Below, piece by piece: positions 1 to 57,671 of a DNA stretch of 57,671 bases. The stretch is from Betaproteobacteria bacterium. Lineage in GTDB: Bacteria; Pseudomonadota; Gammaproteobacteria; Burkholderiales; JAHFQX01. Both the position numbers and the translations under genes were made by a program. Where the stretch lies: contig JAHFQX010000016.1 of assembly GCA_023259135.1 (NCBI GenBank), positions 1 to 57,671 of the forward strand. Direction: 5' to 3'. The notes beneath the pieces were generated by a model. The model was given only the letters and a program-made list of their open reading frames with translations, was not told where the DNA came from and did not search any database. Numbering within the stretch: position 1 is the first letter of the stretch; every line of letters starts with the position of its first letter.

Positions 1-442
1 TCCTTCCTAAAACGTTGGGAATCAAGCGGGCTGTTTGCACATTGCCCAGTTCCAGGCAAACCGCATTTTCCCCCACTTCCAACACCACCATCCGGTCCTT
101 CAATCCTCGCAGTATTCCCTGGTACTGGCGCCGCCCTTCCACGGGGATGCGCAGCTTGACCTTGGCCTTGGCTCCGGCGAAACGCTCAAAATCGGCTTCC
201 TTCCTCAGCGGCCGATCCAATCCCGGAGAGGAGACCTCCAGCCGGGCGTAGTCCACGTTCTCCACGGCCAGGCAACGGCCCAGATGCCGGCTGACCTCCG
301 CGCAATCGTCCACGGTAACGCCGCCGGGCTTGTCGATGAATACTCGGATGGACCGGCCGGAGCCACCACTTTCGACATCCACCAACTCGTAGCCCAGCGC
401 CGTCAGCGTCCTGTCCAGAAATTCAAAAATCTGCATCGCCAT
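1..442 (-). CDS. rimP: Ribosome maturation factor RimP (3' end outside window)
   Basis: RimP binds the 30S subunit and assists its late maturation. About 147 residues are readable before the frame leaves the left edge, so only a few C-terminal residues should be missing (the family is about 150 aa). The reading shows the N-terminal alpha/beta domain with GYELVDVE and VFIDKPGGVTVDDCAEVSR, then the SSPGLDRPL motif that is the family hallmark, then the C-terminal SH3-like part. Two in-frame starts exist (442 and 436, MAMQIF). Neither has a clear Shine-Dalgarno sequence because a hairpin and U-tract lie immediately upstream. nusA and infB normally follow rimP and would lie outside the window. Identification is firm; the start is uncertain by two codons. 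Confidence 0.94.
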   Translation of the reverse strand, partial: MAMQIFEFLDRTLTALGYELVDVESGGSGRSIRVFIDKPGGVTVDDCAEVSRHLGRCLAVENVDYARLEVSSPGLDRPLRKEADFERFAGAKAKVKLRIPVEGRRQYQGILRGLKDRMVVLEVGENAVCLELGNVQTARLIPNVLGR

Positions 443-449
443 GGCGCCA

Positions 450-476
450 CAAACAAAAAATGGGCGAAACGCCCAT
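450..476 (-). terminator. Terminator-like hairpin in the rimP leader
   Basis: On the minus strand a 7-bp perfect stem (ATGGGCG / CGCCCAT, loop TTT, 460-476) is followed by a T-rich tract (450-459). This is an intrinsic terminator layout, yet the rimP start codon lies only 8 bases further on. It may end ybbP transcription, act as an attenuator for rimP, or both. The hairpin is seen directly; its role is inferred. Confidence 0.55.
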
Positions 477-515
477 CCCCAACTTCATTGCCACTGCTTA
501 ATTATTAGCAGCGGA

Positions 516-544
516 ATTCTAGCAAAAAACCCGCTCAAAATGAA
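516..544 (-). promoter_or_regulatory. Possible sigma-70 promoter for rimP
   Basis: Read on the minus strand there is a good -10 (TAGAAT, 516-521) and a weak -35 (TTCATT, 539-544) separated by 17 bases. Transcription would begin near 509 and include the hairpin at 460-476 in a leader of about 65 bases. The weak -35 makes this tentative. Confidence 0.35.
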
Positions 545-579
545 GTGCCATTATCGCCCTGCCTTCCCAAACCCCCTTC

Positions 580-3078
580 TCAAGCTGCATTCCGGAAGGC
601 CCACAGCGGAGGGTGCCGCATCCCCCCGCGGGTCGCCAACCACCCGGCGGCAGCCACACCGGCCCCGCCGGCCAGCGGTCCCGTCACCCATAGCCACGGG
701 TTGAAGCGGAAAGGCAAATGGAACACTTGGCTGCTCAGCACATAAGCCGTGACGCTTGCCCCCACCGCCGCCAGCATCCCGGCGAACATCCCGATGGCGA
801 AGAATTCCGCGAACTGGGCCGCCCGCAGTTGCCGGGCGCTCGCCCCCAAGGTCCGCAGTACCGCCGCCTCGTACACTCGCTCGTCCCGAGTGGCGCCGAC
901 GGCCGCATACAGCACCGCCACCCCGGCCAGCAGGGTGAACAAAAAGACGAACTCCACCGCCCGCGCCACTTGATCCATGATTTCCTGCACCCGGGCCACG
1001 GTAGCCGCCACATCGATGGCCAACACGTTGGGGAAATCCCGTACCAGCCGGTCCATCACCCCGGCGGCGGCGCGGGACAGATGGAAACTCGTCACATAAC
1101 TCACCGGGAAGCCCTCCAGCACGCCGGGGGGAGTCATGGCAAAAAAATTCACCCGGAAGGAATCCCAATCCACCTGCCGCAAATTCGAGACTTTCAGCTC
1201 GATCCGGGTCCCGGCCAAATCGTAAGTCAGGCTGTCTCCCATGCGGATTCCCAGGGTCTGGGCAATGCCCTCCTCCAAGGAGAGCAGCCGGCGGTCGGCC
1301 TCCTCGGGTTTCCACCAACGTCCCGCCACGATCCGATTATCATCCTGCAATTGCCGCGACCAGGACAGATTGAACTCCCGGTCCACCAGGCGCTTCGCCC
1401 GATCATCGGCATAATCGGCGGAACTCACAGGGCGTTGGTTAATCGCCACCAATCGCCCCCGCACCATGGGATGGAACACCGGAGCAGCCAAGCCGTTGCC
1501 GGCAAAAAACGCTCGCAATGGCTGCAACTGATCGGCCTGGATGCTCACCAAAAACTGATTGGGGGCGTCCGCCGGCAAGGTCCCTTTCCAGCTCGCCAGT
1601 AGATCCCCCCGCACCAGGGTAAGCAGCAGCAAGGCCATGATCCCCAGGGCCAGCGCGGCCATCTGGATGACGCTGCCCAGGGCGCGGCGCCGCAGATTCG
1701 CCAAGCCGAACCGCCAAGGCAGCGGGAACTCCGCCGCCAGCCGGCCAGTAAGCCGCAGGAACAGCCAGCCCAGTCCCGATACCGCCGCCAGCAGCCCCGC
1801 CATGCCCCCCAATACCCATCCGCCGACGCTGGCATCCTGGGCCTCCCACAGGATCAGGCCCGCCATGCAAGCCCCCGCCAGCCCGTAGGCCGCCACGCCC
1901 CCCATGCCCGGAAAGCCCAATTCCCGACGCAGCACCCGCAATGGGGAAACCTTGGACAAGGCGATTAAGGGCGGCAACACGCAGGCCAGCAGCAGCACCA
2001 GGCCCATCGTCATCCCCTGCAAAGCCGGCAACGGTCCCGGGGCCGGCAGATCGGTGGCGATCAACTCCCGAAGCAACAGTCCCAAGGCCTGCTGTCCGGC
2101 CAATCCCAACAGGACTCCCAGCAGGCCGGCGACCAGTCCCAACAACAGAAATTGCTGGGCAAACAGCCCCAGGATACGGGACTGGCTCGCCCCCCAGCAG
2201 CGCAGCAGGGCGCAGGCATCCAGATGGCGCTGCAAATGCCGACGAGCGGCCAATGCCAAGGCTACCCCCGCCAAGGCGACCGCCACCAGGGAAGCCAAGC
2301 CCAGAAACCGCTCGGCCCGCTCCAGAGCCCCGCGAATTTCCGGACGGGCCTCCCGGATATCCTCGATACGTTGTCCCGCCGCCAACAACGCCGAAGCCCA
2401 GTCCCGAAACCGCTCCACCGCTCCGATGGGGCCCGCCACCAGCAAGCGATACTGGATCCGGCTGCCCTCTTGAATCAGGCCCGTGGCCGGCAAATCGGCG
2501 GCATTCAGCAATATTCGGGGCCCCAAGAAAGACAAGCCGGTACCGCTGTCCGGCTCCCGCACCAGTATTCCCGCCACCTTGAGACGGGCCTCCCCCAGAC
2601 CGACGGCATCCCCCACCCCGATCCCCAGCCGAGGCAGCAAGCGCTCCTCGACCCAAACCGTTCCCGGCTTCGGAATGCCCCTGGCCACGTCGGCAGCCCC
2701 CCCGGGCGCCGGCGCCAGCAGCAGCGCCCCCCGCAGGGGATAACCCGGATCCACCGCCTTCACGTCCACCAGCAGGCTGCGCTCCCCATGGACCGCCATG
2801 CTGGGAAAGCGGACGGTGGCGTTGGTCCGCAGGCCCAGGCGATGCGCCTCTTGGGACCATGAGAGCGGCGGCGGCCGGTCAAAGACCCCCACCAGGTCCG
2901 CCCCCAGCAAACGATTCGCCTCGACCGTCAACCCCCGTTCCACCCGATCGGCAAAGAAACCGACCGTCGCCATGCTGGCCACGGCAATCACCAACGCCGC
3001 CGCCAGCACCCGCAATTCTCCGGAACGCCAGTCCCGCAGCAACAGCTTTGCGGCCAGCGGAAATCCGTTCAGCGACAC
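580..3078 (-). CDS. ybbP: YbbP/FtsX-family ABC transporter permease
   Basis: An 832-residue inner-membrane protein of the FtsX/MacB permease superfamily, full length for the YbbP type (about 800 aa). One N-terminal membrane segment (about residues 20-45) precedes a large periplasmic domain, then groups of hydrophobic helices in the middle and at the C-terminus, duplicated as usual for this family. The start is GTG at 3078, three bases after the stop of the ATPase gene, so the two are translationally linked. With YbbA and TesA it reproduces the tesA/ybbAP arrangement of Escherichia coli. YbbAP is thought to extract or export hydrophobic compounds handed to TesA; the substrate is not evident from sequence. 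Confidence 0.9.
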   Translation of the reverse strand: MSLNGFPLAAKLLLRDWRSGELRVLAAALVIAVASMATVGFFADRVERGLTVEANRLLGADLVGVFDRPPPLSWSQEAHRLGLRTNATVRFPSMAVHGERSLLVDVKAVDPGYPLRGALLLAPAPGGAADVARGIPKPGTVWVEERLLPRLGIGVGDAVGLGEARLKVAGILVREPDSGTGLSFLGPRILLNAADLPATGLIQEGSRIQYRLLVAGPIGAVERFRDWASALLAAGQRIEDIREARPEIRGALERAERFLGLASLVAVALAGVALALAARRHLQRHLDACALLRCWGASQSRILGLFAQQFLLLGLVAGLLGVLLGLAGQQALGLLLRELIATDLPAPGPLPALQGMTMGLVLLLACVLPPLIALSKVSPLRVLRRELGFPGMGGVAAYGLAGACMAGLILWEAQDASVGGWVLGGMAGLLAAVSGLGWLFLRLTGRLAAEFPLPWRFGLANLRRRALGSVIQMAALALGIMALLLLTLVRGDLLASWKGTLPADAPNQFLVSIQADQLQPLRAFFAGNGLAAPVFHPMVRGRLVAINQRPVSSADYADDRAKRLVDREFNLSWSRQLQDDNRIVAGRWWKPEEADRRLLSLEEGIAQTLGIRMGDSLTYDLAGTRIELKVSNLRQVDWDSFRVNFFAMTPPGVLEGFPVSYVTSFHLSRAAAGVMDRLVRDFPNVLAIDVAATVARVQEIMDQVARAVEFVFLFTLLAGVAVLYAAVGATRDERVYEAAVLRTLGASARQLRAAQFAEFFAIGMFAGMLAAVGASVTAYVLSSQVFHLPFRFNPWLWVTGPLAGGAGVAAAGWLATRGGMRHPPLWAFRNAA

Positions 3079-3081
3079 GCG

Positions 3082-3774
3082 TCAGATCCTCTCATCGGCC
3101 AACAGTACGCCCCCGTGCAAGCGCAACCGCCGATGGCAACGCTGGGACAAGGCTTCGTCGTGGGTCACCAGCAGCAGTGTCGTGCGTTGCTCCCGGTTAA
3201 GCTGAAACATCAGGTCGGCGATGCTCTCTCCGGTTTCCGGGTCCAGATTGCCCGTAGGCTCGTCGGCCAGCAGCAGGGCGGGATTGCCGGCGAAGGCTCG
3301 GGCAATCGCAACCCGCTGCTGCTCGCCGCCGGAAAGTTGCTTGGGATAATGATGCATGCGGTCGGCCAAACCCACCCGCGCCAGCAAAGACAGGGCCGCG
3401 TCCCGTGCATGGCGGGCCCCGACCAGCTCCATCGGCAGCATCACATTCTCCAGGGCGGTCAGGGCGGGCAGTAATTGAAAGGACTGGAATACGAAACCCA
3501 CCAGGCGGCCCCGCAAGGCAGCCCGAGCATCTTCATCCAGAGCAAACAGATCGGCGCCTTGAATCAGCACCCGGCCGCTGCTGGGCGTATCCAGCCCGGC
3601 CAGCAAACCCAGCAAGGTGGTCTTGCCCGAGCCCGACGCCCCCACGATGGCCACCGCTTCCCCAGCCCCCACCGCAAAACCCACGTTCCGCAGAATCGCC
3701 AGCGACTGGCCGCCGCTGGGGACTTGTTTACTGAGCCCGATGGCCTGCACAATGCAAGCGGAATTTTCGCTCAT
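3082..3774 (-). CDS. ybbA: YbbA-type ABC transporter ATP-binding protein
   Basis: A 230-residue ATPase of the LolD/MacB/YbbA group that powers the adjacent FtsX-type permease. It shows Walker A (GASGSGKTT, about residues 45-53), the signature LSGGEQQR, Walker B with LLLADEPTG, and the switch histidine in LLVTHD. I chose the ATG at 3774 (MSENSACIV). The frame is open further upstream, but that extension would run through the oppositely oriented tesA and looks nothing like the family. This start overlaps the tesA start on the other strand (CATG), so both genes must be expressed from promoters lying inside each other's coding region. Confidence 0.9.
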
Positions 3775-4402
3775 GCTATCGATGATTCGACTTCTGGCCG
3801 GATTGGTGGGATGGCTCGCCGCCGGCACCGCCGTTGCGGCCACGCTGCTGGTATTCGGGGACAGCCTGGCGGCGGGCTACGGCCTGCCCCAGGGAACCGG
3901 ATGGGTTCACCTATTGGAGCAGCGCATCGAGAAACATGGATACGATTATAAGGTAATCAACGCCAGCATCAGCGGCGAGACCGCCACCGGCGGCAGACAG
4001 CGCATCGGCCCAGCCCTCGCGACCCATCGGCCGGAAATCGTCATTCTCGAACTGGGAGCCAACGATGGCCTGCGGGGCCAACCCCTGAACGGCATCGAGC
4101 AGAATCTGGCCGCCATCATCCAAATCTGCCGGGAACAAAGGGTGCGCGTCCTGCTCGTCGGCATTCAGCTTCCCCCCAATTATGGAGCACGCTACGCCCA
4201 GGGTCTGCAAGCCATTTACCCTACTCTGGCCAAACGCTATCGGCTGCCCCTGGTGCCCTTCCTGCTGGAAGGTTTCGCTCAGCGGCGCGAATTCTTTCAA
4301 GCCGACGGCCTGCACCCCACCGCCGAGGCCCAGCCCCTGGTGCTGGAGAACGTCTGGCGGCCGCTTGCCCGCCTGCTGCGCCCGGCGCGGCGCGCCCCAT
4401 GA
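3773..4402 (+). CDS. tesA: Arylesterase / acyl-CoA thioesterase I / lysophospholipase TesA
   Basis: A 209-residue SGNH (GDSL) hydrolase of the periplasm. The N-terminus is a signal peptide ending near AVAA. Block I is VFGDSLAAGYG with the nucleophile at about Ser31; block II is the Gly of ISGETATGG; block III is GAND; block V is DGLHP with the catalytic Asp and His. Length and motifs match TesA of E. coli. Two in-frame ATGs are possible (3773 and 3782); neither has a strong ribosome binding site. The divergent ybbA-ybbP pair confirms the assignment by synteny. Confidence 0.94.
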   Translation: MLSMIRLLAGLVGWLAAGTAVAATLLVFGDSLAAGYGLPQGTGWVHLLEQRIEKHGYDYKVINASISGETATGGRQRIGPALATHRPEIVILELGANDGLRGQPLNGIEQNLAAIIQICREQRVRVLLVGIQLPPNYGARYAQGLQAIYPTLAKRYRLPLVPFLLEGFAQRREFFQADGLHPTAEAQPLVLENVWRPLARLLRPARRAP

Positions 4403-4458
4403 CCCCGGCGCGGAGATTTGCTAGACTCCGCCGACAATTCGCCACCCGGTAAACCTCT

Positions 4459-5025
4459 ATGAACCGAGCCCAGCAAGTCGCCTGCGTTGCCGCCCTGCTC
4501 AACCTGCTGCTGCTGGGCCTCTTCCCGCCCTACGACGATTACACCCTCGCCAGCCCCAATCTGCCGATTTTCGGCGGCTTCAAATCCCTGCTGAGCGAAC
4601 ATCCGCAAAGCCAAATCAACGCCAGCCTGCTGATCCTGGAAATCATCGTGGTGCTGGTCAATCTGAGCATTGCCCTGCTGCTGCTGCGCGACCGCGACGG
4701 CCGCCCCGGTTTCGGCGCTCAAAACACCACGCTGCTGCTGACGGGGATAAACCTGCTGCTGGTGCTGCTGTTCCCCCCCTACGAATACTTTTTCGCTGTC
4801 ACCAGGGCCACATTGCCGACTTTCGAGGGTTTTCACTTCATCTTCGGCGACAACCCGGATCGAGTGATCGTCACCACCCTGCTTTATCTCGAGGTCATCT
4901 TCGTGCTCGTCAACGGCGGCTTGATCTGGTTGTTGCTCCAGAAAAAATCCGCCGCCCAACTCGCCGCCGAGCAAGGACTCTCGGTGATGCTGACGATGCA
5001 AAAAAAGGCCGGAACCCGCCGCTGA
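4459..5025 (+). CDS. Four-helix membrane protein with an internal tandem duplication (unknown function)
   Basis: I do not recognise the family. The 188-residue product has four strongly hydrophobic segments arranged as two copies of one unit. Copy 1 (about residues 13-80) and copy 2 (about 93-160) share the order: hydrophobic helix ending in LFPPY(D/E)xY, a polar stretch with LP(I/T)F(G/E)GF, and a second helix with LE(I/V)I(V/F)VLVN. A basic tail follows. The duplicated FPPY motif suggests a pseudo-twofold membrane unit. It sits between tesA and the convergent DUF748 gene, whose stop lies 4 bases away. TAGACT at about 4421 could be a -10 element. Confidence 0.75.
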   Translation: MNRAQQVACVAALLNLLLLGLFPPYDDYTLASPNLPIFGGFKSLLSEHPQSQINASLLILEIIVVLVNLSIALLLLRDRDGRPGFGAQNTTLLLTGINLLLVLLFPPYEYFFAVTRATLPTFEGFHFIFGDNPDRVIVTTLLYLEVIFVLVNGGLIWLLLQKKSAAQLAAEQGLSVMLTMQKKAGTRR

Positions 5026-5029
5026 CGGG

Positions 5030-8000
5030 CTATTGCGGCGGGGTTTTGAAGGGCCGCAAAGCGAGCGGGACGGGAACCCGCCCATCCCGAGCGCCGTTTG
5101 CCGTGGGCGCTTGCCGCTCGATCCGGCCGGCGCCGATGCCGCTCGCTCTTTCCAATTCTTCAGCAATGGCCGCCGCCCGGCCCTCGGCCAGATCCGTCAA
5201 TTCCTTTTCCGGCAAGCGAGCGCTCTCCGCCAAGCGGTCAAACAGGGCCTTGTAATACTCCACATCGGGACTCGCTTGGCCCATCGCCCCCAGCAAGGGA
5301 TTGACCGGGGTCACCGGCCTTCCATACCGTTGCTCCAATTCTTTGCGGAAACTTTCCAACTGCCGGTCCGACGCGGCCTCCACGAATAACAGATCCAAAA
5401 TTCGCTGGGTTCGAGCATTGCCGAAATCCAAGGGCTCGGGCTCTTCCCCCGCCATCGTCTGGCGTCCCATACGGCGCGTGACTTCCCGGAGCAATTGCCG
5501 GGACTTCAATTCTTCCCCGTCGGCCGCGGCATCGTAACGACCCTGCACCAGCAACTGCAATGACGGCCGCTGGCGCAGCGCTTCGGCGATTTTTTTCAGC
5601 TTCTCCCGCTCCGGCGGCAGAAAGGCGCCGCTCCCCGCCTCGAAATCCACGCTCTCCAAGCCCTCCCCCCCGCTCCCGAACAGCCTCCCCAAAGCCCGGA
5701 ACGGCGCGGTCACGATTTGAGTGAGGAAATTCCCCAGCGCCCGGCCGATCAAATGCCCATAACTAAACTCGGGATGGTTCAAGTCCCCCCGGACCGGCAA
5801 GCCGATATCGATACGGCCGTCGGCATCCTTGAGCAGCGCCACCGCCAGTTCCAAAGGCAATTGCAGGGCGCCGGGGCTTTCCACCCGCTCCCCCAAAGTG
5901 AGCTGATCCAGAATAATGCGGTTGTCTCCCACCAGCCGGCCCTGCTCGATCTGGTAGCGAAGCTCCAAGGACATCTTTCCGGAAGTCACGCCGTAGCCGA
6001 GAAATTTCCCGGAGTAGGGACTAAGGTGGGTCAACTCCAGATTGCGGAAGGTCATGGCCAGATCAGCGTGATCCTTGGGACGGCGGACGCTGATGCCCCC
6101 CTCGATCCGGGCAAAACCGTATTCATCCACCTGCCCTTCCAATTTTCCCTGGGCGCCGGGACCGGCAGCGGTACCGAGGCCCACCACCACCCCGCCCAGA
6201 CCATGAATCCGGCTTTTGAACTGAGGACGCAGGCTCAAATCCGCGAATTCCAACACACCGCCGTTTACCCAGAGCCGCCCCAGCTTGAAAGCAAAAGATT
6301 CGACCCCGGAGTTTTCGGTTGCGGCCGCCGAGGGTTTCTCGGCATCCCGATTTTGCGCTGCCCCCGGGACCCATACCCGTTTCAGATTCGTGCCGCCATC
6401 CGCGAAAATCACCAGCTTCCCGAAAGGTTTCTCAAGACGGATTTCATCCACTTCCAGCCGATCCGGATTCAGGCTCAAGCGCAAAACGGGAGCGTCGAGC
6501 CCGTCCCACCCCAGCAACGGCTCCCGATTCGCCGATTCGAGCAAGGATAGGACCTCCACCCGTACCCCTCCGTCATAAACCCAAGCCGGACCGCCCTTGC
6601 CGGCGCCATACTCCAGCCGGCCGCGTAGACTGACCGTTCCGGAGGCGATGGACAGTTTCGTATAGCGGGCCAAATAGGGTTGCAGCGGCAGCAGGGAAAA
6701 ACGCTCCAATCCGACTTGCGCTTCCGCTCGCCGCTTCCAGGGATCGGCCTTGCCGCGGGCCACCAGCCGGCCGCCCGCTTCCGCCTCGGCTCGCAGATGA
6801 AAAGCCGCCGGCTTTCCGGGAACCGTTGAAAGCCCTTGCGCCGTGAAATTCAAGCCGGAAACCGCCAACAGGGGAGCGTTCGATAGCCGCCGATCCACCC
6901 AGCGCCCGCGAAAGCCGGCCAGTTCCACCGCCTCCGCCTCCACCGCCCACGACGGGGCATCGCTCTTCGGCGCGGGAGCTTTTTGGGGGCCGCCGGCTCC
7001 GGCCAACGCCAGCCAGTTCCATCGCCCTTGGGCATCGGCGGACAGCAGCGCCTCGCCGCCCCGCAACCGCAGGGATTCCAGGGCGATCCGCCGTTGCGGA
7101 AATTCCAGCCTCCCGCCGCCAAACGCCGCCTCCTCGCCCCGGAGCAAGGACTGCCCGCGGGCTTCGACAATCCACGGCCCCCAAGCCCCTTCCAAGCCGC
7201 CCACGGCGTATTGGGATTCACCCCCGCCGAGCTTGGCCGAAGCCGAAAATCCCGCCCGCAGGTTTTCCAAGCTTGCCGTCAGCGCCCGGCCGACATCCCG
7301 ATACTCGACGCCCCAGCCGTCGAATTCCACGGCTTGGGCGCCGATATGCCACTCAGGCGCCTGCCTGGAGGGCCGCGATCCGGCGGCGGTCTTCCCATCC
7401 CGCGGCGCGAGAGCAAGCAGCCCGGACCAATCCAAGCTCCCATCCGGGCCGCGCTCCGCCTTCAAGCGCCCGCCGGAAAAGGACAGGCGGCCGATGTCCA
7501 GCCTACGGCGGACAAGATCGAAGCTGCCCTCCCGCAGCCTCGCGGTCTTCAGCCGCAGCAAGGGCTCGGCTTGCCCAGGCAGCCCCAGCGTCAACCCCGA
7601 CAACGCCAAATGGAGCCCCCGCAGGCCAAAATCCGCCTTGCCGCTCCGATAGGCAAAGCGATAGCGGGCCTCGGCGCTCAATACGCCCGCCGGCTGGGCC
7701 AAGTTGAGGCCATCGCGGAAAAAACTCCACAAGGTGGCAACGCGGACATGGCCGAAGCTCAACGTTCCCTCCGACACGATGGGCTGGAGCCCGAGGCTCC
7801 CCTTCCAACTCAAGGTCTCCCCAGCCTCGGTCTTGGCCGCCACCGAATAAGCGCCTAGCCGGTCGGGCAGCATCGCCAACTCTCGGAGCCGGATGTCCAC
7901 CGACTGGACTTGCAACCGGGCGGGCTTGCCTTGCAAATCGGCCAAGTCCACCGTCCCCGCGCCGACCGTCACGTTGCGAAACAATAAGGGGGGCGGCGGC

Positions 8001-8416
8001 GAGCCATCCTCGCCCCAATGCAGGTCATGGGCAAGACGGGCCAGATTCAAGCGACCACGGGAGTCAATCGTCACATTCAGCCGCGGGGCATCCAAACGAA
8101 TCCCGGAAAAAACCCAAGCCCGGCGGACCAGGCTCCCCCATTCGAAATCCGCCACCAAGCTCTTGAAAGCCAGGATGGGGCTCCCGTCGGACTCGCGAAA
8201 ATTCAGCCCCCGCACCTCGGCCCGCAACAAGAACGGGTTGAAGGTCAGTTCCTCCAGCGTCAGGCGACGGCCCAATTGCTCCGAGGCATAGCTCTCGGCA
8301 ACGCTTTTCAGCAGAGGCGGCAGAATCAGGGAACCGGTCAGCCCATAAAGCGCTACCGCCCCGATCAGGCCGGCGGCCACAAGGCGGAAGCGGCGAGTGC
8401 GGAGAAACCGCGACAT
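5030..8416 (-). CDS. DUF748-domain AsmA-like protein
   Basis: A 1128-residue protein with one N-terminal membrane anchor (about residues 10-35) and a very long periplasmic part rich in alternating beta strands, as in the AsmA/TamB/YhdP lipid-transfer-like superfamily. Typical DUF748 features are the opening LTLEELTFNPFLLRAEVRGL, repeated strand-turn units of the type VRGL and LRGRLEYG, and the late segment GKMSLELRYQIEQGRLVGDNRI. The C-terminal 200 residues include a helical region resembling an OmpA-like end (SLQLLVQGRYD). Members are linked to the outer membrane, but a function for this one is not established. It is a single-gene unit convergent with the gene at 4459. Confidence 0.85.
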   Translation of the reverse strand: MSRFLRTRRFRLVAAGLIGAVALYGLTGSLILPPLLKSVAESYASEQLGRRLTLEELTFNPFLLRAEVRGLNFRESDGSPILAFKSLVADFEWGSLVRRAWVFSGIRLDAPRLNVTIDSRGRLNLARLAHDLHWGEDGSPPPPLLFRNVTVGAGTVDLADLQGKPARLQVQSVDIRLRELAMLPDRLGAYSVAAKTEAGETLSWKGSLGLQPIVSEGTLSFGHVRVATLWSFFRDGLNLAQPAGVLSAEARYRFAYRSGKADFGLRGLHLALSGLTLGLPGQAEPLLRLKTARLREGSFDLVRRRLDIGRLSFSGGRLKAERGPDGSLDWSGLLALAPRDGKTAAGSRPSRQAPEWHIGAQAVEFDGWGVEYRDVGRALTASLENLRAGFSASAKLGGGESQYAVGGLEGAWGPWIVEARGQSLLRGEEAAFGGGRLEFPQRRIALESLRLRGGEALLSADAQGRWNWLALAGAGGPQKAPAPKSDAPSWAVEAEAVELAGFRGRWVDRRLSNAPLLAVSGLNFTAQGLSTVPGKPAAFHLRAEAEAGGRLVARGKADPWKRRAEAQVGLERFSLLPLQPYLARYTKLSIASGTVSLRGRLEYGAGKGGPAWVYDGGVRVEVLSLLESANREPLLGWDGLDAPVLRLSLNPDRLEVDEIRLEKPFGKLVIFADGGTNLKRVWVPGAAQNRDAEKPSAAATENSGVESFAFKLGRLWVNGGVLEFADLSLRPQFKSRIHGLGGVVVGLGTAAGPGAQGKLEGQVDEYGFARIEGGISVRRPKDHADLAMTFRNLELTHLSPYSGKFLGYGVTSGKMSLELRYQIEQGRLVGDNRIILDQLTLGERVESPGALQLPLELAVALLKDADGRIDIGLPVRGDLNHPEFSYGHLIGRALGNFLTQIVTAPFRALGRLFGSGGEGLESVDFEAGSGAFLPPEREKLKKIAEALRQRPSLQLLVQGRYDAAADGEELKSRQLLREVTRRMGRQTMAGEEPEPLDFGNARTQRILDLLFVEAASDRQLESFRKELEQRYGRPVTPVNPLLGAMGQASPDVEYYKALFDRLAESARLPEKELTDLAEGRAAAIAEELERASGIGAGRIERQAPTANGARDGRVPVPLALRPFKTPPQ

Positions 8417-8507
8417 CGGAGAACCTTTCCGGAAAACCTCGAAGTCGGCAAGTTTAGGCCGAGCCTATCCCGGCGGCAAAAAAATCGAAACGCGCCGGCT
8501 TTTTTAC

Positions 8508-8521
8508 TTGACCTGGGTTAA
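8508..8521 (+). promoter_or_regulatory. FNR/DNR-like operator of the hemerythrin operon
   Basis: TTGAC-CTGG-GTTAA matches an FNR/CRP-family palindrome in 9 of 10 defined positions. A possible -10 (TAAGGT, 8545-8550) is spaced as for a class II activated promoter, with start near 8556. A perfect 7-bp inverted repeat (8526-8532 / 8536-8542) lies between box and -10. The site suggests control by oxygen or nitric oxide; this is inference. Confidence 0.45.
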
Positions 8522-8582
8522 GGGCGGGACCGCGCCGGTCCCGTTAAGGTTGCGGCGTCATGTCACTTGCCGGAGCCGCCCC

Positions 8583-9038
8583 ATGCACACTACCGTCACC
8601 GCCCGTCTAACGGCCCATCACCGCCACTGCGACGATTTACTCGCCGAGGCGGAACGGGCCGCCAAGCAGAATTGGGAGCGCTGCACCGAGCGCTTCAAGA
8701 CATTTCGCGATTCCCTGGAAACCCACTTGCAGGCCGAGGAGCAGCAGTTGTTTCCCGCCGTCGAGCCTGTCCTGAGCCCGGTCGAAGGGCCGACTCTTTC
8801 TACCGGCGGCCCGACCAGCGTGATGCGCGCCGAACACGAGGACATGCGGGGATTGCTGCGCCTCCTGGAGGGCTCGATCGAAGCCGCCGACGCGGAGGGC
8901 TTTCAGGGTCTGGTGGAAACCCTGTTCATCCTCATGCAGCAACACAACATGAAGGAAGAAAACGTCCTCTATCCACTGTGCGACCGCATCCTGCAAGGCT
9001 CCCGCTCGATGCTGGCGGATACCCTGAAACTGCCGTGA
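8583..9038 (+). CDS. Hemerythrin HHE cation-binding domain protein
   Basis: A 151-residue four-helix-bundle protein expected to bind a di-iron centre through His, Glu and Asp side chains. Visible ligand motifs are HHRHCD (about residue 12), HLQAEEQQLFP (about 48-58), EHEDM (about 83) and QHNMKEENVLYP (about 121-132), all typical of the HHE family used in oxygen/NO sensing or iron-sulfur repair. The start at 8583 fits the first family residues; the frame remains open upstream but without homology. A short stretch reading SPVEG (about residues 64-68) comes from a dispersed repeat inserted between helices 2 and 3. The stop overlaps the next start, so translation is coupled. Confidence 0.88.
   Translation: MHTTVTARLTAHHRHCDDLLAEAERAAKQNWERCTERFKTFRDSLETHLQAEEQQLFPAVEPVLSPVEGPTLSTGGPTSVMRAEHEDMRGLLRLLEGSIEAADAEGFQGLVETLFILMQQHNMKEENVLYPLCDRILQGSRSMLADTLKLP
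8761..8790 (+). repeat. Dispersed short repeat embedded in the hemerythrin gene
   Basis: About 30 bases containing CCTGTCCTGAGC and GGTCGAAGGGC. Elements with this core (read in the other frames as FDRAQDR or STGLRTGS) are common intergenic repeats in many proteobacterial genomes. Here it lies in frame within a gene. A related variant occurs at 25724-25755. Confidence 0.6.
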
Positions 9039-9262
9039 CTACTCCCCCCAAGATCATCGACGCCCTGTTCCTGGAGCCGCCGGAACCCTTGGTGCGGGCG
9101 CTGGAGGCCATCGATACCCTGCAACCGGGAGAGGAATTGCTGTTCATCGTCGGCCGGGAGCCGTTTCCCTTGTACAACATCCTCGACCAAGCGGGCCTGC
9201 TGCGGGAAACCGAAGTGCGGAAAGACGGGGCCTATCAAGTGCGGATCCGCGCTCCTGGGTGA
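9035..9262 (+). CDS. DUF2249 domain protein
   Basis: A 75-residue single-domain protein of the DUF2249 family, which has a TusA-like alpha/beta fold. The recognisable pattern is IIDALFLEPPEPLVRALEAI, then PGEELLF, REPFPLYNIL and a final beta strand YQVRIR. The start is GTG at 9035, overlapping the hemerythrin stop by four bases (GTGA), and the stop overlaps the next ATG, giving a tightly coupled three-gene unit. DUF2249 proteins frequently accompany hemerythrins and NO or denitrification genes; the biochemical role is unknown. Confidence 0.82.
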   Translation: MTTPPKIIDALFLEPPEPLVRALEAIDTLQPGEELLFIVGREPFPLYNILDQAGLLRETEVRKDGAYQVRIRAPG

Positions 9263-10587
9263 TGGCCGACGGTCTCGCGTTCCATCAAGCTCCGCCCCTG
9301 TCGGCACCGCTGCGGTTTTTCCTGACCGCGCCGTGGTTCGGCTTGGCGGCGGCCGCCGTGCTAGCTTGGGGCGGGCCGGCGGCACTGGCTTCGCGCTGGA
9401 CTCCGGCCACCTTGGCCGCCACCCACCTCCTGACTCTGGGCATGCTGTCCATGACCATGGTGGGGGCCTTGATCCAACTGCTGTCGGTGGTGGCCGGAGC
9501 ACCGCTGCGCCATCCCCACCGAGTAGCGGGAATCGTCCATGTCTGCCTGACCCTGGGAACGGCGTTGCTGGCGACGGGTTTCCTCGGCTTTCCGCTCCTG
9601 CTGACGGCGGCCCTGCCGTTACTGGTGACCGCTTTCGCGGTGCTGATCGTTAGCGCCGCCCAGAGCCTGTGGACCTCTTCCGCCAGCGGGCCGACGCCCG
9701 CCGCCATCGGCCTGAGCCTGTTCGCCCTGGCGGTGACCGTGGGATTCGGCCTGCTGCTCGGCCTCGCTTATTCGGGCCATCTGCCCGCCTCCCAGCGGTG
9801 GCTGGCGGACCTGCACCCGACCTGGGGCATGGTGGGATGGATCGGCATCCTGGCGGCGGGGGTGAGCTATCAAGTGGTTCCCATGTTCCAAATGACTCCG
9901 CCCTATCCCCCTCGCTTGACCCGCTGGCTGGCTCCGGGGCTACTCACCGCCCTGGCGGGGCTTTCGGCGGCGGCTCCATTCGCCGCGGAGGGCCTATCCC
10001 TGCCCTTCGGTTTGGCCGGCGCGGCCGTTGCCGCCGGGTTGGTGCTTTATGGGGCCACCACTTTGGCGCTGCAACACCGCCGCCGGCGCAGCCGGAGCAA
10101 CCCGCAATTCGCCTTTTTCCGCATCGGCATGGCCAGCCTGCTGGGGGCCGGCGGCTTTTGGGCAACGGCTCAAGCTTTCCCCAATCTCGGCCAGCGGCCC
10201 GAATATCCGTTGCTGCTGGGAGTGTTGATGCTGGGAGGCTTCGCCCTGTCGCTGGTGATCGGCATGCTCTACAAGATCGTGCCGTTCCTGGTATGGCTGC
10301 ATTTGCGGCAGCGCGCTCCCAAGTTGGCGCGCTTGCTGCCGACTTTGGAACGCATCCTTCCCGAAGCCCGGGGCAGGATCAACGTTCGGGCCCATCTGGC
10401 GACTTTGATAACCGCTCTGGGGGCGGCGATGATGCCAAGCTTGGTCTATCTGGCCAGCCTGGCCCTGGCGGCGGCGTCGGTCTGGCTGGGGATTTCCCTG
10501 GCGCAAGCGGCACGCACGCTCCACAGCGCCACGCCACCCAATGCCGGCAAGGTCAAGGATGCCGGGGAGCCATCAGCGCCAGGTTGA
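9262..10587 (+). CDS. Polytopic membrane protein, possibly NnrS/heme-copper-oxidase-like
   Basis: A 441-residue inner-membrane protein with about twelve hydrophobic helices. Notable features are HLLTLGMLSMTMVGALIQLL near residue 55, an AGIVHVCL helix, GWIGILAAGVSYQVVPMFQ and GMLYKIVPFLVWLHLR. Conserved-looking His residues at helix ends (THLL, IVHV, LYKIVPFLVWLH) resemble the pattern of NnrS-like or oxidase subunit I-like proteins encoded beside hemerythrin and DUF2249 in denitrifiers. The exact family is uncertain. The start at 9262 (ATGA overlap) is preferred over GTG at 9259. The 3' end overlaps the convergent radical SAM gene by 35 bases. Confidence 0.75.
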   Translation: MADGLAFHQAPPLSAPLRFFLTAPWFGLAAAAVLAWGGPAALASRWTPATLAATHLLTLGMLSMTMVGALIQLLSVVAGAPLRHPHRVAGIVHVCLTLGTALLATGFLGFPLLLTAALPLLVTAFAVLIVSAAQSLWTSSASGPTPAAIGLSLFALAVTVGFGLLLGLAYSGHLPASQRWLADLHPTWGMVGWIGILAAGVSYQVVPMFQMTPPYPPRLTRWLAPGLLTALAGLSAAAPFAAEGLSLPFGLAGAAVAAGLVLYGATTLALQHRRRRSRSNPQFAFFRIGMASLLGAGGFWATAQAFPNLGQRPEYPLLLGVLMLGGFALSLVIGMLYKIVPFLVWLHLRQRAPKLARLLPTLERILPEARGRINVRAHLATLITALGAAMMPSLVYLASLALAAASVWLGISLAQAARTLHSATPPNAGKVKDAGEPSAPG

Positions 10588-12433
10588 ACGTGGATGAATC
10601 CACCGGCAACAGGGCGTAGAGCCGCTCGTCCAGCACGACCGATATCCGGTCTCCATATTTGCGCAACTTGGTCAGCATGCGCTGGGCATGGGGAATCTCG
10701 TGGGATCTCAGGCTTTCGATGTGGAGCGTGAGGGACGCTCCTGAACGCTTCAGCATCCGGCCGGCATGTTTGGCGACCCGGGTGTAGAACTTACGGTCCA
10801 GCCACTCCCGGATGCAGATCGATAGTTCCGGCACCGGCTGTTTGTCCCGCCAAGACAAGGCCGCCCTACCGGCCTCCAGATGACGGCGCACCGTTTTGGC
10901 AAGGGCCGCGACCGACTTCGCCGCCCGGGCCGCCTGGCGCTCGCCGGTAAGAACGAAGTGGCGCGCCACGTAGTCCCGCATCGCCAGCCCGGCGACCCAG
11001 TCCGCCATCACCAGCGGCCACTTGGCGGGGCGGGTGGGCAACAGCGTCGCAAGAAACCAACCGATGCGGGAGGGGCCGCCCGGCAGAATGCCCCTACCCA
11101 GCAGCCGTCCGACGATGATCAGCTTTTCCCGCCGGGAATATTCCCCCTGATACACCGGGGCGCCCAGGAACCGCAACTTGTTGCGAATGCGCCGAGCGAT
11201 GTTGCGATCGGTGAGCAGTTCCCGGTGGAGCCGCTGGTAGGCGGTCACCATGACGTCGTAGTCCATGCCTTTGGGGACGATATTGGTTCCAAGTTTGGTG
11301 TTGTCGGGGCTGCTCGCCTGCTTCCGCAACCGGCCCTCGCGGCGCACCCGGTCGTAAAGAGAGGTGCGGGGCAAAGCGGTGAGCAGTCCGACCATGGCGG
11401 CCTGGATGCCCGAATCGAGGATGAAGCGCCGCTGCGTCTCAAAGGTCTCCAGGGTGTCGTTGTCGAAGCCAATGATGAATCCCGCCAGCACGTCGATGCC
11501 GTGGGCATAGAAACGGCGCACCGAAGTCAACGCGTCCTCCCGAGTGTTCTGGATTTTGCGGGCGGCCTTGAGGATCTCCGGGTCCGGGGATTCGATCCCC
11601 ACGAACACCCAGGTGAAGTTGGCGGCCCGAGCCAAGGCCAGCAGCTCCGGGTCCTGGGCCATATTGATGGAGGCTTCTGTGCCGAAGCGGAAATCGTAGC
11701 CGTGCCGCCGCTGATATTGCGCCAGGAACCGCAGCAACTCCTTGGCCACCCCTTTGTTGCCAATCAGGTTATCGTCCACGAAGAACACGTTGCGCGTCTT
11801 AATCCGCCGCAATCCATCCAATTCCTGTTCCACCTGGGCCAGGGTTTTATGGCGGGGCTTGCGACCGAACATGACGATGATGTCGCAGAACTCGCACAAG
11901 AACGGACAGCCCCGGGAGAATTGCAGGGTCGCGGTGGTATAGCGGTCCAGTTTCAACAAGTCGAAACGCGGCGCCGGCGAATCGGCCAAGTCCACCACCC
12001 CCGTTTCCTTATAGACCCGCCGGGGCCGGCCGGCGTCGAAGTCGCGGCAGAACTCCCTCCAAATGATTTCGGCCTCCCCCGTGACCACCGCATCGGCCAG
12101 CGGGAAATAACGCTCCGGGCATAAAGAAGCGTAGCTGCCTCCCGCCACCACAAAATAACCACGGCGCCGGTAGTATTCCAGCAGTTCCCCCTGCCGCGGG
12201 AACTGCACCCCCATGCCGCAGATGCCGATGATGTCGGCTGCGGGAGCCAGAGGCAGGGGCTCGATATTTTCGTCGACGATACCCACTTCCCAGTGGGCGG
12301 GAGAAAGAGCCGCCAGAGTGGCCAGCCCCAGCGGAGGATTGATGGCGCGTTTGCCGGGCAGCACCCGGTCAACCGCCCATTTGAAGTTCCAGAAGCTCTC
12401 CGGATATTTAGGATTGATCAGCAGCAGCCGCAT
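10553..12433 (-). CDS. B12-binding-domain radical SAM protein (DUF4070 type)
   Basis: A 626-residue class B radical SAM protein. The N-terminal 140 residues form a Rossmann-like cobalamin-binding domain (MRLLLINPKYPE, IIGICGMGVQFP, FVVAGGSYAS) without the DxHxxG cobalt-ligand motif. The radical SAM core follows with CPFLCEFC (CX3CX2C) near residue 190 and VFFVDDNLIGN. A DUF4070-like segment includes TNIVPKGMDYD. The C-terminal 130 residues end in a STAS-like alternating region. Relatives methylate or rearrange unactivated carbons (hopanoid methylases HpnP and HpnR are examples), but the substrate here is unknown. The start at 12433 follows the nirE stop by 7 bases, so it probably shares the nirE transcript. 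Confidence 0.85.
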   Translation of the reverse strand: MRLLLINPKYPESFWNFKWAVDRVLPGKRAINPPLGLATLAALSPAHWEVGIVDENIEPLPLAPAADIIGICGMGVQFPRQGELLEYYRRRGYFVVAGGSYASLCPERYFPLADAVVTGEAEIIWREFCRDFDAGRPRRVYKETGVVDLADSPAPRFDLLKLDRYTTATLQFSRGCPFLCEFCDIIVMFGRKPRHKTLAQVEQELDGLRRIKTRNVFFVDDNLIGNKGVAKELLRFLAQYQRRHGYDFRFGTEASINMAQDPELLALARAANFTWVFVGIESPDPEILKAARKIQNTREDALTSVRRFYAHGIDVLAGFIIGFDNDTLETFETQRRFILDSGIQAAMVGLLTALPRTSLYDRVRREGRLRKQASSPDNTKLGTNIVPKGMDYDVMVTAYQRLHRELLTDRNIARRIRNKLRFLGAPVYQGEYSRREKLIIVGRLLGRGILPGGPSRIGWFLATLLPTRPAKWPLVMADWVAGLAMRDYVARHFVLTGERQAARAAKSVAALAKTVRRHLEAGRAALSWRDKQPVPELSICIREWLDRKFYTRVAKHAGRMLKRSGASLTLHIESLRSHEIPHAQRMLTKLRKYGDRISVVLDERLYALLPVDSSTFNLALMAPRHP

Positions 12434-12440
12434 GGCTCTC

Positions 12441-13259
12441 TCAACCCTCCACGGCCGAGGCCGAGGCAATAAGCCGTCCGGCCTCCGGAAACCAGGCCAA
12501 TTTGTCCCGCAGCCGCACCACTTCTCCCACGATCACCAAAGTAGGCGGCTTGATCCCGGCTGCCGCGGCGAGTTCCGGTAAATCCGCCAAGGTCCCGCTT
12601 ACCACCCGCTGCCGCGGGGTGGTGCCTTCCTGCACGATGGCCGCCGGAGTCGTCGCTGGCAGGTCGTGGGCCACCAACTCCTTGCACAAGCGGGCCAAGC
12701 CCTTGAGGCCCATGTAGACCACCACCGTCTGGCCCGGCCGGGCCAGCGTCCGCCAATCCAGATCGCCGTCGCCGTCCTTCAGGTGGCCGGTGACGAACAC
12801 GCAGGAATGGGCATGGTCCCGATGGGTCAAGGGAATACCGGCATAGGCCGCCACCCCGTTGGCGGCGGTGATGCCGGGGACGACCTGGAAAGGAATCCGC
12901 CGCGCCGCCAGGAACTCCGCCTCCTCCCCGCCTCGCCCAAACACGAAAGGATCGCCGCCCTTGAGCCGCACCACGGTCTTGCCCCTCAGCGCCAAGGTCG
13001 CCAGCAATTGGTTGATGGCCGCCTGGGGCAGGCTATGCCGGTCGCATTGCTTGCCGACATAGACCTTTTCCGTGCGAGCAGGGATCAAGGCCACGACTTC
13101 GGCGGACACCAAGTAGTCATAGAGCACCGCATCGGCGCCCTGGATCGCCCGCAGCGCCTTGAGAGTCAGCAGCTCCGGATCCCCCGGCCCGGCCCCCACC
13201 AGGTAAACCTCTCCGAGCGGCTCCTTCCTGAGACTAAGCAAAACTCCAGTTCCTTCCAC
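12441..13259 (-). CDS. nirE: Uroporphyrinogen-III C-methyltransferase (NirE/CobA)
   Basis: A 272-residue SAM-dependent methyltransferase that methylates uroporphyrinogen III at C2 and C7 to give precorrin-2, the first committed step toward siroheme and heme d1. It shows [20 protein letters not shown] (about residues 18-37), [37 protein letters not shown] and GIPLTHRDH, all diagnostic of SUMT. It lacks the CysG dehydrogenase/ferrochelatase domain. Start is GTG at 13259 with GGAGG eight bases upstream. Its position divergent from nirS identifies it as the dedicated heme d1 enzyme NirE. Confidence 0.9.
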
Positions 13260-13274
13260 AACAGGCCTCCGATA

Positions 13275-13294
13275 CGTGGGGGGCTCGCCCCACG
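13275..13294 (-). other. Hairpin in the nirE leader
   Basis: A perfect 7-bp inverted repeat (CGTGGGG / CCCCACG) with a 6-base loop, 16 bases before the nirE GTG. No U-tract follows, so it is not a terminator. It could affect nirE translation; nothing more is visible. Confidence 0.4.
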
Positions 13295-13349
13295 CCAGGG
13301 TGCCCCATTTTCATTATCCCCACTCTATGTGTGGCCATTTCGGAAAACG

Positions 13350-13363
13350 TTGATGTACATCAA
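13350..13363. promoter_or_regulatory. FNR/DNR box upstream of the cupredoxin remnant and nirE
   Basis: A perfect palindrome TTGAT-GTAC-ATCAA, the consensus for the CRP/FNR family regulators FNR, DNR and NnrR. Rightward, a -10-like GACAAT (13384-13389) gives class II spacing to the small cupredoxin-like frame at 13445. Leftward, it lies 91 bases from the nirE start. It therefore could activate either or both directions under low oxygen with nitrogen oxides. Confidence 0.75.
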
Positions 13364-13444
13364 AGAACACCATACTGCTTTGCGACAATCTGAAATCATT
13401 TGAATTTTACTTACTTCCGTTAACTCGACACAAAGGAGATTGCA

Positions 13445-13570
13445 ATGAAGAAGTCCGACCGGATGTTCCCGAGGGAGTCTTGGCAACGCACCTTCGACAA
13501 ACTCGGCACCTACCCCTATACTTGTGGGCCCCACCCTGAAATGACTGGCGTGGTTGAGGTCAGTAAGTAG
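13445..13570 (+). pseudogene. Cupredoxin C-terminal remnant (41 codons, own ribosome binding site)
   Basis: The 41-codon frame starts with ATG AAG AAG, six bases after a near-ideal ribosome binding site (AAAGGAG, 13432-13438). Its C-terminal half reads TFDKLGTYPYTCGPHPEMTG. This is the last beta hairpin of plastocyanin/amicyanin-type cupredoxins, with three of the four type 1 copper ligands (Cys27, His30, Met33). The rest of the barrel, including the first His ligand and the signal peptide, is missing. An internal deletion joining the original start to the 3' end would explain the strong SD and the MKK opening. An independent micro-protein cannot be excluded. It follows an FNR/DNR box and precedes nirS, so the parent gene may have encoded an electron donor to NirS. 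Confidence 0.7.
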
Positions 13571-13640
13571 CCGCATGTGTCCGCAGCAGGGTACGGGAAA
13601 CAGATGCCTCGCTGCATCCTTTGGCCATAGACCCCGATTA

Positions 13641-13654
13641 TTGATACACATCAA
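13641..13654 (+). promoter_or_regulatory. FNR/DNR box of nirS
   Basis: TTGAT-ACAC-ATCAA has both conserved half-sites. A -10-like CACAAT (13677-13682) places the start near 13689, about 41 bases from the box centre, as expected for a class II activated promoter. The nirS ATG is about 65 bases further. Confidence 0.78.
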
Positions 13655-13746
13655 GGAAGAGGCGCGGTCACGTTTCCACAATCGCAAAATTTGCTGAATG
13701 GCTATTTCCATTTCTTCCCGCTTATTCGTTTTCGTTAAGGAGTTAA

Positions 13747-15483
<1,737 letters not shown>

Positions 15484-15495
15484 TGCCGCGTCCCT

Positions 15496-15528
15496 CCGCC
15501 CCCCCCCGCCGCGCGGGGGCGGATTTTT
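15496..15528 (+). terminator. Intrinsic terminator of nirS
   Basis: An 8-bp GC stem (CCGCCCCC, 15496-15503, with GGGGGCGG, 15515-15522) followed by TTTTT (15524-15528), 13 bases after the nirS stop. It should separate abundant nirS message from the lower level needed for the maturation genes. Confidence 0.88.
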
Positions 15529-15588
15529 CCCTCAAAACCGGAGAAATGCGGGCCCAGCCTTCATGGATTTTAAAAGGCGCCGCTTGAA

Positions 15589-15978
15589 TTGAGCGATGCC
15601 CCGAACAGCAGGGGGCGGCAAGCCCCTTTTTTATTCCGTCTTCCCTGGATTCTGGCGATAGGCATGGAGATGATCCTAGCCGTTCCGCCGGCCCTGGGGG
15701 CCGACTCCTCCTTTACCCCCGACCCCACCCGCCGCCAGGAACTGATTCGCATGGTGCGCCAGGATTGTGGCTCGTGCCACGGCCTCACCCTGAAGGGCGG
15801 CCTGGGTCCGGCCCTGCTGCCGGATGCGCTGCGCGACAAGGACCGGAACGGCTTGGTTTTCAGCATCCTGCAAGGCCGGCCCGGCACCGCCATGCCGCCG
15901 TGGCAAAATTTCCTCAGCCGCCGGGAAGCGGAATGGATCGTGGATCAATTGCGGCTAGGGTTTCCCGATGAACGCTAA
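15589..15978 (+). CDS. nirC: Cytochrome c55X NirC
   Basis: A small periplasmic c-type cytochrome; CGSCH lies at about residues 60-64 and the axial Met is probably in TAMPPW. NirC can donate electrons to NirS and has been proposed to take part in heme d1 insertion. The N-terminus is uncertain. TTG at 15589 gives a convincing signal peptide (LPWILAIGMEMILAVPPALGA) and 129 residues, whereas ATG at 15664 leaves only a short hydrophobic stretch. First gene of the heme d1 unit nirC-F-DL-G-H-J-N. Its 3' end overlaps nirF. Confidence 0.85.
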   Translation: MSDAPNSRGRQAPFLFRLPWILAIGMEMILAVPPALGADSSFTPDPTRRQELIRMVRQDCGSCHGLTLKGGLGPALLPDALRDKDRNGLVFSILQGRPGTAMPPWQNFLSRREAEWIVDQLRLGFPDER

Positions 15979-17146
15979 GATGAACGCTAAATGGATAGCG
16001 CCCCTCGTCCTGCTGTTGGCCGGCTGCGCCGCATGGCAACCCAGGGGCACGGGGGACTTGGGGCTGGTGGTGGAGCGGGCCGCCGGACGCGTCATGGTGG
16101 TGGAGACCAGCGGTCACTCCAAGCTCGGCGAAGTCACCGGCCTGGGCGACCTGTCCCACGCCAGCGTGGTGTATTCCCGGGACCAGCGCTATGCCTTCGT
16201 GTTCGGCCGGGACGGCGGCTTGACCAAGGTGGACCTGCTCGCGCAGCGCATCGACCGGCGCATCGTGCAAGCCGGCAATAGCATCGGCGGCGCCATTTCC
16301 GAGGACGGCCGGCTCGTCGCGGTGGCCAACTACGAACCCGGCGGCGTCAAGGTGTTCGATTCGGCGACGCTGGAGCTGGTGGCGGACATCCCCTCCGAAT
16401 ACGCCCCCGGCCGCCGCGCCAAGGTGGTGGGACTGGAGGATGCCGGAGGCCGGCGTTTCGCCTTCAGCCTGTTCGAGGCGGGGGAAATCTGGCTCGCCGA
16501 CCTCGGCGCCGAAGCTTCGCCCCGCCTCCAGAAATTCAAGAATATCGGCCAGGAACCCTACGATGCCCTGGTGACGCGGGACGGCCGCTACTATCTCGCC
16601 GGGCTGTTCGGCGAAGACGGCTTGGCCCTCCTCGACCTGTGGCATCCGGAGCGGGGCGTCCGGCGCATCCTGCCGGGTTACGGACGCGGCCAGGAAAAGC
16701 TGCCGGTGTATAAAATGCCCCATCTGGAAGGCTGGGCCCAGGCCGGGAACTTGGCCTATCTGCCGGCCGTGGGACGCCACGAGGTGCTGGTGGTGGACAC
16801 CCGCACCTGGCGGGAAACCGGGCGCATCCCGGTGCGGGGCCAGCCGGTGTTCGTCATGGCGGAGCCGGGCGGGCGGCGGGTGTGGGTCAATTTCGCCCTG
16901 CCCGACAACGGCGCGGTGCAAGTGATCGACACCGAAACTCTGCAAGTGATCCAAACCCTGCATCCAGGCCGGGCCGTGCTGCACATGGAATTCACCCCCC
17001 GAGGCGAGGCGGTGTGGATCTCCTGCCGGGACGACAACCGGGTGGCGGTCTACGATACCGCCACGCTGCGGGAACTGGCCCGGCTCCCGGCGGCATCCCC
17101 CAGCGGCATCTTTTTCACGGCACGCGCCCATGGCATCGGTTTCTGA
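15968..17146 (+). CDS. nirF: Heme d1 biosynthesis protein NirF
   Basis: A 392-residue propeller protein homologous to the d1 domain of NirS. LLLAGC at residues 15-20 is a lipobox, so it is probably anchored to the periplasmic side of a membrane. The conserved His in LSHASVVYSRDQRYAF corresponds to the essential NirF histidine and to the d1 ligand in NirS. NirF binds tetrapyrroles and is required for heme d1; its exact step is still debated. The first 24 bases are a 12-base tandem duplication (ATGAACGCTAA(G/A) twice), giving two possible starts, 15968 and 15980. The first overlaps nirC by 11 bases and the second falls just after the nirC stop. Confidence 0.93.
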   Translation: MNAKMNAKWIAPLVLLLAGCAAWQPRGTGDLGLVVERAAGRVMVVETSGHSKLGEVTGLGDLSHASVVYSRDQRYAFVFGRDGGLTKVDLLAQRIDRRIVQAGNSIGGAISEDGRLVAVANYEPGGVKVFDSATLELVADIPSEYAPGRRAKVVGLEDAGGRRFAFSLFEAGEIWLADLGAEASPRLQKFKNIGQEPYDALVTRDGRYYLAGLFGEDGLALLDLWHPERGVRRILPGYGRGQEKLPVYKMPHLEGWAQAGNLAYLPAVGRHEVLVVDTRTWRETGRIPVRGQPVFVMAEPGGRRVWVNFALPDNGAVQVIDTETLQVIQTLHPGRAVLHMEFTPRGEAVWISCRDDNRVAVYDTATLRELARLPAASPSGIFFTARAHGIGF

Positions 17147-18131
17147 CTCCCTGGATTTCGCCCTGCTCAACGACTATCAGCGGGATTTTCCCCTGGCGCC
17201 TCAGCCCTTTCTGAAAATCGCCCAGGAGCAAGGCACCTCCCACGCCGCGGTGCTGGAACACTTCGCTCGGCTGCGTGCCTCCGGCGCCATCAGCCGCATC
17301 GGCGCCGTATTCCGGCCCAAGGCCCTGGGCGCCAGCAGCCTGGCGGCGATGGCGGTGCCGGAAGCGGATTTGCAGCAAGTGGCGGAACGGATCAGCGCCT
17401 TCCCCGAGGTGAATCACAATTACGAACGGGAGCACCGCTACAACCTATGGTTCGTCGCCGCCGCCCGCTCGCAACAACAATTGGCCGATGCCCTGGCGCG
17501 GATCGAGGCGGCGACCGGCCATGCCGTTTTAAACCTGCCATTGGTAGAGGATTATCACATCGACCTGGGATTCGACTTGTCGGAGGGCGCCGCCAAACCC
17601 GCGGCGGCTCCCGGCGCCGCCCAAGCCGCGGACTTCACCCTGGTCCCGGCGGATGTCCCGCTGGTGGAGGCCATCGAAACGGGCCTGGACATCGTGCCCT
17701 ATCCCTATCAGGCCGTGGGGGAACGGGCCGGAACCGGCGAAACCCAAGTCATGGCCGGCCTCGCCCGCCTGCTGGCGGCCGGCGCCATCAAGCGCTTCGG
17801 CGTAGTGGTGCGCCACCATGAGCTGGGCTACACCGCCAACGCCATGGCGGTCTGGAATGTCCCCGACGAGCGCGTGACGGCCGCCGGCCGGCGGCTGGCG
17901 GCGCTGGATGGGGTGACCCTGTGCTACCGCCGCAAGCGCGGCCTGCCCCACTGGCCCTACAATTTATTCTGCATGGTCCACGGCCGCGACCGGGGCGTCG
18001 TGGAAGCCCGGCTGGCATCCCTGACCGCCGCCGCCGGCCTGGGGGGATTGCCCCATGCGGTGCTGTTCAGCCGACGCCGCTTCAAGCAGCGGGGAGCCCA
18101 TTATTTCGCTAGGGAATTGGCCCATGGATGA
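17130..18131 (+). CDS. nirDL: Siroheme decarboxylase, fused NirD-NirL
   Basis: A 333-residue fusion of two AsnC/Lrp-like units. The N-terminal half (about 1-160) is NirD, with NHNYEREHRYNLWFV. An Ala/Pro linker (about 161-178) leads to NirL, with CYRRKRGLPHWPYNLFCMVHG. With NirG and NirH it decarboxylates siroheme to 12,18-didecarboxysiroheme. The wHTH-like start of each half is a structural relic rather than a DNA-binding regulator. Such NirDL fusions are known in several proteobacteria. The start overlaps nirF by 17 bases. Confidence 0.93.
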   Translation: MASVSDSLDFALLNDYQRDFPLAPQPFLKIAQEQGTSHAAVLEHFARLRASGAISRIGAVFRPKALGASSLAAMAVPEADLQQVAERISAFPEVNHNYEREHRYNLWFVAAARSQQQLADALARIEAATGHAVLNLPLVEDYHIDLGFDLSEGAAKPAAAPGAAQAADFTLVPADVPLVEAIETGLDIVPYPYQAVGERAGTGETQVMAGLARLLAAGAIKRFGVVVRHHELGYTANAMAVWNVPDERVTAAGRRLAALDGVTLCYRRKRGLPHWPYNLFCMVHGRDRGVVEARLASLTAAAGLGGLPHAVLFSRRRFKQRGAHYFARELAHG

Positions 18132-18567
18132 ATCGGACAAGATGCTCATCAATACCCTGCAAGGCGGCTTTCCCCTGACGGAACGCCCCTTTCTGGAAGT
18201 CGCCCAGCGCCTGGGACTGGACGAGCAAACGGTCATCGCCCGCATCGAAAAGCTGTTGGCGGACGGCGTGCTGTCCCGCTTCGGCCCGCTGATCCAAGTG
18301 GAGCGGCTGGGCGGGGCCTTTTGCCTGGCCGCCATGGCCGTGCCGCAAGCCGATTTCGAGCGGGTCGCCGCCATCGTCAACGACTTTCCGGCGGTGGCCC
18401 ACAACTATGCCCGGGACCACCGGCTCAACATGTGGTTCGTGCTGGCCGCCGAAACGCCCCAGGACATCGACGCCACCCTGCGCGCCATCGAGGCCCGCGC
18501 CGGGATTCCGGTATTGACCTTTCCCAAGGAGCGGGAATATTTTGTCGAATTGAAGCTGAGCGCTTAG
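18124..18567 (+). CDS. nirG: Siroheme decarboxylase subunit NirG
   Basis: A 147-residue AsnC/Lrp-type protein. The diagnostic segment AHNYARDHRLNMWFVLA parallels the NirD half of the preceding fusion and supplies the residues that contact siroheme propionates in this family. The ATG at 18124 overlaps the nirDL stop by 8 bases. Paired with NirH as a heterodimeric decarboxylase by analogy with NirDL. Confidence 0.9.
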   Translation: MDESDKMLINTLQGGFPLTERPFLEVAQRLGLDEQTVIARIEKLLADGVLSRFGPLIQVERLGGAFCLAAMAVPQADFERVAAIVNDFPAVAHNYARDHRLNMWFVLAAETPQDIDATLRAIEARAGIPVLTFPKEREYFVELKLSA

Positions 18568-18572
18568 GGGCC

Positions 18573-19079
18573 ATGAACGCCGCCGTTCCCCTGTCACCCC
18601 AGCCGTTATCCGCCGCCGAACGGGCGCTGCTGGTGGCGGTCCAACGCGGACTGCCGCTACTGCCCCGCCCTTATCGCGCCGTCGGCGAAAATTTAGGCCT
18701 GGCCGAGATGGAGGTGATTCGCATGCTGCAAGAACTGCTGGCGCGGGGCGTGATCCGGCGCATCGGCGCCATCCCCAACCATTACGCCCTAGGCTACACC
18801 GCCAACGGCATGTCGGTGTGGGACGTGGACGACGAGCAGGTGGACCGCCTCGGCCAGGCGGTGGGCGCCCTGCCCTTCGTCACCCACTGCTACCGCCGGC
18901 CCCGCCACTTGCCCGACTGGCGCTACAATCTGTTCGCCATGGCGCATGGCAAGAGCCGCGCCGAGGTGACAGCCCATGTCGCCGCAATCAGCGCCCTGCT
19001 GGGGCCGGCCTGCCAAGCCCATGACGTGCTGTACAGCACCCGGATCCTGAAGAAAACCGGAGTCCGGCTTACCGGATAA
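18573..19079 (+). CDS. nirH: Siroheme decarboxylase subunit NirH
   Basis: A 168-residue AsnC/Lrp-type protein with CYRRPRHLPDWRYNLFAMAHG, the same signature as the NirL half upstream. It is the expected partner of NirG, five bases away. The first 15 residues are a variable Pro-rich extension. The four siroheme decarboxylase units of this locus (D, L, G, H) keep the alternating D-like/L-like order, consistent with two successive pair duplications. Confidence 0.9.
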   Translation: MNAAVPLSPQPLSAAERALLVAVQRGLPLLPRPYRAVGENLGLAEMEVIRMLQELLARGVIRRIGAIPNHYALGYTANGMSVWDVDDEQVDRLGQAVGALPFVTHCYRRPRHLPDWRYNLFAMAHGKSRAEVTAHVAAISALLGPACQAHDVLYSTRILKKTGVRLTG

Positions 19080-19094
19080 AGTAGAGAGGTTGCC

Positions 19095-20318
19095 ATGTTC
19101 CGCGTCACCCAATACCTGCGCGAAATTGCCCACCCCATTCCGCTGGGGCCGGCCCGCCGCCCCCCCGGCCCGGTGGTGATCTGGAATCTGATCCGCCGCT
19201 GCAACCTCACCTGCCAGCATTGCTACTCCATCTCCGCCGACAAGGATTTTCCCGGCGAACTCGACACCGCCGAGGTCTACCGGGTGATGGACGATCTCAA
19301 GAGTTTCCGGGTGCCGGTGCTCATTCTCTCCGGCGGCGAGCCGCTGTTGCGGCCCGATCTGTTCGATATCGCCCGGCGCGCCAAGGCCATGGGGTTCTAC
19401 GTGGGCCTGTCGAGCAACGGCACCCTGATCGACGAACCCATGGCCGACGCCATCGCCCAAACCGGCTTCGATTATGTGGGGGTGAGCCTGGACGGCATCG
19501 CCGCCACCCACGACCGCTTCCGCCGCAAGGCGGGGGCCTTCGACGCTTCCCTGGCCGGCATTCGCCGCTGCAAGGCGCGAGGCGTGAAGGTCGGGCTGCG
19601 CTTCACCCTGACCCAGGACAATGCCCAGGACTTGCCCGGCCTGCTGGCGCTGATGGACGACGAAGGCGTGGACAAGTTTTATCTCTCCCACCTCAACTAC
19701 GCCGGACGGGGCAACGTCAATCGCAAGCGGGACGCCTTTCTGGAAACCACCCGCAGCGCCATGGATCTGATTTTCGAGACCGCCTGGCAGGCAGTCCGCC
19801 AACAGCAGGACAAGGAATTCGTCACCGGCAACAACGACGCCGATGGCGTCTACCTGTTGCACTGGGCGCGGCAGCGCTTGCTAGTGGCCGATTCTGTTGC
19901 TGGACTCGCGGAGCGAGAAAGCCATCTGCGGGCCAAGCTGGCCCAATGGGGCGGCAATTCCAGCGGCGTGAACGTCGCCAACATCGACAACCTGGGCAAC
20001 GTCCACCCCGACACCTTCTGGTGGGACACCAACCTGGGTAACGTCCGGCAGCGGCCCTTCTCCGAGATCTGGCAGGATACCTCGGACCCCATCATGGCCG
20101 GCCTCAAGGCCCGGCCCCGCAAGATCAAGGGCCGTTGCGGGGAATGCGGCTACTTCGACATCTGCGGCGGCAACACCCGGGTGCGGGCGCGGCAACTCAC
20201 CGGCGATCCGTGGCAGGAAGACCCGGCCTGCTATCTCAGCGACGCGGAAATCGGCCTGGCCGAACCCCGCGAACGAGTGCCGCTGCCCACTCCCGTCCGC
20301 CGGACCGGAGCGCCGTGA
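19095..20318 (+). CDS. nirJ: Heme d1 biosynthesis radical SAM protein NirJ
   Basis: A 407-residue radical SAM enzyme that acts on 12,18-didecarboxysiroheme to exchange the propionates for oxo groups. The catalytic cluster motif is CNLTCQHC (Cys36, Cys40, Cys43), followed by LSGGEPLLRPDL. A C-terminal SPASM-like region carries CGECGYFDICGGN and a later Cys for an auxiliary cluster. Between WARQR and HLRAKL there is an extra segment LLVADSVAGLAERE (about residues 262-275) where family members usually have only a few residues. Its codons (TCT GTT GCT GGA) are unlike the GC-rich flanks, suggesting a small in-frame insertion. An SD-like AGAGAGG lies before the ATG. Confidence 0.95.
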   Translation: MFRVTQYLREIAHPIPLGPARRPPGPVVIWNLIRRCNLTCQHCYSISADKDFPGELDTAEVYRVMDDLKSFRVPVLILSGGEPLLRPDLFDIARRAKAMGFYVGLSSNGTLIDEPMADAIAQTGFDYVGVSLDGIAATHDRFRRKAGAFDASLAGIRRCKARGVKVGLRFTLTQDNAQDLPGLLALMDDEGVDKFYLSHLNYAGRGNVNRKRDAFLETTRSAMDLIFETAWQAVRQQQDKEFVTGNNDADGVYLLHWARQRLLVADSVAGLAERESHLRAKLAQWGGNSSGVNVANIDNLGNVHPDTFWWDTNLGNVRQRPFSEIWQDTSDPIMAGLKARPRKIKGRCGECGYFDICGGNTRVRARQLTGDPWQEDPACYLSDAEIGLAEPRERVPLPTPVRRTGAP

Positions 20319-21865
20319 GGCTCTTTCCGGCGGCCTGCCTCGCCTGGGCCGCCTGCGCCGCCGCTGGCGCCGAACCGTTGCCGGCCGCCAAGCTCTATCT
20401 CCAGCACTGCGCTGCCTGCCACGGCGCCGACCGGCTGGGAGCCATGGGCCCCGCGCTGCTTCCCGAAAACCTGGAATCCACCCGGCTGCGCAAGCCCGGC
20501 GCGATCCGGGTCATCACCGAGGGACGGCCCGCCACCCAGATGCCGGCCTTCGGCGCCAGCCTGAGCGCCGAAGACATCCGCGGCCTCGCCGATTTCATCG
20601 CCACGCCGGTCACCCCGCGTCCCGCCTGGGACGAACTCGCCATCCGGGCTTCCCGCATCGCGCATGCCGCGCCCGGCTCGCTGCCCAGTCGGCCCCGCTT
20701 CCGGGCCGATCCCCTCAACCTGTTCGTGGTGGTGGAAGGCGGCGACCATCACGTCACCATTCTGGACGGCGACAAGCTGGAACCCATCCACCGCTTCCCG
20801 TCGCGCTTCGCCCTGCACGGCGGGCCGAAATTCACCCCCGACGGGCGCTATGTATTCTTCGCCTCGCGGGACGGCTGGGTCTCCAAGTTCGATCTCTACA
20901 ATCTGCAAACCGTGGCGGAGGTACGGGCCGGCATCAACACCCGCAACCTGGCGGTGTCCGGGGACGGCAAATGGGTGATGGTGGCGAACACGCTGCCCCC
21001 TACCCTGGTATTGCTGGACGCCGAGCTGAATCTGCTCAAGGTGCTGCCGGTCGCGGATCGCGAAGGCAAGCGCAGCTCCCGGGTATCGGCGGTCTACGAT
21101 GCCGCGCCCCGCAAGAGCTTCGTTGCCGCCATGAAGGACATCCCCGAAGTCTGGGAAATCAGCTACGACGAAAAAGCCGAGCCGATTCCCACGGGACTGA
21201 TTCACGATTTCCGATACCAGGAGGGCGCTTTCGTCCCCGGCCGCTTCAACCCCCGCCGGACCGTGCTGGACACCCCCCTGGACGATTTCTTCTTCACCCA
21301 GGACTACAACCAAGTCATCGGCGCTTCCCGGGAGGGTGGCGGACAGGTGGTGAACCTCGACGTGCGGCGCAAGATCGCCGATCTGGAGCTGCCCGGCCTG
21401 CCCCATCTGGGCTCCGGCATCACCTGGACCTGGCAGGGCCGGCCGGTGCTGGCCACCCCCAATCTGCAAGACGGCACGGTCAGCATCATCGACCTGCAAA
21501 GCTGGAAGACCGTGAAGCAGATCAAGACCCTGGGGCCGGGGTTTTTCATGCGCAGCCACGAGAACACCCGCTACGCCTGGGTGGACGCCATGCTGAGCCC
21601 CCACAAGGACACCCTGGAGATCATCGACAAGCAAACCCTGGAGATCGTCGCCCGGGTCACTCCCGTTCCCGGCAAGACCCTGGCCCACATCGAATTCACC
21701 CGGGACGGAAAATACGCCCTGGCCAGCCTATGGGAGGACGACGGCGCCCTCATCGTCTTCGACGCCGCTACCTTCAAGGAAGTCAAGCGCATCCCCATGC
21801 GCAAGCCGGTGGGCAAGTACAACGTCTACAACAAGATCACCCGCAGCGCCGGCACCAGCCATTGA
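20315..21865 (+). CDS. nirN: Dihydro-heme d1 dehydrogenase NirN
   Basis: A 516-residue periplasmic paralogue of NirS that introduces the acrylate double bond in the last step of heme d1 formation and hands the cofactor to NirS. It has a signal peptide ending near AAGA, the heme c motif CAACH (Cys32, Cys35, His36), and a d1-type propeller with the ligand His in RFALHGGPKFTPDGRY. The paired distal His motifs of NirS are replaced, as expected for NirN. Start is GTG at 20315, overlapping the nirJ stop (GTGA). It appears to be the last gene of the maturation unit. Confidence 0.93.
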   Translation: MRLFPAACLAWAACAAAGAEPLPAAKLYLQHCAACHGADRLGAMGPALLPENLESTRLRKPGAIRVITEGRPATQMPAFGASLSAEDIRGLADFIATPVTPRPAWDELAIRASRIAHAAPGSLPSRPRFRADPLNLFVVVEGGDHHVTILDGDKLEPIHRFPSRFALHGGPKFTPDGRYVFFASRDGWVSKFDLYNLQTVAEVRAGINTRNLAVSGDGKWVMVANTLPPTLVLLDAELNLLKVLPVADREGKRSSRVSAVYDAAPRKSFVAAMKDIPEVWEISYDEKAEPIPTGLIHDFRYQEGAFVPGRFNPRRTVLDTPLDDFFFTQDYNQVIGASREGGGQVVNLDVRRKIADLELPGLPHLGSGITWTWQGRPVLATPNLQDGTVSIIDLQSWKTVKQIKTLGPGFFMRSHENTRYAWVDAMLSPHKDTLEIIDKQTLEIVARVTPVPGKTLAHIEFTRDGKYALASLWEDDGALIVFDAATFKEVKRIPMRKPVGKYNVYNKITRSAGTSH

Positions 21866-21914
21866 GGCGCAAACGATTTATCGGAAGGGAAGCGACTCGA
21901 CAATCTGACAACAA

Positions 21915-21920
21915 TATAAT
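21915..21920 (+). promoter_or_regulatory. Possible -10 element before the small secreted protein
   Basis: A perfect TATAAT, but the sequence 17 bases upstream is a poor -35. Between here and the gene at 22041 lies a direct repeat GCAAACTGA twice (21953-21970). Tentative. Confidence 0.25.
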
Positions 21921-22040
21921 CGAGCGGTCATGTTGACGACGACCGCGAGGGTGCAAACTGAGCAAACTGAGCTTGTCGACCTATTTCAGACAGCCGCTTC
22001 AGCGAGATTCCAGCGGTTTTTGCCAACCTAGGAGATAACC

Positions 22041-22292
22041 ATGAAACTTAAGCCCATCCGCGTCGCCAGCCTGTTCGCCATCACGGCGGCGCTCTCGCTT
22101 AACGCCAGCGCCGCATCGGACGTACCGGCCGGCGCCAAAACGGAAAAGGCAGCTTATCAGAAGAAAATGCGGCCTCACTCCCACATCGAAGAAAAAACCG
22201 GGATTCCGCAGAAAGCTCCCGAAGCCACACCGGACAAACCAAACACCGCCAAAGACAACACCAAGCACTTTCATCCTCGGGACGGGAAGTAA
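22041..22292 (+). CDS. Small secreted His-rich protein of unknown function
   Basis: I do not recognise the family. The 83-residue product has a clear signal peptide (basic start, hydrophobic core LFAITAALSLNASA) cut near residue 25. The mature part is about 58 residues, hydrophilic and without cysteine. It carries RPHSHIEEKTG in the middle and KHFHPRDGK at the end, so four histidines in two short clusters could bind metal. A good AGGAGAT ribosome binding site precedes the ATG. It lies 175 bases after nirN in the same direction but has its own possible promoter, so co-transcription is uncertain. Confidence 0.75.
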   Translation: MKLKPIRVASLFAITAALSLNASAASDVPAGAKTEKAAYQKKMRPHSHIEEKTGIPQKAPEATPDKPNTAKDNTKHFHPRDGK

Positions 22293-22363
22293 GCTTTCAC
22301 CAAGCCCGTCGGCTAGACGCAAAGCGGTAACCCAATCTAGGCCGCAATTCGGGCTATTGTAGG

Positions 22364-22387
22364 TGGCCAGCGAGCCGATGCTGGCCA
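22364..22387. other. Stem-loop in the 22293-22470 intergenic region
   Basis: A perfect 8-bp inverted repeat TGGCCAGC / GCTGGCCA with an 8-base loop, between the convergent small secreted protein and the first Bug receptor gene. No U-tract, so at most a weak or factor-assisted terminator for either gene. Nothing else is seen in this 178-base gap. Confidence 0.35.
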
Positions 22388-22470
22388 TGGATGCCCCAAG
22401 AAAATCCCGTCACGCTGGCACGGACGAGCCCCGAAAGCGGCCTCCACCGCTTAGCCCCGAATGGAGGGCT

Positions 22471-23448
22471 TCAGTTAAGCTTGGGGATATTGGCGGCTTT
22501 GATGACCCGCGCCCACCTGGCGATGTCCGCCGCCAGCGCCTCTCCGAGTTGTTCCGAGGTGCTGGTTCTGACTTCGAACCCGTTCTGCAACAACTTCTCC
22601 TTGACCTCGGGGAGTTGCAGCACTTTGACGATTTCGGTATTCAATTTGGTTATCACGTCTTTGGGCGTGCCGGCCGTGGTGAAAAAGGCCCCCCAAGTGA
22701 CGGACTCGAACCCCGGATAACCCGACTCCGCAATGCTGGGCACTGCCGGCAAGAACGCCGTGCGCTTGGCGGAGGTCACCGCCAATGCCTTGACCTTCCC
22801 GGCTTTGATTTGGGGAAGCGACGAGGTCAAGGATTCGAGGTAGGTATCCAAGCGCTCGCTGATAATGTCCAAGAACACCGGGGGCGCGCCCTTATAGGGA
22901 ACGGGGATCAAATCGATGCCGGCGGTGAGCTTGAACAGCTCCTCCGTCAACTGGGGAGTGCTGGTGGTATAGGCCATCGTGTACTTGCCGGGGCTGGCCT
23001 TGGCCAGGGCCACCAGTTCCTGGACCGAGTTGACGGGCAGGCTGTTTCTGACCATGAGGACGTAAACCGTGCTGCCCATTATGGTGATGGGCGCGAAGTC
23101 CTTCACCGCATCGTAAGGCAGTTTGCTGAACATATTCGCATTGATGCTCTGGATGCTGACGGTGGTGAAGATGATGCTATAACCATCCGGGGCCGCCTTC
23201 GCCACCGCCTCCCCGGCAAGGATGCCATTCGCCCCCGGCCGGCTGTCCACGATCACGGGTTGACCCAGGGTTTCGTTGAGCTTGTTGGCGATGATCCGGG
23301 CGATCACGTCTCCGCCGCTACCCGACGAAAACGGAATGATGAGACGGATCGGCTTGCTCGGATAGGACTGGGCCCCCGCAACTCCGGCGACAAGCGTCAG
23401 CCCCCAGGCCAGGATAAGGCTGGCAGCCTTAGCATAGCGATAGATCAC
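22471..23448 (-). CDS. Bug/TctC-family periplasmic solute receptor 1
   Basis: A 325-residue tripartite tricarboxylate transporter receptor. A signal peptide ends near AGVAGAQ and is followed by YPSKPIRLIIPFSSGSGGDVIAR, the family opening. Other hallmarks are VDSRPGANGILAGEAVAKAAPDGY, KLPYDAVKDFAPI and the C-terminal AESGYPGFE. These proteins bind carboxylates or related metabolites between two lobes. I prefer GTG at 23448 because a purine-rich GAGGGGAGGGG site lies just before it; the frame is open further upstream. It is more divergent than the next two receptors. No TctA or TctB permease gene lies nearby. Confidence 0.9.
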   Translation of the reverse strand: MIYRYAKAASLILAWGLTLVAGVAGAQSYPSKPIRLIIPFSSGSGGDVIARIIANKLNETLGQPVIVDSRPGANGILAGEAVAKAAPDGYSIIFTTVSIQSINANMFSKLPYDAVKDFAPITIMGSTVYVLMVRNSLPVNSVQELVALAKASPGKYTMAYTTSTPQLTEELFKLTAGIDLIPVPYKGAPPVFLDIISERLDTYLESLTSSLPQIKAGKVKALAVTSAKRTAFLPAVPSIAESGYPGFESVTWGAFFTTAGTPKDVITKLNTEIVKVLQLPEVKEKLLQNGFEVRTSTSEQLGEALAADIARWARVIKAANIPKLN

Positions 23449-23506
23449 GATTTCCCCTCCCCTCAAAGCTCTTAAAATCAAACCGTGCCCCCCTCCGACA
23501 TTCGGA

Positions 23507-24484
23507 TCAATTCATCTTGGGAATATTGGCCGCCTTGATGACTCGCGCCCACTTGGCGACCTCCACTTTCACCGCCTCTTCCAATTGCTCGGGGGTGCTC
23601 CCGACCACTTCCAAGCCAATCTGGAGCATCTTTTCCTTGACCTCGGGGGTTTGCAGAATCCGGACAATTTCGGTGTGCAGCTTGGCGGTGATTTCCTTGG
23701 GGGTGCCGGCAGGCGCGAAGAACGCCGTCCAGCCGGTGGCCTCGAAACCGGGATAGCCGGATTCCGCGACGGTCGGCACCTCGGGGGCCAATACCGAACG
23801 CTTGGCGGAGGTCACCGCCAGGGCTCTCACCCGCCCGGCCTTGACATGGGGAAGGGATGACGCCGTGGTTTCGAACATCGCGTCCAATTGGCCGCTGGCC
23901 AGATCGACATACGCGCCGGAAACGTTTTTGTAGGGGACCGAGGTCAGATCGATCCCGGCGGTCATCTTGAACAGTTCCCCGGTCAATTGGCCGACGCTGG
24001 CCATGTAAGCCAAGGTCCGCTTCCCCGGGCTGGATTTGCTCATGGCGATAAATTCCTTCACGGAACCGGCAGGCATGCTGCTGCCCACTATCAGGAAATA
24101 GGACGCTTGGCCGACCAGGGTGATGGGCGCGAAATCCTTCACCGGGTCGTACGGCAGCTTATTGAAGAGGCTGACATTGATGCCATGGGAGCCGTTGGAG
24201 CCGAGGATCAGGGTGTAGCCGTCGGGAGCCGCCTTGGCCACCGCCTCCGAGGCGATGATGCCATTGGCTCCGGGCCGGGAATCCACCACCACCGATTGCT
24301 TGAGGGATTCGCCGAGCTTCTGGGCGACGATCCGCGCCACCACGTCGGTGGCGCTGCCGGGAGGAAAGGGCAAGACCAACCGGATCGGTTTGGTGGGGTA
24401 GAGGTCGGCGGCGCCGGCCACCCCGGCGAAAAACATCAGCCCCAGGACCAGGGCGGTGGCGGTCTTGCCATAACGGTGCATCAT
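23507..24484 (-). CDS. Bug/TctC-family periplasmic solute receptor 2
   Basis: A 325-residue receptor with signal peptide (ALVLGLMFFAGVAGA) and the standard segments YPTKPIRLVLPFPPGSATDVVAR, VVVDSRPGANGII, KLPYDPVKDFAPI and AESGYPGFEATGW. Start ATG at 24484 follows AGGAGA. It is clearly closer to receptor 3 (24549-25583) than to receptor 1: both share LGSxGSHGIN, SGAYVDLASGQLDA and SSLPHxKAGR in the binding cleft. This suggests recent tandem duplication and similar ligands. Confidence 0.9.
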   Translation of the reverse strand: MMHRYGKTATALVLGLMFFAGVAGAADLYPTKPIRLVLPFPPGSATDVVARIVAQKLGESLKQSVVVDSRPGANGIIASEAVAKAAPDGYTLILGSNGSHGINVSLFNKLPYDPVKDFAPITLVGQASYFLIVGSSMPAGSVKEFIAMSKSSPGKRTLAYMASVGQLTGELFKMTAGIDLTSVPYKNVSGAYVDLASGQLDAMFETTASSLPHVKAGRVRALAVTSAKRSVLAPEVPTVAESGYPGFEATGWTAFFAPAGTPKEITAKLHTEIVRILQTPEVKEKMLQIGLEVVGSTPEQLEEAVKVEVAKWARVIKAANIPKMN

Positions 24485-24548
24485 GCTGTCTCTCCTGTCA
24501 TTATCAACAAACGACGACTTTGCCTCGGACAATCCCTTCCGGCATTGC

Positions 24549-25583
24549 TCAATTGATCTTGGGGATCTTGGCTTCCCTGAATACCCTGTCCCACTTGGCG
24601 ATTTCGGCCTTCACGATCTCTCCGAACTGCTCCGGAGTGCCGATGTCGACCTCGAAGCCGCTTTGCAGCAGCTTTTCCCTCACCTCCGGGATTTGCAGGA
24701 CACGGGCGATTTCGGCATATAGCTTGTTAATGATTTCCTTCGGGGTTCCGGCCGGAGCAAAAAAGCCGATCCAGCCGGTGGCCTCGAAACCGGGATAACC
24801 CGATTCGGCGACGGTGGGCACCTCAGGCATATCCGCCGAGCGCTTCGCCGAGGTCGTGGCCAGGGCTTTGATGCGGCCGGCCTTGATGTGGGGCAGGGAA
24901 GACGCCGTGGAATTGAACAGCGCGTCCAATTGACCGCTGGCCAGATCGACATAGGCGCCGGAAATGTTTTTGTACGGGACCGGGGTCATGTCGATCTTGG
25001 CGGTCATCTTGAACAATTCACCGACCAACTGTCCGAAGCTGGCCATGTAGGCCAAGGATCGCTTGCCGGGCTCGGTCTTGGACAAGCTCACCAGATCCTT
25101 GACCGAATTGACGGAAGAGTTGCTCCCCACCGTCAGCAAATAGGGTGTGCTGCCCACGTAGGCGATGGGGGCGAAATCCTTCACCGGATCGTAGGGCAGC
25201 TTATTAACCAGACTGGGGTTGATCCCATGGCTGCCGATCGAGCCGAGGAGCAGCGTGTACCCATCGGGAGCGGCCTTCGCCGCGGCTTCGGAACCGATGA
25301 TGCTGTTGGCTCCGGGTCGCAGATCCACCACCACCGATTGCTTCAGGGACTCGCCGAGCCTTTGGGCAATGATGCGCGTCGCCACGTCGCCCGCGCTGCC
25401 CGCCGGGAAGGGAACGATGACGCGAATAGGCTTGTTCGGGTAAGACTGGGCCCCCACGGTCCCGGCGAGAAACATCATCCCCAGGGCCAGGATGGCGCCG
25501 AGGATCTTAGAGCTTGCCCGTAAATAATCTAGCCCTGCGCCGGGGTCGATTACGGACAAGCTGTTAGCTTGACGATGGTTCAT
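24549..25583 (-). CDS. Bug/TctC-family periplasmic solute receptor 3
   Basis: A 344-residue receptor. Start ATG at 25583 has a strong AGGAGGAG site. The N-terminus is unusually long: about 25 polar residues precede the hydrophobic core ILGAILALGMMFLAGTVGAQ, so the signal peptide has an extended n-region. The body carries YPNKPIRVIVPFPAGSAGDVATR, VVVDLRPGANSII, KLPYDPVKDFAPI and AESGYPGFEATGW. It is the first gene after the 213-base space behind the flavoprotein gene and could lead the three-receptor transcript. Confidence 0.9.
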   Translation of the reverse strand: MNHRQANSLSVIDPGAGLDYLRASSKILGAILALGMMFLAGTVGAQSYPNKPIRVIVPFPAGSAGDVATRIIAQRLGESLKQSVVVDLRPGANSIIGSEAAAKAAPDGYTLLLGSIGSHGINPSLVNKLPYDPVKDFAPIAYVGSTPYLLTVGSNSSVNSVKDLVSLSKTEPGKRSLAYMASFGQLVGELFKMTAKIDMTPVPYKNISGAYVDLASGQLDALFNSTASSLPHIKAGRIKALATTSAKRSADMPEVPTVAESGYPGFEATGWIGFFAPAGTPKEIINKLYAEIARVLQIPEVREKLLQSGFEVDIGTPEQFGEIVKAEIAKWDRVFREAKIPKIN

Positions 25584-25723
25584 GATCTCCTCCTGTTGTG
25601 TTACGAAAGTCCAACTTTCCTCGGCACCCGAAGCAAGCGCGCCCCGCAATGAATTCAACGGCTCTCGAACGAGACTGGCCCCTCCATTTATTGAAGGTCG
25701 TAAAAATGACCGGCAACTTTATC

Positions 25724-25755
25724 CGTTCGCCCTGAGCCCTTCGGCCAGGCTTCGC
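25724..25755. repeat. Variant of the dispersed short repeat
   Basis: CGTTCGCCCTGAGCCCTTCG and the following bases resemble the element in the hemerythrin gene (shared CCTGAGCCC and a TCG-rich arm). It lies between the flavoprotein and receptor 3 genes. Only two related copies were noticed, by eye. Confidence 0.4.
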
Positions 25756-25795
25756 TTACCGGTTCCGGGGACGGTTTTGCCGACTCTTAAGTCAT

Positions 25796-26920
25796 TCAAC
25801 CCAGCAGCCTGTCCAGCCTCTCCTTGGATTCCAGCAACTCGTTCATCATGTCGTAGACGACCTGCTTGACCGAGGTTTCCTCGGTCATGTCGCCGACGAT
25901 CTGTCCCACCGGGTAGGTGAGGAAATCCTTGGCCTTGGCGCCGCGCTCGACGCGGGTGCGGCCCTGCCCCCACCACAGTATGGCTTGCAGCGGCGCGGGC
26001 AGCGGCTTGGGGGCGTCCGGCCGATCCCAGGCGTCGGTGAACTTGCTGCGCAGGGTGCGGCAGGGCTTGCCGGTGACGCTGCGGGTCAGCACGGCGTCCT
26101 CCGGCTGGGCAGCAAACAGCTTCGCCTTGATTTCGGGAAGCACTTCGCTTTGCGCGGTCTTCAGCCAAATCGATCCGCACCAGACGCCTTCGCAGCCCAG
26201 CGCCAGGGCCGCCGCCAACTGGCGGCCGCGCCCCACCCCGCCGCCGCCGAGCACCGGCAGCGGCGCGACCGCGTCGACGATGCGCGGCCACAGCACCATG
26301 GAGCTGATATTCCCGGTATGGCCGCCGGCCTCGGTGCCGACCGCGATGACGAAATCACAGCCCGCTTGCTTGTGCCGGATGGCGTGCTTGGGCGCCCCCG
26401 CCAGGGCCGCGACCTTGATGCCGCGCCCGTGGGCCCGCTCGACCAGTTCCTTGGGCGGCGAGCCGAGAGCGTTGACGATCAGCTTGATCGGGTGCCGCAG
26501 CGCGATCTCGATCATTTGCGCGCTCTCCCGGGGCGTGAAGCTGAACTCCTCCACCATTTCCTTTTCCAGCCGGGCGGCTTCGCTTTCCGGCAAGCGCGGA
26601 ACGCCCGCCTCATCCAGCATGTTGCGGACGAAATCCAGATGCTCCTTGGGGAGCAGGCGCTCGGGGTCGAATTTCAGCGCGCCGCCCTCGCCGGCCTCCT
26701 GATAGGTGGTGGGCATCAGCACATCGATGCCATAGGGCTTGCCTTCGATATGCTCGTCGATCCATTTAAGCTCTTCTTCCACGCGCCGGGGGCTCATCCG
26801 CCCCATTCCCAGGACGCCCAGCCCACCGGCCTTGGAGACCTCCACCACGACGTCGCGACAGTGGGAAAAAGCGAATAGGGGGACCTCGATCCCGAACATT
26901 TTGCACAGCCGGTTATTCAT
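25796..26920 (-). CDS. Nitronate monooxygenase / 2-nitropropane dioxygenase-like flavoprotein
   Basis: A 374-residue FMN-dependent TIM-barrel protein of the NPD family. It shows the N-terminal FGIEVPLFAFSHCRDVVVEVSKAGGLGVLG, the phosphate-binding GTEAGGHTG with the family His, PVLGGGGVGRGRQLAAALALGCEGVWCGS near the C-terminal FMN site, and a helical tail. Within NPD, enzymes oxidise nitronates or act as enoyl reductases or other flavin enzymes. Neighbouring CoA-dependent genes make a role in acyl-CoA chemistry as likely as nitroalkane oxidation. Same strand as the downstream receptors and upstream CoA-transferase. Confidence 0.85.
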   Translation of the reverse strand: MNNRLCKMFGIEVPLFAFSHCRDVVVEVSKAGGLGVLGMGRMSPRRVEEELKWIDEHIEGKPYGIDVLMPTTYQEAGEGGALKFDPERLLPKEHLDFVRNMLDEAGVPRLPESEAARLEKEMVEEFSFTPRESAQMIEIALRHPIKLIVNALGSPPKELVERAHGRGIKVAALAGAPKHAIRHKQAGCDFVIAVGTEAGGHTGNISSMVLWPRIVDAVAPLPVLGGGGVGRGRQLAAALALGCEGVWCGSIWLKTAQSEVLPEIKAKLFAAQPEDAVLTRSVTGKPCRTLRSKFTDAWDRPDAPKPLPAPLQAILWWGQGRTRVERGAKAKDFLTYPVGQIVGDMTEETSVKQVVYDMMNELLESKERLDRLLG

Positions 26921-26977
26921 GTTTGGCTCTCCTTAACGAATCAGCAGTTAAGGCCCCCGGAAAATCCCGTTAAACCT

Positions 26978-28129
26978 TTAAACCACGCCTTTTTCCTTCA
27001 GCGCGGCAATCTGCTGAGGGGCATAGCCCGCGGCGGCCAGCACCGCATCGGTATCCGCTCCCAGCTTGCGGGGGTTGCCGTGGCGGGCGGCATCCACGCC
27101 TTCCATGGGAACCGGGTAATTCAGGTAGCGAATGCCGTCGCCTTGCAGGAACATGTTCCGCGCCTTCAACTGCGGATCGTCGAATATCGTTTTGAGATCG
27201 GTCACCGTCGTGACCGGCACGTCGTTTTGATTGAGAATGTCGATCCATTCGTCGTGGCTGCGCTCCAGAATCTTGTTCCGGATCAGGGGATCGAGGGTCT
27301 CGGTGACCTTCCAGCGCTCGGCGGATTTGGCGTAGCGCGGCTCGGCCAGAACCGGAATCGCCAGCACCTTGACGAGCCGCTCCCAGAAATGATCCTCGAT
27401 GGCCCCCAAGGCGATGTAGCGCTGGTCCTTGGTTTCGTAAATGCCGTAGCCGGCGCGGCGCAGCAGGTCTTTCTTGCTGAAGCCCGGGGTATCCTGGGCG
27501 CTCCCCAGGCGCGGCCCCACCAGGGTCAGCACCGCGTCGGTGATGGACACGTCCAGATACTGGCCCTTGCCGGTCTTTTGCCGCAGCAGCAGCGCCGCCA
27601 GAATGGAGGTGACCGTGTAGAAGCTGCCGCTCAGGTCGGCCACCGGCACGCCCACCGCCTGCTCGGGCGGACCGTCCGGGCTGCCGCACAGCGCCAGCAC
27701 TCCGGCTACCGCGTTGTAGTTGAGGTCGTGGCCGGGAATGTCCCGCAACGGCCCGGTCTGGCCGAAGCCCGACACCGAAGCGTAGATGATGCCGGGGTTC
27801 ACCGCCTTGAGAGTCTCGTAGTCCGCGCCCAACCGCTGCATCACGCCGGGCCGGTAGCCTTCCACCAGAATGTCCGCTTCCTTGACCAAGCGCAGCAGCG
27901 CCTCGCGGCCTTCGGGAGCCTTGAGGTTGAGGGTGACGCTCTGCTTGCCGCGGTTCACCATTTTATAAGTGCCCGGCAGCATGCCGCGGGCGCTGTCGCC
28001 GACCTTGGGCCGCTCGATCTTGATGATTTCGGCCCCCATGTCGGCCAGCATCTGAGTGGCGAAGGGGCCGGGCAGCAACTCGGTCAGGTCGAGCACCCGG
28101 ATTCCGGAAAGGGCGAGAGGGGAAGCCAT
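26978..28129 (-). CDS. Family III CoA-transferase / alpha-methylacyl-CoA racemase-like
   Basis: A 383-residue CaiB/BaiF protein. The start has GIRVLDLTELLPGPFATQMLADMGAEIIKIERP, the CoA-binding opening. The segment GFGQTGPLRDIPGHDLNYNAVAG carries the His-Asp pair (GHDLNY) that serves as acid/base in alpha-methylacyl-CoA racemase, which favours a racemase-like role over true transfer. The length suits either. It precedes the lyase-like and MaoC genes on the same strand, suggesting one pathway. Confidence 0.87.
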   Translation of the reverse strand: MASPLALSGIRVLDLTELLPGPFATQMLADMGAEIIKIERPKVGDSARGMLPGTYKMVNRGKQSVTLNLKAPEGREALLRLVKEADILVEGYRPGVMQRLGADYETLKAVNPGIIYASVSGFGQTGPLRDIPGHDLNYNAVAGVLALCGSPDGPPEQAVGVPVADLSGSFYTVTSILAALLLRQKTGKGQYLDVSITDAVLTLVGPRLGSAQDTPGFSKKDLLRRAGYGIYETKDQRYIALGAIEDHFWERLVKVLAIPVLAEPRYAKSAERWKVTETLDPLIRNKILERSHDEWIDILNQNDVPVTTVTDLKTIFDDPQLKARNMFLQGDGIRYLNYPVPMEGVDAARHGNPRKLGADTDAVLAAAGYAPQQIAALKEKGVV

Positions 28130-28167
28130 GAGATAACTCCTTTAAAGAAAGGGACGAATGAAAAAAT

Positions 28168-28947
28168 TCAGGCGGGCGCGGAGCCCTGCGGAGGGGGGGC
28201 GTGCTCGAGCACCAAATCCCACAGCTTTTGCCCCATGGGTTGCTTCATTTCTTCGGCAAGGTGAGCGACCAGCCCGGCGGTGCGGCCCACCAGGGCCAGC
28301 GCTTTGCCGAAGAAGGGCGGAAAGCCCATGTCCGAAACCACCGCTCCCACCGCGCCGGCGGCGTTTAACGGCATGGTGCGGTTCAATGCCTTGGATGCGG
28401 CTCGCGCCACCGCCTCGGCCAAGGCGCAATGAGCGCCTCGGTAGCCGTTGGCGGCGGCCAGCTCGAGAAGCTTGGGAGTACGGGGATCGCCGTTGACGTG
28501 AATCGGATGGCCGATGCCGGGGATGATTTTTTTCGCGCCGCGGTGGGATTGAACGATATCGTGGGCGGCGGCCTCGATAGCCGCCTCGTCCCACTCGGAA
28601 CGCCGGGCCACTTCCCGCCGCATCAATTCCGCCACCGACTGCATGGTGCCCAGGAAGTGGCTTCCCGCCCCCAGTAGGCCCGCCGCCACCGCTCCTTGCA
28701 GGGACTCCGGGGCGCCCAGATAGGTCAGGCGGGAAGCCAGCACCACCGGGGTAAGGCCATGGTCCGATACCGTGACCAGCACCGCGTTGACCATGGCCTT
28801 AAGGCGAGGCTCGGGAAATTCCCCGGTGAACTCCAGCAGCATGACGTCGATGAAATCCCGCTGGCCGATGATCTCGGTGACCAGATTGCGGCCCCGCAGG
28901 TAAATATCGGTAGCGGTGGAATGGCCGATGTGGGTTTCCAGTTGCAT
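28168..28947 (-). CDS. Citrate-synthase-fold protein, citryl-CoA lyase-like
   Basis: A 259-residue short member of the citrate synthase superfamily, close to the C-terminal lyase half of ATP-citrate lyase and to stand-alone citryl-CoA lyases. Histidines expected at the active site are seen in GAGSHFLG and GIGHPIHVNGDPRTP. The third catalytic residue, Asp in the usual LNVDG, is replaced: the protein reads LNAAGAVGAV near residue 205. It may therefore use altered chemistry or act on another beta-hydroxyacyl-CoA. Start ATG at 28947 has GGAGG nearby. MaoC hydratase upstream and racemase downstream are on the same strand. Confidence 0.8.
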   Translation of the reverse strand: MQLETHIGHSTATDIYLRGRNLVTEIIGQRDFIDVMLLEFTGEFPEPRLKAMVNAVLVTVSDHGLTPVVLASRLTYLGAPESLQGAVAAGLLGAGSHFLGTMQSVAELMRREVARRSEWDEAAIEAAAHDIVQSHRGAKKIIPGIGHPIHVNGDPRTPKLLELAAANGYRGAHCALAEAVARAASKALNRTMPLNAAGAVGAVVSDMGFPPFFGKALALVGRTAGLVAHLAEEMKQPMGQKLWDLVLEHAPPPQGSAPA

Positions 28948-28964
28948 GGGACCTCCGCGGGGGG

Positions 28965-29444
28965 TCAGGCGCCGGCGCGGGTGCGCATGGAAAGCTTCCA
29001 CTCGCTTTCCATCACCGTCTCGCCCCGCTGGTTCATTCCGGTGCGCTTCATGATGATGATGCCGCGGTCGCCTTTGCTGGAAAGCTTCTTGTCGGCGATC
29101 TCCACCACCGCGTGAAGGGTGTCGCCGATGAAGGTGGGCTTGAGCCAGCGGCATTCCAGGTTGGCCAGGGCGATCAGCGACTTCTCGATGAACTTGATGA
29201 GCGGCAGCCGGGTAGTGAGCCCGGAGACGATGGACAAGACCAGCAAGCCGTGGGCGATGCGCTGGCCGAACTGGGACTGCCTGGCGAATTCGGCATCCAC
29301 GTGCAGCCGATTCCAATCGGCGGACAGCGCGGCGAAATTGGTGACATCGGCTTCGGTGACGGTGCGCCCCGGGGTGATGAAAGTGTCGCCGACATTGAGG
29401 TCTTCGAAATAGAGGGTAAGGTTTTCGATGTCCTTCAGTTTCAT
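28965..29444 (-). CDS. MaoC-family (R)-specific enoyl-CoA hydratase-like protein
   Basis: A 159-residue single hot-dog domain. The hydratase motif is seen as SADWNRLHVDAEFARQS followed by GQRIAHGLLVLS, which contains the catalytic Asp and His and the substrate loop. The frame is open further upstream, but ATG at 29444 has AAGGAG and starts the recognisable domain (LYFEDLNVGDTF). It probably hydrates an unsaturated acyl-CoA before cleavage by the neighbouring lyase-like enzyme; that order is inferred. Confidence 0.87.
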   Translation of the reverse strand: MKLKDIENLTLYFEDLNVGDTFITPGRTVTEADVTNFAALSADWNRLHVDAEFARQSQFGQRIAHGLLVLSIVSGLTTRLPLIKFIEKSLIALANLECRWLKPTFIGDTLHAVVEIADKKLSSKGDRGIIIMKRTGMNQRGETVMESEWKLSMRTRAGA

Positions 29445-29652
29445 GGCTGGGTGCTCCTTGGGGAATGATGAATCGGATGGGCAGGGATGAATGATGGGAT
29501 GGGGAAATGGGGCGGCAGGCAAGCGATTGTCGTGGCGGCCAGCCTTGTGCAACTTACCACGCCCCCTTACACTCCGGCAACGGGCGAGCGGCGCCCACAA
29601 CCGCCCCGCCCCTCGGGCTTCGTGCTTCGCACATCAAAAGGAGGAGGCTGCC

Positions 29653-30441
29653 ATGGACTACAGCGGTTATCGAAACATTTCCTTCGAGCGCGCCGGCAAG
29701 GTTCTCGTCGTGACGCTCGACCGCCCGGAGGCCCTCAACGCCACCGATGCCCTGCTGCATCGGGAACTCTCCCGGGTATTCGCCGACATGGCTCGCGACC
29801 CGGAGGCCCACGCCATCATCCTCACCGGCCGCGGCCGGGGATTCTGCGCCGGCGGCGACCTGAAGTGGATGCGCAACATGACCCCGGAAGAGCTGGATGC
29901 CCTGTTCAGCGAGGCTCGCAAGATCATCCTCGACCTGCTGGAAGTGGAGCAGCCCATCATCGCCGCGGTGAACGGCCCCGCCACCGGCCTGGGGGCGACC
30001 CTGGCGTTGTTTTGCGACATCGTAATCGCCGCCGCCGACGCCCGGATCGGCGACACCCACGTGCATGCCGGAGTCGTGGCGGGAGACGGCGGGGCTGTGA
30101 TCTGGCCTTGGCTGGTGGGGGCGGCCCGGGCCAAGGAATACTTGATGACGGGAGAACTGCTGAGCGCCGCCGAAGCCTATCGCATCGGCCTCGTCAATCA
30201 TGTGGTGCCGGCCGGAGAATTGATGGACAAGGCCATGGCCACCGCCACGCGGCTGGCGGATGGCCCGCAACGGGCCATCCGCGGCACCAAGACCGCCGTG
30301 AACAAGGTGCTCCGGGACGCCGCCAACCTGATGCTGGACACTTCCCTGGCGTTGGAGAAGCAATGCTTCGCCACCCACGACCACAAGGAAGCCCTCGACG
30401 CCTTCGTGGAAAAGCGCCCGCCCCGCTTTACCGGCCGCTGA
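29653..30441 (+). CDS. Crotonase-fold enoyl-CoA hydratase/isomerase family protein 1
   Basis: A 262-residue crotonase. The oxyanion-hole motifs are GRGRGFCAGGDL and NGPATGLGATL. Both positions that hold catalytic Glu in classical enoyl-CoA hydratase look substituted (Thr in GATLA; His in IGDTHVHAG), so simple hydration is doubtful, and an isomerase, hydrolase or other crotonase reaction is more likely. AAGGAGGAGG lies just before the ATG at 29653. It is the only gene of the island on the plus strand and is divergent from maoC, so the 208-base space between them probably holds promoters for both directions. Confidence 0.85.
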   Translation: MDYSGYRNISFERAGKVLVVTLDRPEALNATDALLHRELSRVFADMARDPEAHAIILTGRGRGFCAGGDLKWMRNMTPEELDALFSEARKIILDLLEVEQPIIAAVNGPATGLGATLALFCDIVIAAADARIGDTHVHAGVVAGDGGAVIWPWLVGAARAKEYLMTGELLSAAEAYRIGLVNHVVPAGELMDKAMATATRLADGPQRAIRGTKTAVNKVLRDAANLMLDTSLALEKQCFATHDHKEALDAFVEKRPPRFTGR

Positions 30442-30482
30442 AGTCCCGGGGGGGGCGGCGCTGCTTGGCGCAAGCATCGTCG

Positions 30483-31706
30483 TCATAGCACCCGAGACGC
30501 CGTCAGCCGTTCCAGATCCTCGTCGGAAAGCCCCAGCAAACCTCGGTACACCTCCCGGTTGTGCTGCCCCAGCAAGGGCGGGGGGATACGATAATCCACC
30601 GGCGTGGCCGAATAGCGGATAGGGTTGGCCACCACCGGGATCGTGCCGATTTCCGGATGGGGAATCTCTACCCGCATGCCGCGGTGCCGCACATGGGGAT
30701 CGGCGAAAGCCTGGGCGATGTCGTTGATGGGGCCGCACGGCACTTCGGCTTCCCGCAGCATGCTGAACCATGCCGATGAAGTTCTCCGGCGGAACAGCGG
30801 TTCCAACATCGGAATCAATTCAGTCCGATGGATGTTGCGATCCCCCACGCTGGTAAAGCGCTGATCTTCTGCCAGTTCGGGCCGGCCCAGGATTTCGCAC
30901 AACTTGACGAAATGACGGTCGGTCAAGACGGCAACAATGATTTGCCCATCGCGGGTCTCGAAAACCTGATACGGCACCACGGTGGGATGGGCATTGCCCT
31001 GCCGCTTGGGCGGAACTCCGGAGGCCAGATACAGGTGGGTCATGCTCACCAGGCTGGCGATGCCCACGTCCAGCAAGCCGATGTCGATGTACTGTCCTTC
31101 CCCGCTGTTGTGGCGATGGGCAAGGGCTCCCAGTACCGCGATGGTGGCGTAGAGCCCGCCCAGCACATCGACGATGGAGACGCCGGTTTTCTGCGGGCCG
31201 GCGCCCGGCTTGCCGTCGGGTTCGCCGGTAATGCTCATGAAGCCCGACATGCCCTGGAACACGATGTCGTAGCCGGGGTCCCAGGCATAGGGGCCGGTCT
31301 GGCCGAAGCCGGTGACCGAACAATAGATCAACCGCGGATTAACCGCCTTGAGGTCTTCGTAGCCCAGCCCCTGCCGAGGCAGGGTGCCGGTGCGATAGTT
31401 TTCCAGCAGCACGTCGGAAGTCGCCGCCAGCCGCTTGAGCAGATCGCGTCCCTCGGGCTTGGAAAAATCCAGGGTCACCGACTTCTTGCCCCGGTTGACT
31501 CCGGTGAAATAGGAAGTGAAAGCGCTGTCCCGGCCTTGCCGGTCCTTGATGAAGGGCGCGCCCCAGTTGCGGCTGTCGTCGCCGGCGCCGGGGCGCTCCA
31601 CCTTGATGACTTCCGCGCCCAGGTCGGCGAGGTTCTGCGCGGACCAGGGACCGGCGATCACCCGGCATAGGTCCAACACCCGGACCCCATGAAGGGGTTT
31701 GGCCAT
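30483..31706 (-). CDS. Family III CoA-transferase (formyl-CoA/succinyl-CoA transferase-like)
   Basis: A 407-residue CaiB/BaiF protein. It opens with GVRVLDLCRVIAGPWSAQNLADLGAEVIKVERPGAGDDSR. The catalytic Asp is expected in GVSIVDVLGGLYA, where transferases form the aspartyl-CoA thioester. That residue makes this a better candidate for a true CoA-transferase than its paralogue at 26978. It would activate a carboxylate imported through the receptors. The acceptor is unknown. Next gene on the strand is a crotonase, 15 bases upstream. Confidence 0.88.
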   Translation of the reverse strand: MAKPLHGVRVLDLCRVIAGPWSAQNLADLGAEVIKVERPGAGDDSRNWGAPFIKDRQGRDSAFTSYFTGVNRGKKSVTLDFSKPEGRDLLKRLAATSDVLLENYRTGTLPRQGLGYEDLKAVNPRLIYCSVTGFGQTGPYAWDPGYDIVFQGMSGFMSITGEPDGKPGAGPQKTGVSIVDVLGGLYATIAVLGALAHRHNSGEGQYIDIGLLDVGIASLVSMTHLYLASGVPPKRQGNAHPTVVPYQVFETRDGQIIVAVLTDRHFVKLCEILGRPELAEDQRFTSVGDRNIHRTELIPMLEPLFRRRTSSAWFSMLREAEVPCGPINDIAQAFADPHVRHRGMRVEIPHPEIGTIPVVANPIRYSATPVDYRIPPPLLGQHNREVYRGLLGLSDEDLERLTASRVL

Positions 31707-31721
31707 GGCTGCCTCCTAAAA

Positions 31722-32513
31722 TTAGCGTTTGCCCTTGAACTTGGGCCGGCGCTTCTCTTTGCTAGCGGTGGTGGCCTCTGTGTAATCGTCGGAATTGATG
31801 AGCATGGCCTGGGCGTAGAGATTGAATTCCCACTCGGCATTGAGGTTGGATTCCATGCCCCGCCGCAGCCCTTCCTTGAGGGCGGTATAGGCCAGCGGCG
31901 GACCTTCGGCCAATTCCGCCGCCAGCTTCATGGCCGTCTGCTCCAATTCGGCATCGGGCACCACTTGGGTCACCAGCCCGATGCGCAGCGCCTCCTCGGC
32001 ATACACCCGAGTACCCCGCAGCAGCATATTGGTGGCATGGCCCAGCCCAACGATGCGCGGCAACAGGAACATCCCGCCCAGGGGGGCGATGATCCCCAGA
32101 TTGACCCAGGTTTCGCAGAACATGGCGGATTGGCCGGCGATGCGAAAATCGCAAGCGATGGCGTATTCGCAGCCGGCCCCCACCGCGGGACCGGCCACCG
32201 CGGCGATGGTGGGCTTGCTGCACAGCTTGATGGCCTTGGCCGTGCCGGCGAAATAGGTGTAGACGGTGCGCTTGATCTCGAAGGGCTTTTTGCCGGACAT
32301 ATCCCTCAGGAAAGTCAGATCGCCCCCGGACGTGAAGGAATCGCCGGCCCCGCTGAACACCAGCACCCGGACGTCGTCGTCCTTGTCGAACTCGGCAATG
32401 GCATCCATCACCTGGCCCAGCATGGGAGGAGTGAGGGCGTTCTTGATGTGGGGACGATTGAAGGTAATGCGGCCGATGCCGTTTTTCTTCTCGATAATGA
32501 CTTCTGGTTCCAT
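31722..32513 (-). CDS. Crotonase-fold enoyl-CoA hydratase family protein 2
   Basis: A 263-residue crotonase with GAGDSFTSGGDL and AGPAVGAGCEYAIACDF. One of the two usual catalytic Glu residues is kept (in AGCEYA) and the second position appears to be Trp. Start ATG at 32513 follows an excellent AAAGGAGG site. It ends in a Lys/Arg-rich tail (KEKRRPKFKGKR). Likely in one transcript with the downstream CoA-transferase. Confidence 0.87.
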   Translation of the reverse strand: MEPEVIIEKKNGIGRITFNRPHIKNALTPPMLGQVMDAIAEFDKDDDVRVLVFSGAGDSFTSGGDLTFLRDMSGKKPFEIKRTVYTYFAGTAKAIKLCSKPTIAAVAGPAVGAGCEYAIACDFRIAGQSAMFCETWVNLGIIAPLGGMFLLPRIVGLGHATNMLLRGTRVYAEEALRIGLVTQVVPDAELEQTAMKLAAELAEGPPLAYTALKEGLRRGMESNLNAEWEFNLYAQAMLINSDDYTEATTASKEKRRPKFKGKR

Positions 32514-32714
32514 TTTTCCTCCTTTTGTACGGACAAAGGGAATTTGCATGAACCCCCCAGCCCTGTCAAGGGCGCGGCCCTGACGGGCCGCAACGGGAGG
32601 GTTATCGCGGCGATTGCGGGCTATGGAAACAGGCGTATAAAAACCTCGGGGAGTCGAGTTTTCCGGAGATGCTCCTCATCGCCAAATCCGGCGCGGAAGC
32701 GGACTAGGGAGACG

Positions 32715-33743
32715 CTAAAGGGCAAGATCAGGCCGCAAGACGATGCGTCCCTGGGTGTGGCGGGTCGCCAGCCGTTCATGGGCTTCCCGTGCCCCGCTCA
32801 GGGGTAATTCGGCGCCCACCACCACTTGCAGGGCGCCTTGGCTCACCAGGCTCAATACCTCCCGCAACTCTTGGTCGGTCACCCCCTTGGTGCCCAGCAG
32901 ACTGACTTCCTTGAGGATCAACACCGCGGGTTTCAACTGAACAGGCTGCCCGGAGAGATTCCCGATCACCACCAGCCGGCCGCCGGGGTTCAGGCTCTTC
33001 AACCCCTCTTCGATGGAAGCGCCCCCCACCACGTCTAGCACGGCTGCCGCGCCGCCGTGGCTTTTGATGGCTTTGGAATAGGCGCCGTCTTGCGCGGTTA
33101 CGACCTCATCGGCGCCCAAGTCTCGCAAGAACGGAACTTTTTCGGGGGACGTGGTCACCGCCAGAACCTCGGCGCCCAGCCATTTAAGCACCTTGATGGC
33201 GTGGCTGCCGATACCCCCGCTAGCCCCCGTGATCACCACCTTTTCTCCCGGCACGACCTTGGCCACCGTTTTGGCGGCGTGATACGCCGTCCCCAGGGTG
33301 CAGGCCACCACCGCCGCCCGCTCCAGCGGCAACCCCTCCGGGACGGCCACCCAAGCATGCTCCGGCAACGTCAGGAATTCGGCATAGGCTCCCTGCACCT
33401 CCTCTCCGACAAACTTTGCATCGCGGCATAACTGCTGCCGGCCGGCCTCGCAATAAGGGCAACTTCCGCAGCCGAATACCGGCATGCACAGCACCCGGTC
33501 GCCGGGACGAAAGCGGCTGGCCTCGGAACCGACAGCCTGCACCTCGCCTGCCGCCTGATGACCGAGAATCACCGGCAGCACGGTACGGGGGAAAACCCCC
33601 TTGCGCGTCAGGGCATCGTGATGACACACGCCGCTCGCCGCGATTCGAACCATCACTTCTCCAGGGCCGACCTCCGGCCGAGGGCGCTCCCCGAAAAGCA
33701 GCCGCTCCGGTCCGCCGAAGGATTCAATGTAAGCGGCCTTCAT
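32715..33743 (-). CDS. Zinc-type medium-chain alcohol dehydrogenase
   Basis: A 342-residue MDR-family oxidoreductase. The catalytic zinc Cys is in GVCHHD, and the structural zinc site has four Cys (CGSCPYCEAGRQQLC). NAD(P) binding is through TGASGGIGSHAIK. The normally conserved GHE motif is GHQ here, removing a common second-shell Glu. I chose ATG at 33743; a GTG three bases earlier is possible. It probably oxidises or reduces an intermediate of the island's pathway, but the gene is 200 bases from the nearest neighbour and may be independent. Confidence 0.85.
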   Translation of the reverse strand: MKAAYIESFGGPERLLFGERPRPEVGPGEVMVRIAASGVCHHDALTRKGVFPRTVLPVILGHQAAGEVQAVGSEASRFRPGDRVLCMPVFGCGSCPYCEAGRQQLCRDAKFVGEEVQGAYAEFLTLPEHAWVAVPEGLPLERAAVVACTLGTAYHAAKTVAKVVPGEKVVITGASGGIGSHAIKVLKWLGAEVLAVTTSPEKVPFLRDLGADEVVTAQDGAYSKAIKSHGGAAAVLDVVGGASIEEGLKSLNPGGRLVVIGNLSGQPVQLKPAVLILKEVSLLGTKGVTDQELREVLSLVSQGALQVVVGAELPLSGAREAHERLATRHTQGRIVLRPDLAL

Positions 33744-34098
33744 CACAAAACCAGACCCGAAGAGGAAAAGCGGAGGACAACGGAAACCATGCCCCCTCTA
33801 CGCGGGGTCGCGAGCTTCAGAGCGCTGGAGCAGCGGTATTGAAGATAGGCGACAGCCAGATAGACCATTGCAACCCTCCTGTGAACGGTAATTCTATTCG
33901 GTTCCGATCGGGCAATCGAGAAGACCTTTCCGCCAAGCTCTCACGTCACCCCCAAACGTGTCAAGACGCGGCTTACAATTATGGTTGCCGGCTGCCGGAA
34001 GGCCGCGCACAAGCCCCCAAGAGGTTTTACGCGCGGCTTTTCCGGTTTAGAATGCCGGTGCCGCTAAATGCGTTGACTGCTCCGGATTTTCATACCCC
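33744..34098. other. 355-base intergenic region between the dehydrogenase and the serine protease
   Basis: No gene is supported here. It is the shared upstream region of two divergent genes and marks the right edge of the accessory island. The right end holds a promoter for the protease gene. I see no direct repeats, integrase or tRNA remnant. Confidence 0.5.
34026..34053 (+). promoter_or_regulatory. Probable promoter of the DegP/DegQ gene
   Basis: TTTACG (34026-34031) and TAGAAT (34048-34053) separated by 16 bases, 45 bases before the start codon. It fits sigma-70. No sigma-E-like GAACTT element was noticed. Confidence 0.5.
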
Positions 34099-35457
34099 AT
34101 GACCTGGCATTCCGTTTCCTTGTCGCGACTCTTTATCATCGCCCTACTGTTCGCCATTCCCGCCTGGGCGGCCATGCCGCCTCTGGTCGGCAAGGATGGG
34201 CTGCCCTCCCTGGCTCCTCTGCTGACCCAGGTGACTCCGGCCGTGGTGAACATCGCCGTGTTGTCCCGTTCCGCCGAGCAGGACAACCCCTTGCTGCGGG
34301 ATCCTTTCTTCCGGCGCTTCTTCAATCTGCCGGAGCAGCCGCAGCCCCAAATCAGCGCCGGTTCCGGGGTGATCGTGGATGCCGCGCGGGGTTACGTGCT
34401 GACCAACCACCATGTCATCAAGAATGCCCAGGAAATCGTGGTCACGCTGAAGGATAACCGGCGCTTTCAAGCAACCCTGACCGGCAGCGACGCGGGAACC
34501 GACATCGCGCTGCTGAAGATCGAGCCGCAGCGTCTCGTTGCCCTGAAGTTGGGGGATTCGGATGCCCTGAGCGTGGGGGATTACGTGGTGGCCATCGGCA
34601 ACCCCTTCGGCCTGGGACAAACGGTGACTTCGGGGATCGTCAGCGCGCTGGGGCGCAGCGGCCTCAACACCGAGGGTTTCGAGGATTTCATCCAAACCGA
34701 CGCTTCCATCAATCCCGGCAATTCGGGGGGCGCGCTGATCAACCTCAAGGGAGAATTGGTGGGAATCAACACCGCCATCATCGGCCCTTCCGGCGGGAAC
34801 GTGGGCATAGGGTTCGCCGTCCCGGCCAACATGGCCAAGGCCGTTATGACCCAGTTGCTTCGCTTCGGCGAAGTACGCCGCGGCCGGTTGGGCATCGGCA
34901 TGCAAGATCTGTCTCCCGAATTAGCGAAATCCCTGAGAATCGCCGCCCAGGAAGGCGTGGTGATCAGCCGGGTCGATCCCGGCTCCCCTGCTCAGAAAGC
35001 GGGACTCCGGCAAGCCGACGTGGTGCTTGCCGTCAACGGGCGTCCGACGAAAAGCGCCGTGGACCTGCGCAATCAATTGGGACTGGTCCCGGTGGGAGAA
35101 AGCGTGGACATCAAACTGCTCCGGGATGGCCAGGAGCGGAGCCTGCGTATCCGCATCGAACCCGTTCAATCCTCGTCATTGAGCGGGGGAGAAGCCCTGC
35201 CCCGGCTGGCCGGCGCTACTTTCGGCGACGCCAACCATGGTTCCTTGGAACGCTCCGAAGGCGTGCCGGTGATGAGCGTCGAGCAAGACAGCCCCGCCTG
35301 GACACTGGGACTCCGGCCCGGAGACCGGATCATTGCGGTGAATCGCAAAAAAGTTCGCTCAGTCAAGGAACTGGCCGCCGCCTTGCGGGTCGCCGACCGA
35401 TCTTTCGCCCTCAATATCGTTCGGGGAGATTTTTCCCTGTTCATCGTGGTTCGCTAG
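34099..35457 (+). CDS. degQ: Periplasmic serine endoprotease, DegP/DegQ (HtrA) family
   Basis: A 452-residue HtrA protease and chaperone for periplasmic quality control. A signal peptide ends near PAWA. The trypsin-like domain has the triad His in LTNHHV (about residue 103), Asp in GTDIALL (about 135) and Ser in NPGNSGG (about 209). Two PDZ domains follow (about 265-355 and 375-450). The short activation-loop region (LSRSAEQDNPLLRDPFF) is closer to DegQ than to the long LA loop of DegP. The alternative name MucD-like is equally defensible. Confidence 0.92.
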   Translation: MTWHSVSLSRLFIIALLFAIPAWAAMPPLVGKDGLPSLAPLLTQVTPAVVNIAVLSRSAEQDNPLLRDPFFRRFFNLPEQPQPQISAGSGVIVDAARGYVLTNHHVIKNAQEIVVTLKDNRRFQATLTGSDAGTDIALLKIEPQRLVALKLGDSDALSVGDYVVAIGNPFGLGQTVTSGIVSALGRSGLNTEGFEDFIQTDASINPGNSGGALINLKGELVGINTAIIGPSGGNVGIGFAVPANMAKAVMTQLLRFGEVRRGRLGIGMQDLSPELAKSLRIAAQEGVVISRVDPGSPAQKAGLRQADVVLAVNGRPTKSAVDLRNQLGLVPVGESVDIKLLRDGQERSLRIRIEPVQSSSLSGGEALPRLAGATFGDANHGSLERSEGVPVMSVEQDSPAWTLGLRPGDRIIAVNRKKVRSVKELAAALRVADRSFALNIVRGDFSLFIVVR

Positions 35458-35501
35458 GCCGAAACGGCTTCGTCTGCGATGCCGGCCGCCCCGGTGGCTG
35501 T

Positions 35502-35507
35502 TATAAT
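35502..35507 (+). promoter_or_regulatory. -10 element of the mlaA promoter
   Basis: TATAAT lies 33 bases before the mlaA ATG. A -35 is not obvious at the normal distance. Supported mainly by position. Confidence 0.4.
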
Positions 35508-35539
35508 TCGGCGGAACAAGACTAAACCAAGGTTGCGCC

Positions 35540-36541
35540 ATGAATCACCGCCCTGTCGGCACCAGCCGTCCGCTTCGCGCCTTCGCCACCGCCTTCGGGA
35601 TGGCTCTGCTGCTGGGCGGCTGCGCCACCGCGGGAGACCCCCGCGACCCCCTGGAGCCCCTCAACCGGGGCATCTACCAGTTCAACGACGCGGTGGATAA
35701 AGCGCTGCTCAAACCGGTGGCCAGCGGTTACCGAACCGTGGTGCCCGAAGTGGTGCGGACCGGCGTCAACAATTTCTTTTCCAACATCGGGGATATCCTG
35801 ATCGCCGCCAACAACCTGCTGCAATTGAAAGTGCCCGAAGCCTTGTCGGACGTGGGACGGGTGGCGGTGAACTCCACCATCGGCATTTTCGGCTTGTTCG
35901 ATCCGGCCACTTCCATGGGGCTGGAAAAGCACAACGAGGATTTCGGCCAAACCCTGGGCCGCTGGGGGGTCGGCAGCGGACCTTACCTGGTCCTCCCGCT
36001 GCTGGGGCCCAGCAGCGTGCGGGACGGAATGGGCCGCGTCGTGGATGCGCACTACGATCCCCTCATCAACAGCATGCATGACGTCGAGGAGCGCAACCGA
36101 GTGTTGGCGCTGCGCATCATCGACGCCCGATCGCGGCTGCTGGATGCGGAAAAAGTGCTGGACGAAGCGGCCTTGGACCCCTATGCCTTTGTCCGGGACG
36201 CCTATCTGCAACGACGGCTCAGTCAGGTGTATGACGGCAAGCCGCCCCGCGAGGAGGATGAGGAAAACGGCGATACGGCTCCGCAAGCCCCGGCGCCCGG
36301 TCCGCACGGCGAGGCTCCCGCCGCAACGCTGTCGCCGGCCCCCCAGCCCCGTGCCGCCGCAAGCCTATTGCCGGACTCACTGACGGCCGATTCTGTTTCT
36401 GGGCTATCGGACGCGGCTCCTGCCACCATCGGTGGTGCGGATCTGGCTACCGCACAGCAACTTCAACTAACCCAACCCGGTCCGGCTCTTCCGCCAGGGT
36501 GGCTCAGCTCTGCCGGAAGGCGATGCGCCGCGCCGTGCTGA
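35540..36541 (+). CDS. mlaA: Outer-membrane lipoprotein MlaA (VacJ) with an unusual C-terminal tail
   Basis: MlaA removes mislocalised phospholipids from the outer leaflet and passes them to the Mla pathway. The signal peptide has lipobox LLGGC. The family core follows: DPLEPLNRGIYQFNDAVDK, NNFFSNIGD, GLFDPATSMGLEKHNEDFGQTLG and GPYLVLPLLGPSSVRD. The core ends near residue 235 (AYLQRRLSQVYDG). About 95 further residues of Pro/Ala-rich and then low-GC3 sequence are not typical of MlaA, and the last 38 bases overlap the convergent exporter gene. Other mla genes are not in the window. Confidence 0.9.
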   Translation: MNHRPVGTSRPLRAFATAFGMALLLGGCATAGDPRDPLEPLNRGIYQFNDAVDKALLKPVASGYRTVVPEVVRTGVNNFFSNIGDILIAANNLLQLKVPEALSDVGRVAVNSTIGIFGLFDPATSMGLEKHNEDFGQTLGRWGVGSGPYLVLPLLGPSSVRDGMGRVVDAHYDPLINSMHDVEERNRVLALRIIDARSRLLDAEKVLDEAALDPYAFVRDAYLQRRLSQVYDGKPPREEDEENGDTAPQAPAPGPHGEAPAATLSPAPQPRAAASLLPDSLTADSVSGLSDAAPATIGGADLATAQQLQLTQPGPALPPGWLSSAGRRCAAPC

Positions 36542-37409
36542 GATAGATTCCGCAGAAGATCATCAGCATTCCCGCCGCGTGGTAGAGGTGGAGGGATTCC
36601 CCCAGAAAAATCACCGAAAGCAAAGTGCCGAACACGGGCATGAGGTGCAGGAACAGCCCGGCTCTCTCAGGACCCACCTCCACCACGCCCCGGTTATAAA
36701 ACAGATAGGCCAGCAGCGAGGGGAACACGGCCACATAGAGAATTCCCGTGGCCACTCCCAGGCTTAACTCCAGCCGCTGCCAGGCGAAATGCTCCCAAAT
36801 ATAAATGGGGCCGATGCCCAGCAGGCCGATACTGACCGTCACCACCAAAAAAGCCTGGGGGTTGAGCTCGACGGGCCGCCATCTTAGGCAAAGGGTGTAT
36901 ATCGCCCAGCTCACCACCGCCACCAGGATCCAAATATCTCCGGGATTGAGGCGCAAGGCCAGCAGCACATCCGCATCCCCTCGGGTAACAATCACCAGCA
37001 CCCCGGCCAGGGACACCGTCACTCCCGCCACTTGGCGCCGAGATAAAGGCTGCCTCAAAAAAATCCAGCTCAACGCCAAAATGGCGACGGGAATAATCGA
37101 ATTGAGCAAGGAAGCATTGGTGGCGGTGGTGGAGCGCAACCCGATATAGGTGACCAACCCGAAGCTCCCGACCCCCAAGCCGCCCAATAGCAACAGGATT
37201 TTCCAGGAGCGCAAAATCAGTGGCCATTGTTTGCGCAGCGCCGAGACCGCGAAAGGCAGCACGATCCCTACGGCGATGCACCACCGCCAAAACGTGAGGG
37301 CGGCCGGCGGCGAATCCCGCAGCGCCCGGCCCACCACCATATTGCCGGACCAGAACAGGGCCGCGAGAGTCAGCAGGATGTAGGGAGAAATCCTGGGCTT
37401 GTTTTTCAT
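36504..37409 (-). CDS. EamA/DMT-superfamily transporter
   Basis: A 301-residue inner-membrane protein with ten predicted helices in two EamA repeats (about residues 8-140 and 150-290). It shows FWSGNMVVGRAL after helix 1, typical of the first repeat, and PVFGTLLSVIFLGESL near the end, typical of the second. Such proteins export metabolites or amino acids; no substrate can be inferred. Convergent with and overlapping mlaA. Confidence 0.88.
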   Translation of the reverse strand: MKNKPRISPYILLTLAALFWSGNMVVGRALRDSPPAALTFWRWCIAVGIVLPFAVSALRKQWPLILRSWKILLLLGGLGVGSFGLVTYIGLRSTTATNASLLNSIIPVAILALSWIFLRQPLSRRQVAGVTVSLAGVLVIVTRGDADVLLALRLNPGDIWILVAVVSWAIYTLCLRWRPVELNPQAFLVVTVSIGLLGIGPIYIWEHFAWQRLELSLGVATGILYVAVFPSLLAYLFYNRGVVEVGPERAGLFLHLMPVFGTLLSVIFLGESLHLYHAAGMLMIFCGIYLSTARRIAFRQS

Positions 37410-37484
37410 GAACGGATTTCCCGGAAAGCAGGCGCCCCCTCCATCACGCCGTCCGTGGGCGCCCTTTCGGATGCCCGGCCGAGC

Positions 37485-38894
37485 TCAGTGTTGGGGTTCG
37501 ATTTCCCGGTGATCCGCCACCCCACCTTCGCTACTGGCGGGAGGAGCGGGCGGCAGAAACAGCGCCGGAATCGGCTTGCCCGGGCTTTTTCTTGCATGGC
37601 GCACCGGACCGGATGGGGCCGACTTGTCGCCCGCCTCATAGGGGCGGCTGAAAATATCATCGGCGGGTAGCCTGGGGGGGCGAGGTCGGTGGGGGATGCG
37701 CCCGTCCCGCCCGGCTTCCCGCGATTGGGAGGAACGGGGTTGCTTGGGTTCGTCCAACAACGGGGTAGGCCGCCGCGGCAAAGCGATCTTCAATAACCGC
37801 TCGACGTCCCCCAGTAAATGCTCCTCCTCGCCGCTAGCCAGGGAAATGGCCAAGCCGCTGGCTCCCGCCCGGCCGGTGCGCCCTATCCTATGCACGTAGT
37901 CCTCCGCGGCATGGGGCAGTTCGAAATTCACCACGCAAGGCAGGGCTTCGATATCCAGCCCCCGGGCGGCAATATCCGTGGCCACCAGCACCTCCACCAG
38001 CCCTTTTTTGAAATCATCCAAGGCCTTGGTGCGCTCCGCCTGGGTGCGGTCGCTGTGAATGGCGGCGCAGGCGATGCCGGCCCGCTCCAACTGCCGAGCA
38101 AGGCGGTTGGCCCCCAATTTGGTGCGGGTAAACACCAAGGTCTGTCCCCGGGCCTCGGTCCGCAGCAAGTGGATGAGCAAGGCTTGCTTGCGCTCCTGGG
38201 ACACCAAATAGACGATATGGGCGACCAATTCGGCGGGAGCGTTGCGGCGGGCCACCTCCACTCGCACCGGGGCGTTGAGCAACTGGCCCGCAAGCCGCAT
38301 GACGTCCTCGGAAAACGTGGCGGAAAACAGCAGATTCTGCCGGCCCGGCGGCAGCAACGACAGGATGCGCTTGATGTCCGGCAAAAAGCCCATGTCCAGC
38401 ATCCGATCCGCCTCGTCCAGCACCAGCACTTCCACCTGGGGAAAGCTGACCGTGCGCTGCTGCGCGTGATCCAACAAGCGGCCCGGCGTCGCCACCAGGA
38501 TCTCCACGCCGGAGCGCAGCGCCTGAATCTGAGGATCCATGTTGACCCCGCCGAAAATCAAGGTGCAGCGCAAGGGAATGTATTTCCCGTAGTCCCGGAC
38601 GCTTTCCTCCACCTGGGCCGCCAATTCCCGGGTGGGGGTCAGGATCAGCGCCCGCACCGGATGACGGGCCGGGGAAAAACTGGTATTGGCGTAGGGCTTG
38701 AGGCGTTGCAGCAACGGCAGGGTGAACGCGGCGGTCTTGCCCGTGCCGGTCTGGGCCGCGCCCATGACGTCTTTCCCCTCCAGGATGGGGGGAATGGCCT
38801 GTTCCTGAATGGGGGTCGGCGCCGTGTAACCCTGCCCGGCGATGGCCCGTAGCAATTCGTCGCAAAGGCCCAAGGCCTTGAAATTTTCGGACAT
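37485..38894 (-). CDS. DEAD-box ATP-dependent RNA helicase (RhlE-like)
   Basis: A 469-residue helicase with all motifs: Q motif ([10 protein letters not shown]), Walker [36 protein letters not shown] and HRIGRTGR. The C-terminal 100 residues are basic, Pro/Arg-rich and low complexity, as in RhlE-type helicases acting in ribosome assembly or RNA decay. The frame is open for another 56 codons upstream, but [10 protein letters not shown] at 38894 is the usual family start. Confidence 0.9.
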
Positions 38895-39117
38895 ATTTCC
38901 AATTAACCCAGTGACGCCCCCGGGGGGCTCCCGAAAAGAATAGCTTCCAATCATACGCCATCCTCCCCCACGGACCAAACCCAGCGGAGCAGTCCAGTCC
39001 CCTGTGGGCAGGGTTGCTTGGGGCGAACAGGCTGTTGAAAAACGTAGATTTCCGGACTGCATTCGGGTTTCGAGTCACTGAATATTTGCGAAGCAGCCCC
39101 CCGCCCATCGCTCCCGC

Positions 39118-39651
39118 TCACTCGTCGGGCAGCTCTTGACCGGGAAACAGCACGTCGGAAAAACCGAATTGCCGCAAATCGCGGATGCGCATGGGATAGA
39201 GAATGCCATCCAGGTGGTCGCACTCGTGCTGCGCCACCCGGGCGTGAAAGCCGCTCACCGTGCGGTCCACGGGCTTGCCGTGGGCGTCGAAGCCGGTATA
39301 GCGCAGCCGCAGGTAACGCGGCACCAGGCCGCGCATGCCGGGCACCGACAGGCAGCCCTCCCAGCCGTCTTCCGTCTCCTCGCCCAAGGGCATCAAGACC
39401 GGGTTGACCAACACCGTGGCGGGAACTTCCTCGGCTTCGGGATAGCGGGGATTGCGGCCCACGCCGAACACCACCACCCGCAAGCCCACGCCGATTTGCG
39501 GAGCGGCGATGCCGGCGCCGTCCAAGGCCGCCATGGTGTCGTGCAAGTCCTGCACCAGGGCGTGCAGCTCCGGGGTATCGAAGCGCTCCACCGGCCGGGA
39601 GACTTGCAGCAGCCGGGGATCCCCCATCCTCAATACCGGCCTAGCCGCCAT
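39118..39651 (-). CDS. def: Peptide deformylase
   Basis: A 177-residue metalloprotease that removes the formyl group from nascent proteins. The three signature motifs are [17 protein letters not shown] (metal-binding Cys) and HECDHLDG (two metal-binding His and the catalytic Glu). ATG at 39651 overlaps the 3' end of the upstream phosphorylase gene by 11 bases. This is a second-type Def placed away from the usual fmt locus, so another copy may exist elsewhere. Confidence 0.94.
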
Positions 39652-40387
39652 GGCTTTGCGCCAGCTTTTCCAAAATCCGCCGCACCCGCCCCATGGCCTC
39701 TTGCAGCACCCGATTGATGTCTTCCATGTGGACGCCCTGGACGCTGGCGCCGCGGCCCGCCGCGGTATTGGCCACCACGGCGATGGCGGCATAGGGCAGC
39801 CCCAGTTCGCGGGCCAGCGCCGCCTCCGGCATGCCGGTCATGCCCACCATGTGGGCGCCGTCGCGCTCCAACCGGTCGATCTCCGCCGCGGTCTCCAGGC
39901 GGGGGCCTTGGGTCGCGGCGTAGACGCCCCCCTCCACCACCGCTTCTCCCGCGGCCCGCGCCGCCTCGATACAACCCTGCCGCAAGGCCCGATCGTAGGG
40001 CTCGGTGAAATCCACATGATTCACCCGCTGATCGTCCCCGTCGAAGAAAGTGGAGCGGCGGCCGTGGGTGTAATCGATGATTTGCGCGGGGACGGCGATG
40101 ACTCCGGGAAGCAGGTCGGCCCGGATGCCCCCCACCGAGGCTACCGACACCACCGCCGTCACTCCCTCCGCGGCCAGCGACCAGAGGTTGGCCCGGTAGT
40201 TGACCCGGTGGGGAGGGATGGTGTGGCCATAACCGTGGCGCGCCAGGAACAGCACCTCCCGGCCGGCGATGGCGCCGAGGCTCAGGGCCCCGGAAGGCTC
40301 GCCGTAGGGGGTGCGCATCGCCTTGCGACGCCTCACTTCCATATTGGACAGTTGGCTCAAGCCGCTGCCACCGATGATCGCCAGCAT
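39641..40387 (-). CDS. S-methyl-5'-thioinosine / methylthioadenosine phosphorylase family
   Basis: A 248-residue purine nucleoside phosphorylase of the MTAP/PNP family. It starts with AIIGGSG (phosphate site) and contains [33 protein letters not shown], the ribose/base segment [22 protein letters not shown] and a late NTAAGRG. Pseudomonas and many other gammaproteobacteria use this type as methylthioinosine phosphorylase for polyamine-derived purine salvage. Presence of the hypoxanthine-type phosphoribosyltransferase directly upstream supports the inosine/hypoxanthine route, since the phosphorylase would release hypoxanthine for it. Confidence 0.88.
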
Positions 40388-40960
40388 CTATTCCCGCCCT
40401 CCAGGCAGAGAGGCATCGGAGCCGAGGGCGTAAATCCCCGGAAGATTCCGCCACCAGCCGTTGATGTCCATGCCAAAGCCGAATACATAGCGGTCGGGCA
40501 CCGTCACTCCGACAAAATCCGCCGCCACCGGCCGCGGCCGGCCGATGGCCTTATCCACCAGCACGGCGGAATAACACGCCGCCGCACCCTCCCGCAGCAG
40601 CCGATCACGGATGGCCGCGAGGGTGGCGCCTTCATCCAAGATATCGTCCAGCACCAAGACCACCCGATCCCGCAAGGCGTCCTGAGGCCACGCCAGCCAA
40701 TGCAGATCGCCCCCCTGGGTCGCCCCTCGATAGCGGGTGGCGTGGACGAAGCCGAATTCCAGGGGAAAATGCAGCAAGGGCAGCAATCGCCCGGCGAACA
40801 CCACCGCGCCTTGCATCACCGCCAGCACCAAGGGCACACGCCGCCCCAGGGCGTCGGTGATCTCCGCGGCCAGCCGTTCCAGGGCAACGTCCAGTTCCGC
40901 GGCCGAGTAAATGGGCTCCGCCGTTTCCAGCATCCGCCAGGGAGAAGGGGTGGCCGTCAT
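40388..40960 (-). CDS. Hypoxanthine-guanine phosphoribosyltransferase-like protein
   Basis: A 190-residue PRTase. The PRPP-binding motif is VVLVLDDILDEGATL, with the flexible-loop region HATRYRGATQGG before it and VDKAIGRPRPVAADFVGVTVPDRYVFGFGMD after it, as in HGPRTases. It converts hypoxanthine or guanine to nucleotides. Its stop codon abuts the ATG of the phosphorylase gene, so the pair is translationally coupled. This spacing supports a two-step salvage of methylthioinosine. Confidence 0.9.
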   Translation of the reverse strand: MTATPSPWRMLETAEPIYSAAELDVALERLAAEITDALGRRVPLVLAVMQGAVVFAGRLLPLLHFPLEFGFVHATRYRGATQGGDLHWLAWPQDALRDRVVLVLDDILDEGATLAAIRDRLLREGAAACYSAVLVDKAIGRPRPVAADFVGVTVPDRYVFGFGMDINGWWRNLPGIYALGSDASLPGGRE

Positions 40961-40965
40961 GGTCG

Positions 40966-41844
40966 TCAGCTATGGGTGTTGTAGCCCCGCTGCTCCAGGT
41001 AAGCCCGGAATTCGCCGTTGACTTCCGGATGCTTGAGGCCCAGTTCCACGGTCGCCTTGAGGTAGCCCAGCTTGCTGCCGCAATCGAAGCGAGTGCCGAT
41101 AAATTCGTAGGCCAAGGCCGGCTCTTCCCGCAGCAGCATGGCGATGGCGTCGGTGAGCTGGATTTCCCCGCCGGCCCCCGGCGTCACCGCCTGGAGAATA
41201 TCGAAAATCAGCGGGGTCAGGATATAGCGCCCCACCACCCCCAAATTGGACGGCGCCGCTTCGGGGCGGGGCTTTTCCACGATGCCCTGGATGCGATGCA
41301 AGCGTTCCTTCCAGTGGGCCACGGAGACGATGCCGTACTGGGAAGTCTCGTCCCGCGGCACCGGCTGCACCGCTAGGATGCTTTGCCGATGCTGCTGGAA
41401 CACCTCCAGCATTTGCCCCAGCACCGGCGGCAGCCCGTCGATGAGGTCGTCCGCCAGCATGACCGCAAAGGCTTCGTGGCCCACCACTTGCCTGGCGCAC
41501 AGCACGGCGTGGCCCAGGCCCAGCGGATCGGTCTGGCGGATATACACCGAGGACACGTGGCTGGGCACGATGTTGCGCACCCCCTCCAGCAACTCGGCGC
41601 GGCCTTTCGCTTCCAGCGCCGCTTCCAGCTCCACCGCCCGGTCGAAGTGATCCTCGATGGCCCGTTTGCCTCGGCCGGTGACGAAGATCAACTCGGTAAT
41701 CCCCGCCGCCACGGCTTCCTCGACGGCATACTGGATGAGAGGTTTGTCCACCACCGGCAGCATTTCCTTGGGGCTGGCCTTGGTGGCCGGGAGAAAGCGG
41801 GTGCCCAGGCCCGCCACCGGAAAAACGCATTTGGTGATACGCAT
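40966..41844 (-). CDS. galU: UTP-glucose-1-phosphate uridylyltransferase
   Basis: A 292-residue nucleotidyltransferase forming UDP-glucose for polysaccharides and lipopolysaccharide. It has [33 protein letters not shown] at the start, [19 protein letters not shown] and [23 protein letters not shown], all typical. The downstream hpt-like gene is only 5 bases away. Confidence 0.95.
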
Positions 41845-41939
41845 CGACTGATTCCTTAAAATCGGTTTTGGCTATTTCTCGCCCCGCGGCGCGGGACCGC
41901 GGGAAAATCTCGGTCCGCCATCGGGAGGGGGCGATCGGT

Positions 41940-43940
<2,001 letters not shown>

Positions 43941-45026
43941 TCAGGAAAACAAACGCAGCGCCAAGGGTCCGCCGGGGTGGATGTCCCGGGCGCGCATGGC
44001 GGCATAGAGATCGGCCAACTGCCCGCGAATGCGCTCGATCCCGATCTCGTTGAGGGGGACGCGATTGTCGTCCACCACGAAACCCTCCACGCCCTGGGCC
44101 AATTGCCGGGCGGTAGCCAGCATCCGGTCCCACACCGCGAGCCCGTCGGCCAGCCGAGGCACATCCATGGAAAAGGTGACGCCGGTCACGTTCATGCCCG
44201 CGAGTTGCTCCGAGAAAAAGGGCGGTCCGTCTTGATTGGCCAAGGAGAAAATCCGCGCCCCCCCCTCGTCGGTGGCATAAAACACCCCGTCCGGCTCCAG
44301 CGACAGGCCCAAAGCCTGGGCCATGCCCCGCACCTTGGTGGCCGGTAGGCTCCCCCCGCGCTTGGGCACCACGTGCACGGCCATCGCTACATCCGCCCCG
44401 GCGCAGAACGCATCCAATTCGGCGGCGCGGGCCGCGGCCCGGTCCACGTCGGGGCACAGCGCGGCAGCCACCATGCGAGTGGCGCAATGGTTGGCCAGAT
44501 CCCGCAACTGGGAAAGCTGCACCGTGCTGGCGGGTCCGCTCCGGTCCGCCAGTTGCAAGACCAGCCGCAGACGCGTCAGTCCGGCCGCGGCTCCAGTCCG
44601 GACTTCCCGCCAGGCGGCGGTCTGGGGGTGATAACCCAGGCACCAGGCGGGCTTGCCCAACTCCTTCACCTCCTGCAGCACTTCCGCCAGCAGATCCTCG
44701 GGCACCGGCTCGCCACCCTGGATTTCCGCGACATAATCCACCCGCGGATCCCCCAGGGTTTGCGGCAACTCCGGCTCACCGCCGCGGGAGGCGGAGGGCG
44801 GGTCGGCCGGTTCCGACGGATCGGCGGTCTCCTCCGCGCCAGGCTCGTCCGACAGGCTGGGTTCGACCCGCCCATCCATGGCCGGATCGGCCAGGATCTT
44901 CGGGCTGTCGCGGAAAATCCGCTCCCCGGCGCGGCGGTACTTGCGCTCCTGCCAGCCATTGAACAGGTAAACCCCCGCTACCACCACCGCGCCCACCGCC
45001 AGCAGGCTGAATTGCAAATCGCTCAT
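43941..45026 (-). CDS. zipA: Cell division protein ZipA
   Basis: A 361-residue divisome protein. An N-terminal membrane anchor (LLAVGAVVVAGVYLFNGW, about residues 8-25) precedes a charged Pro/Glu-rich linker (about 45-115) and the C-terminal FtsZ-binding domain (about 200-350, with VYLVP-like strands VVPKRGGSLPATKVRGMAQALGL and GVTFSMDVPR). It tethers FtsZ to the membrane. The smc-zipA-ligA order is the usual one in Pseudomonas-type genomes. Confidence 0.9.
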   Translation of the reverse strand: MSDLQFSLLAVGAVVVAGVYLFNGWQERKYRRAGERIFRDSPKILADPAMDGRVEPSLSDEPGAEETADPSEPADPPSASRGGEPELPQTLGDPRVDYVAEIQGGEPVPEDLLAEVLQEVKELGKPAWCLGYHPQTAAWREVRTGAAAGLTRLRLVLQLADRSGPASTVQLSQLRDLANHCATRMVAAALCPDVDRAAARAAELDAFCAGADVAMAVHVVPKRGGSLPATKVRGMAQALGLSLEPDGVFYATDEGGARIFSLANQDGPPFFSEQLAGMNVTGVTFSMDVPRLADGLAVWDRMLATARQLAQGVEGFVVDDNRVPLNEIGIERIRGQLADLYAAMRARDIHPGGPLALRLFS

Positions 45027-45044
45027 GTCGTCGTTTTCCGTCGG

Positions 45045-48000
45045 CTATGCGGCATGCTCTTCGGTCAATCTCAAGGCACCCTCCACATCCACCGCCACCA
45101 CTCGGGATACGCCCAATTCCTGCATGGTCACCCCGATCAACTGTTCGGCGATCTCCATGGTGAGCTTATTATGGCTGATGAACACAAACTGCGTATGCTC
45201 GGCCATGCGCTGCAACAGCCGGCAAAAGCGCTCGGTATTGGTGTCGTCCAAGGGGGCATCCACTTCGTCCAGCAGGCAGAACGGCGCCGGATTGAGCTGG
45301 AACAAGGCAAATACCAAGGCCAAGGCCGTCAAGGCCTTCTCTCCGCCGGACAGCAAATGGATCGAGGCGTTTTTCTTTCCCGGCGGCTGTGCCATCACTT
45401 GCACCCCCGCATCCAGAATTTCCTCGCCGGTCATTACCAAGCGGGCTTGGCCGCCGCCGAACAAAGCCGGAAACATGTCGGCGATATGGACGTTCACCGC
45501 ATCGAAGGTACCCTGCAAGCGTTGCCGGGTTTCCTGATCGATACGGCGGATGGCGTCCTCCAGGGTGGCAGTGGCCTCCGCCAGGTCTTGGCCCTGGGAT
45601 TGCAGATAGGCCTGCCGCTCCCTTCCGGCGCGCAGCTCCTCCACCGCCGCCAGATTCACCGCCCCCAATTCGGTGATGGCATGCTGCAACCGGCCGATCT
45701 CGCCTTGCAGGGCAGCGGGTTTAGCCTCCCGCTCGGACAAGGCGGCCAGCGCCGCCTCGTCGGCCCCCGCCTCGAACAATTGCCGACCGTATTGTTCGGC
45801 GGTCAGCCTGGCCTCCTGTTCCTTGAGCCGCAGCTCGGCCATCCTATCCTTGCAGGCGGCGATCCGTTGCTCCGCCGCCAGCCGGTCTTGGTCGGCCTGC
45901 CGCAGCCCCTGCTCGGCCTCCTCCAGGGCGCCCCGCGCCTCGGCCAGAGCCGCCTCCCGCCGGACCCTGGACGCAAGAGCGGCTTGCAGTTGGCTGCTCA
46001 GATCGGTTTCATCGTAACCCTGCCGCTCGGCCAGCAGGCTGTCCCGCTCGGCCTCCAGCCGGGCGGATTGTTCCCCGGCGGTCAGGCGAGATCCTTCCAA
46101 CTCTTGGATTTTGGCCGCGCAGCTCTTTACCTGAAAACCGGCTTCCTGGACCTCCCGCTCGGCTTGGCGGAGCGTCTGGCGGCGTTCGGCCAAGGCTTGC
46201 TCCAACTCCCGGTAATTTTCCCGGGCCTGCGCCAGCCGCTCTTTCGCCGCGTCCCACTCCCCCCGGCAGCGCACCAGGGCGAACTCGGCGGCGCGGCGCT
46301 CGGCCTGCTCCCGCTCGGCCTGCTGCTCCACGTCCCGCAGCTCGCCGTGGATCTGGGCCTCCCGCTCGGCGACTCGCTGGGCTTGTTCGGTGAGTCGCAC
46401 CACCTCCAACTGCAAGCCATGGAAACGGCCCTGGGCAGCCTCCGATTCCTGCCGCAAGGCGGCGATCTGGCCCCGGCGGCTCTCCAGTTCCTCGGCCAAC
46501 TCCTCCAAGACTTCCCGCCGGTCAGCCGCTTCCCGCCGCAAATCCGCGACCTCGACCCGCAATCCCTCGATCTCCCGTTGCCGGGCCAGCACGCCGTGGA
46601 GCTCGGCATCCGGGGCGTGGAAGCTCAAGCTGTGGCGAGTCGCGCAATGCCCCTGGGGACACACGGCCAAGGCCCCCACCGGCAGGCTGGGCCGCAACGC
46701 CAGCAATTCCGCCGTGTCCTGGGCGACGTAAACACCCTGTAACCAGTCATCCAGCGCCGCGGCCGGCCCGATCGAACGGCAATGCACCATCCCCCGCAAC
46801 GGCTTCAGGCCTTCCGCCGGGGCCGGAACAACGCCGGAAGCACCGGACTGATAGAGGGCCGTACGGGAAGGCGGCCCATCGGCCAGCCAAGCTCCGGCCT
46901 CTTCCAAGCGCGACACCGCGATCCCGTTCAGGCGTTCCCGCAGCACCGCTTCCAGGGCATCCTCCCAGCCCGGTTCGATGCGAATTTCCTGCCACAACCG
47001 ATCGCCCTGTTCCAAACCCCGGTCGGTCAGCCATTGGGCCGCCCGCTCGCCGGCGGTCACCCGGCTTTGCAACATTTCCAAAGCTCCCAGCCGCGCCTCC
47101 AGGGCCGCCAGCCGGCGTTCGGCGTCCGCCGCCCCATCCCGTTGTTCTCGCACCGCCGCCTCGGCATTCGGCAACATGGCCTCGCGATGAGCTATCGTTC
47201 GCGCCGTCTCCTCCAAGACGGCGGTCAGTTGCCGCAGGGCGGCGCGGTCGTTCTCCAGTTGCGCCGGATCGGGGTGGGGCAGCCGCCGCTGTTCGTCCGC
47301 CAGTTTCACCCGGCGCTCGGCCAACTGGGCCAGAATTTTTTCCGCATGCTGGCGGCGCGCTTCCTCCAACTGCACGCTCTGCTGGGCCGCGGCCCCTTCC
47401 TGTTGGACGGTTTGCACCCGCTGCTGAGCTTCCCGGAACAACTCTTCCGCGGCCGGCAAGGCAGCGCCTTCGCGCGCCAAGCGTTCCTGGCAAATCAGCA
47501 GCCGCTCCTCGGCATGCGAGAGCTCCCGGCGCCAATGGGCCAAACCGGCTTCCGCTTCCTCCCGCACATGCCGCTGCCGCTCCAGCTCTCCCTCCACGGC
47601 GCCGATGCGTTGCTCGGCCCGTTGCCGGTTTTCGCGCAAATGCTGCAATGCCTGCTCGATGCGGGCGACCTCGGCGCCGGCGGCGTACAACTCGCCCTGG
47701 GCGGCTTGCAAGCCGTCGGTGGCGGCGTAATGGGATTGCCGAAAGCGCTCCAGACGGGTTTCCGCTTCCCGCAGCCGAGCCGTCTCGGCCTCCGCCTCCA
47801 ACGCCATCCGCTCGGCCTCCTGGGCAAAGCGCTGCTGCTGACCCTGGGCTTCCTGTTTCTTGGTCAGCCACAGCAGATTCTGAGCGGTTTGCAGCCGGCT
47901 TTGCAGTTCCCGGTATTGCTCGGCCACCTGGGCCTGTCCTTCCAGGGCGGTCAGGCGGTCGGTCAATTCCCGCAGAATATCCTCGGCCCGGGCCAGGTTG

Positions 48001-48566
48001 CGGCGGGTATCGGCCAGCCGCAGCTCGGTTTCACGGCGCCGCTCGCGGTATTTGGAAACCCCCGCGGCCTCTTCCAGAAATACCCGCAGTTCCTCCGGCT
48101 TGGCTTCGATGATGCGGGAGATCATGCCCTGCTCGATGATGGCGTAGGCTCGCCCGCCCAGCCCGGTGCCCAGGAAGATGTCCTGCACGTCCCGCCGCCG
48201 CACGTGGGCGCCGTTGACGAAATAGGCGGAGTTGCCGTCCCGCTCCAGCACGCGCTTGACGGAAATTTCCGCGTAGCTGGCCCATTGACCGCCGGCCTTG
48301 CCCTGGTTGTTGTCGAACACCAGTTCGGCGCTGGCCCGGGATACCGGTTTGCGCTGGCCGGAGCCGTTGAAGATCACGTCCTGCATGGTCTCGCCCCGCA
48401 GGTGCCGGGCCGAGGTCTCCCCCAGCACCCAGCGCACCGCGTCGATGACGTTGGATTTGCCGCAACCGTTGGGGCCGACCACCCCCACCAGCCGGCCGGG
48501 GACGCGGATGTGGGTGGGATCGACGAAGGATTTGAAGCCGGCGAGCCGGATCTCGGTGAGGCGCAA
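45045..48566 (-). CDS. smc: Chromosome partition protein SMC
   Basis: A 1173-residue condensin ATPase. Walker A is GPNGCGKSN (about residues 31-39), followed by QDVIFNGSG. Long heptad-rich coiled coils (about 170-500 and 650-1000) flank a hinge (about 510-640, rich in Gly and Val). The C-terminal head has the signature [17 protein letters not shown] and Walker [14 protein letters not shown]. Presence of SMC rather than MukBEF fits a gammaproteobacterium outside the enteric group. scpA and scpB are not in the window. Confidence 0.96.
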
Positions 48567-48588
48567 TTTATTGCGTTCTGTATCTGGC

Positions 48589-48594
48589 TATAAT
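48589..48594 (+). promoter_or_regulatory. -10 element of the queF promoter
   Basis: TATAAT lies 36 bases before the queF ATG in the 64-base space divergent from smc. No good -35 is seen at the normal distance. The space must also hold the smc promoter. Confidence 0.45.
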
Positions 48595-48630
48595 CGGGGA
48601 GATTTTAACCGAATTCCGAAGGGAGCCCTA

Positions 48631-49047
48631 ATGCCATCCCAAGCCAGCCGGACGCTGGAAACCTTCGACAACCCCTGCCCGGCGCGGGACTACCGGATTT
48701 CCATGGAAATTCCTGAATTTACCTGCCTGTGCCCGAAGACCGGCCAGCCCGATTTCGCCACCCTCTATCTGGACTACATCCCGGACCGCAAGTGCGTGGA
48801 ACTGAAGAGCCTCAAGCTCTACATCTGGTCCTACCGCAACGCGGGCGCCTTCCACGAGGCGGTGACCAACCAGATCTTGGCGGACCTGGCAGCCGCCACC
48901 CAGCCCCGCTTCATGCGCCTCACCGCCCGCTTCAATGTGCGGGGCGGCATCTTCACCCGCGTGGTGGCCGAACACCGCCAGCTCGGCTGGCAGCCGCAGC
49001 CCGTGGTAGAATTGCAAGCATTCCCCTCCCACTCGGGGACGGGATGA
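48631..49047 (+). CDS. queF: NADPH-dependent 7-cyano-7-deazaguanine reductase QueF (short type)
   Basis: A 138-residue tunnelling-fold enzyme reducing preQ0 to preQ1 in queuosine biosynthesis. The catalytic Cys and Asp are in [14 protein letters not shown], and the substrate Glu follows in [16 protein letters not shown] contacts are in [10 protein letters not shown]. It is the unimodular YkvM type, not the 280-residue bimodular type of E. coli. A GGGAG site precedes ATG at 48631. Confidence 0.94.
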
Positions 49048-49102
49048 GCCCCGTCGCAGAACGGGGCCAAGTTTACAAAATTCTTCTGAGGAAAGTCGCG
49101 CC

Positions 49103-49954
49103 ATGACTTCGGTCCCCGCTCACAGTCACTACGTCGTTCGCGACCAGATCAAGCTCCACCACCTGGATTGGGGCAACCATGGCTGTCATCCGGTGGTGCT
49201 GGTGCACGGCGTTCGGCTGCACGCCCACGTCTGGAACGATTTCGGCCGCCGCTTCAACAACCGCTTCCACATCCTGGCCCTGGACCAGCGGGGCCACGGC
49301 GACAGCGGCTGGGCCGCCGAAGACAGCTATCATCTGGAAGATTTCTACCGGGATCTGCGAGCCGTGATCGAAGCCCGGGGTTTGTCCCGCTTCACTCTGA
49401 TCGGCCACTCCCTGGGCGGGCTGGTGTCCATGCTCTACGCCCACCGCCACCCCGAGGACCTGGAACGGCTGGTGCTGGTGGACATCACCGCCGGATTGCC
49501 GCCGGTGCCCGAGGGCACCGATCTCTCCCGCATTTCCGAAACCCCGCCGCCCCGGGATTTCGATTCTCTGGAAACCGCCACCGCTTACCTGGGACGATTG
49601 TTGTCCCTGGCCCCCCGCCCCATGGTGGAAGAAAGCGTGTTCCATGGCATCCGCCCCACGGACAACGGCCGCTATACCTGGAAATACGATCCGGCCTTGA
49701 TCCGCCGGCCCCGACCGGTGTCGGCCAGCATGAATCTGTGGGACCTGGTGGGCGCCATTGCCACCCCGACCTTGCTCCAATATGGCAGCCACAGCCGGGT
49801 CGTCACCCCCGAGCTGGCGGCCCGCATGGCCAAAACCATGCCGCGCTGCAGCGTGGAATGCATCGAGCGGGCCGGCCATGCCCTGTTCACCGATCAGCCC
49901 GAAGCCTTCGCCGCCAGCGTGGAGCGCTTCATGGCCCCCCGCCCGGCACCGTAA
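49103..49954 (+). CDS. Alpha/beta-hydrolase fold protein
   Basis: A 283-residue hydrolase. VVLVHGVRLHAHVW forms the oxyanion region, GHSLGG the nucleophile elbow (Ser at about 108), and GHALFTDQPEAF the C-terminal catalytic His. The cap domain lies at about 135-215. Substrate unknown; esterase, dienelactone-type or haloperoxidase-like activity are all possible. Same direction as queF (55 bases upstream) and the phosphoesterase (16 bases downstream). Confidence 0.85.
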   Translation: MTSVPAHSHYVVRDQIKLHHLDWGNHGCHPVVLVHGVRLHAHVWNDFGRRFNNRFHILALDQRGHGDSGWAAEDSYHLEDFYRDLRAVIEARGLSRFTLIGHSLGGLVSMLYAHRHPEDLERLVLVDITAGLPPVPEGTDLSRISETPPPRDFDSLETATAYLGRLLSLAPRPMVEESVFHGIRPTDNGRYTWKYDPALIRRPRPVSASMNLWDLVGAIATPTLLQYGSHSRVVTPELAARMAKTMPRCSVECIERAGHALFTDQPEAFAASVERFMAPRPAP

Positions 49955-49970
49955 CCGAAGAACGTCCAGC

Positions 49971-50702
49971 ATGCGCCCCAAGCTCCGCCTCGCCCACGCC
50001 TCCGACATCCACCTGGACACCGATTACTACGGCGGGGAGCGCAATCTGGAGCGGCGAGATCGCTGCCGGCGGGTGTTCCGCGCGCTGCTGGACAACGTGA
50101 CCGAGCAACGCCCGGATCTGCTGCTGATCGCCGGAGACCTGTTCGACTCCAACCGGGCCTCCGACGACACCATCGCCTGGGCCATGGAGGCCTTGGCCGG
50201 ATTGGCGTTCCCGGTATTGATGATCCCCGGCAATCACGATTGCCTGGAGGCCGATGGCATCTACCGGCGCCACGATTTCAACCGCATTCCCAACCTCCGG
50301 TTGGTGATGGACCCCGAGGGGGAAGTGATCGACCTGCCGGAATTGCGGATCAGCGCCTGGGGCAAGGGCATGGTCTCCCACACCCCCGCCTATAGTCCCC
50401 TCGGGAACATGCCCGATCTCCGGGAAGACTGGTGGAACCTGGCCCTGGGCCACGGCATCTTCATCGACGGCGCGGCGCACAGCCATCGCTCCTCCCAGGT
50501 CAAAACCACTCAGATCCTGGAAAGCGGTCGGGACTATATCGCCCTGGGCCACCACCACGCCCTGCTGGATGTCTCCAAATCCTCCACGGCCGCCTACTAC
50601 TGCGGCTCCCCCGAGCCCGTCTCCGAGGATGCCGGAACCTTCCTCACAGTGGACCTGGAAGAGGGCCGCGAAGCGCAAGTGACGATTCGCCGCATCAAGT
50701 AG
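49971..50702 (+). CDS. Calcineurin-like metallophosphoesterase (SbcD-like)
   Basis: A 243-residue phosphoesterase. Metal motifs are ASDIHLD, IAGDLFD, PGNHD, and the pairs LGHG and LGHHH near the end. The layout corresponds to the nuclease domain of SbcD/Mre11-type exonucleases, but it is shorter and has no SbcC partner in the window. Start ATG at 49971. It may process DNA or act on small phosphoesters. Confidence 0.85.
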   Translation: MRPKLRLAHASDIHLDTDYYGGERNLERRDRCRRVFRALLDNVTEQRPDLLLIAGDLFDSNRASDDTIAWAMEALAGLAFPVLMIPGNHDCLEADGIYRRHDFNRIPNLRLVMDPEGEVIDLPELRISAWGKGMVSHTPAYSPLGNMPDLREDWWNLALGHGIFIDGAAHSHRSSQVKTTQILESGRDYIALGHHHALLDVSKSSTAAYYCGSPEPVSEDAGTFLTVDLEEGREAQVTIRRIK

Positions 50703-50730
50703 ACCACCGCCCTACCGGAATTTCCTGTTC

Positions 50731-50763
50731 CAAAAACGCCGAAACCCGCCGAAGCGGGTTTCG
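50731..50763 (-). terminator. Intrinsic terminator of the cold-shock gene
   Basis: A perfect 10-bp stem CGAAACCCGC / GCGGGTTTCG (50740-50749 and 50754-50763) with loop CGAA. Read on the minus strand it is followed after a short GGCG by TTTTT, 40 bases beyond the cold-shock stop. It may also stop the convergent phosphoesterase transcript. Confidence 0.85.
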
Positions 50764-50802
50764 GGTGCCGCGCCGGAGGCAAGCCCCCGGCGGCGGGGCG
50801 GA

Positions 50803-51006
50803 TTATTCCGCCCGGATATTCGCGGCCTGCTTGCCCTTGGGGCCTTCGGCCATATCGAAGATCACCCGCTGTCCTTCACGCAGGGTTTTGAAGCCCTGCA
50901 TGTTGATGGCGGAAAAATGGGCGAACAAATCAGACCCCCCATCGTCGGGGGTGATAAAACCGAAGCCCTTGGAGTCGTTGAACCACTTCACAATACCTGC
51001 TGCCAT
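50803..51006 (-). CDS. Cold-shock protein (CspA family)
   Basis: A 67-residue single OB-fold RNA-binding protein. RNP1 is KGFGFI and RNP2 is DLFAHFSAI. The full family length is present, with [13 protein letters not shown] at the start and [10 protein letters not shown] at the end. It melts RNA structure; whether it is cold-induced is unknown. An AAGGAAA site lies before ATG, and a leader of more than 100 bases is likely. Confidence 0.95.
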
Positions 51007-51020
51007 GACGATATTTCCTT

Positions 51021-51048
51021 ACAAAAATAAAAACGCGGGTTGAACCCG
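51021..51048 (-). other. Terminator-like hairpin in the leader of the cold-shock gene
   Basis: On the minus strand a 5-bp stem (CGGGT / ACCCG, loop TCA, 51036-51048) is followed by TTTTTATTTTT (51022-51033), just before the ribosome binding site. It could end the upstream GGDEF/EAL transcript or form part of a structured csp leader. The stem is short. Confidence 0.35.
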
Positions 51049-51178
51049 AACCATGTTTGAGTTTCAAGACCGCGTACGGCAAAACCGGTACTGCCCAATA
51101 CTCAAAACTTAAACACGCGGGCATTGTACCCCAGCCCGAGGAAAAAGCCAGGATTGGATTGATGTTGCGGACAAGCTC

Positions 51179-54100
51179 TTATTGCAGCGGCCCGGGAGCG
51201 CGCTTTTCGTCCAGCAGGGCCCGGAACGCCGCGGCTTCCAGGGGGCGGCTGCTCAGGTAGCCTTGCATGTTGTCGCAGCCCACGCTGCGCAGATATTCCA
51301 GTTGCTCGCGGGTTTCCACGCCTTCCGCCACCACTTTGAGCTTGAGGACATGGGCCAACGTCACGATCGCCGACACGATGGCCCGGTCATCGGGGTCGGT
51401 GCCAATGTCCCGCACAAAGGACTGGTCGATCTTCAGAACCTGGATCGGCATGCGCTTCAGATAGCTTAACGAGGAATAACCCGTCCCGAAGTCGTCGATG
51501 GCGAGGGTCAAGCCCATGGCGGAGAGCTGGCGCAGGGTAGCCAGCGCTTCCTCGCTGTGCTCCATCACGATGCTCTCGGTAATCTCCAGTTCCAGCCATT
51601 CCGGCGGCAGTCCCGTTTCCTTCAGGGTTCCAGCAATCGTCTGGACGAGTTGCTTTTCCCGGAACTGGCGGGCCGAGAGGTTGACCGCCACCTGTAGGAA
51701 GGGCAGTCCTTCGGCGCGCCAGGCCTGGGCCTGGGCGCAGGCCTGGCGCAGCACCCACTCGCCGATGGGAACGATGAGGCCCGTTTCCTCGGCAAGTGGG
51801 ATGAAATGCGAGGGCGCCATCAGCCCGTGCTCCGGATGGCGCCAGCGCAGCAGCGCTTCGGCGCCGTTGATCCGTCCATTCGCCAAGTTGACCTGGGGCT
51901 GAAAGTGAAGCACCAACTCGTCCCGCTCCAGCGCCCGGCGCAGGCTGTTTTCGAGGTTGAGGTGCTGCAAGGTGGCGGCATTCATGTCAACGGTGAAGAA
52001 GCTGAAGCGATCGCCCAGTTCCTTGGCCCGGTGCAGGGCAATGTCCGCGTTCTGATTAAGGGTGTCGAGGTCTTCGGTATCCTGGGGGTAGAGGCTGATG
52101 CCGATGCTCGCGGTTACGTAGAGCTCGCGCTCCATGACGCGAAACGGCAGCTTCAACGCCCGCGCCAGCTTTTCGGCGACCCGCGCCGTGCTTTCCGCGG
52201 TGCGGATTTCCGAGAGCAGGATAGCGAATTCGTCGCCCTCCAGCCGCGCCACGGTATCTTCGTCGCGCACGGCGCCGGCGATGCGTCCGGCGACGGCCTT
52301 GAGCAGGGCGTCGCCCGCGGCATGCCCCAGGGTGTCGTTGACACGTTTCATCCGGTCCACGTCCAGGTACAAGAGCGCCAGCGAGTGGCGGCCGCGGCGG
52401 GCCGCGGCGGCGGCCTGGTCGAGGCGGTCCCGGAACAGCCGGCGGTTCGGCAGGCCGGTCAGGTGATCGTAGTAGGCGAGATGGCGGATGGTGGATTCGG
52501 CGAGTTTGCGCTCGCTGATGTCCTCCCCGATGGCGACGAAATGGGTCACGCCGCCCCGCTCGTTTTTTACCGGCGAGATGGACTGCAAGCACCAGTAGAG
52601 CTCGCCGTTTTTCTTGCGATTGTGGAACTCCCCGAACCAAACCTTCCCGGCCAGCAAGGTATCCCACAGGTTCTTGTAGACTTCGGGCGCCGTTTCTCCG
52701 GATTTCAGCAGGCGGGGGTTGCGGCCGATCACCTCTTCCGGGCTGTAGCCGGTGACCTCGCAGAACCTGGGATTGACGTACTCGATGTCGCCCTTGATAT
52801 CGGCGATGACCACCACATTGGCGCTTTGTTCCACCGCCCGCGACAGCTTGCGGACATGCTCTTCCGCCTTCCTGCGCGCGGTGATGTCGCGGTCGATGCC
52901 ACGGTAGCCGCGGAAGCCACCGGCGCCGTCGTAGATCGGCACGGCACTGGTTTCCAGTACCACCTCGTGGCCGTCCTTGTGGAGGTTGATGTTCTCCAGC
53001 ATGGCGAAGGGTTTCTGCTCGGCGGCAGTCGCCGCAAAAATAGCGCCGACTCTGCCGGCCTCTTCCGGCGACATCAGATCGAAGGGGGTTTTCCCGACCA
53101 CTTCATCCGGCTCGTAGCCTAGGATATCGCGCACCTTGGGACTGGCGTAGGTATAGACGCCCCCCTGGTCCACCTCCCACACCCAGTCGCTGGTGACCTC
53201 CACCAGGGAGCGGAAACGTTCTTCGGCTTTCCTGCTCAAGCGGATCGCCTCGCCCAGTTGCCGCGTGCGCTCCTCCACCAGCCGCCGCAGCATCTCCGGC
53301 TGGCGCGCGAGAAAATAGCCGATGCCGGCGGCGAACAGGCTGGCGGCGAGCCCCATCGCGATTTCGTAGAGCAGCGACTGGGGCGAATGCCAGCCCTGTG
53401 CGGGTGCGAGGCTTAAGGTCCACTTGCCGTTGGGAACCTCGATCTCGCGGAAAATGGGCTCGTCCAGATCCGCCGCGGTCGAGGAGGCGAAGATCTGCTT
53501 TTTCCCGGTGTCGGGATGGAGGCGCCACAATTGGTAGTGGTAACCTGCTTGCGCCAGGGTATCGAGGCGGCTGGCGGCGAGCAGATGGCTGATTCGGATG
53601 AGGGCGGTGGTGAATCCCCAGAACCGCTCCTGTCCGTCGCGATCGGCAAGGAACACCGGCAGCCGGCCGATGACAGCGATGCCGCCCTGGAGCAGCTCGA
53701 AGGGGCCGGCCAGGGTAAGCTTCCGGGTTTCAAAAGCAAGGAAGGCCTCCTTGTTGCGCTGGGGGTCCTTTAAGAGGTCGTGGCCGATAGCCTTTTCGTT
53801 GCCGGCGAGCGGAACGCTCCGGCGGATGACCCCGCCCGGCGCGAGCTGCAAGGCGCTGACGCCTGGGTAGAGCGGAAGCATCTCTTGCGCCAGCTTCTCG
53901 AAGTCGTGGATTTCCCCTCTGCCCTGGCGCAGCACCGCGGCCAAGGCGTAGGTGGCGGAGATGGAGCGATAGATTTGTTCCTGAAATGCCCAGGCATAGT
54001 TACCCGCCGTCGTATAGGCATGCTGCTGTTTTATGAGCACCCGGCTCTGTTCCGCCAAATGAATGGTGAGGGCGCCGATTCCCGAGGCCGTGAGGAATAC

Positions 54101-54376
54101 CAGCGCGGCGATCAGCAGGGGACGGAGTAACAGGGCGGGAGCGCCGGCCGGCGGGGCGGCGGAGGATGCCTCGGTTTTCTTCGCGGCGCGCTCCCGGGTC
54201 GCCAGCCAGTACATCAGGAAACCGCTTACCGCCACGAAAAAGAATCCCTTGGCGGTTTGCAGCAGCGTGATTTCCTGCGGTGTTGCGGCCAGCCCGAGCA
54301 GCAGGCGGTCGGACCCCATGATCCAGATGAGGGACAGCAGCAGGTAGGCGAGGACGGCGGCGAAGGCGAAATTCAT
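51179..54376 (-). CDS. Membrane-anchored CHASE-PAS-PAS-GGDEF-EAL cyclic-di-GMP protein
   Basis: About 1065 residues. Two N-terminal hydrophobic segments (about 1-20 and 40-60) and a third (about 90-110) precede a CHASE-like periplasmic sensor (about 120-320), a membrane helix (about 340-360), PAS domains (about 395-515 and 525-640), GGDEF (about 645-810) and EAL (about 820-1065). The GGDEF signature is EGDEF, a partial change at the first position. EAL residues look complete (GAEALLRW, EITES, DDFGTGYSSL, KIDQSFV, AEGVET), so phosphodiesterase activity is likely. I prefer ATG at 54376 because a promoter (TTGCGG, 16 bases, TAGAAT at 54406-54411) lies just upstream; ATG at 54403 is possible. The gene lies directly after the phnP stub. 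Confidence 0.9.
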   Translation of the reverse strand: MNFAFAAVLAYLLLSLIWIMGSDRLLLGLAATPQEITLLQTAKGFFFVAVSGFLMYWLATRERAAKKTEASSAAPPAGAPALLLRPLLIAALVFLTASGIGALTIHLAEQSRVLIKQQHAYTTAGNYAWAFQEQIYRSISATYALAAVLRQGRGEIHDFEKLAQEMLPLYPGVSALQLAPGGVIRRSVPLAGNEKAIGHDLLKDPQRNKEAFLAFETRKLTLAGPFELLQGGIAVIGRLPVFLADRDGQERFWGFTTALIRISHLLAASRLDTLAQAGYHYQLWRLHPDTGKKQIFASSTAADLDEPIFREIEVPNGKWTLSLAPAQGWHSPQSLLYEIAMGLAASLFAAGIGYFLARQPEMLRRLVEERTRQLGEAIRLSRKAEERFRSLVEVTSDWVWEVDQGGVYTYASPKVRDILGYEPDEVVGKTPFDLMSPEEAGRVGAIFAATAAEQKPFAMLENINLHKDGHEVVLETSAVPIYDGAGGFRGYRGIDRDITARRKAEEHVRKLSRAVEQSANVVVIADIKGDIEYVNPRFCEVTGYSPEEVIGRNPRLLKSGETAPEVYKNLWDTLLAGKVWFGEFHNRKKNGELYWCLQSISPVKNERGGVTHFVAIGEDISERKLAESTIRHLAYYDHLTGLPNRRLFRDRLDQAAAAARRGRHSLALLYLDVDRMKRVNDTLGHAAGDALLKAVAGRIAGAVRDEDTVARLEGDEFAILLSEIRTAESTARVAEKLARALKLPFRVMERELYVTASIGISLYPQDTEDLDTLNQNADIALHRAKELGDRFSFFTVDMNAATLQHLNLENSLRRALERDELVLHFQPQVNLANGRINGAEALLRWRHPEHGLMAPSHFIPLAEETGLIVPIGEWVLRQACAQAQAWRAEGLPFLQVAVNLSARQFREKQLVQTIAGTLKETGLPPEWLELEITESIVMEHSEEALATLRQLSAMGLTLAIDDFGTGYSSLSYLKRMPIQVLKIDQSFVRDIGTDPDDRAIVSAIVTLAHVLKLKVVAEGVETREQLEYLRSVGCDNMQGYLSSRPLEAAAFRALLDEKRAPGPLQ

Positions 54377-54449
54377 GGGGAAGGAAAAAATCCGGCAAGC
54401 CATGGATTCTATCAACGTTCCGGCTTTCCGCAAGAAAGCGGGATGAAAG

Positions 54450-54668
54450 CGTCAGTACGACAGCCGACAGACTGATGGGCGGAAATCGCTCGGCGAGATC
54501 GGTCAGGCCGGCGTCGAGCAGGATGCGCGTGTCGCCTGCTTCCACCAGGGCCGTGCAGGGGCGGCGACGAAAGTCGGCAACTGCTCGCGCCCGCGTGCAA
54601 GCCGGGCAATCACAACCATGGAGCGGCACGCCGCCCGCGTCGCCCGTGCCGAGGAACGTGACGCGCAT
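54450..54668 (-). pseudogene. phnP: phnP remnant (first 73 codons)
   Basis: The first 73 residues match PhnP, the cyclic phosphate phosphodiesterase of the C-P lyase pathway: MRVTFLGTGDAGGVP at the start, a Cys pair as in CDCPAC for the structural zinc, RRRPCTALVE and LLDAGLTDLAERF. Homology stops at SAVVLT, exactly before the HxHxDH metal motif that should follow. The frame then runs into sequence overlapping the GGDEF/EAL gene. The stub cannot be an active metallo-beta-lactamase-fold enzyme. Confidence 0.78.
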
Positions 54669-54669
54669 G

Positions 54670-54783
54670 TCAGGCGAAGACCACGCCGGGGTGAGCCGCA
54701 AGACGTTCCCGCCCGTAGCGCATCAGGCTGTCCTTGCCGCTGCCCGAGGGGCCGATGACGTAGAACAGCCTCCCCTTAGCCAT
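54670..54783 (-). pseudogene. phnN: phnN remnant (37 codons)
   Basis: The short frame MAKGRLFYVIGPSGSGKDSL is the start of PhnN, ribose 1,5-bisphosphate phosphokinase, including its P-loop GPSGSGKDS. After YGRERLAAHPGVVFA it ends at a stop codon one base before the phnP ATG, so about 150 residues are missing. Its ATG overlaps the end of the phnM fragment by 8 bases, as is normal for intact phnM-phnN pairs. Confidence 0.75.
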
Positions 54784-55381
54784 GATCGAACCGCGCCTCG
54801 AAAACCAGTTTCCCCGCCGAAAACACGCTGCTGGCCTGGGCCAACCCGTTGATGTGGGTGACGGCGACCAGATCGGCGCGCTTGCCCACTGTAATCTCGC
54901 CGCGATCCGCGAGTCCGGCGGCCCTGGCCGGGTTGGCGCTGACCAGACGCACCGATTCGGCAAGGCTGATACCGGCCAGTTCCGGCAAGCGGAACACTGT
55001 CACGATCAGCGTCGCCGGGTGATAGTCGGCGCAGAGACAGTCGGCCACGCCAGCCAGGACCGCATCCAGCGCCCGGATGGCGCCGGACTGGCTCTTGCCG
55101 CGCAGGATATTGGGCGCGCCGAACACGGTGCTCATGCCGCGTTCGCGGGCGGCGCGGAAAGTGCCCTTGCCATGGCGGCGTTCCAGCAGGCCGGCGGCGA
55201 TCAAGTCCTCGACGGCGCGCCGAACCGTGTGCCGATTGACGCCAAAGCGCCCTGCCAGTTCGTTTTCAGAAGGCAGACATTCTCCTGGCGTCAGGAACGA
55301 AGCGATTTCTTCCTTAAGCAGCTTCGCGATCTGGCTATAGATCGTTTCGCCGCCATTCCGTTGCAGAGCTACCAGACTCAT
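54776..55381 (-). pseudogene. In-frame fusion of the PhnF DNA-binding domain to the PhnM C-terminus
   Basis: A 201-residue frame. Residues 1 to about 78 are a GntR-type winged helix of PhnF (ETIYSQIAKLLKEEI, LPSENELAGRFGVNRHTVRRA, RRHGKGTF). From about residue 82 the sequence is the last third of PhnM, the triphosphate diphosphatase (TVFGAPNILRGKSQSG, CADYHPATLI, SANPARAAGLADRGEITVGKRADLV). A deletion inside phnF and phnM that removed phnG to phnL explains the join. The PhnF effector domain and the metal-binding half of PhnM are gone, so neither original activity is expected, though DNA binding might persist. Start ATG at 55381. Confidence 0.8.
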
Positions 55382-55392
55382 CTAGACATCCC

Positions 55393-55429
55393 CACATTGA
55401 GTCGATGGGACTCTAAACCACTCAATGTG
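55393..55429. promoter_or_regulatory. Perfect inverted repeat, candidate PhnF operator
   Basis: CACATTGAGT (55393-55402) and ACTCAATGTG (55420-55429) are exact complements with a 17-base spacer, 12 bases upstream of the phnF-phnM start. Position and symmetry fit an autoregulatory operator for a GntR-type dimer. Confidence 0.55.
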
Positions 55430-55540
55430 ACGCTCTGATGACGTGGATAGGAATAAGGAAAATTCCCGCGGCGAGCAACCCCCGTTTGAGGTAGCATCAT
55501 TCTCACGCCCCTAGCCGCCCCTAACGCTCCCGGCCCGACC

Positions 55541-56677
55541 ATGTTCCTGGTTACAGACCCGCCCTGCCACCTGTTCCGGCTCATCCTCGGCGGACTGGCG
55601 CTGTTTTGCGCCGGGGCGGCCTGGGGCCAAAGCGCAAGCCTTCCCCTCGACAAAATCAAATTGCCCCCCGGTTTCCAAATCTCGGTTTACGCCGAGGTGC
55701 CCAACGCCCGGGCGATGGCGCTGGGCAAGAACGGCACCGTCTACGTGGGTTCCCGGTCGGCGGGCAAGGTCTACGCGGTGCTCAACCGCGGCGGCGGCCC
55801 GCGGGCCGAGGCGGTGCTGACCCTCGCCGAAGGGCTGACCTTGCCGGTGGGGGTAGCCTACCGCGACGGCTCTCTCTATGTGTCCGAGGTGAACCGCATC
55901 CTGCGCTTCGACCGCGTCGACGCACCCTTTCCCCGTCCGCCGCGGCCGGTAGTGGTGAACGACCGTTTTCCCAGGGATCGTCACCACGGCTGGAAATTCA
56001 TCGCCTTCGGACCCGACGGCATGCTCTACGTCCCGGTGGGCGCTCCTTGCAATATCTGTGAACCGGATCCCGACCGCTACGCCAACATCATGCGCATGCG
56101 GTCCGACGGCGGCGGCCTGGAGGTGTTCGCCCGCGGGGTGCGCAATTCGGTGGGCTTCGACTGGCATCCGGAAACTCGCGAATTGTGGTTCACCGACAAC
56201 GGCCGCGACTGGCTGGGGAACGACGCCCCGCCCGACGAACTGAACCACGCGCCGAAACCCGGCATGCACTTCGGCTACCCCTATTGCCACGGCGGCGACC
56301 TGGCCGACCCGGAGCACGGGGCCAAGCGCCGCTGCGACGAATTCACCCCGCCGGCCCGGAACCTCGGCCCCCACGTGGCCGCCCTCGGCATGCGCTTCTA
56401 TACCGGCCGCATGTTCCCCAAGGAGTACCGCAATCAGATTTTCATCGCCGAGCACGGCTCCTGGAACCGCAGCCGGAAAATCGGCTATCGCGTTTCCCTG
56501 GCGCGGCTCTCCGGCAACCGCGCCGTCCAATACGAAACGTTCGCGGAAGGCTGGCTGCAAGGCGACTCGGCCTGGGGCCGGCCGGCGGACGTGCTGGTGA
56601 TGCCCGACGGCGCGCTGCTGGTCTCCGACGATCACGCCGGCGCGATCTACCGGATCGCCTACGCAAACACTGGATAA
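55541..56677 (+). CDS. PQQ-dependent sugar (sorbosone-type) dehydrogenase
   Basis: A 378-residue secreted six-bladed propeller of the glucose/sorbosone dehydrogenase family. A signal peptide ends near GAAWGQ. Typical segments are [88 protein letters not shown] and a final [24 protein letters not shown]. Conserved His and Arg for PQQ and calcium are visible. Natural substrate unknown. No membrane electron acceptor is fused. Confidence 0.88.
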
Positions 56678-56708
56678 GCTAAAGACCTCATTCCCAACCT
56701 CTTTCCGC

Positions 56709-56739
56709 TTGACCCGGCCCAGGCGCGGGACAGTACAAT
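56709..56739 (+). promoter_or_regulatory. Possible promoter of the FAD-linked oxidase
   Basis: TTGACC (56709-56714) and TACAAT (56734-56739) are good hexamers but are 19 bases apart, slightly long. The start codon is 60 bases downstream. Confidence 0.4.
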
Positions 56740-56798
56740 CCGGAACCTCTTGCCCCCTCCCCGTTCCAATTTCACTTCCGCCACCGCACCGAGCCCCC

Positions 56799-57671
56799 AT
56801 GACCGCCAGACTCCGGGAAATCCCCTACAACTACACTTCCTTTTCCGACCGGGAAATCGTTGTCCGGCTATTGGGAGCGGGAACCTGGGAATTGCTGGAG
56901 GAATTGCGCGCCGAGCGGCGCACCGGCCGCTCGGCGCGGATGCTCTTCGAGGTGCTGGGCGACATCTGGGTGGTGCAGCGCAATCCCTACCTGGAGGACG
57001 ATCTGCTGGCCAACCCCCAGCGGCGGGAAGCGCTGGTGGGGGCCTTGCGCCATCGGCTGCACGCCATCGAGGAACGGCGGGGAGACAACGACAAGGTCCG
57101 CCGGCTGCTTGGGGAAGCCCACCGGGCGGTGGACGCCTTCGCCGCCGAATTCGACGCCACCTTGCGGCTGCGCCGGGAAGCCAAGCGCTTGCTGGCCCGC
57201 GCCACGCGGCGGGACAACATCGCCTTCGACGGATTGGCCCGGGTGTCCCACGTCACCGACGCCACCGACTGGCGGGTGGAATATCCCTTCGTGGTGATCC
57301 ACCCCGACACCGAAGCGGAAATCCCCGCCATCGTCTCGGCCTGCATCGAGCTGGGCCTCACCCTCATCCCTCGCGGCGGCGGCACCGGCTACACCGGCGG
57401 AGCCGTGCCCCTGACGCGGCGCTCGGCGGTCATCAACACCGAAAAACTGGAAGCCATCGGAACGGTCGAAGCGCTGCGGCTGCCCGGCCTGGACCGGCCG
57501 GCGCCCACCATCCGGGTGGAAGCCGGCGTGGTGACGCGCCGCGTGATGGAGGCCGCCGAAGCCGCCGGCCTGGTGTTCGCCGTGGACCCCACCTCGGCCG
57601 ACGCCTCCTGCATCGGCGGCAACATCGCCATGAACGCCGGCGGCAAGAAGGCGGTGCTGTGGGGCACGGCG
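56799..57671 (+). CDS. FAD-linked oxidase with N-terminal DUF3683 domain (3' end outside window)
   Basis: The first 291 residues of a large FAD/FMN-containing dehydrogenase related to D-lactate/glycolate dehydrogenases. Residues 1 to about 150 match the DUF3683-type opening ([19 protein letters not shown], and [14 protein letters not shown]). The PCMH FAD-binding domain starts at about 165 ([44 protein letters not shown]). Such proteins are usually over 1200 residues, with a C-terminal iron-sulfur domain that must lie beyond the edge. ATG at 56799. Confidence 0.88.

Follow-up and report, generated by a model that had tools for sequence, protein, structure and literature searches.

Results

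A probable 41-codon gene relic beside nirS1

A short open reading frame between a cobA-like gene and nirS1 (13445-13570, + strand) was judged, with a probability of about 0.75, to be a gene relic, namely a chimera of the beginning of a lost nirS paralogue (nirS2) and the end of a cupredoxin gene that arose by an in-frame deletion in the nir locus. The window, by which the whole analysed stretch of 57,671 nt is meant, is one whole contig of a draft genome with 86 contigs and 99% completeness. The features of this part of the window were as follows.

12441..13259, - strand: cobA/nirE-like uroporphyrinogen-III C-methyltransferase on the left, divergent; the name is taken from its sequence and from its match beside nirS2 in relatives
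13350..13363, + strand: FNR-type box TTGATGTACATCAA, perfect match, before the relic frame
13433..13453, + strand: Shine-Dalgarno sequence and ATG AAG AAG, a retained start that most likely belonged to the lost nirS2 (Shine-Dalgarno AAAGGAGATTGCA; equivalent of nirS2 in genome G054, AGAGGAGATGGCC-ATG)
13445..13570, + strand: 41-codon frame, probable chimera from an in-frame deletion with the join at codons 3-4; the intact module lies between these ends in G054
13454..13570, + strand: 3' end of a cupredoxin gene, last 38 codons and stop (PF00127 match, family profile and alignment)
13641..13654, + strand: FNR-type box of nirS, TTGATACACATCAA, perfect match
13753..15483, + strand: nirS1, cytochrome cd1 nitrite reductase, intact (PF02239, E 1.8e-155)

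The frame translates to MKKSDRMFPRESWQRTFDKLGTYPYTCGPHPEMTGVVEVSK and has a strong Shine-Dalgarno sequence (AAAGGAGATTGCA-ATG). The upstream FNR-type box ends 81 nt before its ATG, with a weak -10 match (GACAAT) at 13384 in between. Only the two FNR-type boxes listed above were perfect in the 57.7-kb window, for which 0.72 sites with at most one mismatch were expected by chance. The initial annotation of a cupredoxin tail with a good ribosome binding site and an FNR-type box next to nirS was thus confirmed.

Downstream of nirS1, a nirC-type cytochrome c gene was followed by nirF. Further along the nir cluster, after nirJ, a distant cd1-like gene of the nirN type with a cytochrome c motif was found at 20381-21832. 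Elsewhere in the window, a frame at 8397-9038 was recognised by eye as hemerythrin-like; it adjoins an nnrS-like gene and carries an in-frame insert VLSPVEGPTLSTG near 8760-8795, which looks derived from a palindromic repeat CCTGAGCCCGGTCGAAGG.

Homology of the tail and the copper site

The PF00127 profile (plastocyanin/azurin family) matched residues 11-39 of the frame at columns 68-98 of 99 with an E value of 9e-5 and a score of 23.2 bits, above the cut-off of 21.2 bits. A profile built from the relatives of the tail's cupredoxin gave an E value of 5.6e-20 for the tail. At the DNA level, the similarity of the tail to the cupredoxin gene of G054 was 22.8 standard deviations above shuffled sequences, which excludes chance. 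Alignment with 23 full-length homologues showed that the homology of the frame begins at residue 4 and extends to the C-terminal end. Residue 3 is lysine in the frame and glutamate in 22 of the 23 homologues, so the join was placed at codons 3-4. The solved structures nearest to this cupredoxin family were amicyanins, the closest being 1id2. By profile and alignment, the part of the frame from residue 4 onwards makes up the C-terminal third of a cupredoxin of the amicyanin-like kind.

The residues C27, H30 and M33, which are invariant in the 23 homologues, form the C-x2-H-x2-M loop, and the frame retains all the invariant tail positions (F17, G21, Y25, C27, P29, H30, M33 and V39). Two changes at well conserved sites, R10 (G/D to R) and L20 (P to L), were seen in none of the homologues. 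Residues unique to one sequence numbered two in the window tail and between 0 and 10 in the intact homologues; this low decay of the tail fits a recent deletion and would equally fit a constrained peptide.

For a functional type-1 copper site, the C-terminal Cys-His-Met ligands are present in the 41-residue frame, while the N-terminal His ligand and a complete barrel are absent, since the PF00127 match covers columns 68-98 of 99 only and homology begins past the His-bearing region. No export signal was seen by eye in the frame either, as no hydrophobic stretch follows MKK and the sequence is that of the cupredoxin from residue 4. The initial description of a frame that ends in the Cys-x2-His-x2-Met loop and lacks the rest of the barrel therefore held.

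The short form in other genomes

Short forms of the cupredoxin family were searched for in genomes of the order (399) and of the class (369), none of which belonged to the same genus or family as the window's organism. Among the 51 genomes that carried the family, the short form occurred in the window's genome only and the other 50 kept the N-terminal part. A conserved small gene was rejected on this basis, and the micro-protein suggested in the initial annotation was not supported as a conserved one, the short form having no counterpart in any other genome searched.

The nirS2 module in relatives

A search of nirS loci from relatives, as had been proposed initially, did recover a full-length cupredoxin gene at the same position beside nirS, for example directly upstream of nirS in locus L005 of genome G054. 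The cupredoxin-family profile revealed more nirS loci with a cupredoxin gene nearby. In these relatives the order was nirS2, usually a NapC/NirT tetraheme gene (nirT, PF03264), a gene for an EB_dh haem protein (PF09459) and the cupredoxin gene last. nirS2 is a diverged nirS paralogue about 60-66% identical to the window nirS. A maximum-likelihood tree of 70 NirS sequences placed the nirS2 of the modules in a separate clade (support 100/100) and the window nirS as sister to the nirS1 of G054 (support 100/90).

Collinear nirS2, EB_dh and cupredoxin genes were seen in 18 genomes, at 19 loci. Six genomes (G054, G082, G388, G399, G402 and G403) had the module upstream of nirS1 on one contig, with the cupredoxin gene immediately before nirS1 in G054 and G403 and one gene intervening in the other four. 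The complete order in G054 was cobA (opposite strand), FNR box, nirS2, nirT, EB_dh, cupredoxin, FNR box and nirS1. The intact module thus has the same flanks as the window frame, with cobA and an FNR box on the left and an FNR box and nirS1 on the right, and the window cobA-like gene is 65% identical to the divergent gene adjoining nirS2 in G054. In G054, about 3.5 kb separate codon 4 of nirS2 from the matching cupredoxin codon.

The module was located at 3130-6800 of L137 (G054) and was collinear in L138-L144, L146-L149, L152-L154, L166-L168 and L173. It has the look of a dedicated route by which electrons would pass from quinol to one of the two NirS copies. In one module (L147 of G330, 6751-9874) the EB_dh gene was flanked by a nirT copy on each side. 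A NosR-like gene of about 610 aa with FMN-binding and 4Fe-4S domains, for which Pfam was checked in L128 only, was present between the cupredoxin gene and nirS1 in L099, L118, L127, L128, L138 and L145.

Absence of the module from the window and the genome

Neither other pieces nor moved fragments of the cupredoxin, EB_dh or nirT genes were found within the window. In the whole genome the EB_dh gene was absent and there was no second true nirS, the only matches being nirS itself and the distant nirN-like gene at 20381. The sole other PF00127 match (contig C13) was a different open frame of 200 aa and was dismissed as the source of the tail. A tetraheme homologue with 60% identity on contig C32 was likewise dismissed as a surviving nirT, as it lies outside any nir locus and its neighbours are genes for a multihaem cytochrome and for an outer-membrane-like protein.

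The C32 cluster was recorded separately. At 1684-5646 of L194, in the same genome, the NapC-like tetraheme gene adjoins a multihaem cytochrome gene (about ten CxxCH) and a gene for a 749-aa outer-membrane-like protein. The cluster resembles an extracellular electron pathway of the Mto/DmsE type, and from this resemblance the organism may exchange electrons with minerals.

Origin of the start codon

The initial annotation had regarded the start of the frame as the cupredoxin's own, and this was not supported by the relatives. The nirS2 genes often begin with MKKS, MKKN, MKKP, MRKS or MRR (the three MKK forms in 6 of 16), and MKK-like residues were found in none of 22 sampled cupredoxin starts. 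The distance from the FNR box to the nirS2 start was 74-96 nt in most relatives, a range that includes the 81 nt of the window frame, which begins MKKS. An FNR box close to the cupredoxin gene was seen in a single case, G131. Given the FNR spacing, the operon position and the MKKS start, the beginning of the 41-codon frame most likely came from nirS2, well ahead of the cupredoxin's own start.

Two other lines of comparison were given less weight. The cobA gene is divergent from nirS2 in nine loci; it was not taken as sole proof of a nirS2 flank, since in 27 of 104 loci its divergent neighbour is nirS1. The start region of G054 nirS2 was among the best DNA matches to that of the window (z of 6-7 against shuffles), and some nirS1 and EB_dh starts in other genomes matched it equally well. 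This similarity was strong against shuffled sequences and not against real gene starts, and was therefore used as support only. A short sequence overlap at the join was considered as the mechanism; the codons would permit 2-5 shared bases, and no claim was made.

Proposed deletion

The ancestral locus would have had the order cobA (- strand), FNR box, nirS2, nirT, EB_dh, amicyanin-like cupredoxin, FNR box and nirS1. A single in-frame deletion of about 3.5 kb would then have removed several genes and fused the first codons of nirS2, with its promoter, ribosome binding site and ATG AAG AA.., with the 38 codons at the 3' end of the cupredoxin gene, leaving nirS1 with its own FNR box. From the gene starts and the operon position of the cupredoxin gene in the relatives, the deletion probably took out several genes and not part of one. 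The initial proposal of a deletion relic was accordingly kept, on the homology from residue 4 and the intact gene in relatives, and its narrower form, an internal deletion within a single gene, was considered less likely.

The lost module was probably a second electron route running from quinol through NirT, EB_dh and cupredoxin to NirS2. The related suggestion that the frame is a relic of a NirS electron donor is plausible as to the role of the cupredoxin as a carrier, judged from its membership in a denitrification operon. If anoxic cells do make the 41-residue product, it would most likely be inert, because it would be cytoplasmic, could form no cupredoxin barrel and would be one copper ligand short.

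Alternative explanations

An internal deletion of the cupredoxin gene alone, in which the ATG AAG AAG, the ribosome binding site and the FNR box would be its own and about 60-65 codons would be lost, was considered unlikely. It has a parallel in G131, where a cupredoxin gene of the family immediately follows an FNR box and lies upstream of nirS1 but is not preceded by nirS2, an arrangement that counts against a start from nirS2; MKK is also a possible beginning of a secreted protein. However, the stretch read in G131 has no cobA flank and holds a NosR-like gene between the cupredoxin gene and nirS1, and in G054, the nearest nirS relative, the nirS2 operon ends with the cupredoxin gene. The sampled cupredoxin starts, with no MKK-like one among them and an FNR box near almost none, also argue against it.

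The same signals, a good ribosome binding site, an FNR box and an open frame, could belong to a frame that is functional in its own right, as a translated micro-protein or as a leader, for example in copper sensing by the partial loop or in tuning of nirS expression. The preserved invariant residues and a GC3 of 0.73, little under the 0.80 of nirS, would agree with this; the difference in GC3 is small and was dropped as a sign of decay. Such a function is nevertheless very improbable, as the short form was confined to one of the genomes searched, the frame has no N-terminal His ligand, no barrel and no signal peptide, residues 10 and 20 are altered at well conserved sites and nirS has an FNR box of its own. 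There is also only a very slight chance that the fused ends of a lost electron-transfer operon gave birth to a peptide gene, in which the retained FNR promoter would drive a cytoplasmic peptide of 41 residues that binds copper(I) through its exposed Cys-His-Met hairpin or acts as a nirS leader. An assembly artefact, or a deletion present in part of the population only, would be conceivable in a draft genome in which the window is itself a whole contig; it was held to be highly improbable, since the reading frame continues across the join, which lies within a contig of 57.7 kb, and a nearly complete genome contains neither the EB_dh gene nor a second nirS.

Discussion

Comparison with known systems

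Like cupredoxins of the amicyanin/plastocyanin type (PF00127), the last 38 residues of the window frame contain the Cys-x2-His-x2-Met loop and complete the domain at its C-terminal end. The first two thirds of such proteins, which include the N-terminal His ligand and the signal peptide, have no counterpart in the window. Nitrite reduction in Stutzerimonas strain ZoBell is described as dependent on the NirT tetraheme, and cytochromes or azurins/pseudoazurins are described as further carriers of electrons to Nir (PMC13086519). As in the nirST(B) clusters of Stutzerimonas described there, the module lost from the window pairs, in relatives, a cd1 nitrite reductase with a NapC/NirT tetraheme. In contrast to those clusters, nirT in the relatives is followed by EB_dh and cupredoxin genes and not by nirB, and the window keeps the cupredoxin tail alone. 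A literature search with the terms tried, which lay mostly outside subscription papers, found no report of a cluster of nirS, EB_dh and a copper protein (cupredoxin).

Two diverged nirS copies are known from betaproteobacteria. Dechloromonas aromatica RCB has nirS1 and nirS2, which are 59% identical and both transcribed (PMC6593283), and NirS1/2/3 clusters were described in Rhodocyclales (PMC7054561). The copies found here are similarly diverged, with clades about 60-66% identical; the nirS2 naming of those papers is not equated with ours. Unlike the double-nirS betaproteobacteria, G054 and five other genomes have both copies in one locus with the cupredoxin gene between, and the window has lost one of them.

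The frame shares with bacterial gene remnants produced by deletion the in-frame fusion of 5' and 3' ends, homology over a fragment only and an intact gene in relatives. It differs from the usual remnants in that it most likely combines the beginning of the first gene of an operon with the end of the last, so that the promoter and ribosome binding site were kept.

Significance

The relic by itself represents ordinary gene loss. It would record a former second cd1 nitrite reductase module with a tetraheme on the quinol side, a haem protein and a copper carrier. More generally, short frames with good ribosome binding sites near respiratory genes can be deletion scars. The better lead is the module of nirS2, nirT, EB_dh and cupredoxin in the relatives, which predicts a dedicated route to one of their two NirS copies.
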